This document shows positions 1 to 64,000 of a stretch of 64,000 nucleotides of DNA, in pieces. The stretch comes from Erwinia sp. JUb26 (GTDB lineage Bacteria; Pseudomonadota; Gammaproteobacteria; Enterobacterales; Enterobacteriaceae), in NCBI RefSeq assembly GCF_003751505.1, contig NZ_RJVB01000001.1, positions 746,027 to 810,026 of the forward strand, in the 5' to 3' direction. Under the pieces are notes generated by a model. The model was not told where the DNA came from. It ran no database searches and was given only the letters and a program-made list of their open reading frames with translations. Positions within the stretch are counted from its first letter, which is position 1. Every line of letters starts with the position of its first letter. Position numbers and translations under genes: made by a program.

Positions 1-634
1 TCACCGTGTCGTAATCGTCAAACTCCGCCAGTTCCGGCTTCAGCAGGCGGCTGGCGCTGGCGTACACTTCCACCGGCTCCTCCCCCAGCAGCCAGCGGGC
101 CATATCGAAGTCGTGGATCACCATATCGCGGAAAATCCCGCCGGAATGGCGCAGGTAGTCCATGGGGGCAAAATCCGGATCCCGGCTGGTAATCACCACC
201 TGATGCAGTTCACCAATTTCCCCGTTGGCAATGGCCTGCTGCAGCTCGCTGGCGCTGGGGTCGAAGCGGCGGTTAAAGGCCACCATGACCGGCGCGTTAA
301 TTTCCTCAAGCTGACGGCAGGCGTCGGCGGCACGCGTTAAATCCAGATCGACCGGTTTTTCGCACAGGACTTTTTTTCCCTGCCGCGCGGCGGCCAGCAT
401 CAAATCAACGTGGGTATCGGTGGGCGTGGCAATAATGACCGCATCGATATCATCGTCATTAATTAATTCCAGCGGATCGGATACGGCTTTTGCACCGTAT
501 AACTCCGCCAGCGCGTTGGCGCTGTTAATAAAAGGATCCGCCACCGCCGCCAGCGATGCCTGCGGGTGATTCGCGATATTTGCGGCGTGGATTTTCCCGA
601 TGCGACCAGCACCGAGCACGGCTATTTTCAACAT
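1..634 (-). CDS. iolG: Inositol 2-dehydrogenase, partial (runs off left edge)
   Basis: The first 211 codons of a Gfo/Idh/MocA oxidoreductase are visible; the C-terminus lies outside the window. The family enzyme oxidises myo-inositol to scyllo-inosose with NAD+, the first step of inositol catabolism. Seen: Rossmann motif GAGRIG at residues 8-13, CEKPVD at 91-96 with the family's catalytic Lys93, NRRFDP at 121-126, and DMVIHDFD at 170-177, which supplies the Asp/His catalytic residues. The ATG follows CAGGAACTGACT, a good ribosome site. It is last of four minus-strand genes, 44 bases after the hydroxyacid dehydrogenase. The link to inositol comes from iolD and iolE nearby; on sequence alone another polyol is possible. 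Confidence 0.85.
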   Translation of the reverse strand, partial: MLKIAVLGAGRIGKIHAANIANHPQASLAAVADPFINSANALAELYGAKAVSDPLELINDDDIDAVIIATPTDTHVDLMLAAARQGKKVLCEKPVDLDLTRAADACRQLEEINAPVMVAFNRRFDPSASELQQAIANGEIGELHQVVITSRDPDFAPMDYLRHSGGIFRDMVIHDFDMARWLLGEEPVEVYASASRLLKPELAEFDDYDTV

Positions 635-678
635 AGTCAGTTCCTGTAGAGGACGGGTAAGTTATTATTCGCCAGCCG

Positions 679-1659
679 TTATATAGCGTGCGCGTTATTT
701 ATCTGTCGGCAATTAACAATTAATTTTTCGTCCAGTTCGCCGGTGAAATAATGAATAATATTATTCACGGCGGAAACCGACATGCGCATCGCCGCCTCTT
801 CGGTCAGCCCTGCGGAGTGCGGGCTGAGGATCAGGCGATAAGAGGCGTGCAGCAGCGCCGAGTCGCGCGGCGGTGGTTCCTGACTGAAAACATCCAGCCC
901 CGCGCCGCCCAGGCGGTCGTTCTTCAGCGCGTCGATCAGCGCCTGTTCATCAACAATCCCGCCGCGTGCCGTGTTGATGACAATCGCCTGCGGCTTAAGC
1001 AGCGCCAGTTCGCGGCGGCCAATCAGCGGCTTACTGTCGCTGAGCGGCAGATGCACGGTCAGCGCATCGGCGATTTTTAGCCCGGCCTCCAGTTCAGTAA
1101 TCCGCTCCACGCCGAGGGCATGGAAGATTTCATCGGCGACGTAAGGATCGTAGGCCACCACGAACATATTGAAGCAGCGCGCCATTCTCGCCACTTCGCG
1201 CCCGATGCGGCCAAAGCCCAGCACGAACAGCGTGCGCCCCGACAGCTCCATCGCCGAGAAGCTGTTGCGGCAGTTCCAGTTACCGCTGCGCAGGTTTTCA
1301 TCGTAAACCCGCACCTGTTTCGCTACCGCCATCAGCAGTGCGAAGGTGTGTTCCGCCACGGACAGCGAGTTCACATCGCCAACGATGGTCAGCGGAATGC
1401 CGCGCTGGTTCAGCGCCGCCACGTCAACCGCGTCATAGCCCACGCCGTGGCGGGACACCACCTTCAGCCGGGGAGCCTGAGCGATCTCGGTGGCGGTCAG
1501 CGGCTGGGTGCGCAGCAGCAGCGCATCGGCATGTTCGATCAACGGCGCATAGCTGGCGGTACTCACCTCTTTCACCAGCTCATAGGTAAAACCCGGGGCG
1601 TTTTGCAGAATCGTCAGCCCGGCCTGATGAATACTTCCGGCAATCAGTACGTGCGGCAT
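679..1659 (-). CDS. D-2-hydroxyacid dehydrogenase family protein
   Basis: 326 residues, normal length for NAD(P)-dependent D-2-hydroxyacid dehydrogenases (phosphoglycerate/glyoxylate dehydrogenase fold). Seen: NAD-binding GFGRIG at 148-153; the catalytic Arg in NTARGGIVDE near 235, Glu in GLDVFSQEPP near 264, and His in SPHSAG near 283. Its start lies one base after the stop of the aldolase gene, so the two are probably translated together. Family knowledge predicts reversible reduction of a 2-keto acid. With an aldolase that releases pyruvate or a 2-keto acid next door, it may reduce a keto-acid product, but the real substrate cannot be read from sequence. Confidence 0.85.
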   Translation of the reverse strand: MPHVLIAGSIHQAGLTILQNAPGFTYELVKEVSTASYAPLIEHADALLLRTQPLTATEIAQAPRLKVVSRHGVGYDAVDVAALNQRGIPLTIVGDVNSLSVAEHTFALLMAVAKQVRVYDENLRSGNWNCRNSFSAMELSGRTLFVLGFGRIGREVARMARCFNMFVVAYDPYVADEIFHALGVERITELEAGLKIADALTVHLPLSDSKPLIGRRELALLKPQAIVINTARGGIVDEQALIDALKNDRLGGAGLDVFSQEPPPRDSALLHASYRLILSPHSAGLTEEAAMRMSVSAVNNIIHYFTGELDEKLIVNCRQINNAHAI

Positions 1660-1660
1660 C

Positions 1661-2473
1661 TTAGTATCCTCCCTGCTGGCCGTTAGCCTGCGGCGCAGCG
1701 CCGGTCAGCTGACGGAAACGCGTGGCGCTGGCCGCCGCCGCACCGCGCAGCAGCTGCACATCGTTAGAAACGGTGACCAGGTCGAAGCCCCACTCCACCG
1801 CCCGTGCGGCGTACTCCGGGCTGCCGTTGTGCAGACCCGCGCGGATCCCGGCGGCGTGCGCCCGATCGAGGATATGGCGGATGGCGTCGATAATCTCCGG
1901 CTCTTCGCGGTCAAAACCGGTACGGTAGCGGCGGCCGGTCAGCGCCAGGGTCAAATCTGCCGGGCCGATGTAAATCCCATCCAGCCCCGGGGTGCGTACG
2001 ATCTCTTCGATTTTTTCCACCGCTTCGGCGGTTTCAATCATCGCAAAACACACCACTTCGCTGTCCGCGTGCTGGCCGTAATCCTGCCCCGCGGCGAAGG
2101 TGACGCGCGTCGGGCCGAAACTGCGGGAGCCGAGCGGCGGGTAGCGTACGCAGGACACCAGCTGCCGGGCTTCCTCGCCGTTGTTGATCATCGGGCAGAT
2201 AATGCCGTACGCCCCGGCGTCCAGCGCCTTCATAATGTCGCCCGGCGACAGCCAGGGCACGCGCACCATCGGGGTCACGCCGCTGGCGCGCATCGCCTGC
2301 AGCATGGTGGTGGCCGTGTCAAAACCCACCAGGCCGTGCTGGATGTCGATGGTCAGCGCGTCGTAGCCCTGCGCCGCCATAATCTCAGCGGTAAACGGGC
2401 TGGCAACCGACAGCCAGCCGTTCAGCACGCTGTGCCCTTCTGCCCATAAACGCTTCACGTTGCTGTTGATCAT
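1661..2473 (-). CDS. HpcH/HpaI-family aldolase
   Basis: 270 residues, in the range of class II pyruvate aldolases such as GarL, HpaI and RhmA. Seen: the IDIQHG segment near residue 44 (the family's D-x-x-H active-site region), AMIETAEAVEKI near 150 carrying the metal-binding Glu, and GIYIGPADLTLALTG near 175 with the second metal ligand Asp. The ATG follows TAAGGAAACCGCA. It sits 10 bases after the aldehyde dehydrogenase stop and one base before the hydroxyacid dehydrogenase start, so it is mid-operon. It probably splits a 2-keto-3-deoxy acid into pyruvate and an aldehyde; the aldehyde could feed the dehydrogenase encoded upstream. Substrate assignment is inference. Confidence 0.88.
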   Translation of the reverse strand: MINSNVKRLWAEGHSVLNGWLSVASPFTAEIMAAQGYDALTIDIQHGLVGFDTATTMLQAMRASGVTPMVRVPWLSPGDIMKALDAGAYGIICPMINNGEEARQLVSCVRYPPLGSRSFGPTRVTFAAGQDYGQHADSEVVCFAMIETAEAVEKIEEIVRTPGLDGIYIGPADLTLALTGRRYRTGFDREEPEIIDAIRHILDRAHAAGIRAGLHNGSPEYAARAVEWGFDLVTVSNDVQLLRGAAAASATRFRQLTGAAPQANGQQGGY

Positions 2474-2483
2474 TGCGGTTTCC

Positions 2484-3917
2484 TTACAGGACCACCTGCG
2501 TCAGTTTGACATTCATATATTCGTAAATACCTTCGGCACCGCCTTCGCTGCCCATGCCGCTGGCCTTAATACCGCCAAACGGCACGTCGGCCGAGGCCAG
2601 CGCAAAGCTGTTGATGCCGACCATGCCCGCCTGCAACTGCTGCGAGACGCGGCGAATTCGCGCTGCATCGCGGGTAAAGGCATAGGCGGAGAGCGCCAGC
2701 TCGCTGCGGTTCACCCGGGCGATAACCTCGGCTTCGTCAGTAAAGGTGGTGATGGCGGCGATCGGGCCGAAGTTCTCCTCGGCCAGCGCCAGCGCATCGT
2801 CCGGCACATCGGCCAGTACGGTGGGCGCAAACCAGAAACCCGGTTTATCGGCAATGCGCTGCCCGCCGGTGATTACGCGAGCGCCTTTCTGCCGCGCATC
2901 CTCGACGATGCCTTCAATCGCCTTCAGCCGCCGCAGGTTAATCAGCGGCCCCATTTCACTGCCTTCATCCAGCCCGTAACCGACCCGAATGGCCGCTGCA
3001 CGACGAGCGAATCCATCGATAAAGGCCTGCGCTACCGACTCATGAACATAGAAGCGATCGGCGGTGACGCACACCTGGCCGCAGTTGGCGAACTTGGTTG
3101 GCACCGCCAGGTCCAGCGCTTTTTCGATATCCGCATCCTCAAAGACGATCATCGGCGCGTTGCCGCCCAGCTCCATGCTCACCCGTTTGAGGGTGGCGGC
3201 CGAATCGCGGATCATCTGCTGACCAATGGCCGTGGAGCCGGTCAGCGTCACTTTGCGTACCACCGGCGATTCAATCAGCGGCTGATAGGTATTCGCCGTT
3301 GGCCCGACCACCATATTGACCACGCCCGCCGGCAGCCCGGCCTTTTGCAGGCAGGTCATGATGACCATGGCCGATCCGGGCACTTCGCTGGAGGGGCGCA
3401 GCACCACGGTGCAGCCCGCCGCCAGCGCCGGAGCCAGCTTGCGGGCAATCAGCACCACCGGGAAGTTCCACGCGGTAAAGGCCGCCACCACGCCGACGGC
3501 CTGATGAGAGACCTCACAGCGCCCGCCCGGCACGCGGCTTTCGACGATGCGACCGTACACGCGGCGCGCCTCTTCGGCGTACCAGGTGAACTGATCGATA
3601 GCCAGCGTCCATTCGCGGCTGGCCTGCGCCAGCGGCTTGCCGCTCTCCAAAGAGATGGTGCGTGCCGCCTGCTCGCGGGCCAGTTCCATTTCCGCTGCAA
3701 CGCGGTGCAGCGTATCGGCGCGCTCCCACGCTGCCCGCGCCTGCCACTGTGCCAGCGCCGCTTCCGCGCTGGCTATCGCTTCCAGCGTATCCTCGCGGGA
3801 GGCAGCAACGATCTCGCCCAGCTGCTCATCGCGGCCCGGATCGGTGACCACGATGGTTTCGCCACTGCTGCCCTGACGCCAGCCGCCGTTAATAAACTGC
3901 CCGTAGTCGTTATACAT
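2484..3917 (-). CDS. NAD(P)-dependent aldehyde dehydrogenase, succinate-semialdehyde dehydrogenase type
   Basis: 477 residues from the chosen ATG, the length of GabD/SSADH-like enzymes. Seen: AFTAWNFPV near 150 (cofactor-binding Asn), GSTAIGQQM (nucleotide loop), the catalytic Glu in ELGGNAP near 250 and the catalytic Cys in NCGQVC near 284. An ATG nine codons further upstream is open, but the start at 3917 has AGGACCAGTT directly before it and gives the usual N-terminus. First gene of the minus-strand operon with the aldolase, hydroxyacid dehydrogenase and iolG. It lacks the look of methylmalonate-semialdehyde dehydrogenase (IolA), so it is not the standard last enzyme of the inositol pathway. 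Confidence 0.88.
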   Translation of the reverse strand: MYNDYGQFINGGWRQGSSGETIVVTDPGRDEQLGEIVAASREDTLEAIASAEAALAQWQARAAWERADTLHRVAAEMELAREQAARTISLESGKPLAQASREWTLAIDQFTWYAEEARRVYGRIVESRVPGGRCEVSHQAVGVVAAFTAWNFPVVLIARKLAPALAAGCTVVLRPSSEVPGSAMVIMTCLQKAGLPAGVVNMVVGPTANTYQPLIESPVVRKVTLTGSTAIGQQMIRDSAATLKRVSMELGGNAPMIVFEDADIEKALDLAVPTKFANCGQVCVTADRFYVHESVAQAFIDGFARRAAAIRVGYGLDEGSEMGPLINLRRLKAIEGIVEDARQKGARVITGGQRIADKPGFWFAPTVLADVPDDALALAEENFGPIAAITTFTDEAEVIARVNRSELALSAYAFTRDAARIRRVSQQLQAGMVGINSFALASADVPFGGIKASGMGSEGGAEGIYEYMNVKLTQVVL

Positions 3918-4028
3918 AACTGGTCCTGTTTTCCTGCCGCTCAACGCGGGAGCGGGATGTTAATTCGGCGGAAGCTAGCTGACCTCTCTCCGCCACCGGT
4001 TATTAACTTAATTGCAAGTAAGAAATAA

Positions 4029-4254
4029 ATGCAATAAAAATTGCATGGCCGGTTTCAGCCTTAAAGCCACCGGTTTTTACATCAGAAGAAACATACCAAC
4101 CGTATGATTTTTAATAATTTAATAGTTAGTAAAACCGTTTTTGAGAGAGAGATTCCAGGGTTTTACGTCGGGAATGAAATGCAGAACTTCTGAAGCAGAT
4201 CACGCTTTTAGAAATTTCAATTGCAATGAAAATTGTAATGCAATTTTAGTTGCG
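4029..4254. promoter_or_regulatory. Candidate operators of the RpiR-type regulator in the divergent promoter region
   Basis: The 370-base gap between the aldehyde dehydrogenase operon and the regulator is AT-rich. It holds a perfect inverted repeat, ATGCAAT-AAAA-ATTGCAT at 4029-4046. Two imperfect copies follow in tandem: TGCAAT-GAAA-ATTGTA at 4222-4237 and TGCAAT-TTTA-GTTGCG at 4239-4254. A related copy precedes iolD. The consensus TGCAAY-N4-RTTGCA is a plausible binding site for the adjacent regulator and would link both divergent transcription units. Seen directly: the repeats. Inferred: the protein that binds them. Confidence 0.6.
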
Positions 4255-4287
4255 ATAGCCTGCAGTCAGAATTAAACGCAAGGACAG

Positions 4288-5232
4288 ATGCCGATGGCCA
4301 GCCGCAAAGAGACAGACAAGAAAGATCTCCCACCGCCGCATAAGAACTATGAGCAGGTGGTGAACGACATTACCGCACGCTATTCGCAGCTGTCGGATCG
4401 TTTCCAGCAGGTGGCGCGATTTATTACGCAAAACCCCAACGCCGTGGCGCTGGAGTCAATCAATGCGATTGCCGCCCGCTGCGCCCTGCACCCTTCCACG
4501 CTGGTGCGCTTTGCCCAGCACTTTGGCTACAGCGGCTTTAAGCAGATGCAGGCGGTGTTTCAGACCCGGCTGGCGACTACCGCCCCAGGTTATAACGAAC
4601 GCATCGTGGCGCTGGAAAACGACCTGCAGAAGAACCAGCAGCAGGGGAATCTCGGGTTTCTGCAGGATCTGGTGGTGCGTGACATCGCCACGCTGCAGGG
4701 CATGCTGGAAAGCGTGACCGCCGCCGATCTTGACTACAGCGCCCAGCTGATGGGCCGCGCCGACACCATTTTTATCGCCGGGCAGCTGCGTTCCGAGCCG
4801 GTGGCCATTTTGCTGCGCTACCTGCTGACGATGCTGAACCGCAAAGTGGTTCTGCTGGATATGTCCGGCGGGCTGGCCCCGCATATGGCGATGAATATGA
4901 CCCCGCGCGACCTGCTGGTTGCCGTCTCCTTCCGCCATTACGCACAGGAAGTGGTTAATATCGCCGAGATCGCCGCCCAGAAAAAAGTGCCGCTGATCGC
5001 CATCACCGACAGCGTCCTGTCGCCGCTGGCAAAAGATGCGCGAGTGCTGTTTACCATCCCGGAAGAGGAATACAGCTTTTCCCGTTCGCTGGCCGCGCCG
5101 GTGTGCCTGGTACAGTGCATCGCGCTGGCGCTGGCCGCCGAACTGCATCCCGAAGAGGAGCAGCCGCGTATTGCCACGCTGACCGAGCGCACGCAGATCC
5201 GCGAAGAGGGGAAGAAAAGCGGTCATAAATAG
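4288..5232 (+). CDS. iolR: MurR/RpiR-family regulator of the inositol cluster
   Basis: 314 residues with the RpiR layout. An N-terminal helix-turn-helix spans about 30-95 (SINAIAARCALHPSTLVRFAQHFGYSGFKQ is split by the two helices). A C-terminal SIS sugar-phosphate-binding domain spans about 140-275, with IFIAGQLRSEP and AITDSVLSPLA as its phosphate-loop segments. ATGs at 4288 and 4294 are both possible; AAGGAC lies before the first. It is divergent from the aldehyde dehydrogenase operon and upstream of iolD, the arrangement typical of enterobacterial inositol regulators, which are de-repressed by a pathway intermediate. The symbol rests on position plus family. Confidence 0.8.
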   Translation: MPMASRKETDKKDLPPPHKNYEQVVNDITARYSQLSDRFQQVARFITQNPNAVALESINAIAARCALHPSTLVRFAQHFGYSGFKQMQAVFQTRLATTAPGYNERIVALENDLQKNQQQGNLGFLQDLVVRDIATLQGMLESVTAADLDYSAQLMGRADTIFIAGQLRSEPVAILLRYLLTMLNRKVVLLDMSGGLAPHMAMNMTPRDLLVAVSFRHYAQEVVNIAEIAAQKKVPLIAITDSVLSPLAKDARVLFTIPEEEYSFSRSLAAPVCLVQCIALALAAELHPEEEQPRIATLTERTQIREEGKKSGHK

Positions 5233-5250
5233 CCGCAGTCCGGTTTAACG

Positions 5251-5268
5251 CTCTCCCTCTGGGGAGAG
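5251..5268 (+). terminator. Short hairpin between iolR and iolD
   Basis: CTCTCCC-TCTG-GGGAGAG forms a perfect 7-bp stem 18 bases after the iolR stop. Only two T residues follow, so it is a weak or partial terminator at best. It could attenuate read-through from iolR into iolD. Confidence 0.4.
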
Positions 5269-5281
5269 TTACGTCCGGATT

Positions 5282-5297
5282 TGCAACTAAAATTGCT
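5282..5297. promoter_or_regulatory. Candidate IolR operator upstream of iolD
   Basis: TGCAAC-TAAA-ATTGCT matches the inverted-repeat pattern seen three times upstream of the regulator gene. It lies 84 bases before the iolD ATG in an AT-rich stretch, as expected for a repressor site over the iolD promoter. Binding is inferred from the shared motif only. Confidence 0.5.
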
Positions 5298-5365
5298 TAT
5301 TTTCATTTTTAGCAAATTTAATTCTATAACCAGCCTGATTACGGGCCCTACAACAGGTAGAAACT

Positions 5366-7210
5366 ATGTCGACCTATCGTTGCACCACTGCACAGGCGGT
5401 GGTCCGTTACCTGAGCAATCAGTTTATCCACGTAGACGGTGAAGACGTGCCGCTTTTCCCCGGCGTGTTCGGCATCTTCGGCCACGGCAACGTCACTTGC
5501 ATCGGTGAAGCGCTGGAAAGCGTGCAGGACGTGCTGCCGACCTGGCGCGGCCAGAATGAGCAGTCAATGGCCTTCGCCGCCGTCGGTTTTGCCAAAGCGC
5601 GCCTGCGCCAGCAGATCATGGTGGTCACCGCCTCTATCGGCCCCGGCACCACTAACCTGCTGACTGCCGCAGGCGTGGCTCACGTCAGCCGTCTGCCGAT
5701 GCTGATGATCTGCGGCGATTCGTTTGCCCGCCGCGTGCCGGATCCGGTCATGCAGCAGGTGGAGCACTTCAGCGACCCCAGCCAGACGGTCAACGACGCC
5801 TTTAAGGCGGTCACCCGCTACTGGGATCGCATCACGTGGCCGGAGCAGATCCTCTCTTCACTGCCGCAGGCGGTGGCAACCATGCTGGATCCGGCGGACT
5901 GCGGTCCGGCCTTTATCGGTCTGTGCCAGGACGTGCAGGAGATGGCCTTTGACTATCCGGAGGCGTTTTTCGCCCGCCGCGTTCACACTATCCCTCGCCC
6001 GCGCCCGGACCAGCAGTTGCTGAAGCAGGCGGCCACGCTGCTGGCTTCCGCCCGGCACCCGCTGATTATCGCCGGGGGCGGCGTGCGCTACTCGCGTGCA
6101 GAGGCCGAGTTGGAAGCGTTCGCTCGCCAGCGCGGTATTCCGGTGGTGGAAACCATCGCCGGGAAAGGCACGCTGACCCACGATCATCCACTGCATATCG
6201 GCCCGGTCGGTATTCTGGGTTCGACCTCCGCCAACGCGCTGGCGGCAAAAGCCGATGTGATTATCGCCATCGGCACCCGACTGATGGACTTTGTCACCGG
6301 CTCCTGGACGGTGTTTTCACCCGAGGCGCGCTTTATTGCCATTAACGCCGCGCGCTTTGATGCCCACAAGCACTTCTCGCTGCCGCTGGTCGCCGATGCC
6401 CGCGAAGGGATCCGCGAACTTAACGCCGCACTCGGCAGCTATGCTGCGGACGCGGACTGGCTGGACAGTGGCAAAACCGCCTTCGCCGCGTGGGATCGGC
6501 TGATCGCCGATCGCCAGCGGCGCACCGTGACCACCGGCGTACCGACCTACGCGCAGGTGGTTGGCGTGGTCAATGAACGCGCCGCTGCCGAAGACTACGC
6601 GATCAGCGCGGCGGGCGGCCTGCCGGGTGAGCTGGTGAAGGGCTGGAAGGTAAAAAATCCCGGCACCTTCGACTGCGAGTTCGGCTTCTCCTGCATGGGC
6701 TATGAAATTTCTGCGGGCTGGGGCGTGGCGATGATGGAACAGGATCGCGACGTGTTTGTGCTGATTGGCGACGGCACCTACATGATGATGAACTCGGACA
6801 TCTATTCCAGCGTGCTTTCCGGCCACAAACTGATCCTGCTGGTGTGCGACAACGGCGGCTACGCGGTGATTAACCGCCTGCAAAACGCCAAGGGCGGCGC
6901 GTCGTTCAACAATCTGCTGAAGGACTGCCGGGTGACCGAGCCGTTCCACGTCGATTTCGTGGCCAACGCGCAGTCGATGGGCGCGCTGGCACGCAAGGTC
7001 GGCAGCCTGGATGAACTGGCCGACGCCGTGGACTGGGCGAAGGGCAACGACCGCACCACGGTGATCTGCATCGATACGCATCCGCACGAATGGACGCCGG
7101 GCGATGCCTGGTGGGACGTGGGCGTGCCGGAAGTCAGCCAGCGCGAGAGCGTGAATCAGGCGCGAGCGGAGCACATTGCAGGCCGTAAAAAACAGCGTAC
7201 AGGTATTTAA
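5366..7210 (+). CDS. iolD: 3D-(3,5/4)-trihydroxycyclohexane-1,2-dione hydrolase
   Basis: 614 residues, close to the family's usual ~620-645. A thiamine-diphosphate enzyme that opens the diketone ring to 5-deoxy-glucuronate in inositol catabolism. Seen: the catalytic Glu in GQNEQSMA near residue 58, a central transhydrogenase-like domain with PLIIAGGGVRYS near 235, and the ThDP/Mg motif GDGTYMMMNS near 470, ending in CDNGGYAVIN. The ATG follows ACAGGTAGAAACT. iolE begins 23 bases downstream, so the two form an operon. A candidate regulator site lies just upstream. Only the left edge could hold iolB and iolC; neither is in the window. Confidence 0.93.
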   Translation: MSTYRCTTAQAVVRYLSNQFIHVDGEDVPLFPGVFGIFGHGNVTCIGEALESVQDVLPTWRGQNEQSMAFAAVGFAKARLRQQIMVVTASIGPGTTNLLTAAGVAHVSRLPMLMICGDSFARRVPDPVMQQVEHFSDPSQTVNDAFKAVTRYWDRITWPEQILSSLPQAVATMLDPADCGPAFIGLCQDVQEMAFDYPEAFFARRVHTIPRPRPDQQLLKQAATLLASARHPLIIAGGGVRYSRAEAELEAFARQRGIPVVETIAGKGTLTHDHPLHIGPVGILGSTSANALAAKADVIIAIGTRLMDFVTGSWTVFSPEARFIAINAARFDAHKHFSLPLVADAREGIRELNAALGSYAADADWLDSGKTAFAAWDRLIADRQRRTVTTGVPTYAQVVGVVNERAAAEDYAISAAGGLPGELVKGWKVKNPGTFDCEFGFSCMGYEISAGWGVAMMEQDRDVFVLIGDGTYMMMNSDIYSSVLSGHKLILLVCDNGGYAVINRLQNAKGGASFNNLLKDCRVTEPFHVDFVANAQSMGALARKVGSLDELADAVDWAKGNDRTTVICIDTHPHEWTPGDAWWDVGVPEVSQRESVNQARAEHIAGRKKQRTGI

Positions 7211-7233
7211 CTTTCAGCCAGAGGAATCAGAAC

Positions 7234-8151
7234 ATGACGTTGCACGCAAAACTGGGTATTGCCCCTATCGCCTGGTCCAACGACGACCTGCCGCAGCTCG
7301 GCGGCGACACGCCGCTTTCCGTCTGCCTGGCCGAAAGCCGGCTGGCGGGTTTTTCCGGCGTAGAAACCGGCGGTAAATTCCCGCGCACCGCCGCTGAACT
7401 GCAGCCGCAGCTGGCGGAGTATCAGCTACAGCTGGTCTCCGGCTGGTACTCCGGCACCCTGCTGGATAACGATCTGGAGAGTGAAATCGCCAAAGCCACG
7501 CCGCAGATGCAGCTGTTTAAGGAGTGCGGTGCGGCCTGCCTGGTGTACGGCGAAACCGCAGGCACCATTCAAAACCAGCAGCAGGTGCCGCTGGGCCAGC
7601 GCCGCAGGCTGACGGAGGAACAGATCCACGAGTACGGCGCGAAGCTTAACCTGTTTGCCAGCTGGTGCCGTGATTTTGGCGTACCGCTGGCCTTCCATCA
7701 TCATATGGGGACGGTGATTGAGGACGAGCGCGATATCGATCTGCTGATGGCGGCTACCGGCCCGCAGGTGGGGCTGCTGTTTGACACCGGGCACCTGGTG
7801 TTTGCCGGGGTCGATCCGCTTAGCGTCCTGAGCAAGCACGGCAAGCGCATCAACCACGTGCATACCAAAGACATCCGTGCGGACGTGCGCGCCGGGCTGG
7901 ACTGGCAGCGCGACTCGTTTCTCGATGCGGTGCTGAAAGGCGTTTACACCGTACCGGGCGACGGCAGCATTGATTTCGATGCGGTGATCTCAAGGCTGGC
8001 CGGCATCGGCTATCAGGGTTGGTTTGTGGTGGAGGCCGAGCAGGATCCGGCGCTGGCCCCGCCGCTGGAATATGCGCGGATTGGCTACGCCAGCCTGACA
8101 TCCTCGCTGACCAAAGCCGGATACGCCATCGATCGTGCCGCGCAGCGCTGA
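7234..8151 (+). CDS. iolE: Myo-inosose-2 dehydratase
   Basis: 305 residues, standard size. TIM-barrel enzyme that dehydrates scyllo-inosose (2-keto-myo-inositol) to the diketone used by IolD. Seen: the N-terminal GIAPIAWSNDDLPQLGGDT typical of IolE, and the metal-ligand segments AFHHHMGT near 150, LLFDTGHLVFAG near 182, NHVHTKDIR near 207 and FVVEAEQDPA near 265. The ATG follows AGAGGAATCAGAAC. Second gene after iolD. With iolG and iolD this gives the first three steps of inositol breakdown inside the window. Confidence 0.93.
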   Translation: MTLHAKLGIAPIAWSNDDLPQLGGDTPLSVCLAESRLAGFSGVETGGKFPRTAAELQPQLAEYQLQLVSGWYSGTLLDNDLESEIAKATPQMQLFKECGAACLVYGETAGTIQNQQQVPLGQRRRLTEEQIHEYGAKLNLFASWCRDFGVPLAFHHHMGTVIEDERDIDLLMAATGPQVGLLFDTGHLVFAGVDPLSVLSKHGKRINHVHTKDIRADVRAGLDWQRDSFLDAVLKGVYTVPGDGSIDFDAVISRLAGIGYQGWFVVEAEQDPALAPPLEYARIGYASLTSSLTKAGYAIDRAAQR

Positions 8152-8261
8152 ACGACAGCAGAGCAATCATGAATCCATCTCCGGCGGCCTGTGCCGCTGA
8201 CTGACGACCCGGCAGCCGGGGATTATCCGGCTGCCGCTTAACCGGGCAGGATGATGCAAAG

Positions 8262-8570
8262 ATGATGAATATCGACAAAATGCAGGATATCACCGACTTC
8301 TATCAGGATTTTTTGCAGGCCATCCGCAGCATCAGAGGCAGCATGCTGCATCGCGATGCGGAGAAAAGGCTGATGCTGCTGCGCTGGCTGGACGCCCGGC
8401 AGAAAAAACGCAGTTGCCGCTCGCACTGCAAAAGCGAAATTCTCAGTATGTATGCGGAAGTGGAAACCCATCCGCCGGAGGTTCTGGAGCGCCGGATCCG
8501 CACGCTGTACGAGAACTGCGCCTGCATTGTGGCCCAGCTGCGCGCGCCCGCCGTTCGTCGCTCTGCCTGA
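8262..8570 (+). CDS. Hypothetical protein, 102 residues
   Basis: Not recognised. The frame encodes a small, probably helical, strongly charged protein with a basic, Cys-containing middle (RSCRSHCKSE near residue 52) and a second pair of cysteines (ENCACIV near 88). Tandem ATGs open the frame after CAGGATGATGCAAAG. It stands alone between iolE and the metallo-hydrolase gene, and the stretch from 8152 holds nothing else obvious. A minus-strand frame of similar length overlaps it; the plus frame has the more protein-like composition. No function is proposed. Confidence 0.5.
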   Translation: MMNIDKMQDITDFYQDFLQAIRSIRGSMLHRDAEKRLMLLRWLDARQKKRSCRSHCKSEILSMYAEVETHPPEVLERRIRTLYENCACIVAQLRAPAVRRSA

Positions 8571-8681
8571 ATTAGTGACAGGGTTTCAGTCGGGTCGATG
8601 CGGCCCGGAACAAAGTTGTCCCAATCCCATCGCTTATTGTCCATCAGGCTACTTATTGCGGTTTTCCCTCCTCTCTATACT

Positions 8682-8739
8682 GGCGCGGTACGGCGGTATT
8701 CCGCTGCCGCTCAGATGGAGAGCCATTGATGAAACTCAC
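8682..8739 (+). repeat. 58-bp direct repeat, copy 1 (5' leader and start of the metallo-hydrolase gene)
   Basis: This stretch carries the leader, ribosome site and first codons of the metallo-hydrolase gene. It recurs at 10513-10570 with 55 of 58 bases identical by eye. Copy 1 is the functional one because an intact gene follows. Confidence 0.85.
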
Positions 8740-9505
8740 CCAGATCCGCAACGCTACGCTTAAACTGGACTATGCCGGTAAAACCTTTCTGATCGACCCG
8801 ATGCTGGCGGATAAAGACGCGCTGCCCGGCTTCCCCGGCACCGCCCGCAGCCATCTGCGCAACCCGCTGGTCGAGCTGCCGCTGCCGGTTGCGGAGATCC
8901 TTAAAGCAGATGCGGTTATCGTTACCCACACTCACGAGGACCATTGGGATGAGGCGGCGCAGCGTCTGATTGCAAGTGATATCCCTCTTTACAGCCAGAA
9001 TCCGCAGGATGCCGGGCAAATCAGCGCGCAGGGTTTCAGCACGGTGACGGTGCTGGATGACCGTAACGAGATTGACGGCATCACCCTGTGGAAAACCGAT
9101 GGCCAGCACGGCAGCAACGCCGCCTATGCGCTGCCGCCGCTGGCAAAACGGCTGGGTAAGGCCTGCGGGCTGGTGTTCCAGCACCCTTATGAGCCGACGC
9201 TGTATATCGCCGGCGACACCGTCTGGGTACCGGCCGTTGAGCAGGCGCTGGCAACCTTCAAACCCGACGTGGTGGTGCTGAATGCCGGCAGTGCCCAGAT
9301 TGACTGCTTTGGCGCGATTATCATGGGCGAGGAAGATACGCTGCGCGTTCACCGTCTGCTGCCGGAAAGTCATATCATTGCCAGCCATATGGAGGCAATT
9401 AACCACTGCCTGCTCGGCCGCCAACAGCTGCGCGATTATGCAGAGCGCCACGGCTTCGCCCATCGCCTGTGGGTTGCGGAAGATGGCGAAAGCCGGGCGT
9501 ACTGA
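8729..9505 (+). CDS. Metallo-beta-lactamase-fold hydrolase (UlaG/UPF0173-like)
   Basis: 258 residues. The Zn-binding signature HTHEDHWD (HxHxDH) lies near residue 72. AGDTVWVP near 165 provides a bridging Asp and SHMEAINH near 224 a late His. The short N-terminal strand pair, with LDYAGKTFLIDPML, is typical of the UlaG/UPF0173 branch, which includes L-ascorbate-6-phosphate lactonase. ATG chosen with GGAG eight bases upstream; the TTG one codon earlier is less likely. The GlxA-type regulator follows in the same direction 42 bases on. Substrate unknown. The leader is duplicated downstream. Confidence 0.85.
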   Translation: MKLTQIRNATLKLDYAGKTFLIDPMLADKDALPGFPGTARSHLRNPLVELPLPVAEILKADAVIVTHTHEDHWDEAAQRLIASDIPLYSQNPQDAGQISAQGFSTVTVLDDRNEIDGITLWKTDGQHGSNAAYALPPLAKRLGKACGLVFQHPYEPTLYIAGDTVWVPAVEQALATFKPDVVVLNAGSAQIDCFGAIIMGEEDTLRVHRLLPESHIIASHMEAINHCLLGRQQLRDYAERHGFAHRLWVAEDGESRAY

Positions 9506-9547
9506 GTGGTAAGATAGCCGTCCTTGCGCCGTCATCAGGAGAGAAAC

Positions 9548-10510
9548 ATGTCGTTACCGTCGGTCGCCGTGCTGGTGACGCCAGGATTCAGCCCGTTCCA
9601 TTTCTCGGTGCCCTGCACGATTTTTGGCCCGGTGCTGGCGGATCGTCCATTGTTTGAACTGACGCTGTGCGCCGAGCAGCCCGGCACGCTGAAATCGCTG
9701 ATGGGAATGAGCATTGAAACCCCGCACGGGCTGGAAGCGCTGGCGCAGGCCGATTTGATCGTTGTGCCCTACTGGCCGCATCCCGGCGAACGGCCCTCTG
9801 CGGTATTATGCCAGGCATTAAATGAGGCGTGGAAGCGCGGTGCCCGCGTGGTGGGTCTGTGCCTCGGCACCTATGTACTGGCCTACGCCGGTCTGCTTGA
9901 CGGAAAGCGGGCCTCAACCCACTGGGAGTTTGAGCAGGACTTCAGCGCGCGCTTCCCGCAGGTGCAGCTGGATACTAACGCGCTCTACGTTGACCAGCAG
10001 CGGCTGATCACCTCTGCCGGGACCGCCGCCGGAATGGACTGCTGCCTGTATCTGCTGCGGCAGTTCTACGGAAGTGCCGTTGCCAACCGGGTCGCGCGGA
10101 GGATGGTGATCCCGCCGCACCGCGACGGTGGCCAGGCGCAGTATATTTCTCACCCAATCCCACAAACCACCCAGGATGAGCGCATCAACGCCCTGCTCGG
10201 CTATCTGCGCGACCACCTCGAACGCCAGCACGATCTTGATTCGCTGGCGGAACGGGTGATGATGAGCCGCCGAACCTTTACCCGCCATTTTCTGCGCGCC
10301 ACCGGCATGTCGGTAGGCGAATGGCTGAACGCCGAGCGCCTGCAGAACAGCCAGCAGCTGCTGGAGCTGACCGAACATTCCATTGAAGCCGTCGCCGCCC
10401 TCAGCGGTTACCAGTCGGTGATTTCCTTCCGCCAAAGCTTTAAGCAGCGCTATACCGTCAGCCCCAGCGAATGGCGGCGTACCTTCCAGGGCGGGAAGTC
10501 TGAGCATTAG
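9548..10510 (+). CDS. GlxA-family transcriptional regulator (DJ-1/PfpI domain plus AraC HTH)
   Basis: 320 residues from the ATG preceded by CAGGAGAGAAAC; an upstream in-frame start lacks such a site. An N-terminal DJ-1/PfpI (class I glutamine amidotransferase-like) domain covers about 5-175, with the nucleophile-elbow sequence GLCLGTYVL. A C-terminal AraC/XylS DNA-binding domain covers about 210-310 (DLDSLAERVMMSRRTFTRHF and ALSGYQSVISFRQSFKQRY). Similar to FtrA/GlxA regulators. It probably controls the metallo-hydrolase gene just upstream. Its last 12 codons match a fragment at 12155-12190. Confidence 0.87.
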   Translation: MSLPSVAVLVTPGFSPFHFSVPCTIFGPVLADRPLFELTLCAEQPGTLKSLMGMSIETPHGLEALAQADLIVVPYWPHPGERPSAVLCQALNEAWKRGARVVGLCLGTYVLAYAGLLDGKRASTHWEFEQDFSARFPQVQLDTNALYVDQQRLITSAGTAAGMDCCLYLLRQFYGSAVANRVARRMVIPPHRDGGQAQYISHPIPQTTQDERINALLGYLRDHLERQHDLDSLAERVMMSRRTFTRHFLRATGMSVGEWLNAERLQNSQQLLELTEHSIEAVAALSGYQSVISFRQSFKQRYTVSPSEWRRTFQGGKSEH

Positions 10511-10512
10511 CG

Positions 10513-10652
10513 GGCGTGGTACGGCGGTATTCCACTGCCGCTCAGATGGAGAGCTATTGATGAAACTCACTAAAATCGCTACTGACGTTGTTTCATATAA
10601 TTGGTACGGTACCAATCTCTTTCACGACCCCTACCGTGGAAAGAAGCAATAA
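10513..10652 (+). pseudogene. Truncated second copy of the metallo-hydrolase gene start
   Basis: Bases 10513-10570 repeat the leader and start of the metallo-hydrolase gene at 8682-8739 (3 mismatches, by eye). The reading frame opens at ATG 10560 with MKLTKI, as in the intact gene, then diverges and stops at 10650-10652 after 30 codons. A faint echo of the parent remains (GTNLFHDP against GKTFLIDP). This looks like the remnant of a second hydrolase gene whose body was lost. The effector-like cassette begins 32 bases later. Confidence 0.7.
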
Positions 10653-10684
10653 CTGATTTTAACGAAAATACGCAAGGAGCGATT

Positions 10685-11380
10685 ATGTACGGTAACAATG
10701 AAGTCATCAGTTATTTACAGGCCAATAAGATTCTTGCACTAAAACTCGATCATGCTGTTTCCGCCGTCGGTCAGCAGGTCAGAAAACAAGTTGATATATT
10801 AGGAAAAGGTGCGAGCCGCCTGCTGTATTACACATCCTGTTTCACCGATGAATATAATGACGTTTGCCAGAGACAAAAGACCGAAGATATCCGTTTCAGA
10901 AATGCCGTTTACAAGATAATACGCCACGACGATGTGCTCTATGACATGCTTCAGATCTACTTCGAAGAAATTTTCAAATACAAAACATCTGAGCAGTTAG
11001 AGTACATCAAACAGTGGCTGATGGCCGTGAATGTCCATATCGCTGCCAGTTCTCTCACTAGTGCTGGCTTTACATTAGCGGTCGCCAGCAGCGTTCGCAT
11101 TGGGTTAAATCTCAGCCTCGAGATAAGCGCTCTTGCAGGTACATGGGCCTCACGTGGTGTTGCATCCCTAGGGGTTTATGGCATTGTGCAGAAGTCTGCG
11201 GACAGTGCTCATCGCCTGCATATTCAATTTCCCGCCTATTATTCTGCGCTCTATGCACAAGGGCTGGAGATGCTCTACTTTCTCATTGAGCCGGTATTCC
11301 AAAAGGCGGGCGCTATTGAAGCACAATGGGCATCATCAAATAGTGATATTGTGGGGATCATCAGCAGGATGATTCAATAG
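10685..11380 (+). CDS. Putative T6SS cargo effector, module copy 1
   Basis: 231 residues; ATG preceded by AAGGAGCGATT. No named family recognised from memory. Two paralogues lie in the window (19457-20149 and 23649-24341). They share LQANKILA near residue 11, LLYYTSCFTDEYNDVC near 46-61, AVNVHIAAS near 114-122, QKSADSA near 169, PAYY near 183 and FLIEP near 199. The middle (about 112-168) is hydrophobic and Gly/Ala/Ser-rich, long enough for two membrane hairpins; no signal peptide. A 62-residue membrane protein follows two bases after the stop, then hcp. The module suggests a membrane-acting, possibly pore-forming, Hcp-carried effector with its immunity protein. Serratia Ssp6/Sip6 is a precedent of comparable type; homology is untested. 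Confidence 0.6.
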   Translation: MYGNNEVISYLQANKILALKLDHAVSAVGQQVRKQVDILGKGASRLLYYTSCFTDEYNDVCQRQKTEDIRFRNAVYKIIRHDDVLYDMLQIYFEEIFKYKTSEQLEYIKQWLMAVNVHIAASSLTSAGFTLAVASSVRIGLNLSLEISALAGTWASRGVASLGVYGIVQKSADSAHRLHIQFPAYYSALYAQGLEMLYFLIEPVFQKAGAIEAQWASSNSDIVGIISRMIQ

Positions 11381-11382
11381 CC

Positions 11383-11571
11383 ATGATGATATATATCAAG
11401 CGTTTTTTACGGTGGCAGGGACGTTTCTTCTTTTCGGTCTACGGCCCAACCGTGTTAACCATTATTTTCGCCCTGGTTCAGGCGCATTTCTTCCCCAGTA
11501 GTCCAGTCTGGCCAATCGGTATTTTCTTCATAGCAGTAATGATAATTTTTGGTTGTTATGTTAAATGGTGA
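11383..11571 (+). CDS. Small membrane protein, putative immunity protein, copy 1
   Basis: 62 residues with a basic N-terminus (KRFLRWQGRF) and two predicted membrane segments, about 17-35 and 43-59, joined by FPSSPVWPIG. Tandem ATGs at 11383 and 11386 follow the effector-like gene with a 2-base gap, so translation is probably coupled. Copies at 19266-19454 and 24347-24514 keep the YGP..LT.IFA and P.WP motifs. Small inner-membrane immunity proteins paired with pore-forming toxins look like this. The role is inferred from position, pairing and topology. Confidence 0.65.
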   Translation: MMIYIKRFLRWQGRFFFSVYGPTVLTIIFALVQAHFFPSSPVWPIGIFFIAVMIIFGCYVKW

Positions 11572-11617
11572 TGCACCGACAATCCCAATATTTAATACTC
11601 ACTGATAAGGAAATTAT

Positions 11618-12097
11618 ATGTCCACTCCCGCACACTTATGGCTTGAGGATGAAAATGGTTCCCCGATCATTGGCAGTTGTCTAATGCCACTGCGTCTGGG
11701 CTCAATCGAGTTAAAATCATTTTCCCACGGTGTCACTATTCCCGTTGATCCAAGCTGGGGGAAACTTACAGGTACGCGCGTTCACCGCCCTATTACGATA
11801 GTGAAAGAATTTGATCAGACAACACCTCTCCTGTACCGCGCTGTCTGCGAAGGCCGAACCATGAAGAAGGGTACAATCAAGATGTATCGCATTCTTGAAT
11901 CAGGCGTCGAGGCCGAATATTTCAATATCATTCTGGAAAACGTCAAATTCACAACAGTTGCACCCTATCTGGCTCCTAACGGTATGAGTAGCACTCACCT
12001 TGAAACGCTAGAATTGCGTTACGAGGCGATCGCCTGGAAGTATACGGAAGGAAATATCATCTATCGCGATTCGTGGAACGATCGTTGTTGTGCCTGA
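11618..12097 (+). CDS. hcp: Orphan Hcp-family T6SS tube protein, copy 1
   Basis: 159 residues, full length for the Hcp1 family (type VI secretion inner-tube protein, a hexameric ring that also carries small effectors in its lumen). Seen: AHLWLEDENGSPIIGSC near the start, KSFSHGVTIPVD near 33 and the C-terminal half with LETLELRYEAIAWKY. ATG preceded by AAGGAAATTAT. About 92% identical by eye to the copy at 24567. No other T6SS genes (tssB, tssC, vgrG, clpV) are in the window, so it must work with an apparatus encoded elsewhere, if one exists. It follows the effector/immunity-like pair in the same orientation. Confidence 0.88.
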   Translation: MSTPAHLWLEDENGSPIIGSCLMPLRLGSIELKSFSHGVTIPVDPSWGKLTGTRVHRPITIVKEFDQTTPLLYRAVCEGRTMKKGTIKMYRILESGVEAEYFNIILENVKFTTVAPYLAPNGMSSTHLETLELRYEAIAWKYTEGNIIYRDSWNDRCCA

Positions 12098-12154
12098 TTA
12101 AGCTCATAAGAGGAGGCAACTGCATCCTCTGGCACTAACGGGGAGAGAAAAAAT

Positions 12155-12190
12155 CGGCGTACTTTCCAAGGCTGTAAGACTGAGTCGTAA
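12155..12190 (+). pseudogene. 3' remnant of a second GlxA-type regulator gene
   Basis: Twelve codons ending in TAA read RRTFQGCKTES-stop. They align in frame with the last codons of the GlxA-type gene at 10475-10510 (RRTFQGGKSEH-stop), 27 of 36 bases identical by eye. With the hydrolase gene remnant at 10513-10652 it brackets the hcp module. Together they suggest a lost second hydrolase/regulator gene pair. Confidence 0.6.
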
Positions 12191-12256
12191 CGCACGAGCC
12201 TTCAGTAAAAAATAAGCTTGTGAGCCACCTCGCAGATCGATAAAAGATCCAGGAAA

Positions 12257-12315
12257 CCTGAAAAGTAATCGATTACATTCATATGACATAACAATGTAAT
12301 CGATTACTTTTCAGG
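12257..12315. promoter_or_regulatory. Twin operator, two copies of GTAATCGATTAC in a large inverted repeat
   Basis: Two identical 12-bp palindromes, GTAATCGATTAC, lie at 12265-12276 and 12296-12307, 31 bp centre to centre (about three helical turns). Each sits in a 22-bp arm; the arms (12257-12278 and 12294-12315) are perfect inverted repeats separated by 15 bases. The core with central CG fits LacI-family operators. It ends 13 bases before the transporter ATG, so it probably represses the 12329-15820 operon. The LacI-type gene at 18230 is one candidate regulator; no copy of the site is seen by that gene. Confidence 0.65.
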
Positions 12316-12328
12316 AAGGGGTCTGACG

Positions 12329-13570
12329 ATGGTTTCTTCACTTACCGCTGGAAACGGTTCGCGGCAGCAGCATGTGATGCTGGTTCCACGGCTGTCATTA
12401 ATGATGTTTTTACAGTTCTTCATCTGGGGAACCTGGTCGGTCACGCTCGGCCTGGTGATGACCCAGCATAATCTCGGCAGCATCATCGGCGATGCCTTCT
12501 CCGCCGGGCCGATAGCCTCGATCCTCTCACCGTTTGTACTGGGGATGGTGGTTGACCGCTTCTTCCCGTCGCAGAAGGTGGTGGCGCTGCTGCACCTGGC
12601 CGGTGCGGTCATTCTGTGGTTCGTCCCGCAGGCGCTGCTGGCCGAGAACGGCTCGCTGCTGATCGCCCTGCTGTTTGCCTACACGCTGTGCTATATGCCG
12701 ACCCTGGCGCTGACCAACAACATCGCCTTCCACAGCCTGAGCAACAGCGAGAAAAGCTTCCCGGTGGTGCGGGTGTTCGGCACCATCGGCTGGATCGTGG
12801 CCGGGATCTGTATCGGCGTCAGCGGCATTGCCGCCAGCACCGATATCTTCCGCCTCGCCGCCGTCTTCTCTGCGGTGCTCGCCGCCTACAGCCTGACGCT
12901 GCCGCACACCCCTGCTCCGGCCAAAGGTCAGCCGTTTGCCCTGCGCGATCTGCTGTGCGCCGACGCGTTCGCGCTGCTGAAGAAAAGCCACTTCCTGATC
13001 TTCGCCATCTGCGCCACGCTGATCTCTATCCCGTTGGGCACCTATTACGCCTTTACCGCGTCGTTCCTCTCCGACGTGGGTATTGCGGACGTCAGTACCG
13101 CGATGTCGTTCGGCCAGATGTCCGAAATCTTCTTTATGCTGATTATCCCGCTGCTGTTCCGTCGGCTGGGCGTGAAGTACATGCTGCTGATCGGCATGGC
13201 GGGCTGGTTCGTGCGCTACGCGCTGTTTGCCTTCGGCGTCAATGAAGAGACCCGCTGGCTGCTGTATATCGGCATCCTGCTGCACGGCGTGTGTTACGAC
13301 TTCTTCTTTGTTATCGGCTTTATCTACACCGACCGCATCGCCGGTAGCCAGGTAAAAGGCCAGGCGCAGAGCCTGATCGTGATGTTCACCTACGGCATCG
13401 GCATGCTGCTGGGGTCGCAGATTTCCGGCGCGCTGTACAACCAGTTAATCAACCACGGCGGCGTACATCAGCCGGAAAACTGGACCACGTTCTGGCTGAT
13501 CCCGGCGGTTGCCGCCGCGGTTATCGCGGTCATATTCCTCTTCACCTTCAAGTACAAAGAGCAGGAATAG
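12329..13570 (+). CDS. MFS transporter, nucleoside:H+ symporter (NupG/XapB) family
   Basis: 413 residues with about twelve membrane segments. MFLQFFIWGTWSVTLG near residue 25 is the family's first helix, and the 12-helix layout ends in FTFKYKEQE. The ATG follows AGGAAGGGGTCTGACG. First gene of a three-gene operon with a TIM-barrel isomerase and a Gfo/Idh/MocA oxidoreductase. Such members usually carry sugars or sugar derivatives, so a glycoside or polyol is more likely here than a nucleoside. A twin operator covers the promoter region. Substrate unknown. Confidence 0.85.
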   Translation: MVSSLTAGNGSRQQHVMLVPRLSLMMFLQFFIWGTWSVTLGLVMTQHNLGSIIGDAFSAGPIASILSPFVLGMVVDRFFPSQKVVALLHLAGAVILWFVPQALLAENGSLLIALLFAYTLCYMPTLALTNNIAFHSLSNSEKSFPVVRVFGTIGWIVAGICIGVSGIAASTDIFRLAAVFSAVLAAYSLTLPHTPAPAKGQPFALRDLLCADAFALLKKSHFLIFAICATLISIPLGTYYAFTASFLSDVGIADVSTAMSFGQMSEIFFMLIIPLLFRRLGVKYMLLIGMAGWFVRYALFAFGVNEETRWLLYIGILLHGVCYDFFFVIGFIYTDRIAGSQVKGQAQSLIVMFTYGIGMLLGSQISGALYNQLINHGGVHQPENWTTFWLIPAVAAAVIAVIFLFTFKYKEQE

Positions 13571-13596
13571 TTTTTGATCAACTTCAGGAGTAAGCA

Positions 13597-14670
13597 ATGA
13601 AAACGTTAAAAGGGCCTGGCCTGTTTTTGTCCCAGTTCATCGGTGATATGCCACCGTTTAATACCCTGGAAAACCTCGCCAGATGGGCGTCGGGGCTGGG
13701 TTTCCGGGCGTTGCAGATCCCCTGTAATCATCCAACGATATTTGATGTGGAAAAGGCCGCCAGCAGCCAGGCCTACTGTGATGACATCACCGCGCTGCTG
13801 GCGCGCTACGGGCTGGTGATTAGCGAACTGTCCACCCACCTTGAAGGGCAGCTACTGGCGGTGCATCCCGCCTACGAACTGGCGTTTCGTGACTTCGCCC
13901 CGGCGGCGCTTCGTGACGATCCAGCAGCGCGTCAGCGGTGGGCGGCGGAGAAGATCCAGCAGGCGGCAGCCGCCTCGGAAAAGCTGGGGCTAAAATCCCA
14001 TGCCACCTTCTCCGGCGCGCTGGCCTGGCCGTACTTTTATCCGTGGCCGCCGCGCAAAGAGGCGTTGATCGATGCCGCCTTTAATGAGCTGGCCGCCCGC
14101 TGGAAGCCGATTCTCGACTGCTTCGATCGCCACGGCGTCGACGTATGCTACGAGCTGCATCCGTCGGAGGATTTGCACGACGGGGTTACCTTCGACCGCT
14201 TCCTCGCGGCGGTCGACCATCATCCTCGCTGCAATATTCTGTTCGATCCCAGCCATATGCTGCTGCAGCAGATGGACTACCTGACCTTTATCGACCTCTA
14301 CCACACGCGCATTAAAGCGTTCCACGTGAAGGATGCCGAGTTCACACCTTCCGGGCGCAGCGGGGTTTACGGCGGCTATCAGCCGTGGAGCGAACGGCCA
14401 GGACGCTTCCGCTCGCCGGGCGACGGTCAGATCGATTTCAAAGGCATTTTCAGCCGGCTGGCGCAGTACGACTATGACGGCTGGGCGGTCCTGGAATGGG
14501 AATGCTGCCTGAAGGAGGCGGAAAGCGGCGCGCGGGAAGGCGCGAAGTTTATCGCCGAACATATTATTCCGGTGTCCGCGCGGGCGTTTGATGACTTCGC
14601 CGCCACCGGCAGCGAGGACGACAGCATCCGCACCATGCTGGGGCTAAATCCGGAGTCAAAAAATGATTAA
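13597..14670 (+). CDS. Sugar phosphate isomerase/epimerase family TIM-barrel protein
   Basis: 357 residues, AP-endonuclease-2-like TIM barrel. Metal-ligand segments visible: CYELHPSEDLHDG near residue 184, LFDPSHMLLQQ near 215, AFHVKDAEF near 246 and AVLEWECC near 299. ATG preceded by CAGGAGTAAGCA. Its end overlaps the next gene by 8 bases, so the two are translated together. Family members isomerise or dehydrate keto-sugars; several work beside Gfo/Idh/MocA oxidoreductases that make 3-keto sugars. The precise substrate is not deducible. Confidence 0.85.
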   Translation: MKTLKGPGLFLSQFIGDMPPFNTLENLARWASGLGFRALQIPCNHPTIFDVEKAASSQAYCDDITALLARYGLVISELSTHLEGQLLAVHPAYELAFRDFAPAALRDDPAARQRWAAEKIQQAAAASEKLGLKSHATFSGALAWPYFYPWPPRKEALIDAAFNELAARWKPILDCFDRHGVDVCYELHPSEDLHDGVTFDRFLAAVDHHPRCNILFDPSHMLLQQMDYLTFIDLYHTRIKAFHVKDAEFTPSGRSGVYGGYQPWSERPGRFRSPGDGQIDFKGIFSRLAQYDYDGWAVLEWECCLKEAESGAREGAKFIAEHIIPVSARAFDDFAATGSEDDSIRTMLGLNPESKND

Positions 14671-15820
14671 GGCGGCGATTATCGGCTCGGGCTTTATCGG
14701 CCCGGCGCATCTTGAAGCCATCCGCCGCCTGGGATTTGTGGAGGTGGTGGCCATCTGCGACAGCTCGCTGGACAAAGCGCAGGAGAAGGCGCGGCAGCTT
14801 AACGTGCCCCACGCCTATGCCGATGTGGCGGAACTGTTGCGCCACGACGGGCTTCAGGTGGTGCATAACTGCACCCCCAATCATCTGCACGCGGCGATCA
14901 ATCGTCAGGTGCTGGCGGCGGGTAAGCATCTGTTTTCCGAAAAGCCGCTGTGCATGACCGGCGAGGAGGCGCGCGAGTTAGTGAAACTGGCGGAGGCGTC
15001 CGGCGTGGTGCACGGGGTGAGCTTTGTCTATCGCCAGTTCGCTATGGTGCAGCAGGCCGCCAGCCTGATCCGTCAGCAGCAGGCCGGCAAGGTATTTGCC
15101 GTACACGGCAGCTACCTGCAGGACTGGATGCTGTACGACAGCGATTTCAACTGGCGCGTGTCGGCAACCCAGGGCGGCGCATCACGAGCGGTGGCGGATA
15201 TCGGCTCCCACTGGTGCGATACGCTGCAGTTCGTGACCGGGCGGCGCATCAGCGCGGTGATGGCCGACTTTTCTATCGTTCATCCGGTTCGTCGGGTGGC
15301 GCGCGGGGCCGCGACGACCTTTGCCGCAGCCGAAGAGAACGGCGAATTCGATGAGGTGTCCGTGGATACCGAAGATTTTGCGTCGATTCTGCTGCGCTTC
15401 GACGACGGCAGCCGGGGCAGCCTGACGGTTTCACAGGTCAGCGCCGGGCGCAAAAACCGGCTGGCGTTTGAGGTGAACGCCAGCGAGATGTCGATAGCCT
15501 GGGATCAGGAAGTACCGCAGCAGCTGTGGCTGGGGCATCGCGACCGCCCGAACCAGATGCTGAGTGACGATCCTTCGCTGGTAAACCGCGACGTGGCCGC
15601 CGCCGTACACTTCCCCGGAGGCCATATTGAAGGCTGGCCGGACGCGTTTAAGAATATGATGCTGAACTATTACCGCTTTATTCAACAGGGTAAACGCCCT
15701 GGCTTAGATGCGGCCGACTTCGCCACCTTCCATGAAGGGGCCAGCGTGCTGCTGATCGTGGAAGCGATGCTGCAGAGCCATCAGCAGCAGCGCTGGGTTG
15801 AGGTGGCAACGCTGGCGTAA
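14663..15820 (+). CDS. Gfo/Idh/MocA family oxidoreductase
   Basis: 385 residues. Rossmann motif GSGFIGPAHL near residue 8, FSEKPLC near 92 with the catalytic Lys, and the sheet domain with ADIGSHWCD near 178, whose Asp/His pair is catalytic. Starts inside the end of the isomerase gene (8-base overlap) and closes the operon, followed by a strong hairpin. Likely an NAD(P)-dependent sugar or polyol dehydrogenase acting with its two operon partners on an imported sugar. Confidence 0.87.
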   Translation: MIKAAIIGSGFIGPAHLEAIRRLGFVEVVAICDSSLDKAQEKARQLNVPHAYADVAELLRHDGLQVVHNCTPNHLHAAINRQVLAAGKHLFSEKPLCMTGEEARELVKLAEASGVVHGVSFVYRQFAMVQQAASLIRQQQAGKVFAVHGSYLQDWMLYDSDFNWRVSATQGGASRAVADIGSHWCDTLQFVTGRRISAVMADFSIVHPVRRVARGAATTFAAAEENGEFDEVSVDTEDFASILLRFDDGSRGSLTVSQVSAGRKNRLAFEVNASEMSIAWDQEVPQQLWLGHRDRPNQMLSDDPSLVNRDVAAAVHFPGGHIEGWPDAFKNMMLNYYRFIQQGKRPGLDAADFATFHEGASVLLIVEAMLQSHQQQRWVEVATLA

Positions 15821-15846
15821 ACGCCCGCCCCGCCGTTCATTAGCTG

Positions 15847-15880
15847 AGGTCAGGGCAGGTTTCTTGCCCTGACCTTTTGT
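15847..15880. terminator. Rho-independent terminator between convergent operons
   Basis: AGGTCAGGGCA (15847-15857) pairs with TGCCCTGACCT (15865-15875) across a 7-base loop, followed by TTTTG. It serves the plus-strand sugar operon. It overlaps the last codons of the minus-strand GntR gene. Confidence 0.75.
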
Positions 15881-16548
15881 AAGCGTCGGAGGGTAATGGC
15901 GCAGGCGCCGGTGTGCGCATCCTCAATATGTTCGCGCATCAGGCCTTTCGCCCGCTCCTTCTCCCGGTTTTCTATCGCCTCCAGCAGTTCCGCGTGCTCT
16001 GAGTAGGTTTGTGCAATGCGCACGTCATATTCAAAATCCAGCCGCCGCATGATGCGTATCCGGTCGGTGATATTGCTCAGGATGGCCGTCAGCTCGCGGT
16101 TGCCCACGGCCTCGGTCAGCGCAATATGGAACTGTTCATCCATGGTGGCAATTTTCTCCCCGGCCTGCTCCTGCTGTTCTGGCGGAATGATCCACAGCGC
16201 CCTGAGCCTGGCCAGCACGCTGCGGTCAATTTTCACCGAATCGGAGCTGCACAGGCGCGCCACCGTATCCATCTCAATCAGGATGCGGGTGGCATAGAGA
16301 TCTTCGTAAACGTCAAAATCAATCGGGCAAACCTCCCAGCCGTTACGGAAGCAGCGCCGGATCAGATCGTCGTTCTGCAGGGTCAGCAGCGCCTCGCGCA
16401 CCGGCGTGCGGGAACACCCCAGGCGGCTGGCGATATCCACTTCGGTGAACCGGTCACCCGGCATCAGAATAAACTCATAAATCTCCTGCCTGAGCTGACG
16501 ATAAACCCGGACAGAATGCGGAAGAAGCCTGGTCAGTTCTGATGCCAT
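15850..16548 (-). CDS. GntR-family regulator, FCD subfamily
   Basis: 232 residues from the ATG at 16548, which follows AAGGAACATCGGTAAA. A longer open frame to 16635 would overlap the upstream transporter gene and is less likely. Winged-helix domain at about 15-80 (RLGCSRTPVREALLTLQNDDLI). All-helical FCD ligand domain at about 90-225, with DLYATRILIE, DEQFHIAL and SEHAELLEAI supplying metal/ligand residues. Lies 38 bases downstream of an OFA-type transporter gene in the same direction, so it probably regulates that transporter in response to an organic acid. Confidence 0.88.
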   Translation of the reverse strand: MASELTRLLPHSVRVYRQLRQEIYEFILMPGDRFTEVDIASRLGCSRTPVREALLTLQNDDLIRRCFRNGWEVCPIDFDVYEDLYATRILIEMDTVARLCSSDSVKIDRSVLARLRALWIIPPEQQEQAGEKIATMDEQFHIALTEAVGNRELTAILSNITDRIRIMRRLDFEYDVRIAQTYSEHAELLEAIENREKERAKGLMREHIEDAHTGACAITLRRLQKVRARNLP

Positions 16549-16586
16549 TTTACCGATGTTCCTTACCCGTTGAGAAATGTGGGAGA

Positions 16587-17849
16587 TTATTTCTGCGCGC
16601 GCATAAAGCGTGCGCGCCACGGTTTCAGTACCCACAACGCCAGGGCGGCGGTGATAAAGTCGAAGGTAATCGCGCAGCCAAATACCAGATGCCAGTTATG
16701 GGTGTGCTGATACATCAGCGCAGCCAGCGGGCCGCCAAAGATTGAGCCGATGCCCTGCGAAATATACAGCCAGCCGTAGTTCGCTGAAGCGTTCTCACTG
16801 CCGAAGGTGTCGGTCAGCGTGGACGGGAACAGCGAGAAGATTTCACCCCAGCCGAAGAACACCACGCCGGAAAGCAGCACGAACAGCAGCGGATCTTCGC
16901 GGCAGGCCAGCCACAGCGTCATCGCCACGCCTTCCAGCGCGAAGGCAATAAACATGGTGTTTTCGCGGCCGTAGCGGTCGGAGATAAAGCCGAAAAGCGG
17001 GCGCGTCAGGCCGTTAGTGAAGCGGTCGATGGTCAGCGCCAGCGGCAGCGCGGCCATCCCAAAAATCACCGCCTTGCTGATGCCGAAGTCCTCGGCAAAA
17101 ATCGCCATCTGCGAGGTGACCATCAGCCCTGAGGTCGACATCATGGTCATCATCATAAACATCAGCCAGAACAGCGGCTGGCGCAGCATTTCACCGGATT
17201 TGAACTGGCGCTGGCCCTGCACAGGCGATGGGGTTTTACTGACCGGCGCCATTACGCTGTTTTCAGGCAGCCGCAGCCCCTGACTGGCGAGGAAACCGAC
17301 AGCGGCGAAGATCAGGCCAAACAGGGTCATCGTCTGTTCCAGCCCGTAGCTACCGAGTGAAATGGAAATCGGGAAGGTGGTGAAAATCGCCCCCATGCCG
17401 TAACCCGCCGCCACGGTTCCGGCGGCAAAACCGCGCTGCTGTGGGAACCACTTCATCACCAGCCCCACCACGCCGATATAAACAATGCCGGTGCCCAGCC
17501 CGCCGAGGCAGCCATACACCAGATACAGCGAGGCCAGGCTGTCCACCCTGGCGGCGATCACCCAGCTGAAACCGGCCATCAGCGTACCGATGGAGATCAG
17601 CAGGCGGGGGCCAAAGCGTTCAACCAACCTTCCCTGGAACGGTGAGAAAAAGGTTTGCAGAATAATCAGCAGTGAGAACGTCACCTGTACTTCGGCCAGC
17701 CCGACGCCGAGTTTGGCGATCATCGGCTTAGTCAACAGCGTCCAGACGTACTGCGGGCTGGATATCGCCGCCATACAGAGTAGTCCAAGCAGGAGCTGAA
17801 CCCACTTACTGTGTTTCGCTATTACCACCGGTTCGCTTATCGAGGTCAT
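16587..17849 (-). CDS. MFS transporter, oxalate/formate antiporter (OFA) family
   Basis: 420 residues from an ATG preceded by GGAGAGAGATCA; the open frame extends 55 codons further but lacks a ribosome site there. Twelve-helix MFS carrier with GRLVERFGPRLLIS near residue 68 (loop 2-3 motif) and GFISDRYGRENTM near 270. This branch includes oxalate:formate exchangers and many carboxylate carriers. It forms a pair with the FCD-type GntR regulator, suggesting uptake of a hydroxy- or dicarboxylic acid. No linked catabolic gene is visible. Confidence 0.85.
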   Translation of the reverse strand: MTSISEPVVIAKHSKWVQLLLGLLCMAAISSPQYVWTLLTKPMIAKLGVGLAEVQVTFSLLIILQTFFSPFQGRLVERFGPRLLISIGTLMAGFSWVIAARVDSLASLYLVYGCLGGLGTGIVYIGVVGLVMKWFPQQRGFAAGTVAAGYGMGAIFTTFPISISLGSYGLEQTMTLFGLIFAAVGFLASQGLRLPENSVMAPVSKTPSPVQGQRQFKSGEMLRQPLFWLMFMMMTMMSTSGLMVTSQMAIFAEDFGISKAVIFGMAALPLALTIDRFTNGLTRPLFGFISDRYGRENTMFIAFALEGVAMTLWLACREDPLLFVLLSGVVFFGWGEIFSLFPSTLTDTFGSENASANYGWLYISQGIGSIFGGPLAALMYQHTHNWHLVFGCAITFDFITAALALWVLKPWRARFMRAQK

Positions 17850-18229
17850 TGATCTCTCTCCAAAATTACGCTCTGTTATCCCGCCGTGGTCTGGCCACTT
17901 TTTTCGCGGGCGCTCATGTTTTACTTCGCACACATCCCAATCGATACCTGTTGGTGCCCAATCCCCGATGTCTTCATCGGGATACACCACTGTGTATACA
18001 GAGCGATAAAGCATGAAGCGTGCCAGATTTAAAAAGTGATTAAAATCAGTAAGAAAGAGATTTCATAGCGGGATAAGTGTGATGCAGTGCAAAAATTTGG
18101 TGCGCAATGATGGTGCGAAGGAAACAGTTTCGCTGATTTACCCGGCACGGTGGTTTATGCCGCCCCGGCACAGCCTGTTGAAACTGTGTTAATCTGTGCG
18201 GAATAACGTTTAGCGTGGACAGTGATGGG
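17850..18229. promoter_or_regulatory. Intergenic region with a hairpin and a TGTATACA palindrome
   Basis: A 380-base gap between the divergent transporter and LacI genes. Seen: hairpin CCCGATG-TCTT-CATCGGG around 17964-17981 and the perfect 8-bp palindrome TGTATACA at 17993-18000. TGTATACA resembles the centre of FCD-type GntR operators, so it may be the site for the regulator encoded at 15850-16548. No credible gene is seen in the rest. Confidence 0.4.
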
Positions 18230-19210
18230 ATGTCGATTCAGAAAATTGCGCGCCTTGCCGGTGTATCCGTAGCCACCGTTTCCCGCGTGCTCAACAACCA
18301 GGGCACGGTTAAACCGCAGAATCGCGAGCGCGTGCTTCACGCGATCAAAGAGAGCAACTACCAGCCTAACCTGCTCGCCCGCCAGCTGCGCACCGCCCGC
18401 AGCAATATGCTGCTGGTGATGGTGTCTAATATCAGCAATCCGTTTTGCGCCGACGTGGTGAAAGGCATAGAGGCCGAGGCGGAAAGCAACGGCTATCGCA
18501 TTCTGCTGTGCAACTCCGGTTCAGACGTCACGCGTTCGCAGTCCAGCCTGCAGCTGCTTTCCGGCAAGATGGTTGACGGGGTGATCACCATGGATGCCAT
18601 CTCCGCCCTGCCGCAGCTCAGCACGCTGATTGCCGATGCGCCCTGGGTGCAGTGCGCGGAATATGATGAAGACTCGTCGGTTTCCAGCGTGGGCATCGAC
18701 GACTATCAGGCATCGCGCTTTGTGGTCGCTCAGTTTATCGACAGTGGCCGCCAGAGCGTGGCAATGATCAATCACGATCTGACCTATAAATACGCCCGCC
18801 AGCGCGAACAGGGCTATCGCGACGGGCTGCAGGAACATCAGCTCGACGGTTTCCCGGTAGAGTACGCCGCGGAATTAAGCTTTAACGCCGGTAAAGCTGC
18901 GATGCAGAATCTTCTGGCCCAGCCGGTGAGGCCCGATGCGGTATTCGCGATTTCCGATACGCTGGCCGCCGGGGCGATTCGCGCTATTGATGAAGCCGGT
19001 CTGCGCATCCCGCAGGATATTGCGGTAATTGGCTTTGACGGCACCGAACTGGGTGAGATGACCTCGCCGCAGCTTTCCACCATCGAACAGCCCTCGCATC
19101 AGATTGGTCGCCAGGCGGTGACGCTGCTGCTGAATAAGATTAACGACCCGTCCGGGCCACCGGAAAGATCGCGGCTGGCGTGGCGGTTTGTTCAGCGGCT
19201 TTCAAGTTAA
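18230..19210 (+). CDS. LacI-family transcriptional regulator
   Basis: 326 residues from the ATG at 18230; a GTG five codons earlier is possible. Textbook LacI layout: HTH SIQKIARLAGVSVATVSRVL at 2-21, hinge helix NLLARQLRT near 50, periplasmic-binding-protein-like ligand domain to the end with FAISDTLAAGAIRAI and IAVIGFDGTELGEMTSPQLSTIEQP. Close in style to CytR/GalR regulators. Divergent from the OFA transporter and 55 bases before a convergent small membrane gene. Its targets are unknown; the twin operator at 12257-12315 is one possibility. Confidence 0.88.
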   Translation: MSIQKIARLAGVSVATVSRVLNNQGTVKPQNRERVLHAIKESNYQPNLLARQLRTARSNMLLVMVSNISNPFCADVVKGIEAEAESNGYRILLCNSGSDVTRSQSSLQLLSGKMVDGVITMDAISALPQLSTLIADAPWVQCAEYDEDSSVSSVGIDDYQASRFVVAQFIDSGRQSVAMINHDLTYKYARQREQGYRDGLQEHQLDGFPVEYAAELSFNAGKAAMQNLLAQPVRPDAVFAISDTLAAGAIRAIDEAGLRIPQDIAVIGFDGTELGEMTSPQLSTIEQPSHQIGRQAVTLLLNKINDPSGPPERSRLAWRFVQRLSS

Positions 19211-19265
19211 GAAAATTCGGGCCGGAAAGGTTAAAACTCCGGCTTCGATGCCGATCTTATTGACG

Positions 19266-19454
19266 CTACCATTTGCAGTAACGTGCGAATATAACAATCA
19301 TAATGATGGCAAATACCCCGATCGGCCAGACAGGACTGCCAGGGAATAAATAGCCCTGAAGCAGCGCGAAAATAATCGTGAGAATCACTGGGCCATACAG
19401 TGATGAAAAAAATTTTAATTGCCACAGTAGAAATCTCTTCAGGTATTTAATCAT
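19266..19454 (-). CDS. Small membrane protein, putative immunity protein, copy 2
   Basis: 62 residues, clearly paralogous to the copy at 11383 (shared KRFL, YGP, LTIIFAL, GSPVWPIG). Two predicted membrane segments at about 20-35 and 43-57. ATG lies two bases after the stop of the effector-like gene, the same spacing as in copy 1. Here no hcp follows: the LacI gene ends 55 bases further on in the opposite direction. Function inferred from the repeated pairing. Confidence 0.65.
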   Translation of the reverse strand: MIKYLKRFLLWQLKFFSSLYGPVILTIIFALLQGYLFPGSPVWPIGVFAIIMIVIFARYCKW

Positions 19455-19456
19455 GC

Positions 19457-20149
19457 TTATCGAATCATCCGCGTAATGATGTTTGCTATAGCAGAATCAG
19501 ATATCCCACTTCCTTGAAGTGCTCCCGCCCGCTCGAAAATCGGTTCTATCAAAAAATACATCATTTCCAGTTGTTGCATGTACAGTGAAAAGTAATAAGC
19601 TGGATATTGAAAACTGAGACGCCGTGCACTGTCAGCAGCTTTCTGCACCAGACCATATGTAGCCACTATCCCGGCAACAGTTCCCGCCGTTCGCCCCGTA
19701 AGAGAGCTGAGTTGCAAATTTATATTCAGTCCAAAACGAACAGCGTTAGCAACAGCTAAAGCGTATCCTGCTCCTGTAAGAGTACTGGCCGCGATATGGA
19801 CATTGACAGCCATAAGTGCCTTTTTGAGATATTCTAGTTGATCATTGGTTTTATATTTAAATATTTCATCAAAATACAATCTAATCATTTCACAGACAAC
19901 GTCCCCATGCTGAATAATGCGAACAACGCCATCCCTGAAGCGCAGGTCCTCCATCTTCTGCTGCTGGCAAACATCGTTATACTCATCGGTGAAACAGGAT
20001 GTGTAATAGAGAAGGCGGGTTGCACCCTTGCCTAAAATTTCAACTTGATTTTTGACCTGCTGTCCGACCGCTGAAACGGCACGATCGAGCTTTACTGCGA
20101 GAATTTTATTGGCCTGAAGGTAACTGATGACTTCATCGTTGTTGTACAT
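19457..20149 (-). CDS. Putative T6SS cargo effector, module copy 2 (no hcp)
   Basis: 230 residues; ATG preceded by GGAGAGGTT. Paralogue of the proteins at 10685 and 23649, closest to the first (shared AVSAVGQQVK, LGKGA, LLYYTSCFTDEYNDVC, EIFKYKT, PAYY, MMYFLIEP). Hydrophobic Gly/Ala-rich centre at about 112-168. Followed by its small membrane partner but not by hcp, so it would have to use an Hcp made elsewhere, for example from the two hcp genes in this window. Not recognised as a named family. Confidence 0.6.
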   Translation of the reverse strand: MYNNDEVISYLQANKILAVKLDRAVSAVGQQVKNQVEILGKGATRLLYYTSCFTDEYNDVCQQQKMEDLRFRDGVVRIIQHGDVVCEMIRLYFDEIFKYKTNDQLEYLKKALMAVNVHIAASTLTGAGYALAVANAVRFGLNINLQLSSLTGRTAGTVAGIVATYGLVQKAADSARRLSFQYPAYYFSLYMQQLEMMYFLIEPIFERAGALQGSGISDSAIANIITRMIR

Positions 20150-20378
20150 AACCTCTCCATAATGATTTTCATTTATCCCTGACATTAAGAGTATGCTTTC
20201 TGGGTAAATTGAGATATTGCGTTTCTGTTGAAAGTCGCTGGATATCCAATGTGCCGTTTACAGTAGCAGCGATCGCTTTGCGTCCTGTGGCGTTTGCTGG
20301 CAAGGCAGAATGCGGAATACAATGTGACGTTCTGATCCGATCATCACCCTTCGCCTTGCAACTTTTCAGGAATCCAGC

Positions 20379-21149
20379 ATGCAGACCGATAACAGCACCC
20401 TCAGCGATATCAACCTTATCAGCGAGTGGCTTTCGTGGGACGAACTGCCGACGGCGGGCCGCGTTGACGCCGATTTGATTGTGCTGGCCGGGCACGCGGT
20501 GGTGCCGGCGATCCTGGGTGTGATGCAGCTGGCGGCTGCCACCGGCATTCCGCTGCTGTTGACCGGCGGCGTGGGGCACTCCACAATCTTGCTGAAGCAG
20601 GCTCTGGCTGAGAACGTGTTAACCCGCAACGCTACCTTCAGGCAGCAAAGCGAAGCGGATATTTTCTTCGCGCTGGCGACTGACTTCTTCGCTATTCCCG
20701 CCTCGCAGCTTTACGTTGAGAATCGTTCGGCAAACTGCGGGCAGAACGCGGATTTTACCCGCGATTTGATTGCCGGGCTGGGACTGAAGGCGGAAAGCAT
20801 CATTTTGTCGCAGGACCCGCTGATGCAGCGCCGCACCCGCGAAACCTTTGAGTTCAGCTGGCGGCAAAAAGCGATGACCGCTGATTTTGTTAACTGGCCG
20901 GTGTTTGTACCCCGCCTTGTCTCCGTGGCGGGCAGCACGGTGATTACCGGCGCGCAGAGCGCGGGGATCTGGGATATTGAGCGCTTTATCTCAATGGCGC
21001 TGGGCGAGATGCGCCGCCTGCAGGATGATGCCAGCGGCTATGGGCCGAAAGGCGCCGGGTTTATCGGCCACGTAGTGATTCCACAGGGCGTGGTGGATGC
21101 GTGGCAGCGCATGACGCAGACGACGCTGGGCGAACTGAGCCGCGTCTGA
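20379..21149 (+). CDS. ydcF: YdcF family protein (DUF218)
   Basis: 256 residues; E. coli YdcF is 266. DUF218 fold: LIVLAGHAVVPA near residue 34, LLLTGGVGHST near 59, ENRSANCGQNADFTRDL near 112 with the conserved Glu/Asn, and QDPLMQRRT near 145. The ending SGYGPKGAGFIGHVVIP matches YdcF closely. Cytoplasmic; E. coli YdcF binds S-adenosylmethionine, but its reaction is unknown. A terminus-region gene in E. coli too. Stands alone, preceded by module copy 2. Confidence 0.9.
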   Translation: MQTDNSTLSDINLISEWLSWDELPTAGRVDADLIVLAGHAVVPAILGVMQLAAATGIPLLLTGGVGHSTILLKQALAENVLTRNATFRQQSEADIFFALATDFFAIPASQLYVENRSANCGQNADFTRDLIAGLGLKAESIILSQDPLMQRRTRETFEFSWRQKAMTADFVNWPVFVPRLVSVAGSTVITGAQSAGIWDIERFISMALGEMRRLQDDASGYGPKGAGFIGHVVIPQGVVDAWQRMTQTTLGELSRV

Positions 21150-21247
21150 GGGCGAATGCTCCGCAGAGGACTTCCTGAAACTAAAACCGGTGTGCCGAAT
21201 TGCTCTACGGCACGCCAGTCATCCGATACATAATCCATCAGTCAATT

Positions 21248-21832
21248 TTATTCGCCGCCATCCAGCACGTTCAGGGATTCACCGGTGGCGTAAAACTGGC
21301 CGCCCGCGACATAGTGCAGGCTGCGCAAAGATGGGTCGGCGCGGTCGAAATGCCAGTGGCCCTCGCTGAATACCCGGCTGTCGGCCCATGCCCCGACCAC
21401 TTCACCGATAAACAGATCGTGCGCCTGCTGGTTATGCGGTTCGTTAATCAACCGGCAGGCCAGCCACGCCGAGCAGCCCGTCACAAACGGCAGGTCGAAG
21501 CCATCAAACGCGAACAGCTCAACGCCGCAGTTCGCCAGTTTATCGGGCTCGTTAAACAGGCTGCGGGTGCCAACGGCGTGGGTCAGCGTTATCTGCGCCA
21601 CCGTCGGCACCTGAATGACGAAGGTTCCACTCCCCTCAACCAGTTGGCGGGTTTTGGCAATTTTATCCAGCACCACCAGGATTTTGGCCGGGGAGAAATC
21701 CAGCCCGGTGGCCCAGGCGGCGGCCATCACATCTTCCACGCCATCATGGCGCGCGGAAACCAGCACCGTCGGGCCGTGATTGATCAGTCGATACGCTTTT
21801 TCCAGCGCAACGGGGGTAATAAATTCGTTCAT
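21248..21832 (-). CDS. Flavin reductase-like domain protein
   Basis: 194 residues from the ATG preceded by GAGAGGATCC. The FMN-binding split-barrel fold is indicated by GPTVLVSARHDGVEDVMAAAW near the start (its two halves flank the FMN-phosphate loop), then DKIAKTRQLVEGSGTFVIQVP and FIGEVVGAWAD. Such proteins reduce or bind FMN and often serve monooxygenases. The flavin monooxygenase gene in this window (32504-33841) is too distant to pair with confidence. Single-gene unit between ydcF and the aminopeptidase gene. Confidence 0.8.
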   Translation of the reverse strand: MNEFITPVALEKAYRLINHGPTVLVSARHDGVEDVMAAAWATGLDFSPAKILVVLDKIAKTRQLVEGSGTFVIQVPTVAQITLTHAVGTRSLFNEPDKLANCGVELFAFDGFDLPFVTGCSAWLACRLINEPHNQQAHDLFIGEVVGAWADSRVFSEGHWHFDRADPSLRSLHYVAGGQFYATGESLNVLDGGE

Positions 21833-22037
21833 GGATCCTCTCGGCGATCGGGTTGTTACGCAGTAAACAGCAGAATAGACCATCAGCCCGCTGCCTGTCG
21901 CGCTGACGTTTAACGGGCAGCACGGCGGGATAACTGAGAAAGAATAAGCAGAAAAACGGGATTCATTACGTCAGTGATTGTTTCATCGCTAATCGGAAAC
22001 TAGAATAGCTATCAGATACTTAAATTCAGGAACCGTT

Positions 22038-22826
22038 ATGCGAAATATTAAAATTCACTCGGCCGAGGGCATTGAGAAGGCGCGGATCGCCGGAAACCTC
22101 GCGGCCAAAGTGCTGGCGATGATCGGTGAACATGTGAAGCCCGGTATTACCACCGAGCAAATCGATGATATCTGCCACGACTATATCGTGAATACGCTGA
22201 AATGCGTCCCGGCCAATATTGGCTATCACGGCTACACCAAAACCACCTGTACCTCGGTGAATCACGTGGTGTGCCATGGCATTCCGAATTCGAAAAAAGC
22301 GCTGCGCGATGGCGATATCGTCAATATTGACGTGGCGCTGATCTGCGACGGCTGGTACGGCGATACCAGCCGCATGTACTACGTTGGCACCCCGTCGATT
22401 CGCGCTAAACGCCTGGTGGAAGTCACCTATCAGTCGATGGTTGCCGGGATCCGTACCGTGCGCCCTGGCAGTACCCTTGGCGACATCGGCGCGGCGATTC
22501 AGAAAGTGGCCGAAGGCGCGGGCTTCAGCGTAGTGCGCGAATACTGTGGCCACGGCATTGGGCAGATTTATCACGATGACCCGCAGATCCTGCACTACGG
22601 CATCGCGGGCCAGGGGCCGGAACTGAAGGCGGGAATGATTTTTACCATCGAACCGATGATTAACGCCGGGAAAGCGGCGGTCAGCGTGCTGGCCGATGAG
22701 TGGACGGTGGTGACCAAGGACCGCTCGCTGTCGGCACAGTGGGAGCACACCGTGGCGGTCACAGAGACCGGGTTTGATTTACTGACCCCGTGGCCGGACG
22801 GCACCGGCGATTACGAAGTGATTTAA
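22038..22826 (+). CDS. map: Type I methionine aminopeptidase (second copy type)
   Basis: 262 residues, the size of E. coli MetAP. Removes N-terminal Met from new proteins using two metal ions. All expected ligands are present: His80, Asp98, Asp109, His172, Glu205 and Glu236. The E. coli housekeeping map sits beside rpsB; this locus has no ribosomal neighbour, so it is probably an extra paralogue. Start ATG follows TCAGGAACCGTT. Stand-alone gene with a cupin gene 131 bases downstream. Confidence 0.93.
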   Translation: MRNIKIHSAEGIEKARIAGNLAAKVLAMIGEHVKPGITTEQIDDICHDYIVNTLKCVPANIGYHGYTKTTCTSVNHVVCHGIPNSKKALRDGDIVNIDVALICDGWYGDTSRMYYVGTPSIRAKRLVEVTYQSMVAGIRTVRPGSTLGDIGAAIQKVAEGAGFSVVREYCGHGIGQIYHDDPQILHYGIAGQGPELKAGMIFTIEPMINAGKAAVSVLADEWTVVTKDRSLSAQWEHTVAVTETGFDLLTPWPDGTGDYEVI

Positions 22827-22957
22827 GCCGCTTATTAATGAATTTTGCTCATTACTGCTATGTGAGTGGCCGCCTCAATCTCTGCGGTTAAATGGCCTAT
22901 GATTGTCGGGTATCCGTTCGCGGGCGCCCGATTTTCATTTTATGCAGAGGAAACGAC

Positions 22958-23353
22958 ATGATTGATGTTTTTAAAAGCGGCAGCAAAGCCCCGGTTGCCG
23001 GACCCGCCGACTATTTCACCGGCGCGGTCACCATCAACGCCCCTTTCCAGGCGACCGATCCCGCCCGCGTCGGTGGTGCAACCGTTGCATTCAGCGCCGG
23101 TGCGCGCACCGCATGGCATACCCATCCGCTTGGCCAGACGTTGATTGTCACCTCCGGTCAGGGCTGGGTGCAGGAGTGGGATAAAGAAGCGCAGCCGATC
23201 GCGTCCGGCGATATCGTCTGGATCCGTCCCGGCGTTAAGCACTGGCACGGCGCGTCGGCGGACAGCGCGATGACCCATATCGCCATCGCCGAGGCCGAAA
23301 ACGGTAAAGTGGTTGACTGGCTGGAGCACGTTAGCGACGAGCAGTACCCCTGA
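22958..23353 (+). CDS. Small cupin-domain protein
   Basis: 131 residues; ATG preceded by GAGGAAACGAC, so the longer open frame is not used. Single cupin barrel. Motif 1 with HTHPLGQTLIVTSGQGWVQ (His, His, Gln ligands) lies near 45-63 and motif 2 with PGVKHWHGAS near 88-97. Members bind a metal and include (R)-mandelonitrile lyase-like and gamma-carboxymuconolactone decarboxylase-associated cupins. No enzymatic partner is adjacent; function open. Confidence 0.85.
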   Translation: MIDVFKSGSKAPVAGPADYFTGAVTINAPFQATDPARVGGATVAFSAGARTAWHTHPLGQTLIVTSGQGWVQEWDKEAQPIASGDIVWIRPGVKHWHGASADSAMTHIAIAEAENGKVVDWLEHVSDEQYP

Positions 23354-23648
23354 TTTATCCAGAGCGCCTGGCTTCGGGCGCAATTCCTGCAACTGAGCAA
23401 TCCTGGCCTTACGGGCAGCAACTGGCGAAGACGTTGTCGACATCAGTACGCTGTGCCGACACATTTTTCTCACAACTGCGCATTTATTGCCCAAAACAAC
23501 CATCCCTTCAACTGTTTAAATAAACGGCCTTAGCACCTTTGCGTTTCGGTTGCTTAAAAGGCTGGTAGCTTAAGGCTATATCAACTACAGCTACTATATA
23601 ATTTGGGAAACGATAATATTTATTGACGCTGATTAGCAGGGAGCGATG
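23354..23648. other. Gene-free stretch before module copy 3
   Basis: 295 bases between the cupin gene and module copy 3. The DNA turns AT-rich after about 23480. A minus-strand frame through 23380-23500 is open but has no recognisable protein features. No repeat shared with the flanks of copies 1 or 2 was seen. It may hold the promoter of the module. Confidence 0.35.
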
Positions 23649-24341
23649 ATGTACGGAAACGATGAAATCGTCAGTTATTTGCAGGCTAACAAAATTCTTG
23701 CACTAAATCTTGATCGTGCAGTTACCAGCCTTAAGATGGCGGTATCAAATCAGATTGAATCGACTGGCGCTGGCTTACAACGGGCATTATATTACACATC
23801 CTGCTTTACTGATGAATATCAGAACGTTTGCAGGCAACAAAAAAGGGAAGACATTCGATTTTCCAAAGGAGTTTATCATCTTTTACAGCATGTTAACATT
23901 GTGAGTAACATGCTTGAGATTTATTTCCAGGAAATATTAAAACACAAAACATCAGAACAACTTGAACATATCAAGAAAATACTAATTTCTGTGAATGTCC
24001 ACATTGCAGCCAGTTCCCTGACAAAAGCAGGTTTTGCTTTAGCAGTTGCATCATCTGTTGCCATCGGCATGAATCTTAGCCTTGATATGAGTGCTTTAAT
24101 TGGGGCAAGGACGACGAAGGTTTTAGTCGGATTCAGTTTATATGGCACCGTACAAAAAGCAGCAGATAGTGCGCAACGTCTTCATTTTACTTATCCCGCT
24201 TACTACTCCGCACTGTACACTCAAGAGTTAGAAATGATGTATTTCCTGATAGAACCTCTGTTTGATCGAGTTGGGGTGTTTAAAGCACAATCGGCATCGG
24301 ATCGTGATATCGCAGAAATTATCACTCGTATGATTCGGTAA
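23649..24341 (+). CDS. Putative T6SS cargo effector, module copy 3
   Basis: 230 residues from the second of two adjacent ATGs, matching the starts of copies 1 and 2; CAGGGAGCG precedes. Keeps YLQANKILAL, YYTSCFTDEY, VNVHIAASSL, QKAADSAQRL, PAYYSALYTQ and MMYFLIEPLF, but is the most divergent of the three. The central hydrophobic region is preserved. The gene is visibly AT-rich compared with its chromosomal neighbours, a sign of transfer. Followed after five bases by the small membrane gene, then hcp. Confidence 0.6.
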   Translation: MYGNDEIVSYLQANKILALNLDRAVTSLKMAVSNQIESTGAGLQRALYYTSCFTDEYQNVCRQQKREDIRFSKGVYHLLQHVNIVSNMLEIYFQEILKHKTSEQLEHIKKILISVNVHIAASSLTKAGFALAVASSVAIGMNLSLDMSALIGARTTKVLVGFSLYGTVQKAADSAQRLHFTYPAYYSALYTQELEMMYFLIEPLFDRVGVFKAQSASDRDIAEIITRMIR

Positions 24342-24346
24342 TCATA

Positions 24347-24514
24347 ATGAACTTTATCAAAAGAATTCTCAGGCGAACATTAAGATCCTCAGTTTCATAC
24401 TATGGCCCTGCTGTACTAACTTTCATTTTTGCTGTTATTTTTTTGAAACTATTTCCCGATGGTCCCTTATGGCCTGTCCCTCTATTTTTTATCTTTATGG
24501 TTTTTTGCCTTTGA
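24347..24514 (+). CDS. Small membrane protein, putative immunity protein, copy 3
   Basis: 55 residues. Translation reads MNFIKRILRR at the start, YYGPAVLTFIF in the first membrane segment, then FPDGPLWPV and a second segment ending MVFCL. It shows the same basic start, YGP and P-x-W-P motifs as the 62-residue copies. It is seven residues shorter at the C-terminus and lacks their final K-W. Divergence tracks that of the adjacent effector-like gene, as expected for a specific toxin/immunity pair. Confidence 0.6.
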   Translation: MNFIKRILRRTLRSSVSYYGPAVLTFIFAVIFLKLFPDGPLWPVPLFFIFMVFCL

Positions 24515-24566
24515 TAACTAGAAAACTGTACGACTAAAACGTTTATATCACTAATAAGGAAATTAC

Positions 24567-25049
24567 ATGTCTACCCCCGCACATTTATGGCTCGATGATG
24601 AAAACGACTCACCCATTACTGGTAGTTGCATGATGCCATTGAGATTAGGATCTATTGAACTGAAATCATTCTCCCACGGAGTCACCATCCCTGTAGATTC
24701 AAGCTTTGGAAAACTTACTGGAACACGTGTTCATAGCCCTATCACAATAGTAAAAGAATTCGACCAGACTACGCCACTCCTTTATCGCGCGGTGTGTGAG
24801 GGAAGGACCATGAAGAAAGCGACTATCAAGATGTATCGCATTCTGGAATCAGGCACTGAAGCAGAGTATTTCAATATTATACTTGAAAACGTAAAGTTCA
24901 CCACGGTTGCACCGTACCTTGCCCCTAACGTGATGAGTAGTACTCACCTGGAAACCCTCGAGTTACGATATGAGGCGATTACCTGGAAGTATACTGACGG
25001 CAATATTATCTATCGAGATTCATGGAATGAACGCTGTTGTGGTGCCTGA
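24567..25049 (+). CDS. hcp: Orphan Hcp-family T6SS tube protein, copy 2
   Basis: 160 residues, about 92% identical by eye to the Hcp at 11618 (differences scattered, e.g. E10D, P45S, W47F, R57S). ATG preceded by AAGGAAATTAC, almost the same ribosome site as copy 1. It is AT-richer than copy 1 despite the near-identical protein. It closes module copy 3. Hcp forms the T6SS tube and can chaperone small effectors; no other T6SS component is seen nearby. Confidence 0.88.
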   Translation: MSTPAHLWLDDENDSPITGSCMMPLRLGSIELKSFSHGVTIPVDSSFGKLTGTRVHSPITIVKEFDQTTPLLYRAVCEGRTMKKATIKMYRILESGTEAEYFNIILENVKFTTVAPYLAPNVMSSTHLETLELRYEAITWKYTDGNIIYRDSWNERCCGA

Positions 25050-25218
25050 TAGCAAGAAGAATAATCATCACCGTAATCAGAGATATCTTATTTTTACACT
25101 TCCTCTCCGCTGTCAAACTATCCGATAAATTTCTGATGAGAAAGAGATTAATAACGGCAATTAACAACATCCTCACCGTTATTATTCTCACCAAGCTTAC
25201 TATGACAGCGGAATAGTT

Positions 25219-25752
25219 ATGATTAAAAAAACCTTACTGGCCGGGATGTTTCTCTCAACATTAACCGGATGCTCCGTAGCAACCTACAGCCACAAACTGC
25301 AGGATGTGGAATCCGGTGACCGTGTTGGCATCAGTTTCGATAACCGAAATCTCGACTACATGCGCGTATATCCCAATACCGCAGAATGCATTAATCTTGA
25401 CTCCCCCGACAACGGCTACACCAATAACGCGATCGGCTTTCAGACTAAATTGAATAACAAACTGCTTGGCTTCCCGGAGATCCCGGAAACGTCAGTAATG
25501 CGGCGCGAATTCTGGGTGAGCGCCAAAGGCAATATCGCCATCAGGATGATCGCCGATAACGGCGGTTTCCATACGGTTTCTTTTAAGCCGAACCTGAGTT
25601 CGTATTACTACGTCACCGGCTCGTATAAAACCGGCGAAGTGTTTGTTTATGAGGTGTATAAAACCGCAAAAGGATACTACGACAGGAAGCCGGTCACCGA
25701 TTTGCAACTGAAGAACTGCGACGACGGCAGCTTCCGATTCCAGAAGTTTTAA
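25219..25752 (+). CDS. Putative lipoprotein, 177 residues
   Basis: Lipobox signal peptide: LLAGMFLSTLTGC with the lipidated Cys at residue 18. The mature part is mostly beta-like (DRVGISFDNRNLDYMRVYP; SSYYYVTGSYKTGEVFVYEV) with two more cysteines. No family recognised. It stands alone downstream of module copy 3 and convergent with another lipoprotein gene. The position beside a T6SS-like module makes an immunity or envelope role thinkable but unproven. Confidence 0.7.
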   Translation: MIKKTLLAGMFLSTLTGCSVATYSHKLQDVESGDRVGISFDNRNLDYMRVYPNTAECINLDSPDNGYTNNAIGFQTKLNNKLLGFPEIPETSVMRREFWVSAKGNIAIRMIADNGGFHTVSFKPNLSSYYYVTGSYKTGEVFVYEVYKTAKGYYDRKPVTDLQLKNCDDGSFRFQKF

Positions 25753-25788
25753 CCCTGCCCGGCGCCGCCGGTTTTAACAAGTGTGCTT

Positions 25789-26358
25789 TTAACCGGTGAG
25801 CCTTTCACCGGTGAAGCTCCCGGCATACCAGGCATCCATGACCTGCAGCAGTTTTTCCGCCTGTTCGGTGGTAAAGCCAAAGTAGCGCCCTCTGCCCTCG
25901 ATATTCAGCAGCAGCATCGGCACATCTTCACGGGAATGAAGGTAATCGAATACGTAAACCACATCGCTGTGTTCAAACAGATAGCCAACGGCATTTCCCG
26001 CCTTGCGTTCAACCGTCACGCGTTTCCCGCCCACCCTGTTCGCTTTTGACCAGGTCACAAAATCGCGGATGGGCTGTGTCTGCCTTGCATAGTCATCCCG
26101 AATAAAACCAAAGTAGCTGGAATTTTGCGATGGGCTAAAATATTCAGCCAGTGCGATGCGGTTATTGTCATCCGAAATTTTGACATCAAAAGTGTAAGGT
26201 TCAGCGCAGGCGTTAAATTTAGTTTTAAATTCACAGGCGTGCAGGTCGTTTGCACGATATATCTCGTAATAGCGACCGACGGCGTATTTATGCATCGTGG
26301 AGCAGGATGCCAGCGCCAGACAGGAGATTAATAACAGTGATTGATTAAATACCTTCAT
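25789..26358 (-). CDS. Putative lipoprotein, 189 residues
   Basis: Start at the ATG preceded by AGGGAAAGAAAA. Lipobox LLISCLALASC with Cys at residue 19. The rest is a small alpha/beta protein with a Cys pair (LHACEF, FNACAEP) that could form a disulphide, and a C-terminal helix EQAEKLLQVMDAWY. Not recognised. Convergent with the lipoprotein at 25219, 36 bases apart. The two proteins are not obviously homologous. Confidence 0.7.
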   Translation of the reverse strand: MKVFNQSLLLISCLALASCSTMHKYAVGRYYEIYRANDLHACEFKTKFNACAEPYTFDVKISDDNNRIALAEYFSPSQNSSYFGFIRDDYARQTQPIRDFVTWSKANRVGGKRVTVERKAGNAVGYLFEHSDVVYVFDYLHSREDVPMLLLNIEGRGRYFGFTTEQAEKLLQVMDAWYAGSFTGERLTG

Positions 26359-26521
26359 TTTTCTTTCCCTGAGCGGTTTTCCTGATATTAAACAAAAGTA
26401 CAGCCCGTCCCTGTAAGAGCCGTCTGAATTACTAATCATCAGGACAAATAGCCGGGTTCAGGATAAAATCAGGCCGGTAACTACGTCACCATTTCACTTA
26501 CCGACTGGAAGGCCCGCGACC

Positions 26522-26818
26522 ATGAGCACCCTGCCCGCTGTTAAAATTCAATACTGTTCCCAGTGCAACTGGATGCTGCGCGCCAGCTGGATGGCCCAGG
26601 AACTGCTGCATACCTTCAGCACCGATCTCGCCTCCGTGACTCTGGTGCCCGGCACCGGCGGGATCTACGAGATTACCGTCAACGATGAGGTGATCTGGAA
26701 CCGTAAAACCGATAACGGTTTCCCGGATGCCGCCGAGATTAAGCGTCGACTGCGTGCCATTTGCTTCCCGGAGCGCGATCTTGGCCATATCGATCAGCAT
26801 GCGAAACCTGCGGAGTAA
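26522..26818 (+). CDS. SelT/SelW/SelH (Rdx) family thioredoxin-like protein
   Basis: 98 residues. The family redox motif is CSQC at residues 12-15 (Cys in place of selenocysteine), followed by WMAQELLHTF and the conserved GTGGIYEI near 45. Bacterial Rdx proteins have a thioredoxin-like fold and probably reduce or bind thiols; physiological role unclear. GGAAGG lies before the ATG. Free-standing gene. Confidence 0.87.
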   Translation: MSTLPAVKIQYCSQCNWMLRASWMAQELLHTFSTDLASVTLVPGTGGIYEITVNDEVIWNRKTDNGFPDAAEIKRRLRAICFPERDLGHIDQHAKPAE

Positions 26819-26923
26819 AGCCTGAGTTTGCTGCTTCGGCCGGGTATTGCGTGCCCGGCTTTTCTTGCCATGCACGAGCACCTCACTAATCTGGCTACGG
26901 CTACTGCTACTGCTACTGCTTTT

Positions 26924-27823
26924 TCACTGCTGCGCTATCCCTTCACAATCATCTCCATAGAGATCGTCGGAGCGGCACAGCTGAGTTTTAATCGCTTGAA
27001 TTCGCTGCGGGTTCGGATTAATGCCATATCCTCCTTCGCGATACATCGTAAATAAACTTTGAATGTAAGTCATGGCGCGGGAATCAGGGCTATTTCCCTC
27101 AGCGTAGACATCCAGCAGCGCCGTCGCTTTTTTATAATCTTTTGCCCAGGACTCCCCTCCCTGATAATAGAGGTCACCGAGTTCATAGCAGGAGAGTTTG
27201 AATTTTAAATCGCAGGATTTTTGCAGTAAAGCCAGCGCCTTTGCGCCATCAACAGCCATACCGTTCCCTGCCAGATACATCGAAGCCAGGTAATATTCAC
27301 CGTTGCCGGGGTTAGAAGTGTTACCCGCTGCCGCATAGCGTTCGAAATACTTTCGCGCCAAAGCATAGTCTTCCGGTGCGCCATTACCGCGCTTATACAT
27401 AAGCCCGAGAGAGAGCACCGCTTCCATATCGCCTTCTTCGGCCCGCTGCTGATAAACATCGAACACCGTTTGCGGCCGACGACTGGCGTTGATCGTCTGC
27501 TCCACGTCAGTAAAAAGCTGTTTATCCTCAGTTGAAGAAGTAGCTTTGCTCTTCAGGTAATAGGCAATAATGCCCAGCTGATCTATCGCCTCATGACTTC
27601 CCTGCTTTGCCGCCTTGATCAACCAGTACGCTGACTGCGGCATATCACGATCGTTTAAATACCGTTCCCCCAGCGCCAGCTGATATTTCACCACGCCGGA
27701 TTCAGCCTGCTGAACAATATAGCGCTGCTTATTGTCTGCTTTGATTTTGTAGGTAAGCACTGAGGCGGCGGAAATAATAATAACGGCAGAGATAGCGAGG
27801 GTGATTTTTGAGCGGGGCTTCAT
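26924..27823 (-). CDS. Sel1-repeat (TPR-like) protein with N-terminal membrane anchor
   Basis: 299 residues. An uncleaved-looking anchor spans about 8-26 (ITLAISAVIIISAASVLTY), then Sel1-like helical repeats: YQLALGERYL near 47, AVLSLGLMYKRGNGAPEDYALARKYF near 138 (read as two helices), YLASMYLAGNGM near 177 and YELGDLYYQGG near 212. Repeat folds like this bind proteins. In several T6SS loci, Sel1-type proteins act as periplasmic immunity factors; this could be one given the modules nearby, but the link is inference. A short GCTACT-type repeat lies just past its stop. Confidence 0.75.
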   Translation of the reverse strand: MKPRSKITLAISAVIIISAASVLTYKIKADNKQRYIVQQAESGVVKYQLALGERYLNDRDMPQSAYWLIKAAKQGSHEAIDQLGIIAYYLKSKATSSTEDKQLFTDVEQTINASRRPQTVFDVYQQRAEEGDMEAVLSLGLMYKRGNGAPEDYALARKYFERYAAAGNTSNPGNGEYYLASMYLAGNGMAVDGAKALALLQKSCDLKFKLSCYELGDLYYQGGESWAKDYKKATALLDVYAEGNSPDSRAMTYIQSLFTMYREGGYGINPNPQRIQAIKTQLCRSDDLYGDDCEGIAQQ

Positions 27824-28138
27824 ATTTCAGTCCTTGTTGACAGAGACTGATGATGAATTGACCATGAAGGTCAGCGTCTCCGTGAGAAGTGAAAAACTAC
27901 CCTCTGGATACCGTCTTGTACAGGATTATTAAAAAATTAAGATTATCCGCACAGTCAAAGTCTGTCGATAAAAGATAGAAATAAGAACGTTCTTAATATA
28001 ATAACAAGTCAAGTTCAGGTGAAACTCTCAGTAATAACTCTTATTACGACACGCAATTAACTATTGCTATTTTTTGCCCCACAAAAAGAAACCCCGCATA
28101 TAAATGCGGGGTTGAGTTTAAGTCGGCAATAACAGCGA
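27824..28138. other. Gene-free, AT-rich stretch with a terminator
   Basis: 315 bases between two minus-strand genes. It should hold the promoter of the Sel1 gene on the left. The only clear element is the receptor-gene terminator at 28090-28113. No reading frame worth calling. Confidence 0.5.
28090..28113 (-). terminator. Rho-independent terminator of the TonB receptor gene
   Basis: AACCCCGCAT and ATGCGGGGTT form a perfect 10-bp stem with a 4-base loop. On the minus strand it is followed by TTTCTTTTTG. It lies 26 bases after the receptor stop. Confidence 0.85.
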
Positions 28139-30538
28139 TTAGAAGTCGACGTTTACGCCCAGCTGGAAGCTGCGGCCCGGCATCACGGCCAGCGCATTAT
28201 CATAGCCGTCCTGCGCGGTATTTTCCGTCAGCTCGCGGCTGCTGAGGTAATCCCAGTATTTGCGATCGGTCAGGTTATATACGCCCCCGCTCAGCTTAAC
28301 GTTTTTGCTCACGCGCAGCCATGCGGTCATATCCACCATGCCGTAGCCCGGTACGCGCATATATTCTGCGGTGGAATCGGTGATTGGCGTACCCACGTTG
28401 GTGTAACTTTCGCGGTTGGTGGCTTCAGCCTGCTTGCCCTTAACAAAGGTGGCGGTCACTGCGGCACCGTAGCGCTGCGCCGGATCGTCCCACGCTACGC
28501 CAACGATCGCTTTCATTGGTGCAACGCTTTCCATGTCGATGTACTTGTCGCCGCTGTAGCTCGACTTCGACTGGCCTTTGCGGTACGCCAGACCCAGATT
28601 AGCGCTCAGGCCGTTAACCTCTTCAAACCAGGTGCCGAAGTTAAATTTAGTGCTGATTTCACCGCCCCAGATATAGGCTTTATCGCGGTTCTCAGCCTGA
28701 TAGGTGGTGTAGATGTTAGACGGTACGTTAACGAACTTGTCCGGGTTCGCCGCACGACGGTAGCGGGAATAGGCAATAAAGTTCTTATAGCTGTTGTAGT
28801 ACAGCGAGGTATTCAGCGTGACGCCTTCAACCGCTTCACCCTTCACGCCCCATTCGAAGTTGTTGCTGGTTTCCGTATCCAGATCGGTATTACCAATCAG
28901 CGCATACTGTGCAGGACCGGCATAGCTGGAGCCCAGGTTCCATGAGCCATAAAGCTGGCTGGCGTTCGGGAACTGCGCACCGCGCTTGTACTGAATATAG
29001 GTCATCAGCGTTGGCGTCAGATCGTAGTTGAAGCTGATTGACGGCAGTACCTGAGTATCTTTATTCGTTTTTCCGTACAACGTTTCAACCGAGGCGCCAT
29101 TTAGCGCAGTGCTGTTAGCAGTCAGATTATCCAGGTTCTGCGGTTTAGTTTCCTGATGGGTAACGCGTACACCGGGCACCACCGAGAAGTTATGGCCGCT
29201 AAGGTCAAACTGGATATCGTCCTCTACGAATCCACCCAGCACCGTGGTGCGGCTGTCGCCCTGCGGCTTCATCACCACGCTGAATGGACCCGGTGTCGGA
29301 GACTGGCTGAACGGGCGTTCGGCATCGCTGATGCGGCCGTTCAGACCGGCACTCAGATTGTGGCGGCCCAGGGTTTTCGCCAGCTGCGTTTCCAGACCGT
29401 AGGTTTTCACATTGTAGTCGGAGTAGACGCGCTGCATGTTGCCGGTCATTTCATCCGGCATCAGCGTATTGTCATGAGCCTCGGTCTGCTGCCAGAAGGC
29501 TTTGGTCGTCAGACTGTCGACCCACTGGCTCGATGGCGTCCACTCATCTTTCACCGACGCGCCCAGGCGGCGGGTGTTGCTCTGCTGGTTGGCCGGACCG
29601 AGGATCGCAGAACCGCTGCTGTTCCAGCTGTCGTAGTTGGTGTGCTTAACCTTGCTGTAGAAATCCAGCACGCCGGTAAATTTATGCTCGTCGTTCGGCT
29701 GCCAGATGCCGGATGTTAAGACCGCATCGGAGTGCCAGTTTGCCGGGTAGGCATCATGAACATCGCTGTTGTTGCGCGTCTGCTGACCGTCGCGGCGGCT
29801 GTAGGCAATCAGGCCACGCAGGGTCTGATCGCCGGCGGCAGCGGTAATGCCGTTGTGCCAGCTGCGGCTGGAAGAATCGTAGTCACTCTGATAGCCGAAA
29901 TAAGTATCTTTGCCCGGCTGCAGATAATCATCGGCAGATTTCGGCAGGAAGGAGACGGAACCGCCCATGGCGTTGTTGGCGTAGGAGGTTTCGGTAGCAC
30001 CGGCAACGATATCGATCTGTCCGTAGACGTACGGGTCGATGTAGTCGCGGCCAATCCCGAAGGTGTTAACCCCCGCACGGCTGGCGTAGCTGCGGCCGGT
30101 GGCATCCGGCTGTGGAATGCCGTCAACGTCCAGCGCTACGCGGTTGCTTTCCAGCCCGCGGATGTTGTAGCCGGTGTAGCCGCCGCGGTCGAAGCCGCTT
30201 TTGCCGTCGGAAGAACCGCCGCTGGAACCGGTGGCGCCGATCGCCAGCTGGTTACGCATCACCGATCCGAAGTCATTGCTGCCACGCTTCTGCAGTTCAT
30301 CGGCAGTAATCGTCGTTTTCGTTCCGGCAACTTTCTTAACATCCGGGGCAGTGACGGTCATCACCGGTTCGCTGTTTTTAACCGGTTTGACCAGATTCTG
30401 TTTCTGGCTGGTGTTAGCACTGGTAGCCACGTCGTTTTGCGCAGCAGGCGCTTCTGCGGCGTTAACGGCAGCGGTAAAAAACGTTCCCATGACGAGAGAC
30501 GTCTGCAGTAATCCCCTGCGGGATGAAAATTTGAGCAT
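28139..30538 (-). CDS. TonB-dependent receptor, haemoglobin/haem/transferrin-type
   Basis: 799 residues. Signal peptide ending near AVNA (26-27), TonB box EPVMTVTA near 58, plug domain about 70-195 (VRNQLAIG-like start, YNIRGLESNRVALDVDGIPQ, VAGATETSYANNAMGGSVSF), then a 22-strand barrel ending LGVNVDF with terminal Phe. The plug sequence fits the haemoglobin/transferrin/lactoferrin receptor family. A Fur box lies about 120 bases upstream, so it is iron-repressed. No haemophore, TonB or haem transport genes adjoin. Ligand probably haem or a haem protein; not certain. Confidence 0.87.
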   Translation of the reverse strand: MLKFSSRRGLLQTSLVMGTFFTAAVNAAEAPAAQNDVATSANTSQKQNLVKPVKNSEPVMTVTAPDVKKVAGTKTTITADELQKRGSNDFGSVMRNQLAIGATGSSGGSSDGKSGFDRGGYTGYNIRGLESNRVALDVDGIPQPDATGRSYASRAGVNTFGIGRDYIDPYVYGQIDIVAGATETSYANNAMGGSVSFLPKSADDYLQPGKDTYFGYQSDYDSSSRSWHNGITAAAGDQTLRGLIAYSRRDGQQTRNNSDVHDAYPANWHSDAVLTSGIWQPNDEHKFTGVLDFYSKVKHTNYDSWNSSGSAILGPANQQSNTRRLGASVKDEWTPSSQWVDSLTTKAFWQQTEAHDNTLMPDEMTGNMQRVYSDYNVKTYGLETQLAKTLGRHNLSAGLNGRISDAERPFSQSPTPGPFSVVMKPQGDSRTTVLGGFVEDDIQFDLSGHNFSVVPGVRVTHQETKPQNLDNLTANSTALNGASVETLYGKTNKDTQVLPSISFNYDLTPTLMTYIQYKRGAQFPNASQLYGSWNLGSSYAGPAQYALIGNTDLDTETSNNFEWGVKGEAVEGVTLNTSLYYNSYKNFIAYSRYRRAANPDKFVNVPSNIYTTYQAENRDKAYIWGGEISTKFNFGTWFEEVNGLSANLGLAYRKGQSKSSYSGDKYIDMESVAPMKAIVGVAWDDPAQRYGAAVTATFVKGKQAEATNRESYTNVGTPITDSTAEYMRVPGYGMVDMTAWLRVSKNVKLSGGVYNLTDRKYWDYLSSRELTENTAQDGYDNALAVMPGRSFQLGVNVDF

Positions 30539-30660
30539 GTCAAATACCCTGATCTATTTTATAGGTATTTGCCCGGCATCAGCTTCCTGTACAAACGGGT
30601 GTATAACGTAATTAAAAGGGTATTGCAGGTGAATCTTTATATTTTGCGACATCATATATA

Positions 30661-30679
30661 AATGATAACCATTATCAAT
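30661..30679. promoter_or_regulatory. Fur box upstream of the TonB receptor gene
   Basis: AATGATAACCATTATCAAT closely matches the 19-bp Fur consensus. It sits about 120 bases before the receptor start within a 480-base, AT-rich intergenic region (30539-31018). Nothing else was recognised there. Confidence 0.8.
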
Positions 30680-31018
30680 CTCAAATTAATAATTATTTAC
30701 AAATTGCTGCGGAACTTTTTCGCTGAGAAAACGTTGCATTGTCATTGAAGTGTGCTGGACAGCCGCTAATACGGATCGAAAACTATCAATAACACGTTGA
30801 TTTATCGATATAATAAGGCGTAACTTTTCTTGGGCAGTTTTTTATCCGCGTTCAGAACTCACCAGACAGCGTTCCTGCGGCCTGAGCGCCTGTGTGAGCT
30901 TAAGGTTACTGACGGCTGATTAAGCCAGTGGCTGACAGACTGATTTATGGGCGTGTTGGCTGGCTGGTTACAAACGGTGAAGCAGCCAACCAGCCGATCG
31001 GGCAGGATTAACAGGAAA

Positions 31019-31498
31019 TCAGGACGCAGCGAAATCCGTCAGCACCGCGCCTTCCATCCGGTAGCGCACCCATTCATCCTGCGGCGCTGCACCGATGCTT
31101 TTATAGAAATCGATGGCGGGCTGATTCCAGTCCAGTACGCTCCACTCCAGGCGACCGCAGCCCCGCTCTACCGCCAGTTTGGCAATGTGGCGCAGCAGCT
31201 GTTTTCCCGCCTTCTGGCCGCGAAAGCGCGGAGAAATATACAGGTCTTCCAGGTATATGCCGTTTTTCCCCAGCCAGGTGGAGTAGCTGGTGAAGTACAC
31301 CGCATAGCCCGCCGGCACGCCGTCAATTTCACAAATCAGCCCTTCCGACTTGCTATCATCGGCAAACAGCGTCTGCTCAATATCCTGTTGAGTGGCAATC
31401 ACTTCATGCAGCGCTTTTTCATATTCAGCCAGCTCGGCAATCATTGCGAGGATCAGTGCGGCATCGCGGCGTTCCGCGCGGCGGATAACAATTGTCAT
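31019..31498 (-). CDS. GNAT-family N-acetyltransferase
   Basis: 159 residues; ATG preceded by CAGGAATTTCC. GNAT fold from acetyl-CoA: the N-terminal IVIRRAERRDAALILAMI, motif A with LEDLYISPRFRGQKAGKQLL near 88-107 (the RGQKAG pyrophosphate loop), and motif B with WNQPAIDFYKSIGA near 124. Resembles diamine/spermidine acetyltransferase-like members. Divergent from a LysR regulator 94 bases away, which may control it. Substrate unknown. Confidence 0.88.
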   Translation of the reverse strand: MTIVIRRAERRDAALILAMIAELAEYEKALHEVIATQQDIEQTLFADDSKSEGLICEIDGVPAGYAVYFTSYSTWLGKNGIYLEDLYISPRFRGQKAGKQLLRHIAKLAVERGCGRLEWSVLDWNQPAIDFYKSIGAAPQDEWVRYRMEGAVLTDFAAS

Positions 31499-31592
31499 GG
31501 AAATTCCTGTCTTACATTAAGTTGATGGCGGGCAGAATAACCGTTAACCTCGGATGAATGAAGTGCATTGTTATCAATACATAGTGAATTTT

Positions 31593-32516
31593 ATGCATCC
31601 AAATTTGCGTAGCCTCGACCTTAATCTGCTGCTGGTGTTTGATGCCGTTTACCGGCATCAGTCGGTGGCCCGCGCGGCGGAGGAACTGGCGCTAAGTAAC
31701 TCGGCGCTCAGCCACGCACTCGGTCGCCTGCGGCGCCATCTCGGCGATGAGCTGTTCTACCGCGTCGGCCATGAGATGCAGCCCACCCTGTTTGCCACCG
31801 CGCTGGCCGAGTCGGTCAATAACAGCCTGTCGCGGCTTAATCAGAGCGTGCAAAAACGGCCGAGGTTCGATCCCACCACCAGCCAGCACGAATTTACCTT
31901 CGCGGTCACCGATTTCACGACCTTCAGCCTGTTTCCCGCGCTAATGGCCAAGATTCAGCAGGTGGCACCGGGGATCCGCTTTCAGCTGATTCACAGTGAA
32001 CAGAAAGTGGCGCTGCACGAGCTGATGGCCGGACGGGTAGACTTTGCGCTGGGGTTCAGCGAGATCCACGATCGTCGCGTGCCGGACATTGAAGAAATGG
32101 ACTGGATGGAGGATGAGTACGTGGTGATTGCCTCGCCGCGTTTTTTCCCGCCGGACCGGACAATCGATCTTCAGCAGTATATTGCCGCCCGCCATCTGGT
32201 CGTCACGCCGTGGAATGAGGAAACGGGTTATATCGACAGCGAACTGGCGCTGCTGGGGCTGGAACGTCACATTGCCCTACGGATGCCGTCGGTGCTCGGC
32301 GCGCCCTTTATCATCGCGCAAAGCCCGCTGCTGATGACGATTCCGCGCTATGCCGCAGAGCGCCTACGACACAGCGTGGAGTACGCGATCCATCCGCTGC
32401 CGTTTACGATTCCGCGCTACAAGGTCAAAATTTACAGCTGGCAGAAAAACAGCCAGCGCGACGCCTGCCGCTGGCTGCTTGAACTCTTACAGGGGCTGAA
32501 AAATCAGCCCGCGTGA
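31593..32516 (+). CDS. LysR-family transcriptional regulator
   Basis: 307 residues from the internal ATG ([19 protein letters not shown]); an ATG 13 codons earlier is also open. HTH at about 20-60 ([23 protein letters not shown]). Effector-binding domain from about 90, with [17 protein letters not shown]. Its last 13 bases overlap the convergent monooxygenase gene. Divergent from the GNAT gene; either neighbour may be its target. Effector unknown. Confidence 0.87.
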
Positions 32517-33841
32517 GTCAGCTGCTGCTCGGTTTTATCCGCATAGCGGTTTTCACGCACCGGCAGATCCAGGCGCTCGCGCAGCGTGGTGCGTTCGTCC
32601 GGCTGCCAGTAGCCGCGCTCGGCAAGGATCGGCAGCACGTAGCGGGTGACATCCTCCAGCGCCTCGTTCAGCACCGGGCCGCAGATGATAAAGCCGCTGG
32701 CGCCGCCCTGCTCCACCCAGCGAATAAAGGTGTCCGCCACCTGCTCCGGTGTGCCGAAGAATTCGCCCTTCGGCAACGTGGTGCGATAGGCCACTTCGCG
32801 CACCGTCAGCTGTTCCTCTTTCGCCAGCCGCTTGATTTGATCGGTGGTTGAACGGAAGGTGTTTTCCCCCAGCGTGCCCAGTTCCGGGAACGGGCCGTCG
32901 GGATCGTACTGGCTGAAGTCATGATGGTCGAAGAAGCGTCCCAGATAGCTGAGCGCATCGTCCAGCGACAGCAGCGACAGCAGATAGCGATATTTTTCTT
33001 CCGCTTCGGCCTCCGTTTTGCCGACAATCGGCGTGATGCCGGGGAAAATGCCCGGCGTCGGTTTCTGCTGCGCGCGGGCTTCCGCGTCCAGTTTGTGCGC
33101 GTAGCTTTCGGCTTCTTCCAGCGTACGGGCGTTGGTGAACACCGCATCGGCGGTTTTGGCCGCCAGCGCAATACCGGTATCGGAGGCACCGGCCTGGAAG
33201 ATTACCGGCTGGCCCTGCCGCGAACGCTGAATATTCAGCGGCCCGGCCACCGAGAAGTATTCGCCTTTGTGATTCAGCGCGTGCAGCTTCGAGGCGTCAA
33301 AGAATACGCCGCTCTGCTTGTCGCGGATAAAGGCGTCGTCCTCCCACGAGTCCCACAGCCCCTGCACCACCTGTAAATATTCTTCGGCAATGCGATAGCG
33401 CTCTGAATGCTGCGGATGCGCGCGGCCAAAGTTACGCCCCGATCCTTCCAGCGGCGAGGTCACCACGTTCCAGCCCGCGCGGCCGCCGCTCAGCAGATCG
33501 AGCGAAGCCACCTGGCGCGCCACGGTAAACGGATCGCTGTACGAGGTGGAAATGGTCCCGGCCAGGCCAATACGGTGCGTGACCGAGGCCAGCGAGGAGA
33601 GCAGCGCTATCGGTTCGAAGCGGTTAAGGAAATGCGGCAGCGACTTTTCATTAATATGCAGGCCGTCGGCAACGAATAAAAAATCCAGCCCGGCGTCTTC
33701 TGCCTGATGCGCCAGCTGGTGATACCAGTTAACATTGACGCTGGCATCTGCAGGCACGTTATGATGCCGCCAGGCGTTCATATGACCACCTGCTCCCTGT
33801 AACATCAGACCGAGTTTAATCCGGCGTGCAATCTGGCTCAT
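32504..33841 (-). CDS. LLM-class flavin-dependent monooxygenase (NtaA/SnaA/DszA family)
   Basis: 445 residues, usual length of the family. Luciferase-like TIM barrel: [18 protein letters not shown] at the start, [11 protein letters not shown] near 53, [20 protein letters not shown] near 95 and [17 protein letters not shown] near 121, the FMN-binding strand. Uses FMNH2 supplied by a separate reductase; known relatives oxidise aminopolycarboxylates or sulphur compounds. GGAG-TTAGCTT precedes the ATG. The 3' end overlaps the LysR gene by 13 bases. Substrate unknown. Confidence 0.88.
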
Positions 33842-33968
33842 AAGCTAACTCCGTGGTAATCCGTGGTAATAAGATATGCCTTCAGATTTCCATAAAATTG
33901 CCGCAGATTTAAATATCAATATTGGCTTTGCATTGCCGCTTTGTGTCTAACTCACTGGAAATACTGCC

Positions 33969-34883
33969 ATGATCGTTCGCCCCCATCAGCACTGGTTTCG
34001 CCGTCTGTTTTCCTGGCGAGGCGCGGTGCTGTCCAAAATTCTGTTTCGCCTTGCCCTCAATCTGCTGATGTCGATTATTGCGGTGATTAGCCTGCAGTGG
34101 TACGAAACGCTGGGCGTGCATCTGACCACCGCGCCGTTCAGCCTGCTCGGCGTGGCGATTGCCATCTTCCTCGGTTTTCGCAACAGCGCCAGCTATGCGC
34201 GATTCGTTGAGGCGCGCACGCTGTGGGGAACGCTGCTGATTACCAGCCGTTCGCTGCTGCGCCAGGCGAAAGGCGCACTGCGTCGCGATCCGGCGGCGGT
34301 GGCCGAGTTCACCGCGCTACTGCTGGCCTTTAGCTGGGCGCTGAAGCATCAGCTGCGTGGTACCGACAGCAGCGACGATATCCGCCGACTGCTCCCCGCC
34401 GACCGGCAGGATGAGATACTCGGCAGCCCTTTTCGCGCTAACCGCCTGCTGCTCTCTCTGGGCGAGTGGCTGGCGCAGCAGCGCGATCGCGGCGCGATAT
34501 CCGACCTGCTGTATAACGGCATCGACCATAATCTGAATACGCTGTCGCAGGTGCTCGGCGGCTGCGAGCGTATCAGCAACACGCCGATACCGTTCGCCTA
34601 CAGCCTGATCCTGCAGCGCACGGTGTATCTGTTCTGTACCCTGCTGCCGTTTGCGCTGGTCACCGACCTGCACTATATGACACCGGTGGTGTCGATGTTT
34701 ATCTCCTACACCTTCCTGTCACTGGAGTCGCTGGCGGAAGAGCTGGAAGATCCGTTCGGCGTCGATGCTAACGATCTGCCGCTGAACGCCATCTGTAACA
34801 CTATCGAACGCACCCTGTGCGATATGAATAATGATCGACTGCCGCCGTCGCTGAAGCCGGACGACCGCTTTAATCTGATTTGA
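33969..34883 (+). CDS. yneE: Bestrophin-family ion channel (YneE-like)
   Basis: 304 residues, the usual length of bacterial bestrophins. Membrane segments near 22-45 (LFRLALNLLMSIIAVISL), 55-72, 205-225 and 235-255. GFRNSASYARFVEARTLWG near 70-88 is the family signature, and ELEDPFGVDANDLPL near 258 resembles the Ca-clasp segment of eukaryotic relatives. Bacterial members such as KpBest form pentameric sodium-selective channels. Single gene followed by a good terminator. Confidence 0.9.
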   Translation: MIVRPHQHWFRRLFSWRGAVLSKILFRLALNLLMSIIAVISLQWYETLGVHLTTAPFSLLGVAIAIFLGFRNSASYARFVEARTLWGTLLITSRSLLRQAKGALRRDPAAVAEFTALLLAFSWALKHQLRGTDSSDDIRRLLPADRQDEILGSPFRANRLLLSLGEWLAQQRDRGAISDLLYNGIDHNLNTLSQVLGGCERISNTPIPFAYSLILQRTVYLFCTLLPFALVTDLHYMTPVVSMFISYTFLSLESLAEELEDPFGVDANDLPLNAICNTIERTLCDMNNDRLPPSLKPDDRFNLI

Positions 34884-34908
34884 ATCCCGGCAAACGATTT
34901 TCACCCGC

Positions 34909-34935
34909 AAAAACGGCGCGCAATGCGCTGTTTTT
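34909..34935 (+). terminator. Rho-independent terminator after the bestrophin gene
   Basis: AAAAACGGCGC pairs with GCGCTGTTTTT (one G-T wobble) across a 5-base loop, ending in five T residues. It lies 26 bases after the stop. Confidence 0.8.
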
Positions 34936-34972
34936 GTTCAAAGATTCGTATTTGCTGGCGCAGTGAGCAGAT

Positions 34973-34988
34973 TGATGGTTTTCCATCA
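34973..34988. promoter_or_regulatory. Inverted repeat TGATGG-N4-CCATCA, site 1
   Basis: TGATGG-TTTT-CCATCA is a perfect 6-4-6 inverted repeat about 104 bases upstream of the oxidoreductase gene at 35092. The same arms occur at 37389-37404 before the LacI-type gene. The pair suggests a common operator. Confidence 0.6.
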
Positions 34989-35091
34989 TCAAAGCGGTTT
35001 CACCCCGTAATTCCGCTGTCTATAGTGAAATATCGCCGCCCGTGGCGAACCCATCCGCTTGTTGCCCTACACATAATAATCAGGAGCTGCC

Positions 35092-36126
35092 ATGTTTCCG
35101 TCCTCATTACCCAAGGCCCGTACGCTCGACCCACACGCTGTTCCCTCGCTGCGCTGGGGTATTATCGGCCCGGGCTGGATTGCCGAGCGTTTTGCCCGCG
35201 CGCTGAAGGAGTTTACCTCGCAGCAGCTGGTGGCGATTGCCTCCCGCTCACCGGATCGCGCCAGCGCCTTCGCCAGCAAAATGGGCATTCCTCAGGCTTT
35301 TGGCAGTGCCGCCGAGCTGCTGGCCTCAACGGACATTGATGCGGTGTACATCGCCACGCCACACAACCATCACTATCCCGACGGACTGCAGGCGCTGAAC
35401 GCCGGTAAGCACGTATTGATGGAGAAACCGCTGGCGCTGAATGCCCAGCAGGCGCGCGGCCTGGCCGAGTTGGCCAAAGCCAAAGGCCTGCTGTGTATGG
35501 AAGCGATGTGGTGCGACTTCCTGCCGAAATACGACATCATCTCGCAGCTGCTGGAGGACGGTGCGCTGGGCGATCTGCACACCCTGCTGGCCGACCACGG
35601 CGAGTTTTTCACTCCCGATCACCGTATTTTCAACGCCGACCTGGCGGGCGGCCCGATGATGGATCTCGGCAGCTATCTGATCGGCTTCAGCGTGAAGGTG
35701 GCCGGTGCGCCGGTTTCCATCCACGCGACCGGGCAGCAGGTCCCGGGCGGCGTCAACGGTCAGGCTTCGATGCTGCTGACTCACCGCAACGGCATGCATT
35801 CGGTGCTGAACACCACGCTGTTCAGCAACACGCCGTGCGCGGCGGTGATCGCCGGTCGCGATGCCACGCTGGAAATCGGCGGCGCATCGTTCTATGCGCC
35901 GGGACCGTTTACCCTGACATCAAGCCAGGGCGGAAAAGTTCTGCACTTTGATGAGCCACGCAACCGCTACGATCAGCTGTTCCACGAAGCGGTACACTTT
36001 GCATGGTGCGTTGGACAGGGTAAAACCGAGTCGCCGGTTCGCCCGCTTTCAGCCTCGATTGAGACGCTGGCGGCGATGGATGAAGTGCGTCGGCAGATCG
36101 GTCAGGTATTTAACGAAGAGAAGTAG
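35092..36126 (+). CDS. Gfo/Idh/MocA family oxidoreductase (dihydrodiol dehydrogenase-like)
   Basis: 344 residues. Rossmann motif GIIGPGWIAERFA near residue 19, MEKPLAL near 107 with the catalytic Lys, MWCDFLPKYD near 138 and DLGSYLIG near 190. Style of trans-1,2-dihydrodiol/1,5-anhydrofructose dehydrogenase relatives. ATG follows ATCAGGAGCTGCC. Single-gene unit ending in a strong terminator. It shares an upstream inverted repeat with the divergent iolG-like/LacI pair, so it probably belongs to the same regulon for a sugar or polyol. Confidence 0.87.
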   Translation: MFPSSLPKARTLDPHAVPSLRWGIIGPGWIAERFARALKEFTSQQLVAIASRSPDRASAFASKMGIPQAFGSAAELLASTDIDAVYIATPHNHHYPDGLQALNAGKHVLMEKPLALNAQQARGLAELAKAKGLLCMEAMWCDFLPKYDIISQLLEDGALGDLHTLLADHGEFFTPDHRIFNADLAGGPMMDLGSYLIGFSVKVAGAPVSIHATGQQVPGGVNGQASMLLTHRNGMHSVLNTTLFSNTPCAAVIAGRDATLEIGGASFYAPGPFTLTSSQGGKVLHFDEPRNRYDQLFHEAVHFAWCVGQGKTESPVRPLSASIETLAAMDEVRRQIGQVFNEEK

Positions 36127-36151
36127 TTTGAGCATCTGACAGACATCGAAT

Positions 36152-36181
36152 AAAAGCCGCCTTCGTATCTGGCGGCTTTTT
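36152..36181 (+). terminator. Rho-independent terminator after the oxidoreductase gene
   Basis: AAAAGCCGCC and GGCGGCTTTT form a perfect 10-bp stem with a 9-base loop, ending in a T run, 26 bases past the stop. The stretch 36182-36302 up to the next gene shows nothing else. Confidence 0.85.
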
Positions 36182-36302
36182 CAATGCCGGTAATGGCCGA
36201 TTCACTGCGCAAAGGTATTTTTTGATGTCATGCCCTTTGCCGCGATCGTCATTGGCATATTACAAGGGAGTGGCTCTTTGTTCGACCGGCTGATGTTATT
36301 TT

Positions 36303-37307
36303 TTACAACTGCTCAACCTTGCAGAAGGTGCCGGTTTCCAGTGATTTCACCGCCGCTTCGGCGATCGCCTGTGCCTGTAGCCCGTCGTGCAGACCCGGCA
36401 CCGAAACCGCTTCGCCGTTCAGCGAACGAACAAACGCATCCAGATGCAGATAATACGTTTCCTTCACGCGGTTGAACCAGTCGGCATACAGCGGTGGGCG
36501 GCTAATGCCGCCGGTGCTGTACAGCGTAGCCCCTTGCGGGCTCTGCGCGGCGGAGTCGGACATTCCTTTTGAACCCAGCACGGTAATGCGCTCGTCGTAG
36601 CCGTAGCCGGTACGGCGGGTGTTATCCAGCTGCGCCAGCGCACCGCTGCCCATTTTCATCATCAGCACCGAGGTGTCGACGTCGCCGAAGCTGGCGATTT
36701 CCGGCATCGCCAGCGCCGAGCCCATGGCCCCGATCGTCTCCACTTCGTCCTCCGTCAGCCAGCGCAGCAGATCGAAGAAGTGAATGGCCTGATCGCGCAT
36801 CTGGCCGCCAGAGGTTTGCAGATAGCTCAGCGGCGGCAGCTCCGACGCACGGCAGACCATCTGGATCAGTTCCGCTTTGCCGATCAGCCCCTGCTGAAGA
36901 TGCTGCTTCAGCTGATTGTGGCTCGGATCGAAGCGGCGGTTAAAGCCCACGGTCACCGGCACCGGATGCCGGGCCACCTCCTCCACCACCCGACGCGCTT
37001 TCTCCAGCGACAGGTCGATAGGTTTTTCGCAGTACACCGCTTTGCCCGCCGCCGCCGACGCGGCCAGAAACTCCGCGTGAGATGGCGTAGACGTCGCGAT
37101 AAGAATGGTATCGATAGCGTCACTGTTAATCGCCTCCGTCACGCTGCCCACGCGGGCACCGTAGCGGCTGGCAATCTCATCGGCGCGGCTGCGATCCTGA
37201 TCGGCCACCATCACCAGCTCGATATCGGGATGGGCCGCCAGATTTTTAGCATGTACCTGGCCGATAAATCCGGTGCCCAGCAGGGCAAACTTACGTTTCT
37301 GTACCAT
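36303..37307 (-). CDS. Inositol 2-dehydrogenase-like oxidoreductase (IolG paralogue)
   Basis: 334 residues. GTGFIGQVHAKNL near residue 11, YCEKPIDLSLEKA near 91 with catalytic Lys, GFNRRFDPSHNQL near 121, GQMRDQAIHFFDLLRWL near 165 with the catalytic Asp/His, and GYGYDERITVLGSKG near 233. These motifs match IolG-type inositol dehydrogenases closely. Divergent from a LacI-type regulator, with a TGATGG-N4-CCATCA repeat between them. It may oxidise another inositol isomer (e.g. scyllo- or chiro-inositol) rather than duplicate the iolG at the left edge. Confidence 0.83.
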   Translation of the reverse strand: MVQKRKFALLGTGFIGQVHAKNLAAHPDIELVMVADQDRSRADEIASRYGARVGSVTEAINSDAIDTILIATSTPSHAEFLAASAAAGKAVYCEKPIDLSLEKARRVVEEVARHPVPVTVGFNRRFDPSHNQLKQHLQQGLIGKAELIQMVCRASELPPLSYLQTSGGQMRDQAIHFFDLLRWLTEDEVETIGAMGSALAMPEIASFGDVDTSVLMMKMGSGALAQLDNTRRTGYGYDERITVLGSKGMSDSAAQSPQGATLYSTGGISRPPLYADWFNRVKETYYLHLDAFVRSLNGEAVSVPGLHDGLQAQAIAEAAVKSLETGTFCKVEQL

Positions 37308-37388
37308 TTCGCAACGCCTTTATTGGTTAAACATCAGTGTTCGATTGCCAGGATAGCGCCAGTGAATATACTGGCTGAATCGACTTTT

Positions 37389-37404
37389 TGATGGAAATCC
37401 ATCA
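37389..37404. promoter_or_regulatory. Inverted repeat TGATGG-N4-CCATCA, site 2
   Basis: TGATGG-AAAT-CCATCA, a perfect 6-4-6 inverted repeat, lies 13 bases before the GTG of the LacI-type gene and about 80 bases before the divergent IolG-like gene. It is the likely autoregulatory and divergent operator. The matching site at 34973 supports this. Confidence 0.65.
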
Positions 37405-37417
37405 TGTGGAGGAAAGA

Positions 37418-38437
37418 GTGAAGAAGATCACGCTGGAGGCGCTGGCAAAGCAGGTTGGCGTGGGGGTCGCGACCGTCGATCGGGTACTTAACGAGCGCGG
37501 CGGCGTTTCTCCCGCCACCACCCGTCGGATTTTGCAGGCGGCGAGAGACGCGGGCCTGAAGCGTGTTTTACCGGATGCCCATCACCAGCCGTGGCAGATT
37601 GAACTGTTACTCAGCAGCAGCGAGGCGTTTTTCTTCAGCCAGCTGAGCCAGGATTTCAGTCATCTCGCCGGGCAGCTCGGCTATGGCCAGGTGACGCTAC
37701 ACCGCACGCTGATTGCCGAAGACAACCCGGAACTGCTGGCGGCGCAGATCGTCAAGGCCAGCGAGCAGCGCGACGGCATTATTGTTTTTGCTCACGAGCA
37801 TCCGGCGATTTATGCCGCACTGGAGCACTGTCAGCAGAAAAAGGTCCCGGTGATCACCCTCGCGACCGATCTTCCCGGAGCTAAACGCCTGTGCCATGTC
37901 GGCATTAACCAGCTGCAGGCCGGTCGCACCGCCGGGCTGCTGATGGGGAAAATGATCCACGGACCGGGCGAGGTGATTATCATCAGCGGGCGCGTGGATT
38001 ATCTGGCACACCGACAGCGTGTGGAAGGGTTCAGCACGGTGCTGGCCAGTCAGTTTCCACATCTGCGGGTCCATAAGGTACTGGCGGCTCTGGACGATCG
38101 CCAGCAGGTCAGCCGCCTGCTGGAACAACAGCTGTACGAGAGTAAAACTATTCACGGGGTGTACAACACCGGGTTGGGTAATCGCGAAATTGGCGAGGCG
38201 CTGGCGCGCTACCGGCTGCTCAACAAAGCGGTGTTTATCACCCACGAGCTGTATCCCACCACCCGCTCGCAGCTGGCGCAGGATGCTCTGGCGCTGGCGC
38301 TCGATCAGAATACGCGGGAGATGGCGCAGCGCTCTATGACGCTAATGCTGAAATATCTGGAGCAGCAGAGCGAACCGGACGAATACGCCGACGGCAAGAT
38401 TGAGTTTGTGCTGTACACGCGGGAAAACATCCGCTGA
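37418..38437 (+). CDS. LacI-family regulator with xylose/ribose-type ligand domain
   Basis: 339 residues from a GTG that has a near-perfect site, GGAGGAAAGA, directly upstream; an in-frame ATG at 37391 lies inside the candidate operator and has no site. HTH: TLEALAKQVGVGVATVDRVL at residues 4-23 (note VDRVL rather than VSRVL). Ligand domain with IIVFAHEHPAIYAALE, VGINQLQAGRTAGLLMG and GVYNTGLGNREIGEAL, the sugar-binding-protein fold. Divergent from the IolG-like gene. Likely represses it and the 35092 gene through TGATGG-N4-CCATCA. Confidence 0.87.
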   Translation: MKKITLEALAKQVGVGVATVDRVLNERGGVSPATTRRILQAARDAGLKRVLPDAHHQPWQIELLLSSSEAFFFSQLSQDFSHLAGQLGYGQVTLHRTLIAEDNPELLAAQIVKASEQRDGIIVFAHEHPAIYAALEHCQQKKVPVITLATDLPGAKRLCHVGINQLQAGRTAGLLMGKMIHGPGEVIIISGRVDYLAHRQRVEGFSTVLASQFPHLRVHKVLAALDDRQQVSRLLEQQLYESKTIHGVYNTGLGNREIGEALARYRLLNKAVFITHELYPTTRSQLAQDALALALDQNTREMAQRSMTLMLKYLEQQSEPDEYADGKIEFVLYTRENIR

Positions 38438-38453
38438 TTAACGCGGCGGCGGC

Positions 38454-38481
38454 AAAAAAAACCGCCATCGTTAGCCGATGA
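38454..38481 (-). terminator. Rho-independent terminator of fabV
   Basis: ACCGCCATCG and CGATGACGGT (one G-T pair) form a 10-bp stem. Read on the minus strand it is followed by eight T residues (38454-38461). It may also stop the convergent LacI-type transcript. Confidence 0.75.
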
Positions 38482-38552
38482 CGGTTTGTCGATCTGAATG
38501 GAGCCGCGCTGTTGACGTTAATCGCAGCCCGGCTCAGGCATCCGGGCAGAAA

Positions 38553-39752
38553 TTACATCTGCACCAGATTTTTGATTTTCACATCCGGATTGACGTCGGC
38601 CGCATAGTCAACGCCGTCCAGGCCGAAGCCGAACAGGTGCATAAACTCGGCTTTGTAGCCCGCAAAATCGGTTAGCTCGTTCAGATTCTCGTCGGTCACC
38701 ACGGACCACAGACGAGTCACTTCATCCTGCACTTCCGGCTGCAGTTCTTTGTAGTCAGCGCGCAGACGACCGGTTTCATCCAGGATCGGCGAGGCGTTGT
38801 AAAGGCTGTCTTTGAACAGGCCGTAAACCTGCTCGATGCAGCCTTCGTGGGTGCCTTTCTCTTTCATCACTTTAAACAGCAGCGACAGATACAGCGGCAT
38901 CACCGGGATAGCGGAGCTAGCCTGAGTCACCACGGCTTTCAGCACAGAAACGCGTGCATCGCCGTTACCGTGTGCGGCCAGGGTGTCGCGAATAGTCAGG
39001 ACGCGTTTGTCCAGATCCTTCTTCGCTTCGCCGATAGAGCCGTTCCAGTAGATATCGTGAGTGATTTTCTCGCCCAGGTAGGTGAAGGCGGTGGTTTTTG
39101 CACCGTCAGCCAGCACGCCTGCTTCCAGCAGTGCGTCGATCCACATCTGCCAGTCTTCGCCACCCATGACCGCCACGGTGCCGTCGATTTCTTCCTGCGA
39201 AGCCGGTTCCAGCGCCACGTCGTGGATGGTTTCTTTATCGGTGTTCAGACCACGGGTGACCAGTGATTTGCCGATTGGCTTCAGGGTTGAGTTGAACACT
39301 TCACCGGTTTTCGGATGGGTACGGCGCGGCGCGGCCAGGCTGTACACCACCAGATCAACCTGACCGAGGTCCTGTTTGATCAGCTCAATCGTTTTCTGTT
39401 TTACCGCATCGGAGTAGGCGTCGCCGTTGATGCTTTTCGCATACAGGCCTTTCTCGGTTGCCAGCTCTTCAAATGCCGCAGAGTTGTACCAGCCGGCGGT
39501 CGCTGGCTTGCTCTCTTCGCCCGGGCGTTCAAAGAACACGCCCAGCGTGTCGGCGCCGCAGCCGAATGCCGCTGAAATACGCGCGGCGAGGCCGTAACCC
39601 GTTGAGGCACCGATGACCAGAACTTTTTTCGGGCCGGAAGCGATCTCGCCCTGAGCAGTAACGTACTCGATCTGTTTTTCTACGTTAGCTTTACAACCCG
39701 CCGGATGGGCAGTAACACAGATGAAGCCACGAATGCGTGGTTTAATAATCAT
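38553..39752 (-). CDS. fabV: Enoyl-[acyl-carrier-protein] reductase FabV
   Basis: 399 residues, exactly the family length. Reduces trans-2-enoyl-ACP with NADH in the last step of each fatty-acid elongation cycle. Seen: cofactor motif [16 protein letters not shown] near 45-60 and the active-site pair Tyr235-x8-Lys244 in [12 protein letters not shown]. FabV is intrinsically tolerant of triclosan, unlike FabI. Stand-alone with its own terminator. Whether the genome also has fabI is not visible. Confidence 0.95.
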
Positions 39753-39865
39753 GTCGACCTCAATATAGGAAACTTTTTCGGCGCTAGAATACCGCTTATG
39801 CCCTTCCAGGCAAAGCCCGGATGCGCGCTTATCACCCGACCGACCACTCTGAAGGCGATGATTGC

Positions 39866-41206
39866 CTATTCCTTAAGCGCCATTGCCGCCGCCGCGCGGT
39901 ACTTATCCTGCTCATCCGGCGGCACCATCCCGCCGCCGGTGGCCCACACCAGATGCGTTGCCCCGGCCAGCGCCTGCGCGGAGATCCCCTGCTTCGCCAG
40001 TTGTTCGGGGTGCGCGGTCACGCGCCACGGCCCCGCCATGCCCGCCAGCGCCGACGGCTCCAGCGCCAGTTGCTGATGACGCTCGGTTAAGCCCAGCAGC
40101 GCATACATCTCTTCATCCGCCAGAGTATAAAAGGCGCTCAGCAGCCGTTCCATTGCCCGGCCCACAAAACCGGAAGCACGCCCGACGGCCAGCCCGTCCG
40201 CCGCCGTGATGTTATCAATCCCCAGATCCTGCACCGAGATGGCATCATGCAGGCCGGTATGCACGCCCAGCAGCATGCACGGTGAATGGGTGGGTTCCGC
40301 AAAGACACAGTGGACATGGTCCCCAAAGGCCAGCTTGAGGCCAAACGCCACGCCACCCGGACCGCCACCCACGCCGCACGGCAGGTAAACGAACAGCGGA
40401 TGTTCGGCATCCACGCGGATCTGCTCTGCGGCCAGCTGCTGCTTCAGCCGCTCTCCCGCCACCGCATAGCCGAGGAAAAGGTTGTGCGAGTTCTCGTCGT
40501 CGATAAAGAAACAGCGCTCGTCCAGCGCGGCCTGTCGCCGCCCTTCTTCTACCGCCACGCCGTAATCCTGTTCGTATTCCACCACGGTGACGCCGTGGCT
40601 GCGCAGCTTCTGTTTTTTCCACGCGCGGGCGTCGGCGGACATATGGACGGTCACCTCAAAGCCCAGGCTGGCGCTGATAATGCCAATCGACAGGCCGAGA
40701 TTGCCGGTAGAGCCGACGGCGATGCGATGCTGGCTGAAGAACCGCCGGAATTCAGGCTGTGCCAGGCACGCGTAGTCGTCGTGCTGCGTTAGTAATCCGG
40801 CCTCAATCGCCAGCTTCTCCGCATGGGCCAGCACTTCATAAATGCCGCCTCGGGCTTTTATCGAGCCGGATACAGGCAGATGGCTGTCCTTTTTTAGCCA
40901 CAGCTGCCCGGCAAGAGGCTGGCCATAGCGTACATCCAGCGCTTTTTGCAGTGCGGGCAGCGGACAGATAGCGGATTCAATAATGCCGCCGCGGGCCTGG
41001 GTTTCCGGGAAGGCGATAGTCAGCCAGGAGGCAAAGCGCTGGAGCCTCGCGGCGGCGTCGGCCACCTGCTCCGCGCGTAAGCCCACGTACGGATAGCCTT
41101 CCTGCAGGCGGGTATAGCGAGGATTAAACCAGGTGACGGGTTGTAATGCGCACAACTCATTTAATAGTGGAAAGCTCTGCTTCAGGCTTTCAACGTCCGT
41201 TAACAT
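39866..41206 (-). CDS. dsdA: D-serine dehydratase
   Basis: 446 residues, family length about 440. A PLP enzyme converting D-serine to pyruvate and ammonia. The PLP lysine is Lys117 in SGSIKARGG. The phosphate loop GSTGNLG is at 165-171, [14 protein letters not shown] near 282 is a cofactor-pocket segment, and [13 protein letters not shown] closes the domain. E. coli pairs dsdA with the permease dsdX and regulator dsdC; neither is adjacent here. Divergent from the glutamate dehydrogenase gene across a 400-base gap. Confidence 0.93.
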
Positions 41207-41607
41207 AGTTTCTTCTCCTGAATCCGTGGGGTCGGTTGTTCATTCAGTGCGAACTGGCCCAAAGAGCGGGCGCTGAAGGCAAAGTATGATCGCATTCAAA
41301 TTTCTGAAAAATATAATAAAAAGAACACTATGCAGTTTACCTGCATAACTATTAGCTGGGAACCGTCCGTTAAGCAACTCTGCCGGTTCGGCGAGGGTAA
41401 CTATGCAGTTTTGCGCCAAAAACCTGCACCAAAACGGAGCAATTTACAATTATTTAATAAGTTTGAAACTTTTTTTTGGTGTTAAATTGATGGCAGCTCA
41501 GTGAGATGTCCTGAGCAATCCACGGTAATTAGTAGTTATAACTAAGCATCTCGCGCCGGTGCATTCTCATCACCGATGAAGCGGTGCTCATAAAATAAAG
41601 GTTTGTT
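41207..41607. promoter_or_regulatory. Divergent control region of dsdA and the glutamate dehydrogenase gene
   Basis: 401 bases without a gene. Seen: inverted repeat TATGCAG-TTTAC-CTGCATA at 41329-41347; ACTATGCAGTTT occurs twice in direct orientation (41327-41338 and 41401-41412). An AT-rich block with a T tract follows near 41450-41490. These are likely binding sites and promoters for the divergent genes; the regulator is unknown. Confidence 0.5.
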
Positions 41608-42882
41608 ATGGAAAAGCTATCTTACGTATCTGAAGGCAGCAAGACAGCCTGGTCAACCTACCTGCAGCAGATCGATCGCGTTGCCCCTTACCTTGGCGAA
41701 CTGTCGCGCTGGATTGATACCCTGCGCCACCCCAAGCGTGCGCTGATCGTTGATATTCCCCTCCAGATGGATGACGGTACCATTCGTCACTTCGAAGGCT
41801 TCCGTGTGCAGCACAACCTCTCACGCGGTCCGGGAAAAGGCGGCGTGCGCTACCATCCCAACGTTGACCTGAATGAAGTGATGGCGCTGTCCGCCTGGAT
41901 GACCATTAAATGCGCGGCGGTAAACCTGCCCTACGGCGGCGCTAAGGGCGGGATCCGCGTCGATCCCTTCGCCCTGTCTGAAGGCGAGCTTGAGCGCCTG
42001 ACCCGCCGCTATACCAGCGAAATCGGCCTGATTATCGGCCCGCAGAAAGATATCCCGGCACCGGACGTGGGCACCAACGGGAAAGTGATGGCCTGGATGA
42101 TGGATACCTACTCCATGAATCACGGCACCACCATTACGGGCGTGGTGACCGGTAAGCCGATCCATCTGGGCGGCTCGCTGGGCCGTGAAAAAGCGACCGG
42201 CCGTGGGGTCTTTATTACCGGCCGCGAAGTGGCCCGCCGCAGCGGCATTGAGCTTGAAGGCGCCAGAATTGCCGTTCAGGGATTTGGTAACGTAGGTAGC
42301 GAAGCCGCACGCCTGTTTGCTAACGCCGGAGGCCGCGTGGTGGCGATTCAGGATCATACCGCCACCCTGTTTAACGCCCAGGGCATCGACCTTGCCGCCC
42401 TCACCGAATGGCAGGCCGCGAATAAGAAAATTGCCGGATTCACCGGCGCCGATGTGATTAGCGATGAGGCCTTCTGGGACGTGGAGATGGACATTCTGAT
42501 CCCTGCGGCGCTGGAAGGGCAAATCACCCGTCAGCGCGCCGAGAAGCTGCACTGCCGTCTGGTGCTTGAAGGGGCTAACGGACCGACCTTCCCGGAAGCG
42601 GACGATGTGCTGGCCGAGCGCGGAGTTACCGTGGTGCCGGACGTCATCTGCAACGCCGGAGGGGTAACCGTCAGCTACTTCGAGTGGGTGCAGGATATGG
42701 CCAGCTTCTTCTGGAGCGAAGACGAAATCAACGAGCGCATGGATAAGATCATGACCGAGGCGATGATCCACGTCTGGGACAAAGCGCGCGAGAAAGAGTG
42801 CAGTCTGCGCACATCGGCCTATATTGTGGCCTGTGAACGCATCCTGATGGCACGTAAAGATCGCGGTATCTACCCGGGCTGA
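41608..42882 (+). CDS. Glutamate dehydrogenase, RocG/GudB type
   Basis: 424 residues. Matches the 424-residue NAD-type hexameric enzymes (RocG/GudB style) more than the 447-residue biosynthetic NADP enzyme of E. coli. Seen: [11 protein letters not shown] at 74-84, the catalytic Lys113 in [18 protein letters not shown] near 152 and the NAD loop [13 protein letters not shown] near 223. Interconverts glutamate with 2-oxoglutarate and ammonia; probably the catabolic direction. ATG after AAAGGTTTGTT. Divergent from dsdA, followed by a GC-rich hairpin. Confidence 0.92.
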
Positions 42883-42895
42883 TCGCCCTTCTCCT

Positions 42896-42919
42896 TTCGG
42901 GGCGGGCCACCGCCCCGAA
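42896..42919 (+). terminator. GC-rich hairpin after the glutamate dehydrogenase gene
   Basis: TTCGGGGCGG and CCGCCCCGAA form a perfect 10-bp stem with loop GCCA, 13 bases past the stop. The following GTTATATGAT is not a proper T tract, so termination may be partial. Confidence 0.6.
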
Positions 42920-42925
42920 GTTATA

Positions 42926-43141
42926 TGATAATAACCTATCAAAAACTATCATTTCACCGCTATACCGCTCGCAAAACATGATCGGCTTCAAAGAATTTAT
43001 ATTTCATTTGCATATTAAATGGAATTTTAATTTCTTTAACCTTACGCTGTCTCCATTCGCAGGCCGCTACCGGTCAGAAATGGCCTAAAGCCCGGAATGA
43101 TAGAATCTATCAAACACATCATCCCATGATGATAGGTATCA
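42926..43141. promoter_or_regulatory. Cluster of TGATAG/CTATCA inverted repeats upstream of the isomerase gene
   Basis: The gap before the gene at 43187 holds TGATA-N6-TATCA at 42926-42941, a CTATCA half site at 42946-42951, TGATAG-AAT-CTATCA at 43098-43112 and TGATA-GG-TATCA at 43130-43141. Repeated arms at two ends of an AT-rich region suggest a looping or cooperative repressor. No regulator gene adjoins. Confidence 0.5.
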
Positions 43142-43186
43142 TTCAGCCTTGCAGCATATTGAAGCGATCAGGATGAGAGAACACCG

Positions 43187-44014
43187 ATGAAAAAAGCTTT
43201 GCATGGCGTTTCCGTTTTACATTCTAACGCGGTCACCCAGCTGCGTATTGCCCACGAAACCGGCTTTGATGCGCTGGAACTGCTGCCTGAACATCTGTTC
43301 CGCTATCTGGAGCACGGCGGCACGCTGGAAAAATACAGGCAGCTGATGCAGCACTACAACATTGAAATCAGCTGCATGAATGCGCTAAAGCGAATTGGCC
43401 GTCACCAGCCGCAGGAACGCCGCGAAATGCTGGATGAGGCGGACAAAATCTGTCGTGCCGCCCAGGCGCTGGGCTGTCCGGTGGTGCAGATTATGGCGTT
43501 GAATGAAATTGATGCACTGTCGGAAGCGGAGCGTACAGCTATCCTCACGCAGAACGTGCGGGAGATTGCGGCAATTGGCGCGCAGTACGGGATTAAATTC
43601 CAGATAGAGGTTGTCGCCTTTACACCGTTTAACAGTCTTAAGCAGGGCCAGGCGATTATCGATGCGGTCGGCGCGGATAACGTGGGCGTGGTAATTGATT
43701 TCTGGCACCTGTACGCCGGTGGCGATACCACGCCGGAAGAGGTGGAAGCCCTTGATGTGAATCTGATTTACGGCGTGCATTTTTGCGATGGCCGACGTTT
43801 GCACCCGGGAGAGGCGTGGGACGAACGCGTACAGCGCAACTATCAGCCGGGCGAAGGGGAAGTGGATATCGACCGCTGGGTCGCGGCGGTAAACAAAACC
43901 GGCTACAGCGGCGTCTGGTGCCCGGAGCTGCTCAGCCCGACACACTGGGAAGACGATCTGTGGCAGATCGCTAAAGATTCAATGGACAGCCTGACGGCGT
44001 ACACCAGCAAATAA
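43187..44014 (+). CDS. Sugar phosphate isomerase/epimerase family protein (IolE/IolI/Hyi-like)
   Basis: 275 residues. AP-endonuclease-2-like TIM barrel with the four expected metal-ligand segments: FQIEVVAF near 142, VVIDFWHLYAGG near 170, YGVHFCDGRR near 200 and WCPELLS near 244. A single-gene unit with its own control region and terminator. Could be an inosose isomerase/dehydratase or hydroxypyruvate isomerase-like enzyme. With other inositol-type genes in the window, an inositol-isomer link is attractive but unproven. Confidence 0.83.
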   Translation: MKKALHGVSVLHSNAVTQLRIAHETGFDALELLPEHLFRYLEHGGTLEKYRQLMQHYNIEISCMNALKRIGRHQPQERREMLDEADKICRAAQALGCPVVQIMALNEIDALSEAERTAILTQNVREIAAIGAQYGIKFQIEVVAFTPFNSLKQGQAIIDAVGADNVGVVIDFWHLYAGGDTTPEEVEALDVNLIYGVHFCDGRRLHPGEAWDERVQRNYQPGEGEVDIDRWVAAVNKTGYSGVWCPELLSPTHWEDDLWQIAKDSMDSLTAYTSK

Positions 44015-44120
44015 GTAAGAGATAAACAAAACCTCCCTCTTATCCAGCGTGGTGCTTACCAGCACAGCCATGCCGGACAGGAAGGGAGGTGGACAATGAA
44101 GTAGGGTTGGCAAGATGACT

Positions 44121-44152
44121 GGCAGGTTCCATGCGGAACCTGCCCTTTTTTT
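44121..44152 (+). terminator. Rho-independent terminator after the isomerase gene
   Basis: GGCAGGTTCC-ATGC-GGAACCTGCC followed by seven T residues: a 10-bp perfect stem. The T run touches the 3' end of the convergent gene. Confidence 0.9.
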
Positions 44153-44570
44153 AGGCGCTTTTTGCCGCCGCTTCCGCTGCCTGATAGCGCTGCTTAAAGG
44201 CTTCGTTCTCTTCCACCAGACGCAGTGCCGCTTCAATCAACTCGTTCTGCATCAGGGTGGTCGCGCCACCGCTGGTCACCCAGTGGATGTACATCACGCA
44301 CAGCGCGGCAACCTGCAACGCCTCACCTTCCTGATTTTCGCCATCAAACTGATACTCGGCCAGCGACCAGTCGTAAATGGCATTCACAAACGGCATGTCG
44401 CCGTTTTCATCCAGCGCTGGCAGCGTGTGGAACAGCTCAACCATTTCCGGCGTCGCTTCATAATTCTGGCGGCCAATTGCATCGAGTTTGCGGCCATGCG
44501 CGCGGCTTTTATTGGCCTGTTTCGCTTTTTCTTTCGCGCGCTTATTGCGCTTATCCTGTTTTGTACTCAC
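44151..44570 (-). CDS. Conserved hypothetical protein, 139 residues
   Basis: Not recognised by name. Starts with a strongly basic, charged segment (STKQDKRNKRAKEKAKQANKSRAHGRKLD), then an acidic helical domain (EMVELFHTLPALDENGDMPF, ALQVAALCVMYIHWV, LIEAALRLVEENEAFKQRY). Looks like a soluble cytoplasmic protein; the basic arm could bind nucleic acid. It lies downstream of yeaL in the same direction with a 188-base gap that shows nothing else. Confidence 0.75.
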   Translation of the reverse strand: MSTKQDKRNKRAKEKAKQANKSRAHGRKLDAIGRQNYEATPEMVELFHTLPALDENGDMPFVNAIYDWSLAEYQFDGENQEGEALQVAALCVMYIHWVTSGGATTLMQNELIEAALRLVEENEAFKQRYQAAEAAAKSA

Positions 44571-44758
44571 GGTTTTCTCTGCTTACGGGATGGAATGGCC
44601 GCAGGATAACACAGCGCGGCACCTGACCGAACTGCGGCGGCGCGAAATGCCCGCCAGCGGTGATGTCGCGACCGCGCCACCTGATGAGCGCTAAGGTTCC
44701 TGCCTGCGCCAGGACGCGAAGTTAGCTCTGGCCGGGTTAATCCACTTTGCCAGGCGGC

Positions 44759-45205
44759 TTATGACTTGCCGATCAGCAGCGACACCAGCCCGGCAGCAAT
44801 CAGCGGGCCGACCGGCACACCACGGAATAATGACACGCCGATAATGGTGCCGATCAGCAGTCCACCGACGATAGTGGGCTGGCTGCTCATCAGTGAAACG
44901 CCGCGTCCCCCCACCCAGGAAACAAAAATTCCGATGGCAATCGCCAGCAGCGATTTCCAGTGCAGGAAAGAGTGCAGCAGCGTGCTGGAGGGCAGTGAAC
45001 CGCTGGCAATCGGGGCCATAACGCCGATCGTCAGGATGATAATCCCGACGGTAACGCCCTGCTTTTCTATCCACGGAAACGTCTGCTGCAGCGGCGTCAG
45101 ACGAATGGCAACCAGCACCAGCAGAGCGATGGTCACGGTCAGGTTATGGCTGAAATAACTGAGGGCAGCGAGGAACAGCAGGATCACTAATGACAAATCG
45201 AACAT
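44759..45205 (-). CDS. yeaL: UPF0756/DUF441 membrane protein YeaL
   Basis: 148 residues, identical in length to E. coli YeaL. Four or five membrane segments: [15 protein letters not shown] at the start, [47 protein letters not shown] and the C-terminal [16 protein letters not shown]. The [15 protein letters not shown] segment is typical. Inner membrane; function unknown. Lies between the AraC-type regulator and the hypothetical gene on the same strand. Confidence 0.92.
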
Positions 45206-45276
45206 ATTTATTTCCCGGACGACAAAATCGGTTGCAGCATATTGTTATCCCAGCATAAACATTTTTTTCACATCCT

Positions 45277-46203
45277 CTACTTTTTTTTCCCGACAACCGC
45301 ACTGGCCTGGCGTCCAAAATAACGAAAGAAGGCCACACTAAAGTTATTGGCGTGACGATAACCCACCTGCCATCCCGCCTGCGCCACCTGATAGCCCTGC
45401 TCCAGCAGGCGGTGCGCCTTTTCCATGCGCAGTTGCAGCAGCATCTGGCCGGGCGTGGTATTGAAGCGCTGGTGAAAGCCCTGCTTCAGCTTGTAGTCGC
45501 TCAGCCCCACCGCCATCGCCAGCGTACTTAACGAAAAGGGTTCATCAAGATGGGCCAACATCCACTCGCGGGCCTGTTCGAGTTGCCGATCGTCCCTGGG
45601 GTGCAGCGGCCTGACCTTCACCTCTTCCACTAAATGCCGCTGCTGGGCCAGCAGGTTCAGCGCGTGGATTTGCCGCATCAGCGCGTCATCCGCGCCCTGC
45701 GTGAACTGCTTCAGCAGCGCTCCAGTGGCGCGGCTGTAGGGAGTGAATGCGTGATTGACCACGCGCCCGGTGGCAAACAGCCTGTCGCTGACCGCCTGCC
45801 CCAGATAGTGGGTGACGCTGTCGGCGCTCAGCAGCAGGCGCAGCTGGCTGACCTGTTCCCCTGCCCGATAACGGCGCTCCCCCCGGCTGCCGTGAAAGCT
45901 GGTAACGGTAAGCTGGCCGGCAGTGAAGTCGGTTTCGCTGCCGTCCCGCCCGCGAAACTGCGAATGCCCGGCCATGCCAAAGGTCAGCACCAGCATCGGG
46001 CGGTCGTGCGGGTTACAGGTTTCCTCGATCAGGGGCCGCACCGGCAGATAGTCGGAGCAAACGACGGTAAAGCCTTCGGCCACCGGATTAAAGCGCGACA
46101 GGCACGGGCCCACGGTGGCGGGCAGCGAGCGCAGATTACCCTGCTGTTCGGCATCCGCCGCCGTCAGCCGGTAGCTTTGTGTCCCCTGAAAAGCCTGAAT
46201 CAT
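45277..46203 (-). CDS. AraC-family regulator, PchR-like
   Basis: 308 residues from the ATG at 46203; a GTG at 46233 would add ten residues. The N-terminal half resembles siderophore-sensing regulators. The C-terminal AraC domain covers about 215-305 (SLSTLAMAVGLSDYKLKQGFHQRFNTTPGQML, read in two helices, and VGYRHANNFSVAFFRYFGR). Divergent from a TonB receptor operon with a Fur-like site in between, the PchR/FptA arrangement: the regulator would activate receptor synthesis when the ferric siderophore is present. Confidence 0.85.
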   Translation of the reverse strand: MIQAFQGTQSYRLTAADAEQQGNLRSLPATVGPCLSRFNPVAEGFTVVCSDYLPVRPLIEETCNPHDRPMLVLTFGMAGHSQFRGRDGSETDFTAGQLTVTSFHGSRGERRYRAGEQVSQLRLLLSADSVTHYLGQAVSDRLFATGRVVNHAFTPYSRATGALLKQFTQGADDALMRQIHALNLLAQQRHLVEEVKVRPLHPRDDRQLEQAREWMLAHLDEPFSLSTLAMAVGLSDYKLKQGFHQRFNTTPGQMLLQLRMEKAHRLLEQGYQVAQAGWQVGYRHANNFSVAFFRYFGRQASAVVGKKK

Positions 46204-46251
46204 TACCGTCACCGTTTCGCAGACTAAATTCACCGCCCCGCATATAAACGA

Positions 46252-46270
46252 GGATAATAAGCATTCTCAT
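46252..46270. promoter_or_regulatory. Fur-like box upstream of the siderophore receptor operon
   Basis: GATAATAAGCATTCTCATC matches the 19-bp Fur consensus at 13 positions. It lies between the divergent AraC regulator and receptor genes, about 55 bases before the receptor start. Confidence 0.6.
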
Positions 46271-46324
46271 CCATAGATATCATAGTTGCTGACCCTGCGC
46301 TATCGACAAACGATGAGGATGAGA

Positions 46325-48295
46325 ATGGTAAGACCTTACTGGGGCCTCCTGCTGGCCGCCCCCGGCATGACGGCAATCGCCGCCGACGTGCAGAATAATG
46401 AGATGGTGGTGACCGCCACTAAAACCGAACTGCCCGCCGTGCAGGTTCCGGCATCGCTTTCCGTGTTATACGGCGAGGATCTTGAAGAGCGCCATGTGGA
46501 CAGCGTCAGCCAGCTGGCGGCAATGACGCCCGGCATGGCGTTTCAGCCCTGGGGACAGGCCGGGACTAACCTTGCGGTGGTGCGCGGCGTGACCGGCAGC
46601 GGCAGCGGATTTAATTCGGCGATGCTGCTGAGCGAAGACGGCGTGCCGCTGCTGGCCGGACAGGGGTTTGATAATAACTTCCTTGATGTGGACCGGGTGG
46701 AGATCCTGCGCGGGCCGCAGTCGTCGCTCTACGGCCGCAATGCCGAAGTCGGGGTGATCAACGTGGTCACCCGCACACCGGATAATCTCCAGCGTGGTGA
46801 AATTACCGCCATTGCCGGTAGCCGCCAGCGCCAGCAGGTGCGCGGCAGTTTCAGCACTCCGCTGGTTGAAGATCGCCTGTATGCCGCCGTGGCGGGCGAA
46901 TGGAAATCGCAAAACGGCTACGTCGATAACACCACCACCGGCGGCAGGGCCGACGATCGCGAGCGCAACAACGCGCGTATTGTGCTGCGCTGGACGCCGA
47001 ACGACGCTGACGATGTCCGCCTGCGCTACAGCCAGCAGCGCTATCACGACGGCGGCTCGCAGTGGGGACCGGCTGCCAGCCGCGACAGAAAAGTCGCCAG
47101 CGGCAGCGACTCCTGGAACCACTCGCAGGCCAGCGTGGTGTCTCTCGACTATCGTCATCTGCTGTCAAACGGCTGGCAGTTCCGCTCGATCAGCGCCCGC
47201 ACCGAGATCCTCGACCGTATTCAGCAGGATACCGATTTCACCGCGGCGGATACGCTGCGCATGCAGCGCGATAATCGATTCACCACCCTCTCGCAGGAAT
47301 TTCGTCTGCAGGGCGAGGGCAATAATCATCACTGGCTGACCGGGCTGTACCTCGATCGCGACGACAACGATTACCGCTTTGTGCAAAAGCTGCCGATGAT
47401 GTCCACCGAAATGCGTAACGCCCAGCGCGGCAATACGCAGGCGCTGTTCGGTGAATGGACGCAGATGCTGGGCGGGCCGTGGAGCGTAACGCTGGGAGGA
47501 CGCATCGAGCGCAGCGAAATTGAAATGTCACCAACGGGCATGGATAAACGCAGCAGCAGCTGGCACAACGTCTCGCCGAAAATCACCGTGCAGTATCAGT
47601 GGCAGCCCGACCTGCAAAGCTATGCCAGCTACAGCCAGGGCTACCGCGCCGGTGGCTACAACCTGTTTTCACCGGCCACCGACTATTTCCGCTATAACCC
47701 GGAGAAAGTGCATTCCTGGGAGCTGGGGGTAAAAGGCCTTTCCGACGATCGCCGCCTGCGCTACAGCAGTTCGGTCTATCTGATGGATATCGACGATATG
47801 CAGGTGCAGCAGGTGGTGCAGGCCGGAGTGGTGTACATCAACAACGCGGCCAAAGCCCGCTCCACCGGCTGGGAACTGGAGGCGGATTACAGCCTGCTGC
47901 CTGAACTGCGTCTGCAGGGTTCACTCGGTCTCAACCATACCCGCTTCGATAACTATCGCGACGGCAGCAACGACTATGCCGGTAATCACAACACCTTCGC
48001 CCCGGACGCCACCGCCAGCCTGGGGCTGCGCTACGAACACGCCAGCGGCGCGTACGGCCTGTTGCAGTGGCACGGAGCCAGCCACAGCTTCCTCGACGCC
48101 GGCAATCAGTATCGCCAGGCCGGTTACGGCGTGGTGGATATGACCCTCGGCTACGCCTGGCGCGATCTCGACATTTCGCTGTTCGTCGATAACCTGACCG
48201 ATAAAGAGTATGACGCCGTGGGCTACCTGAGCGGCAGCGTACGCATTTACAGCCCGCCGCGTGAACTCGGCCTGAAAGTGAGCTACAAACTATGA
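46325..48295 (+). CDS. TonB-dependent siderophore receptor (FyuA/pesticin-type)
   Basis: 656 residues from the ATG behind GAGGATGAGA; an ATG four codons earlier is equally open. Signal peptide to about AIAA near residue 20, TonB box NEMVVTATK near 26, plug with GMAFQPWGQAGTNLAVVRGV and VEILRGPQSSLYGRNAEVGVINVV (split by the plug loop), then a beta barrel ending LGLKVSYKL. The last residue is Leu, not the usual aromatic. Overlaps the next gene by 4 bases (ATGA). Likely imports a ferric siderophore made by other microbes, since no biosynthesis genes are seen. Confidence 0.88.
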   Translation: MVRPYWGLLLAAPGMTAIAADVQNNEMVVTATKTELPAVQVPASLSVLYGEDLEERHVDSVSQLAAMTPGMAFQPWGQAGTNLAVVRGVTGSGSGFNSAMLLSEDGVPLLAGQGFDNNFLDVDRVEILRGPQSSLYGRNAEVGVINVVTRTPDNLQRGEITAIAGSRQRQQVRGSFSTPLVEDRLYAAVAGEWKSQNGYVDNTTTGGRADDRERNNARIVLRWTPNDADDVRLRYSQQRYHDGGSQWGPAASRDRKVASGSDSWNHSQASVVSLDYRHLLSNGWQFRSISARTEILDRIQQDTDFTAADTLRMQRDNRFTTLSQEFRLQGEGNNHHWLTGLYLDRDDNDYRFVQKLPMMSTEMRNAQRGNTQALFGEWTQMLGGPWSVTLGGRIERSEIEMSPTGMDKRSSSWHNVSPKITVQYQWQPDLQSYASYSQGYRAGGYNLFSPATDYFRYNPEKVHSWELGVKGLSDDRRLRYSSSVYLMDIDDMQVQQVVQAGVVYINNAAKARSTGWELEADYSLLPELRLQGSLGLNHTRFDNYRDGSNDYAGNHNTFAPDATASLGLRYEHASGAYGLLQWHGASHSFLDAGNQYRQAGYGVVDMTLGYAWRDLDISLFVDNLTDKEYDAVGYLSGSVRIYSPPRELGLKVSYKL

Positions 48296-49296
48296 CCTTT
48301 CCGATCGCCCTGATTGACCGTCTGGCCGCCGACAGCGTGCTGGCCGATAGCGTGCAGCTGGCGCTTGAACATCATCTTTTCGACCATTTGCAGGCATCAC
48401 TCAGCGCACGGCAGCTGGCAAAACGACTGAGCTGGCACGCCGATCCGACCGCCCATCTACTGGAGCTGCTGTGGAGTTTTCAGCTGCTGGAGCGGCAGCC
48501 GTTGGACGGATCGCTGTATTATCATACCGCGCCCGCCGTCCGCCCCTATCTGTGCCGGGACGGCGAACGCTATATGGGCGATGCGTGGCGCTATCGCCTG
48601 CAGGCGCTGCGTGGGTTTGGCCAGCAGCTGGCCGAAATGCTGAAACAGCCGCAGCCGGAATACAGTGAGCAGCTGCCGCACGATGCCGCCTGGGCCGCCG
48701 CGGCCGGGGGCCAAATCGCTCAGGAGCAGCGGGCGCTGACCGCCGATACCGCCTGCGCGATCGCCGCCACCGTTGCACGATTCAACCGCCCGGCCAGAAT
48801 GCTGGATATGGGCGGCGGACCGGGACTGGTGAGCGCGGCGCTGGCTCAGCGCTATCTGCAGCTGAGCGGCGTGGTACAAGATTTGCCGTTGACCGCCGGG
48901 GTGGCGCAGGGCCACCTCGTCGCGGCCGGAGTGGACGATCGCTTCAGCGCGGTCAGTGAACTGGCCGCCGACGATCGCTTCGATATTATCTGGTGCTCCT
49001 CTTTCCTGCACTTCGTTGCCGATCCGGCGCAGACGCTGGCAGAGTTGTATCAGCGGTTGAATCCGGGGGGCGTATTGATCAGTGCGCACGCACGTTTAGG
49101 TGACGATCCGCAGCAGGTCAGCCGGGTTCTGCCCTTCTTCCTGCCGCTGCTGATGCGCGGCAAGCACGTATTCCATCACGACCGGCTGATGCAGATGCTG
49201 ACCGACGCGGGCTTTCGCGTGGAGGATCGCGGTGAACAGCCGTTTCCGATGGCACCGCTGCACGTTCACTGTGCCTTTCGTGAGGAAAAATCGTGA
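48292..49296 (+). CDS. SAM-dependent methyltransferase in the siderophore uptake operon
   Basis: 334 residues. An N-terminal winged-helix-like dimer domain spans about 10-85 (LALEHHLFDHLQASLSARQLAKRL). The SAM-binding Rossmann domain spans about 165-300, with motif I MLDMGGGPGLVS near 167 and IIWCSSFLHFVADPAQTL near 232. Layout of class I O-methyltransferases (plant COMT/antibiotic type). Start overlaps the receptor stop by 4 bases, and its stop overlaps the carrier start by 4, so all three are coupled. A methyltransferase inside an uptake operon is unusual; its substrate may be the siderophore or a related phenolic. Confidence 0.85.
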   Translation: MTFPIALIDRLAADSVLADSVQLALEHHLFDHLQASLSARQLAKRLSWHADPTAHLLELLWSFQLLERQPLDGSLYYHTAPAVRPYLCRDGERYMGDAWRYRLQALRGFGQQLAEMLKQPQPEYSEQLPHDAAWAAAAGGQIAQEQRALTADTACAIAATVARFNRPARMLDMGGGPGLVSAALAQRYLQLSGVVQDLPLTAGVAQGHLVAAGVDDRFSAVSELAADDRFDIIWCSSFLHFVADPAQTLAELYQRLNPGGVLISAHARLGDDPQQVSRVLPFFLPLLMRGKHVFHHDRLMQMLTDAGFRVEDRGEQPFPMAPLHVHCAFREEKS

Positions 49297-50492
49297 ACCG
49301 CGCGCTGCTGCAGCTGATGTTTTTCTGGTTTAACGTCAGCCTGACGCTGCCGGTGACCTGGCTGATGCTCGGCCTGCCGTTGATCCTGCATCAGCAGGGC
49401 TGGAGCGGCCAGCAGCTGGGGCTGTTTCAGCTGGCGGCGCTGCCTGCGGTAATCAAACTGTGGCTGGCGCTGCCGGTGGAACGGGCACGGCTGTTTCGTC
49501 AGCGCTACAAAAGCTGGGGAAGCCTGCTCTGGCTCGGGCTGGCGCTGCTGTTTGCCCTGCTCAGCCAGTTCGATTTGCAGCAGAACAAAAGCCTGCTGTT
49601 TGTTCTGCTGCTGTGCTGTAGCCTGCTGCTAGCCTGGTGCGACGTGCCGGTCAACGCGCTGGCAATTGCGCTGTTTCACGACGGTGAGCAGGCGCGTGCC
49701 GGTAGCGTGCGTGCCGCCGCACTGTTTACCGGCGCGGTGGGCGGCAGCGGCATTATGCTGCTGCTCTGGCAGCATTACGGCTGGGCGCTGCCCTGCCTGC
49801 TGATGAGTGCCGCCGCCCTGATCTGCGCCCTGCTGCTGAGGCTGCTGCCGGAACCGCCCGCCGGAGCGTATCGCCGTAGCGAGATGCTGGGCTTTTTCCG
49901 CCAGCCGGGAGGAAAAGGCTGGTATCCGCTCTGCGTGCTGGCGTTTCCCTTCCTCGGCAGCGGCTGGCTGTGGCTGAAACCGCTACTGCTGGATGCCGGG
50001 CTTCCGATGCAGCAGGTGATTATGTGGGTGGGCGTGGGCGGCAGCATGACCGGCGCGCTGGTCAGCCTGGTGGGCGCGCGCTGGCTGAATCGCAGTAATG
50101 CCAGTTCGGCGTTGCCGGGCTGGTTGTTGTTTGCCGGGCTGTCGCTGCTGTTGCTGGCGGCAGGCGTATCGCTGAAGCTTTCCGCCGCCCTGCTGCTGGC
50201 GATCTCCACGCTGATGGCCTGTGCCATCGGCGGCCTGTCGGCGCTGATGTTTATGCTGATGTTTATGCTGATGATGGCATTCAGCCGGGCGGAAAACCGG
50301 GCGGTCGATTACGGTATTCAGGCCAGCCTGTTCACCCTGTCGCGGCTGAGCGTTCCGCTGTTTAGCGGCCTGCTGCTTGATCGCTTTGGCGGCGGTGTGA
50401 TGCTGACGGTGCTGGCACTCTGTACGCTGGCGGTGGCGCTGTATGCCTGGCTGCAAAGGCGGGTTATTGCGGCCAGGCTGTTACCGTCGTAA
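49293..50492 (+). CDS. MFS carrier, RhtX/FptX-like siderophore transporter
   Basis: 399 residues, GTG start overlapping the methyltransferase stop (GTGA). About twelve membrane helices: FFWFNVSLTLPVTWLMLGLPLIL at the N-terminus, DVPVNALAIALF near 125, and a 12-base direct repeat encoding the MFMLMFMLM stretch near 320. RhtX/FptX are single-protein inner-membrane permeases that take up siderophores such as rhizobactin or pyochelin without an ABC transporter. Context with a PchR-like regulator and TonB receptor supports this role. Abuts the convergent racemase-like gene with no gap. Confidence 0.8.
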   Translation: MNRALLQLMFFWFNVSLTLPVTWLMLGLPLILHQQGWSGQQLGLFQLAALPAVIKLWLALPVERARLFRQRYKSWGSLLWLGLALLFALLSQFDLQQNKSLLFVLLLCCSLLLAWCDVPVNALAIALFHDGEQARAGSVRAAALFTGAVGGSGIMLLLWQHYGWALPCLLMSAAALICALLLRLLPEPPAGAYRRSEMLGFFRQPGGKGWYPLCVLAFPFLGSGWLWLKPLLLDAGLPMQQVIMWVGVGGSMTGALVSLVGARWLNRSNASSALPGWLLFAGLSLLLLAAGVSLKLSAALLLAISTLMACAIGGLSALMFMLMFMLMMAFSRAENRAVDYGIQASLFTLSRLSVPLFSGLLLDRFGGGVMLTVLALCTLAVALYAWLQRRVIAARLLPS

Positions 50493-51125
50493 TCAGACCA
50501 GGCTGTCGATCGCGGCCTGCAGGCTGACCTGCGGGCCGCTCAGCACCGACAGCGTGGTGTGGATCAGCTTTTCGGCGCCGCTCATGGAAGCCTGAGCCAG
50601 CACGATGCAGCCAAGCGCACATTCTGGTCGCTCACGAATATAATCGGCAATAACCTGATGATATCCGGCGATATCCCCCTGATTGAACCACGCCCACGCG
50701 CGCGGGATCAGCTCCACCACCAGGCGTTCACCCGGAATAAAAGCGCTGAACAGGCGCGTGGTGGATTCCAGCGTCGAACTGGCGGTGCACAGCACCAGGA
50801 CGGTGCCGTGATAGCGCGAAGACACTTTCGCCAGCGTCGCATCGATCCGCAGCACCGGCTTGCTGAACTCGGTTTCAAAGGCCGCCACGCCCAGTGTGGT
50901 GCAGGTAACAATCACCACGTCGGACTGTTCGCACAGCTCGCTGATAGCCTGCCGGGTGGCGGCAGTAATGTCCGGCGTCACTTCATTTTGCGCAACCGCG
51001 CGCTCAAACAGTTCACTTTCCACCCGATGCAGCAGCTCAACGTCCGGGTAATCCAGCGCCAGCAGCGCCTGTTCGAACACCTCGATATTACTTCTGGCCG
51101 CATGCAGGCAGGCGACAATGGCCAT
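50493..51125 (-). CDS. Asp/Glu racemase superfamily protein
   Basis: 210 residues. The two cysteine-loop regions of the superfamily are visible: VVIVTCTTLGVAAFE near residue 71 carries the first nucleophile Cys; at the second, GCIVLAQASMSGAE near 170, an Ala/Gln stretch replaces the usual Cys-Thr. The missing second Cys argues against a true racemase and for a decarboxylase or isomerase-like member. Downstream of dcp on the same strand (53-base gap). Exact role unknown. Confidence 0.7.
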   Translation of the reverse strand: MAIVACLHAARSNIEVFEQALLALDYPDVELLHRVESELFERAVAQNEVTPDITAATRQAISELCEQSDVVIVTCTTLGVAAFETEFSKPVLRIDATLAKVSSRYHGTVLVLCTASSTLESTTRLFSAFIPGERLVVELIPRAWAWFNQGDIAGYHQVIADYIRERPECALGCIVLAQASMSGAEKLIHTTLSVLSGPQVSLQAAIDSLV

Positions 51126-51178
51126 ATTTCCCTCCGGGGATTAAAGTGGCGGCACTGTTTGCGCCGCCGTTGCGGGCG

Positions 51179-53227
51179 CTATTTCAGCCCGCGATGATGC
51201 AGCATCGGTTCGATTTTCGGCTCACGTTCCAGCCAGCGGTGGAACAACTGCTGTAAATCGCGGCTGTTGCCGCGCGAGAGGATCATCTCGCGGAAGCGCT
51301 GGCCGTTTTCAGCGGTCAGGCCGCCGTGTTCTTCAAACCAGGCATAGCCGTCGTCCGCCAGCATCTGCGTCCACAGATAAGCATAGTAACCGGCGGCATA
51401 GCCGTTGCCCCAAATGTGCTGGAAATAACTGGAACGATAGCGCGGCGGTACCGCAGGCAGATCCAGCCCTTCCTGCTGCAGCGCCCGCTGCTCAATTACC
51501 TCAGCCTGCTGCAGCGGTTCATCCGCCGCCAGCAGATGCCAGTGCTGGTCGAGCAGCGCCGCCGCCAGCAGCTCGCTCATATCGTAGCCTTTATTGAATT
51601 TGCTGGCGGCCTGCATCCGCTCGCGCAGAGCGGCGGGCATCGGTTCACCGGTCTGATAGTGGCGGGCGTAATGGTTAAACACCTGGTTATTGCTGGCCCA
51701 GTGCTCGTTAATCTGCGACGGGAACTCCACGAAGTCGCGCGGCGTATTGGTGCCGGACAGGCTGGCATAGCGCTGTTCGGCAAAGATGCCGTGCAGGGCG
51801 TGGCCAAACTCGTGGAACAGCGTGATGACATCATCCCACGAGAGCAGCGCCGGGTGCCCTTCTGCCGGTTTCGTGTAGTTGGCGACGTTGTAAATCACCG
51901 GCTTAGTACCCAGCAGGGTCGACTGCTCTACGAAATTGCCCATCCACGCGCCGCCGCCCTTGTTATCCCGGCGGAACCAGTCGGTGTAGAACAGCGCCAG
52001 CGGACTGCCGTCCTTATCCAGCACCTCGTAGACCTTGACGTCGGGATGGTAAACCGGGATATCCGTGCGCACCTGAAAGAAGATGCCGAACAGTTCGGTT
52101 GCGGCATAGAACACGCCGTTTTCCAGCACGCTGTTCAGTTCGAAGTAGGGATTGAGCTGCGCGTCATCAAGATCGTACTGCTCGCGCCGTACCTGCTCGG
52201 CGTAGTACAGCCAGTCCCACGGTGCGAGGTTAAAGCCGCCGTTCTGGCGGGCAATAACTTGCTGGATATCGTCGGCTTCACGCTTCGCCCGATTGCGGGA
52301 TGCCGGCACAATCTGCCGCATAAATTCCAGCGCGGCCTGCGGGGTTTTCGCCATCTGGTCCTGCATTTTCCACGCGGAAAAGCTGTCGAAACCCAGTAGT
52401 TTTGCCTGCTGAGCACGCACTTGCGCCAGTCGGGAAATCACCTCGCGCGTATCGTTTTCGTCGCCCTTTTCCGCCCGGATCCAGGCGGCGTTAAACAGCG
52501 CCTGACGGAAACTGCGGTCGTCGATGGACTGCAGCGCGGGCTGCTGCGTGGTGTTTTGTAGCGCCAGCAGCCACTGAGCAGGCAGGCCGCGCGCTGCCGC
52601 CGCCGCGCTGGCGACGGCAATTTCCGCTTCGCTCAGTCCGGCAAGCTGCGAGCTATCGGTCACGGCCAGGCCCCCGGCTTTGGTGGCGGCCAGCAGCCGA
52701 CGGGTAAAGCGGCTGCTGAGCGTTGCCGATTCCTGATTCAGCGCCTTTAGCGCTGTTTTGTCGGCGTCACTGAGCGTCGCCCCGGCCAGCTGAAACGACT
52801 GCCGGGTGACCTCAACTAGCCGTAACGATTCTGCATCCAGAGGCAGCTGCTGGCGCTGGTGATAGACGGCATCCAGCCGGGTGAAGAGCGCGGCGTTCAG
52901 GTGAATTTCATCATCCAGCGCGGCCAGCTTCGGTGAAATATCCTCGTCCAGCGCCTGTAGCGCCTCGCTGGTGTTCCCGGCGGTCATTGCGCTGAATACG
53001 CTGTAGACCCGGCGCAGGCTCCCACCGCTCTGTTCCAGCGCCAGATACGTGTTACTGAAATCGGCCGGAGCAGGATTGGCGGCAATCTCCGCGATCTCCG
53101 CGCGCTTCTGCTCAATCGCACTTTCCAGCACGGTGCGGTAGTCGTCTTCAGTGATTCTATCGAAAGGCGGTGCCTGATAAGGCAGCGTACTGACCTGACT
53201 GAACGGGTTGACCTGGCGGGTGGACAT
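51179..53227 (-). CDS. dcp: Peptidyl-dipeptidase Dcp (M3 zinc metallopeptidase)
   Basis: 682 residues from the ATG behind AAGGAGAATCAGCCG; E. coli Dcp is 681. Removes C-terminal dipeptides from peptides; cytoplasm/periplasm. Zinc site LFHEFGHALHG near 470 (HExxH) with the downstream third-ligand Glu in FVEFPSQINEHW near 497. C-terminal motif GNGYAAGYYAYLWTQMLADDGYAWF (read in two parts) is typical of M3. In E. coli dcp adjoins ydfG; here guaD lies between them. Confidence 0.95.
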   Translation of the reverse strand: MSTRQVNPFSQVSTLPYQAPPFDRITEDDYRTVLESAIEQKRAEIAEIAANPAPADFSNTYLALEQSGGSLRRVYSVFSAMTAGNTSEALQALDEDISPKLAALDDEIHLNAALFTRLDAVYHQRQQLPLDAESLRLVEVTRQSFQLAGATLSDADKTALKALNQESATLSSRFTRRLLAATKAGGLAVTDSSQLAGLSEAEIAVASAAAAARGLPAQWLLALQNTTQQPALQSIDDRSFRQALFNAAWIRAEKGDENDTREVISRLAQVRAQQAKLLGFDSFSAWKMQDQMAKTPQAALEFMRQIVPASRNRAKREADDIQQVIARQNGGFNLAPWDWLYYAEQVRREQYDLDDAQLNPYFELNSVLENGVFYAATELFGIFFQVRTDIPVYHPDVKVYEVLDKDGSPLALFYTDWFRRDNKGGGAWMGNFVEQSTLLGTKPVIYNVANYTKPAEGHPALLSWDDVITLFHEFGHALHGIFAEQRYASLSGTNTPRDFVEFPSQINEHWASNNQVFNHYARHYQTGEPMPAALRERMQAASKFNKGYDMSELLAAALLDQHWHLLAADEPLQQAEVIEQRALQQEGLDLPAVPPRYRSSYFQHIWGNGYAAGYYAYLWTQMLADDGYAWFEEHGGLTAENGQRFREMILSRGNSRDLQQLFHRWLEREPKIEPMLHHRGLK

Positions 53228-53393
53228 CGGCTGATTCTCCTTGAACGATTCTGCCGCCAGCGGTGGCTCGCTGGCGTTCAGGGCCATTAATATGGCGTAA
53301 ATGGCGGATTGAGTACGCCCTCAAGAATAAACATGCCGCCGCGCAGGAAGCAATGCCTTCCTGCCCGCTGGAACCTGCTATTTATGGATTAAG

Positions 53394-54725
<1,332 letters not shown>

Positions 54726-55204
54726 AATAATTCCTTAAAGCACGGCGGAAAATCCGTCCCGAAATAACGGGAGTTGTGCTGGTTAGTGATAAACGATCGG
54801 CGTGACTGTTCTGTTGCACAGAAAACCATCCTGGTGTTTTGCAATAACCGTACCAGCAGGTAATAATTAAATTACTCATACAAATCAGTAACATGTATTA
54901 ATTTCGGCCATATTTTAAGGCTTCAGTAAAATATAAACGACAGGCAACCGTTTGCTATTTCACGCGCAAACGGTTGCCTGTTTGTACAAATATTTTTATT
55001 CGCGTGCTGTGATTAATCCGGCTGCGCGATGGCACCGTAATAACGCAAAATTTGTGAGTCGCGCACCACACCGGTGCAACATTTTCTTATTAATCATAAC
55101 CATTCGCTTCTTATCACTCCCGCCGTGAGATGGTATGGTGATCGCCGCTGCATGGTGGAATTTTCCGGGTGATGAAGCCCAATTTTGTGTTGAGGAACAG
55201 TGAG
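54726..55204. other. Divergent intergenic region of guaD and ydfG with a long inverted repeat
   Basis: 479 bases. The central element is a 16-bp perfect hairpin (54940-54955 with 54966-54981, loop 10 bases), containing CAACCGTTTGC and its complement. A second small hairpin, GCACC-ACACC-GGTGC, lies near 55063-55077. The left half is AT-rich and likely holds the guaD promoter. No gene seen. Confidence 0.5.
54940..54981. repeat. 16-bp perfect inverted repeat
   Basis: Arms ACAGGCAACCGTTTGC and GCAAACGGTTGCCTGT flank a 10-base loop. GCAAACG resembles half a PurR site, which would suit the purine gene guaD. It lies about 215 bases from guaD and 224 from ydfG. Could be an operator, a terminator of an unseen small RNA, or a mobile-element trace. 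Confidence 0.7.
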
Positions 55205-55951
55205 ATGATCGTATTTGTTACCGGCGCGACCGCCGGTTTTGGTCAGAGCATTACCCGTCGTTTTATCGCGCAGGGCCATAAGGTGATTGCGACAGGCCGT
55301 CGCCAGGAACGTCTGGATGCGCTGAAGGAAGAGCTGGGTGAAAATGTCTATCCGCTGAAGCTCGACGTGCGCGACCGTGCGGGCATCGATGAGGCAATCG
55401 CCAGCCTGCCCGCCGAATGGCGCAACATTGATATTCTGGTGAATAACGCCGGTCTGGCTCTGGGCATTGAACCGGCACAGCGCGCCAGCCTGGATGACTG
55501 GGAAGATATGATCGACACCAACAATAAAGGGCTGGTGTATATGACGCGGGCGATCCTGCCGGGCATGGTGGAGCGCAACGTCGGTCATATCATCAATCTG
55601 GGTTCGATTGCCGGAAGCTGGCCGTATCCTGGCGGAAACGTCTATGGTGCGACCAAAGCCTTCGTGCGTCAGTTCAGCTTTAACCTGCGAACCGACCTGC
55701 ACGGCACCGCGCTGCGCGTGACCGATATTGAGCCGGGCCTGGTGGGCGGCACCGAGTTTTCTAACGTGCGCTTCAAGGGCGACGATGCCCGTGCTGACGG
55801 CGTTTACGACGGCGCCGTGCCGCTAACCCCGGAAGATGTGACCGAAGCAGTCTGGTGGGTCGCCACGCTGCCAGCCCATGTCAACATTAACGCGCTGGAA
55901 ATGATGCCGGTTGGCCAGAGCCAGGCCGGTTTACGCGTGCATAAATCCTAA
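55205..55951 (+). CDS. ydfG: NADP-dependent 3-hydroxy acid dehydrogenase YdfG
   Basis: 248 residues, as in E. coli. Short-chain dehydrogenase that oxidises L-allo-threonine/serine-type 3-hydroxy acids and reduces malonic semialdehyde. Seen: cofactor loop TGATAGFGQSI at 6-16, NNAGLALG near 81, catalytic Ser near 134 (NLGSIAGSWPY) and YGATK near 147. The ATG with GAGGAACAGTGAG before it is used, not the longer frame from 55169. Divergent from guaD; followed by an octamer repeat array. Confidence 0.95.
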   Translation: MIVFVTGATAGFGQSITRRFIAQGHKVIATGRRQERLDALKEELGENVYPLKLDVRDRAGIDEAIASLPAEWRNIDILVNNAGLALGIEPAQRASLDDWEDMIDTNNKGLVYMTRAILPGMVERNVGHIINLGSIAGSWPYPGGNVYGATKAFVRQFSFNLRTDLHGTALRVTDIEPGLVGGTEFSNVRFKGDDARADGVYDGAVPLTPEDVTEAVWWVATLPAHVNINALEMMPVGQSQAGLRVHKS

Positions 55952-55997
55952 TTCGCTGCGCGTTACCGTCTCCCGCGGCGGGAGACGGTAACTCGGT

Positions 55998-56045
55998 AGC
56001 AGGTCAGCAGGTCAGCAGGTCAGCAGGTCAGCAGGTCAGCAGGTC
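55998..56045. repeat. Six tandem copies of the octamer AGCAGGTC
   Basis: Perfect AGCAGGTC repeated six times between ydfG and the convergent ynfA gene, 24 bases from the ynfA stop. The unit is not a multiple of three and lies outside both genes. Such arrays change copy number by slippage; here it could vary between strains with little effect on the coding regions. Confidence 0.95.
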
Positions 56046-56069
56046 ATGTATAAGCGGTCCCATCACCGA

Positions 56070-56399
56070 CTAGATTGTTTTCCCCCAGCCCGCGACAATA
56101 ATCAGCATGCCGCAAAACGCCACCGCCGCCCCAACCCAGTCCCAGCTGCTCAGCTTCACGCCGTCCACCACCCGCAGCCAGATCAGCGCCGTTACCACGT
56201 ACACTCCGCCGTAAGCGGCATAAACCCGACCGCTCGCCTCCGGATGCAGCGTCAGCAGCCAAACGAAAATCATCAGGCTCAGCGCGGCGGGCAGCAGTAG
56301 CCAGGGTGAACCGCCCTTTTTTAACCACAGCCAGGGCAAGAAGCAGCCAATAATTTCGGCCAGCGCGGTGGCAAAAAACAGTAACGTGGTGGTCAACAT
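56070..56399 (-). CDS. ynfA: UPF0060 membrane protein YnfA
   Basis: 109 residues from the ATG behind GGAGAGATTTACACGT; E. coli YnfA is 108. Four membrane segments, with [24 protein letters not shown] (in two parts) at the N-terminus and [19 protein letters not shown] in the middle, as in the family. It is a small multidrug-resistance-like fold; a drug-efflux role has been proposed for Shigella YnfA. Divergent from ynfB, as in E. coli. Confidence 0.93.
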
Positions 56400-56534
56400 A
56401 CGTGTAAATCTCTCCGAATCCTCAATGAACACACCGGGTCGCTGGTGGGCACTTCGGCGCTGATGATATACTTATTCGCAATCTCTGCGCAGCAGCTATC
56501 TCCGCTTCGCGTCTGTAAAGAAAGGAAACCTTTA

Positions 56535-56882
56535 ATGAAATCACTACAGCAACGTCTGACCCGTACCACCCTGCCGCTGGTTTTACTGGCTGCCCTTTTT
56601 TCCGTGCAGCACAGTGCGATGGCGCGCACCGACCGTCTGGTGATTGAAAACGGCGATAACTCGTTAAGCAAAGAACAGGCTCGTCAGGAGAAAGAACAGT
56701 GGGACGATACGCATCGCCTGCGTGGCAAAGTGAACAACCGCGTGGAGAAAGAGTTCGACAAGGTCGATCGCGCCTTTGATACCCGCGACGGCTGTGAAAA
56801 AAGCCTGAATGTTAACGCCTACTGGGAGCCAAATACCCTGCGCTGCCTGGATCGTCGCACCGGTCGCCCCGTTGCACCGTAA
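56535..56882 (+). CDS. ynfB: UPF0482/DUF1283 periplasmic protein YnfB
   Basis: 115 residues; E. coli YnfB is 113. Cleavable signal peptide ([18 protein letters not shown]). The mature part carries the diagnostic [25 protein letters not shown] and the ending [19 protein letters not shown], with two cysteines that may form a disulphide. ATG preceded by AAAGGAAACCTTTA. Function unknown. In E. coli speG and ynfC lie between ynfB and ynfD; here they are absent from the gap. Confidence 0.93.
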
Positions 56883-57018
56883 TCGCACCGAGTCACGCGA
56901 TGCGCGTTTTGCACGGCAGTCTGACGAACGCGAACTGGATCGGTTCCAGACAGTGGCTTAATCCTTACCGTTGAAATTTTGGCTTATAATTACCGCTGTT
57001 CTCACGCAAAAGGATGAA

Positions 57019-57318
57019 ATGATGAAAGGTTCTAAGTGGATGTTAACCGCCCTGCTCGTTGCCAGCCCGCTGGCCGTGCAGGCATCTTGCGAAAGCGTCA
57101 AGGCTGATATTAGTCAGAAAATCATTAATAACGGCGTACCGGAATCCGGCTTCTCACTGGACATCGTGCCTAACGATCAGGCCGAACAGGCCGGTGGTCA
57201 GGTTGTTGGTCACTGCGAAAGCGATACGCAAAAAATCGTCTACAAGCGCAACGGTAATGACAGCGACAGCAACGTTCCCGCCAGCGCTGGAACCTCGCAG
57301 GACGCACCGGCTCAGTAA
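57019..57318 (+). CDS. ynfD: DUF1161 periplasmic protein YnfD
   Basis: 99 residues. Signal peptide ending AVQA, then SCESVKADISQKIINNGVPE and the family's VPNDQ and QVVGHCESDTQKIVYKR, with two cysteines. Closely matches E. coli YnfD. Two ATGs in tandem follow AAAGGATGAAATG. An extended minus-10 element GGCTTATAAT lies just upstream at about 56982-56991. Function unknown. Confidence 0.92.
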   Translation: MMKGSKWMLTALLVASPLAVQASCESVKADISQKIINNGVPESGFSLDIVPNDQAEQAGGQVVGHCESDTQKIVYKRNGNDSDSNVPASAGTSQDAPAQ

Positions 57319-57325
57319 TCTATCA

Positions 57326-57358
57326 CCGCCGACGTCGCAGTTTACGTGCCGTCGGCGG
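57326..57358. terminator. GC hairpin between convergent ynfD and MFS genes
   Basis: CCGCCGACG pairs with CGTCGGCGG across a 15-base loop. No T tract follows on the plus strand (CCCTTCC), so it may serve as a weak bidirectional stop. Confidence 0.4.
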
Positions 57359-57364
57359 CCCTTC

Positions 57365-58819
57365 CTAATGCGGCTTTTGTATCGGCACCAGCCGCGACAT
57401 CAGCAGGCTGCCAAACGCAATCAGCAGCGACACCACAAATACCCAGTGCAGCGAATGCGCGATTTCCGTCAGCATCAGATTCAGGCTGGCGGGCGACAGG
57501 TGCTCGCGTCCGGCGGGTGACATCACCTGCTGCACCGGATCGCTGAACTGCGGCAGACGCAGAAGCAGGTTATAGTTCAGCACGGCCCCCATTAACGCCG
57601 TACCCAGCGCCGAGCCTAGCATGCGGCTGAACATCACCGAAGCGGTACAGATCCCGCGGATCTCAAACTGCGCTGTGTTCTGCACCGCAATCAGGAAGGT
57701 GGTACTGGTCATCCCCATTCCCGTCCCGATGACAAAGGCGGAGAACCCCGCAAACCAGACCGGACTTTCCCGGTGCAACAAAAGAAGTAAAGCCGTACCC
57801 GCGATCAGCAGCAGCGATCCTAGCTGCGCGGTAAAGCGATACGAGGTCCGCTGCATCAGCCTGCCGCTTAGCGTACTGGCCAGCGGCCAGCCAATCGACA
57901 TCATCGCCAGCGCGCTACCGGCCTGCAGCGGCGTCCCGCTGTTAACGCCCTGGATCCAGGTAGGCAGAAATGCGCTGATGCCCATCATCGCGGCCCCGAT
58001 CAGCAGATTGCCGACGTTGCCCGCCAGCAGCGTGCGGGTGCGCCAAATCGCCAGTGGAAACAGCGGCTCGCCTGAATAACGCTCGTGGCGCAGCAGTCGC
58101 CATCCGGCCAGCAACGCCACAGCAACCAGCGCCAGCGTCCAGTAACCCAGCGATTCCGCCTGTAACAGCGCGGTCAATAAAGCCGTTACGGTCAGCATCA
58201 GCCAGCAGCTGCCGGTATAATTAATGCGGCTATCGGATTTTTCACGGCTTTCCGGGAAGAATTTCACCAGCAGCAGCATTGAAATAATGCCAATCGGTAC
58301 GTTAACCCAGAACACCAGCGCCCAGTTAAAGTGCTGCACCAGCCAGGCTCCGGTGAGCGGCCCGACGATGGCCGCCACGCCCCAGACGCTGGAAAGCCAG
58401 CCCTGCACCCCCGCACGTTCCTTCGGCGGATAGACGTCGGCGATGATCGTTGAGGTCAGGGGCATTATTGCGCCGGCCCCCAGCCCCTGGAAAGCACGGA
58501 ACAGGATAAGCCAGCCCATGCTGCTGGCAAATCCGCAGAGTATCGATCCCAGCAGGAACAGCCCGGCACCGATAAAAAACACCCGTTTGCGCCCCCACAT
58601 ATCCGCCAGGCGGCCGTAGATCGGCACGGTCACGGCCTGTGTCAGCAGATAGATAGAAAATACCCAGCCAAACTGCGAAAAACCGCCCAGCTCGGTAATA
58701 ATGGTTGGCATCGCCGTGGCGACGATGGTGACTTCTATCGCGGCCATAAACATCGACAGCATGCAGGCGATCAGCACCCAGTGACGCCGGGTTACGGCGT
58801 GAAGTGTATTTTCTGACAT
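57365..58819 (-). CDS. MFS multidrug efflux transporter, DHA2 (EmrB/QacA) family
   Basis: 484 residues with 14 predicted membrane segments. DHA2 signatures: MLSMFMAAIEVTIVATAMPTI near 20-40, GRLADMWGRKRVFFIG near 69 (motif A) and GAIMPLTSTIIADVYPPKERA near 110-130. Such carriers export drugs, dyes or acids by proton exchange. ATG behind GGAATCTC on the minus strand. Single gene; no regulator adjoins. Substrate unknown. Confidence 0.88.
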   Translation of the reverse strand: MSENTLHAVTRRHWVLIACMLSMFMAAIEVTIVATAMPTIITELGGFSQFGWVFSIYLLTQAVTVPIYGRLADMWGRKRVFFIGAGLFLLGSILCGFASSMGWLILFRAFQGLGAGAIMPLTSTIIADVYPPKERAGVQGWLSSVWGVAAIVGPLTGAWLVQHFNWALVFWVNVPIGIISMLLLVKFFPESREKSDSRINYTGSCWLMLTVTALLTALLQAESLGYWTLALVAVALLAGWRLLRHERYSGEPLFPLAIWRTRTLLAGNVGNLLIGAAMMGISAFLPTWIQGVNSGTPLQAGSALAMMSIGWPLASTLSGRLMQRTSYRFTAQLGSLLLIAGTALLLLLHRESPVWFAGFSAFVIGTGMGMTSTTFLIAVQNTAQFEIRGICTASVMFSRMLGSALGTALMGAVLNYNLLLRLPQFSDPVQQVMSPAGREHLSPASLNLMLTEIAHSLHWVFVVSLLIAFGSLLMSRLVPIQKPH

Positions 58820-59071
58820 GAGATTCCTTTTCGTTGCTTCCCTGCTAAGTGTGAACCAGATTTTGCCGTGGAGTTTTCGGATTGTGCGCTTTCAATTGGT
58901 GACAACGTCACATAATGAATGTGGTTTTGCCAATTTCAATTCTTGAAATGACGATAATTAAAACAAGATACCGGCAGGAAAGTAAACGAAAACAACGGGC
59001 TTTTGTAGCCTGGGTGCAAAGATAAGGATGCCCGGGGCGAACGATTTCACGGTTCGCCCACGCTATCTGGC
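58820..59071. other. Intergenic stretch upstream of the MFS gene
   Basis: 252 AT-rich bases that should hold the efflux gene promoter and the bioD 3' end. A GTGAC-AAC-GTCAC inverted repeat lies near 58899-58911 and could bind a regulator. No gene seen. Confidence 0.4.
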
Positions 59072-59737
59072 TTATAAATTCAGGGGGGACAGATCAAAGT
59101 AGCGCGAAAGATCGCGGGTTTCGGCTCGGGGCAGATAGGGAAGTTCGCCCAGCAGCGGCGCGGGGATTTTATCCTGTAAGACGTTAATAATCTCAGCATA
59201 GTGCGCAAGGCCGGGGTTAATCCGGTTGGCCACCCAGCCGAGCAGAGGCAGCCCGTCATTGAGTATCGCCTGCGCGGTCAACAGCGCGTGGCTGATACAG
59301 CCCAGCTTAATGCCCACCACCAGGACTACCGGCATCTGCTCCTGCACCACCCAGTCGGAAAGCGGACGCCGATCGCTCATCAGGCTACGCCAGCCGCCGG
59401 TGCCTTCGGTAACCACATAGTCGGCCTGTTCATCGAGCGCGTGCAGACCGCGGCTTAGTGTCGAGTAGCTGAATGACTGGAGGCTGGTGCTGATTTCATC
59501 ATCAAGCAACGTCACCGGGTTAATCGCCTGATACGGTAGTTGAAGTGAAGAAGACGCCTGCAGCACCAGCGCATCCTTGTTACGCGGCCCCTCTTCGGTT
59601 TGCTGGCTGCTTTTCGCTACCGGCTTGTAGCCAACGGCATGCTTACCGTCCGTCGCCAGCGTTTGCAGCAGCCCTCGTGAAACCACCGTTTTACCGACTT
59701 CAGTATCGGTTCCGGTAACAAATAAACGTTTATGCAT
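59072..59737 (-). CDS. bioD: Dethiobiotin synthetase (YnfK-type second copy)
   Basis: 221 residues. ATP-dependent closure of the ureido ring in biotin synthesis. Seen: P-loop TGTDTEVGKT at 8-17, YKPVAKSSQQTEEGPRNKDA near 38-56 and the second motif VTEGTGGWRSLM near 109. Position next to mlc matches the E. coli paralogue ynfK (bioD2) rather than the bioD of the bio operon. Lies downstream of mlc on the same strand with a 119-base gap. Confidence 0.92.
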   Translation of the reverse strand: MHKRLFVTGTDTEVGKTVVSRGLLQTLATDGKHAVGYKPVAKSSQQTEEGPRNKDALVLQASSSLQLPYQAINPVTLLDDEISTSLQSFSYSTLSRGLHALDEQADYVVTEGTGGWRSLMSDRRPLSDWVVQEQMPVVLVVGIKLGCISHALLTAQAILNDGLPLLGWVANRINPGLAHYAEIINVLQDKIPAPLLGELPYLPRAETRDLSRYFDLSPLNL

Positions 59738-59856
59738 AAACGGCTCCAGCAGGCCCTGTCTGGCCCACAGATAAACTTTTGGGAAGTAATGGAGCGAAAA
59801 TTGTAGGGCAGCGCCTGGGGGCGTAGATTGCGTTGGCGCAATTTTTAGTGGATTCG

Positions 59857-61074
59857 TTATCCCTGCAGGAGTTTGATCAGCAGCGAGCCGTTATAGAGGG
59901 CATCTTTTACCAGCGCCGCGCCGGGCATGGTTCCCTGATTCAGGAACTCGGTGGGTTCAACGGACAGCGTTGCGCCATAGTCAGGCAGGGACTGCTGTTG
60001 AATACAGGCATTAATGGCCGGGAATAAAATACGGTGCGCACGATTCAGCGGCGAGCCAATCAGCACCTTCTGCGGGTGGAACAGGTTCACCATAATCGCC
60101 AGGATACGACCGATACTGCCGCCTACGCCGGTGATAATGTCGCAGGCCAGCTGATCGCCGCTCAACGCAGCATCGCACAGGGTTTCAATCGACAGCGGCT
60201 GGTTATGGAGTGAAGAGCTCATTGACGCCTGCATCCGCTGTGCGGCCATCTCGAGCATATTCTCCGTGCTGGCTACGGTTTCAAGGCAGCCGTGATTGCC
60301 GCAGTAGCACTGTTTCCCCCAGGGATCGACCTGAGTATGTCCAATCTCAACCAGCGTTGCGCCACCGCCGTGCAGCAGCCTGCCGCCGGTGATCACGCCG
60401 GCACCCACGTTATGATCGATTACGACCTGCAGTACATCGCGTGCATCGCGCGAGGCACCAAACAGCGATTCGGCCATGGTCCAGGCGCAGATATCGTGCT
60501 GAATGAAGACCGGCAGACCGGTTCGCCGCTCAAGCTCCGGCCCCAGCGGCATATCATCCACCTGATAAAACGGCATGCGATGCACTATCCCGGCCTGGCC
60601 GTTGACTCTGCCCGGCAGCGTAATGGCGATTGCCGTCAGCCGCTCCAGGCGGCTCTGGTGGATCACAAAGAACTGGTCGATGAGGTGAACAATGCGCTGG
60701 AGGAGCGGTTGCGGATCGGCAGGCGGCAGCGCAAACTGCTGCTCAACTACCAGCCTGCTGCTCAGATCGCGCAGGGCGATAGTCATATCCCCTTTGCCGA
60801 TCCGTACGGAGAGAAAATGCCAGGCTTCGGTATCCAGCACCAGACCGACGGCAGGACGCCCCCGACTACCCGGTTCCTGGAACTCCGTTTCTTTTACCAG
60901 ATGGGCTTCCAGCATTTCCCTGACAATCTTGGTAATGCTGGCCGGTGCCAGCTGAGCCTTTTTCGACAGTTCAATACGCGAGACAGGGCCAAACCGGTCG
61001 ATAAGCCGATAGACCGCACCGGCATTGGTCTGTTTAATCTGGTCGATATGACCAGGCTGATTGTCCGCAATCAC
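59857..61074 (-). CDS. mlc: Mlc, ROK-family glucose-responsive repressor
   Basis: 405 residues from the GTG at 61074 with GGGAG seven bases upstream; this gives the start and length of E. coli Mlc (406). An ATG at 61098 would add eight residues. HTH around 30-60 (SRIELSKKAQLAPASITKIV). ROK domain with the zinc motif CYCGNHGCLET near 257-267 and VVIDHNVGAGVI near 188. Mlc represses ptsG, manXYZ and others and is released by binding to dephosphorylated PtsG. Keeps the E. coli order ynfK-mlc-ynfL-ynfM. Confidence 0.93.
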   Translation of the reverse strand: MIADNQPGHIDQIKQTNAGAVYRLIDRFGPVSRIELSKKAQLAPASITKIVREMLEAHLVKETEFQEPGSRGRPAVGLVLDTEAWHFLSVRIGKGDMTIALRDLSSRLVVEQQFALPPADPQPLLQRIVHLIDQFFVIHQSRLERLTAIAITLPGRVNGQAGIVHRMPFYQVDDMPLGPELERRTGLPVFIQHDICAWTMAESLFGASRDARDVLQVVIDHNVGAGVITGGRLLHGGGATLVEIGHTQVDPWGKQCYCGNHGCLETVASTENMLEMAAQRMQASMSSSLHNQPLSIETLCDAALSGDQLACDIITGVGGSIGRILAIMVNLFHPQKVLIGSPLNRAHRILFPAINACIQQQSLPDYGATLSVEPTEFLNQGTMPGAALVKDALYNGSLLIKLLQG

Positions 61075-61216
61075 ACCCCAGCTCCCGCTTATTTTCACGC
61101 TTCAAAATAAAGCTTACCGCTCATGGTGAAACACTTCGCACACAAGGTCAAATATTTGATTCGATATGTGATTTGCAGCACATAAACCACTGAATAGCGC
61201 TCATGTTTTCCGCGAT

Positions 61217-62107
61217 TTACTCCGCGCTGAGCAATAAAGACATCATGGATGACATCACCGCCGGCCGCTCCCGCAGACGCGACCAGACCAGCCAGACCTG
61301 CGACAGGGCATCCGGTTCCTGAAGGGGGATCCACACCACGTCGGCCAGCCGAACGCGACGAAAAGAGGCGGGTAAAATCGATACGCCCAGCCCGGTGGAC
61401 ACCAGCCCGATAATGGTCATCGCTTCGCCCACTTCTTGAGCAATGTTCGGCTCGATTTGATAGTGATGCAGCAGGGTGAGAATTTCGGTATACAGCGCCG
61501 TGCCGACCTGCGGATCGAAAAAGACGAACGGCTCTTTAGTCAGTTCACTCACGCTTATTCGCTCGCGCCCGGCCAGCCGATGATCGCGATGAACCAGGGC
61601 GTACATCGGTTCCTGCAGGATAAGCTGGTGGTCCAGCGTCTCCGGTAACGGCGTATTGCGCATGACGCCCAGGTCGAGTCGACCATCAATCAGCGGAGCC
61701 AGCTGCTGGCGCGTGTTGATCTCCTGCATTTGCAAATGTACCGCAGGAAAACGCTGGCGATAGGTGAACAGCGCATCGGACACCACGCTGATAAACGGTG
61801 CGGAAGAGGTAAAACCGATACGCAGTTCTCCCTCGTCGCCGCGGTGCAGTCGCGCCGCTTTATCGGCGGCCTGGGCAACGTTTTGCAGAATCAAACGGGC
61901 ATCCAGTAAAAACTGCTGTCCTGCCGCCGTTAAACGCACGCTGCGGTTGGTTCGGGCAAACAGTCTGGCACCGATTTCCTGTTCAAGAATTTGGATCTGC
62001 TGGCTGAGCGGGGGCTGGGAGATATTCAGCCGCTGCGCCGCGCGACCAAAATGCAGTTCTTCAGCAACGGCAACAAAGTAGCGCAGATGGCGAAGCTCGA
62101 TATTCAT
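61217..62107 (-). CDS. ynfL: LysR-family regulator YnfL
   Basis: 296 residues. HTH MNIELRHLRYFVAVAEELHF then GRAAQRLNISQPPLSQQI at about 20-40. Effector domain from about 90 with ELRIGFTSSAPFISV and LVSTGLGVSILPASF. Divergent from ynfM (104-base gap) and followed by mlc, exactly the E. coli arrangement, so it probably controls ynfM. Confidence 0.92.
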   Translation of the reverse strand: MNIELRHLRYFVAVAEELHFGRAAQRLNISQPPLSQQIQILEQEIGARLFARTNRSVRLTAAGQQFLLDARLILQNVAQAADKAARLHRGDEGELRIGFTSSAPFISVVSDALFTYRQRFPAVHLQMQEINTRQQLAPLIDGRLDLGVMRNTPLPETLDHQLILQEPMYALVHRDHRLAGRERISVSELTKEPFVFFDPQVGTALYTEILTLLHHYQIEPNIAQEVGEAMTIIGLVSTGLGVSILPASFRRVRLADVVWIPLQEPDALSQVWLVWSRLRERPAVMSSMMSLLLSAE

Positions 62108-62211
62108 ACTTTAAACATCTCATTTGAGATTATTAATATATTAGACAGCATAATAGCTTTTTCTTATCTTTACCACGGAGAGAGTAAGCCATCCCAGCTA
62201 AGGAACCTGAA

Positions 62212-63465
62212 GTGAATCGCTCAACCCATGCCGTTACGCTTGAAGAGCCCGTTAACCGCATCCCGTCAGACTTTTCTAACACCAGTTTGTACATTCATCG
62301 CGGATCGCCGCAGTTTATGCGCGTCACGCTGGCCCTGTTTTCCGCCGGGCTGGCGACCTTCGCCCTGCTCTACTGCGTGCAGCCAATCCTGCCGGTGCTC
62401 TCACATGAATTTGGCGTTTCCCCCGCCAGCAGCAGTATTTCCCTTTCCATTTCCACCGGATTTCTGGCGCTGGGCATGCTGTTTACCGGCCCGCTTTCCG
62501 ATGCGCTGGGGCGTAAACCGGTGATGGTGACGTCACTGATGCTGGCGGCCATTTTTTCGCTGCTTTCCTCTACCATGACCAGCTGGCATGGCATTCTGGT
62601 GATGCGCGCCCTCACCGGCCTGTCGTTAAGCGGCGTGGCGGCGGTGGGAATGACCTATCTCAGTGAGGAGATCAGTCCCACGGTGGTGGCGTTCTCGATG
62701 GGGCTGTACATCAGCGGTAATTCAATCGGCGGCATGAGCGGCCGTCTGTTGAGCGGCGTGATCACCGATTACAGCAGCTGGCGCATCGCGGTTGCCGTCA
62801 TCGGCTGCTTTGCCCTCGCCTCAGCCGTGATGTTCTGGAAAATTTTGCCGGACTCCCGCCATTTCCGCCCGTCCTCATTAAAACCACGCAGCCTGGCGAT
62901 TAATTTCCGTCTTCACTGGCGCGACAGCGGGCTGCCGCTGCTGTTTGCCGAAGGTTTTCTGCTGATGGGGTCTTTCGTCACACTATTTAACTATATTGGC
63001 TATCGTCTGCTGGCACCGCCCTATTCACTCAGTCAGACCCTTGTGGGCCTGCTGTCCGTGGTGTATCTCACCGGTTCCTGGAGTTCACCTAAAGCCGGAG
63101 CGATGACCGCTAAATATGGCCGGTCACCGGTATTGTTAGTATCAACGCTGGTGATGCTGAGCGGCCTGCTGATTACCCTGTTCAGCAGCGTGTGGCTGAT
63201 CCTGCCGGGGATGATGCTGTTCACCGCCGGTTTCTTTGCCGCGCACTCCGTCGCCAGCGGCTGGATCGGCCCTCGCGCGCGTCGTGCTAAAGGCCAGGCC
63301 TCGTCGTTGTATCTGTTCAGCTACTATCTGGGTTCCAGCGTTGCTGGTACGCTGGGCGGCGTGTTCTGGCATAACTTTGGCTGGGGCGGGATCACCGCAT
63401 TCATCGCCGTCATGCTGCTGCTGTCGCTGTTTGTCGGGATGCGGCTGCACAGCAAAAAACTCTGA
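62212..63465 (+). CDS. ynfM: MFS transporter YnfM (arabinose/drug efflux-like)
   Basis: 417 residues; GTG start with AAGGAACCTGAA before it. About twelve membrane helices: FALLYCVQPILPVLSHEFG near 50, GPLSDALGRKPVMV near 93 (motif A) and LTGLSLSGVAAVGMTYL near 124. Similar to E. coli YnfM in sequence style and position. Exports an unknown compound; the adjacent LysR regulator is the likely controller. Confidence 0.92.
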   Translation: MNRSTHAVTLEEPVNRIPSDFSNTSLYIHRGSPQFMRVTLALFSAGLATFALLYCVQPILPVLSHEFGVSPASSSISLSISTGFLALGMLFTGPLSDALGRKPVMVTSLMLAAIFSLLSSTMTSWHGILVMRALTGLSLSGVAAVGMTYLSEEISPTVVAFSMGLYISGNSIGGMSGRLLSGVITDYSSWRIAVAVIGCFALASAVMFWKILPDSRHFRPSSLKPRSLAINFRLHWRDSGLPLLFAEGFLLMGSFVTLFNYIGYRLLAPPYSLSQTLVGLLSVVYLTGSWSSPKAGAMTAKYGRSPVLLVSTLVMLSGLLITLFSSVWLILPGMMLFTAGFFAAHSVASGWIGPRARRAKGQASSLYLFSYYLGSSVAGTLGGVFWHNFGWGGITAFIAVMLLLSLFVGMRLHSKKL

Positions 63466-63590
63466 TTAAGCTTTCAGGCGGGCTAATGCGTGCAGCGCAG
63501 GCCCGCTTTTGCGGATATCCTTTCTTGCCATCGCGCTCAACGCCTCCATTTACCCTTTCCTCTCCTGCTTGAATAAACAGTACGCCGCTG

Positions 63591-63619
63591 TTGATGTGAG
63601 CACCTCTCTTACCTATACT
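63591..63619 (+). promoter_or_regulatory. tus promoter
   Basis: TTGATG (63591-63596), 17-base spacer, TATACT (63614-63619): a good sigma-70 promoter ending five bases before the Ter core. Transcription would start inside the Ter site, giving autorepression by Tus as known in E. coli. Confidence 0.75.
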
Positions 63620-63623
63620 CTTT

Positions 63624-63639
63624 AGTATGTTGTAACTAA
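63624..63639 (+). promoter_or_regulatory. Ter replication-fork arrest site
   Basis: AGTATGTTGTAACTAA matches the E. coli Ter core (GTTGTAAC with flanks) and lies between the tus promoter and tus, the place of TerB in E. coli. By the E. coli rule its G/C6 end is on the left, so Tus bound here should stop forks travelling from low to high coordinates. Confidence 0.9.
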
Positions 63640-63649
63640 TGGAGATGCG

Positions 63650-64000
63650 ATGAGCCTTTATCATGCCGTAGACCGGTTGCACCACTGCGTGGCTGAACTT
63701 GAGTCCGAACTCGACGGCCTGCAACAACAGCTCCTCACCCTGCGCCTGCTGGCGGCCAGAGTATTTGAACTTCCCACCGTTGAGAAAGGCAAAGAGAGCG
63801 ATCCGCTAACGCAGATTGCCGTTGAGCAATGGGTTGGTCAGGCCGCATTACAGCGTGCGCTGGCGCATTTCTGCCGCCTTTTTATGCAGCATCAGTCGGA
63901 AAAAATCAGCACCAAATCCGCCGTACGCCTGCCCGGGGCTATCTGCCTGCAGGCCGACAGCGAGCAGTCTGCCCTGCTTCACCAGCAGGTCAAACGGATT
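63650..64000 (+). CDS. tus: Replication terminus binding protein Tus, partial (runs off right edge)
   Basis: First 117 codons visible: VDRLHHCVAELESELDGLQ, LLAARVFELPTVEKGKE, DPLTQIAVEQ and KISTKSAVRLPGAICLQ align with E. coli Tus (about 309 residues). Tus binds Ter sites as a monomer and blocks DnaB helicase from one side. ATG with GGAG five bases upstream. Its own promoter is overlapped by a Ter site. Marks the window as replication-terminus DNA. Confidence 0.93.
   Translation, partial: MSLYHAVDRLHHCVAELESELDGLQQQLLTLRLLAARVFELPTVEKGKESDPLTQIAVEQWVGQAALQRALAHFCRLFMQHQSEKISTKSAVRLPGAICLQADSEQSALLHQQVKRI

Follow-up and report, generated by a model that had tools for sequence, protein, structure and literature searches.

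In Escherichia coli, the GarL-GarR-GarK route dehydrates D-glucarate or galactarate first, after which cleavage by a PF03328 aldolase yields pyruvate, and a tartronate semialdehyde reductase acts downstream. Among inositol systems, IolB and IolC are described as core genes of the canonical iol cluster, and a large genome survey took as inositol users those genomes with three of IolB, IolC, IolD and IolE within a cluster (PMC9430895). In the open-licence PMC literature, preprints being outside the scope, we found neither a description of a deoxyglucarate or HpcH inositol route nor a report linking malonate semialdehyde decarboxylase with inositol.

The window, that is, the whole stretch of 64,000 nucleotides of Erwinia sp. 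JUb26 analysed here, opens with two divergent arms. The left arm, on the minus strand, comprises genes for an NAD(P) aldehyde dehydrogenase (ALDH, 2484-3917, PF00171), an HpcH/HpaI aldolase (1661-2473, PF03328), a D-2-hydroxyacid dehydrogenase (679-1659, PF00389/PF02826) and iolG2 encoding inositol 2-dehydrogenase (TIGR04380), separated by gaps of 10, 1 and 44 bases. The iolG2 gene runs off base 1, so that positions 1-634 hold only its 5' part; the whole gene (L006:17666-18661) is followed beyond the window by an extra Gfo/Idh/MocA gene (L006:16525-17652). The right arm, on the plus strand, comprises genes for an RpiR/MurR-type regulator (4288-5232, HTH_6 and SIS domains), iolD2 for a trihydroxycyclohexane-1,2-dione hydrolase from a subfamily of its own (5366-7210, TIGR04377) and iolE2 for inosose dehydratase (7234-8151, TIGR04379). 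All the genes in the window's two arms are located where the initial annotation had placed them, and the three Iol proteins exceed the curated cut-offs: 833 bits against 715 for IolD, 404.5 against 290 for IolE and, for full-length IolG, 404.5 against 355. The nearest solved structures to IolE are themselves IolE (9zmu, 3cny).

The same annotation supposed that the standard genes lay left of the window, the locus being an added branch, or else that ring-opened inositol was handled by a different aldolase route. Over 18 kb leftwards from base 1, no iolA, iolB or iolC was found, and the idea of a complete iolBCA set just beyond the window edge was rejected. The canonical set maps to a different contig (C5, at about 98-115 kb), which carries the genome's single IolB match, its single IolC over the cut-off and its only IolA over the cut-off; the locus in the window holds IolG, IolE and IolD of the canonical iol genes and lacks IolB, IolC and IolA. 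Since no iolBCA adjoins and the canonical set lies elsewhere, the locus is a second module, and the added branch was the right description for this genome, although the place given for the standard genes was wrong. The module copies are only 39% (IolD), 41% (IolE) and 27% (IolG) identical to their canonical counterparts in the same genome. The C5 cluster also includes a kinase-aldolase fusion (NF047869, 885.6 bits, cut-off 600).

The two arms share an operator-like palindrome, present as GCAATAAAAATTGC between them (4031-4044), as GCAATTTTAGTTGC just before the regulator gene (4240-4253) and as GCAACTAAAATTGC about 70 bases before iolD (5283-5296). These are three matches in the window against 0.03 expected; the whole genome holds six sites including these three, and the reversed-pattern control gave none. 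In related loci, palindromes were found at similar places, again before both arms. One of the other three sites lies ahead of a detached operon on C4 (sugar-binding protein, isomerase and Gfo), relatives of which come after the module in other genomes. The palindrome ties both arms and the detached operon together. The RpiR-type protein, 34% identical to the regulator of the canonical C5 cluster, probably governs the second inositol module, controlling both arms through GCAAYWWWWRTTGC, to which it would presumably bind.

As the initial annotation had it, the iolG operon does contain an HpcH/HpaI aldolase, a D-2-hydroxyacid dehydrogenase and an aldehyde dehydrogenase. The ALDH probably starts at an ATG nine codons downstream of the listed TTG at 3944. 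Its assignment as a succinate-semialdehyde-type enzyme stood as a resemblance and failed as subfamily membership: it scored 489 bits against TIGR01780 (SSADH), where the cut-off is 646, so that identification as SSADH was rejected. The label thus denotes resemblance only, the ALDH falling below the SSADH cut-off and the aldolase below those of its own equivalogs. Residues Glu258 and Cys292 (numbered from the TTG), which we take to be catalytic, are kept in all 57 rows. The nearest solved relatives of the D-2-hydroxyacid dehydrogenase are phosphoglycerate dehydrogenases, and its Arg232, Glu261 and His281, presumably catalytic, are conserved in all 60 rows that have a residue at these positions.

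The aldolase clearly carries the family domain (PF03328, 115 bits, cut-off 25), and its metal and catalytic residues Asp43, His46, Arg71, Glu147 and Asp173 are invariant (77/77). However, it scored below the cut-offs of all four matched equivalogs (HpaI 156/369, PRK10558 145/393, GarL 141/407, RhmA 122/441); identification as HpaI or GarL was therefore rejected, and identity to E. coli GarL is only 31%. The nearest solved structure is the hydroxyketoacid aldolase of Sphingomonas wittichii (6r62, 202 bits, versus 129 for HpaI), which was crystallised with hydroxypyruvate (PMC10099721). The two proteins are 45% identical over 241 columns and have Ser116 and the next Phe in common, whereas Phe210, which contacts hydroxypyruvate, corresponds to His215 in the module aldolase. 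A histidine occupies this position in 77 of 77 relatives, which counts against a settled preference for hydroxypyruvate as donor. In the cited reports, the donors of this enzyme family are 2-oxo acids, bidentate on the metal, and dihydroxyacetone figures solely as an acceptor (PMC7610986, PMC10099721). We propose from these comparisons that the module aldolase may take a hydroxypyruvate-type donor; its substrate is probably a 3,4-dihydroxy-2-oxo acid yielding malonate semialdehyde rather than one of the 2-keto-3-deoxy acids suggested for assay. Module and non-module aldolases were not cleanly separated in the aldolase tree (11 label changes), which, like the IolD tree below, was a quick search with SH-aLRT support alone.

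Judging from the observed gene content and its conservation, the lack of IolB and IolC in ten carrier genomes, the complementarity of IolA and a decarboxylase, and the motif, we consider it probable that this second inositol module has a lower half that is oxidative and non-phosphorylating, which would bypass IolB, IolC and IolJ. The substrate and all reactions are those that we infer. As their family membership suggests, IolG would oxidise an inositol, IolE would dehydrate the inosose, and IolD would open the ring to give 5-deoxy-D-glucuronate. ALDH, as a putative 5-deoxyglucuronate dehydrogenase, would then oxidise C1 to give 5-deoxy-D-glucarate, in place of isomerisation by IolB, phosphorylation by IolC and the split by IolJ. 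The D-2-hydroxyacid dehydrogenase (a candidate 5-deoxyglucarate 2-dehydrogenase and/or hydroxypyruvate reductase) may oxidise the C2 hydroxyl to a 2-oxo acid, and the aldolase, as a 2-oxo-5-deoxyglucarate aldolase, would cut between C3 and C4, releasing malonate semialdehyde and hydroxypyruvate. Malonate semialdehyde could leave via IolA as acetyl-CoA or, in Komagataeibacter, via malonate semialdehyde decarboxylase as acetaldehyde, and hydroxypyruvate, or its tautomer tartronate semialdehyde, would be reduced to D-glycerate. D-2-hydroxyacid dehydrogenases often run as reductases, which counts against the oxidative role.

To see how often the module recurs, loci were fetched by the aldolase alone, taking the best 80 of 247 matches. 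Among these best 80 of 247, iolD is present in 59 loci, 53 of which also hold ALDH, aldolase and D-2-hydroxyacid dehydrogenase; iolE is added in 44 of the 53 and RpiR in 38. Six of the 59 iolD loci (L084, L092, L105, L127, L144 and L146) show no ALDH at 150 bits or more, and a short-chain dehydrogenase that occurs in 36 of the best 80 of 247 loci is not beside iolE here; both count against the proposed pathway. Genomes of this family also carry paralogous aldolases of 41-49% identity in different gene settings, and none of 13 such control loci holds any module partner (15 kb per locus, covering all of the 16 weaker places but those in G068, G119 and G207). With the four genes together in 53 of 80 loci as against no partner in any of the 13, the gene arrangement is not due to chance. 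The hosts include Enterobacterales, Halomonas, Marinobacterium, Caballeronia, rhizobia, Rhodobacteraceae and acetic acid bacteria, and the module also occurs on Klebsiella plasmids typed as conjugative. In a quick tree, the 53 module IolDs formed one group (SH-aLRT 100), with a long-branch warning for the enterobacterial canonical group against the module group and with L135 labelled as module while actually holding a canonical copy. Of 32 canonical-group IolDs, 23 resemble the window IolD more than the C5 IolD by score, but the tree places them outside the module group. The iolD gene is split in K. intermedius (L134) and Roseobacter (L140).

Among 50 module genomes, IolB was over the cut-off in 39, weak in one and without any match in 10, and none of these 10 has an IolC over the cut-off, a comparison that gives good support to the different aldolase route once offered for ring-opened inositol. 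At E up to 1e-180, IolD is single-copy in nine of the 10; in the tenth (K. intermedius) the module iolD is split into two frames, and no second IolD was found in any of the 10. IolA and the decarboxylase are complementary in these genomes. IolA is over the cut-off in six; the four without it are all Komagataeibacter, and in all four a malonate semialdehyde decarboxylase lies in the module's gene run, while none was found in the fetched loci of the other six. The lack of IolA was thus rejected as counter-evidence to malonate semialdehyde, although the four cases, coming from a single genus, are not independent. The decarboxylase of Komagataeibacter L148 (PF14552; nearest solved structure 2aag, 158 bits) has, counted by eye, Pro1, Asp37, Arg73 and Arg75, which we take to be the key residues of 2aag, and the other three are at least 95% like the L148 protein or fall in its cluster. 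In other species, IolA was found in eight of the best 80 of 247 loci, in six together with other module genes.

For the second product, a GlxR-type tartronate semialdehyde reductase is located within the Marinobacterium rhizophilum module (69% to E. coli GlxR), and another (55%) beside the aldolase in L108. No GarK/GlxK-type glycerate kinase above 100 bits was found in the best 80 of 247 loci, which counts against the proposed pathway. A MOFRL glycerate kinase is present in eight of the 10 module-only genomes, the exceptions being Cedecea colo and Beijerinckia mobilis, and lies on a different contig from the module in all seven genomes with both places listed.

Since canonical IolB accompanies the module in most carriers, another inositol isomer is possible as substrate. 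Such a branch would apply similar chemistry to another cyclitol (chiro-, allo-, neo- or muco-inositol, or an O-methyl inositol) whose ring-opened epimer IolB could not use, and it would explain why IolB is retained; it is compatible with the reactions proposed above, and we rate it a serious contender, if somewhat short of an even chance. The low identity of IolD, IolE and IolG to their canonical copies and the recurrence of additional Gfo/Idh/MocA and SDR dehydrogenases point in this direction. The module-only species Cedecea colo gave a negative result for inositol in API20E fermentation (PMC7074957; table column assigned via the sorbitol, sucrose and GC values), which counts against myo-inositol as the substrate, but an oxidative route need not ferment, so the test is compatible with such a route. 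C. colo was the one usable case, a negative one, among growth reports for module-only species. Against an isomer branch, IolD, IolE and IolG exceed the myo-inositol equivalog cut-offs, and in Pseudogemmobacter the only IolD is of module type and lies beside iolC-J, iolB and the arm of ALDH, aldolase and D-2-hydroxyacid dehydrogenase; both lower halves thus appear to share one intermediate.

It is also conceivable, although unlikely, that the role of the hydroxyacid dehydrogenase is limited to reducing hydroxypyruvate to D-glycerate, with gfo2 (Gfo/Idh/MocA) oxidising the aldarate. The former does match glyoxylate/hydroxypyruvate reductase models, all below the cut-off, and gfo2 is present in 44 of the best 80 of 247 loci. 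However, it is rarer there than the hydroxyacid dehydrogenase (59 of 80), whose nearest relatives with structures, the phosphoglycerate dehydrogenases, oxidise. Far less probable is a classical cleavage without phosphorylation, in which some isomerase would give 2-deoxy-5-keto-D-gluconate, the aldolase would yield malonate semialdehyde and dihydroxyacetone, and the two dehydrogenases would do something else. It would provide the malonate semialdehyde implied by the neighbours, and a TIM-barrel isomerase-like gene is found in 18 of the best 80 of 247 loci, but the donor range reported for the aldolase family speaks against it, and it accounts for neither the two dehydrogenases nor the tartronate semialdehyde reductase. 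Mere co-location of three enzymes for an unrelated sugar acid beside duplicate iolDEG is the least credible explanation, since the association is kept across families in 53 of the best 80 of 247 loci, one motif precedes both arms and carriers without IolB and IolC exist, even though 21 of these 80 loci show no iolD and homologous aldolases occur in other settings, e.g., in rhizobia with an enolase-superfamily dehydratase.

Returning to the oxidative lower half, a more far-reaching reading can be offered only tentatively. The module may represent an oxidative inositol pathway that is complete without IolB, IolC and IolJ and is horizontally mobile, being the sole way in which several acetic acid bacteria use inositol. 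Its hydroxyacid dehydrogenase might act twice, as an internal redox shuttle that oxidises 5-deoxyglucarate and, one step later, reduces the released hydroxypyruvate, and the exit enzyme would be interchangeable (IolA or malonate semialdehyde decarboxylase). The rhizobial gene set (dehydratase and a close relative of the aldolase, with the decarboxylase in two of its loci) could then be a sister route giving pyruvate. If the proposed oxidative route is right, a phosphate-free lower half would be added to the textbook inositol pathway, hydroxypyruvate-type HpcH aldolases would gain a natural role, and malonate semialdehyde decarboxylase would find a place in sugar metabolism. This bears on the vinegar and cellulose bacteria (Komagataeibacter, Acetobacter) and on the Klebsiella plasmids. 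The survey criterion, as given in PMC9430895, would miss genomes with only this module.

Compared with the canonical iolABCDEGJ system (Bacillus subtilis type, here on C5), the module shares inositol dehydrogenase, inosose dehydratase, the ring-opening IolD and, as predicted, the malonate semialdehyde product. In place of IolB, IolC and IolJ, it would use two oxidations and an HpcH/HpaI aldolase, forming no sugar phosphate and giving hydroxypyruvate instead of DHAP as the second product. In the IolC-DUF2090 fusion variant, to which the C5 fusion belongs by NF047869, IolJ is likewise replaced by another aldolase, but that variant, as described, still isomerises and phosphorylates, and the module has genes for neither step (PMC9007349). 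The Anaerostipes pathway is also an alternative fate of inositol carbon; however, it is described as anaerobic, with propionate and acetate as products and a CoA transferase involved (PMC8355322). Like GarL-GarR-GarK, the module would use an aldolase of PF03328 to split an aldarate into a pair of C3 units, with a tartronate semialdehyde reductase downstream, but it lacks a dehydratase for that route and would employ a second oxidation instead.

The inositol module consists of two divergent arms. Genes for an ALDH, an HpcH/HpaI aldolase, a D-2-hydroxyacid dehydrogenase (2HADH) and iolG, followed past base 1 of the window by gfo2, lie on the minus strand, and those for an RpiR regulator, iolD and iolE lie on the plus strand. 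The gfo2 gene belongs to the Gfo/Idh/MocA family and is related to levoglucosan dehydrogenase (342.6 bits versus a cut-off of 650). The initial annotation had considered that the standard genes might lie left of the window; however, apart from iolG and gfo2, no iol gene was found within 18 kb of base 1 on that side. The module is not one half of a split standard cluster, since the canonical set lies elsewhere in this genome (5.37 Mb, 23 contigs). On contig C5, iolB (336.6 bits), the IolC kinase domain (418.3), IolD (961.9) and IolA (645.6) were all over cut-off, and iolE, an iolG and an RpiR gene adjoin them. The window and C5 copies share 39% (IolD), 41% (IolE), 27% (IolG) and 34% (RpiR) identity. 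Kinase and aldolase are fused in the C5 IolC (NF047869, 885.6 bits, cut-off 600); this is apparently the fusion in which, according to PMC9007349, the missing aldolase was proposed to reside.

Close relatives of the aldolase (74–77%) were found in three other genera among 295 genomes of the family, with all eight module genes at each locus. For a wider sample, a species-genome collection was scanned with the aldolase, and the best 80 of 247 related loci were analyzed. Among these best 80, the closest named relative is Pantoea coffeiphila (aldolase 97% identical), and iolD (at least 150 bits) was present in 59, together with ALDH, aldolase and 2HADH in 53, further with iolE in 44, RpiR in 38 and iolG in 29. 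Against the oxidative route proposed below, six of the 59 show no ALDH at 150 bits or more. Among the 21 loci lacking iolD are short contigs and different gene settings. None of 13 paralogue loci holds any module partner. An SDR gene recurs in 36 of the 80 loci and is absent beside iolE of the JUb26 module, which also counts against that route. In a quick tree with a long-branch warning, the module IolDs formed one group (53 rows, SH-aLRT 100), in which those of Halomonas and Marinobacterium were placed among alphaproteobacteria, the pattern expected from lateral transfer. Plasmid-borne copies exist as well: in Klebsiella aerogenes and K. pneumoniae the plasmids were typed as conjugative, and Pantoea plasmids carry the module too. 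ABC transporter genes accompany the K. aerogenes copy, and an IolA-type gene that shares 56% identity with the C5 IolA lies about 7 kb from its gfo2. Thus, the module is conserved and mobile.

About 62 of the 215 kb of the K. aerogenes plasmid (NZ_CP042531.1) were inspected for gene content; genes for a PQQ-dependent membrane dehydrogenase, PEP synthase, the IolA-type protein and gallate degradation were seen at ~18.8–56 kb. In acetic acid bacteria (L129, L132, L134, L143, L148), genes for a VOC (glyoxalase-family) protein, an additional Gfo protein and a sugar porter are repeatedly found behind the module.

The palindrome GCAAYWWWWRTTGC has three copies in the window, all within the module (0.03 expected), and six genome-wide (reversed control, 0). 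Of 18 related loci scanned, 16 contain it (L079 and L082 do not), chiefly between the regulator and ALDH genes and ahead of iolD. In the two Caballeronia loci a copy also precedes the ALDH arm, and in the two Marinobacterium loci one lies between this arm and iolA. We infer that RpiR binds it. The fourth genomic copy is located 117 bases before an operon on contig C4 (463170-466537) encoding a sugar-binding protein, a TIM-barrel isomerase-like protein and a Gfo/Idh/MocA protein. For each of these genes, the five best relatives (75–89% identical) are all from module loci of other species, where they most frequently stand directly after the module. Together with the palindrome, this indicates that the operon is probably a part of the module that was moved with its operator retained. 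The gene lists around the remaining two sites (C8, C10) revealed no evident module link.

Genes for an MFS transporter, a TIM-barrel protein and a Gfo/Idh/MocA protein stand in tandem at 12329-15820 of the window, with no palindrome before them. Outside P. coffeiphila, this TIM-barrel gene is 55–61% identical to the module-attached one. Short proteins at window 11618-12097 and in L194 (1556-2062) were recognized by eye as resembling Hcp-type secretion-system proteins.

We suggest that 5-deoxyglucuronate is probably oxidized and then cleaved by the aldolase, bypassing IolB, IolC and IolJ. Such an oxidative HpcH-aldolase inositol route was not among the papers listed by searches of 5.39 million open-licence articles; a large survey (PMC9430895) is built on the four canonical core genes.

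A strong rival is that the module serves a different inositol isomer. Among 50 module genomes (49 of the 59 iolD loci plus L117), canonical IolB was over cut-off in 39, which favors this rival, weak in one and unmatched in 10. In the latter, the only ones searched for IolC, none gave IolC over cut-off, while the same search matched other sugar kinases in all 10. This module-only group, which supports the proposed route, comprises Cedecea colo, Acidocella aminolytica, Beijerinckia mobilis, Halomonas salipaludis, Acetobacter senegalensis, A. malorum and four Komagataeibacter species. Nine contain exactly one IolD at E up to 1e-180, and in K. intermedius IolD is split over two overlapping frames. 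In Pseudogemmobacter bohemicus, a single IolD of the module type stands between both halves. On its left, on the same strand, are iolE, SDR, TIM-barrel and Gfo genes and an iolC-J fusion, with iolB at a distance of 6 kb; on its right are iolG, ALDH, aldolase, 2HADH and gfo2. This arrangement argues that the module IolD would yield the same 5-deoxyglucuronate as the canonical route. It is unlikely that ten draft assemblies would all lack IolB, IolC and an additional IolD through an assembly effect. Against myo-inositol as the substrate, PMC7074957 gives C. colo as inositol-negative in API20E fermentation (table column inferred).

A divergent IolB-like family (139–196 bits, below cut-off) was seen in six genomes (G312, G316, G321, G337, G338, G341) and is perhaps another inositol variant. 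In four of them (G312, G337, G338, G341) the gene lies ~1.1 kb from an iolD copy. An IolB-like gene also adjoins the aldolase, 2HADH and Gfo genes of L133.

Turning to the products of the proposed oxidative route, six of the ten module-only genomes had IolA over cut-off; the four without it are the four Komagataeibacter. All four Komagataeibacter loci carry a tautomerase-family gene whose product has malonate semialdehyde decarboxylase (2aag, 158 bits) as its nearest solved relative. The gene run begins with ALDH and ends with this gene, which follows gfo2 and a sugar-porter gene. Counted by eye, the L148 protein keeps Pro1, Asp37, Arg73 and Arg75, which we take to be the catalytic residues of this decarboxylase. 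Sought in the fetched loci, the decarboxylase was present in 4/4 module-only genomes without IolA versus 0/6 with it (Fisher p 0.005, the four being one genus and not independent). Two Mesorhizobium loci (L115, L117) also contain the decarboxylase, as do rhizobial L107 and L092 (the latter a partial match), both with its gene behind the aldolase; these last two loci lack the module or show nothing of it beyond an iolD match of 54%. Eight of the best 80 of 247 loci contain IolA; module genes accompany it in six (L074, L075, L089, L090, L101, L142), and the other two have no iolD (L110, L125). Since IolA and the decarboxylase are unrelated and both consume malonate semialdehyde, both point to this compound as the product.

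Rhizobial loci L104, L107, L131 and L092 share genes for a GntR-type regulator, an ABC transporter, a class III aminotransferase, an NAD-dependent epimerase-type protein, an enolase-superfamily dehydratase, a close relative of the module aldolase and an alpha/beta hydrolase; within this set the decarboxylase matched only in L107 and, in part, L092. This gene set may encode a sister pathway that converts a deoxyuronate into pyruvate and malonate semialdehyde.

In the proposed chemistry, 5-deoxy-D-glucuronate would be oxidized at C1 and C2 to a (3S,4R)-3,4-dihydroxy-2-oxo acid, and C3-C4 cleavage would give hydroxypyruvate and malonate semialdehyde. By stereochemical reasoning, the aldarate C2 would be R, as the D-specific dehydrogenase requires, and C3 would be S, as the aldolase family requires. 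The residues taken as catalytic in ALDH, aldolase and 2HADH are intact in every row with a letter there. Two tartronate semialdehyde reductases fit a hydroxypyruvate product: one is encoded within the Marinobacterium rhizophilum module (69% identical to E. coli GlxR), and one (55%) adjoins the aldolase in L108. Counting against the route, the MOFRL-family glycerate kinase found in 8 of the 10 module-only genomes lies on a different contig from the module in all seven with both places listed, and no GarK-type glycerate kinase exceeded 100 bits in the 80 loci.

Among solved structures, the nearest to the aldolase is hydroxyketoacid aldolase 6r62 (202 bits), followed by HpaI (129), GarL (124) and RhmA (115). 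PMC10099721 describes hydroxypyruvate bound in the 6r62 crystal, and a review (PMC7610986) reports that 19 of 571 class II aldolases screened accept hydroxypyruvate, with product C3 always S. At the position of Phe210 in the Sphingomonas aldolase, all 77 relatives of the module aldolase have His, whereas GarL has Leu.
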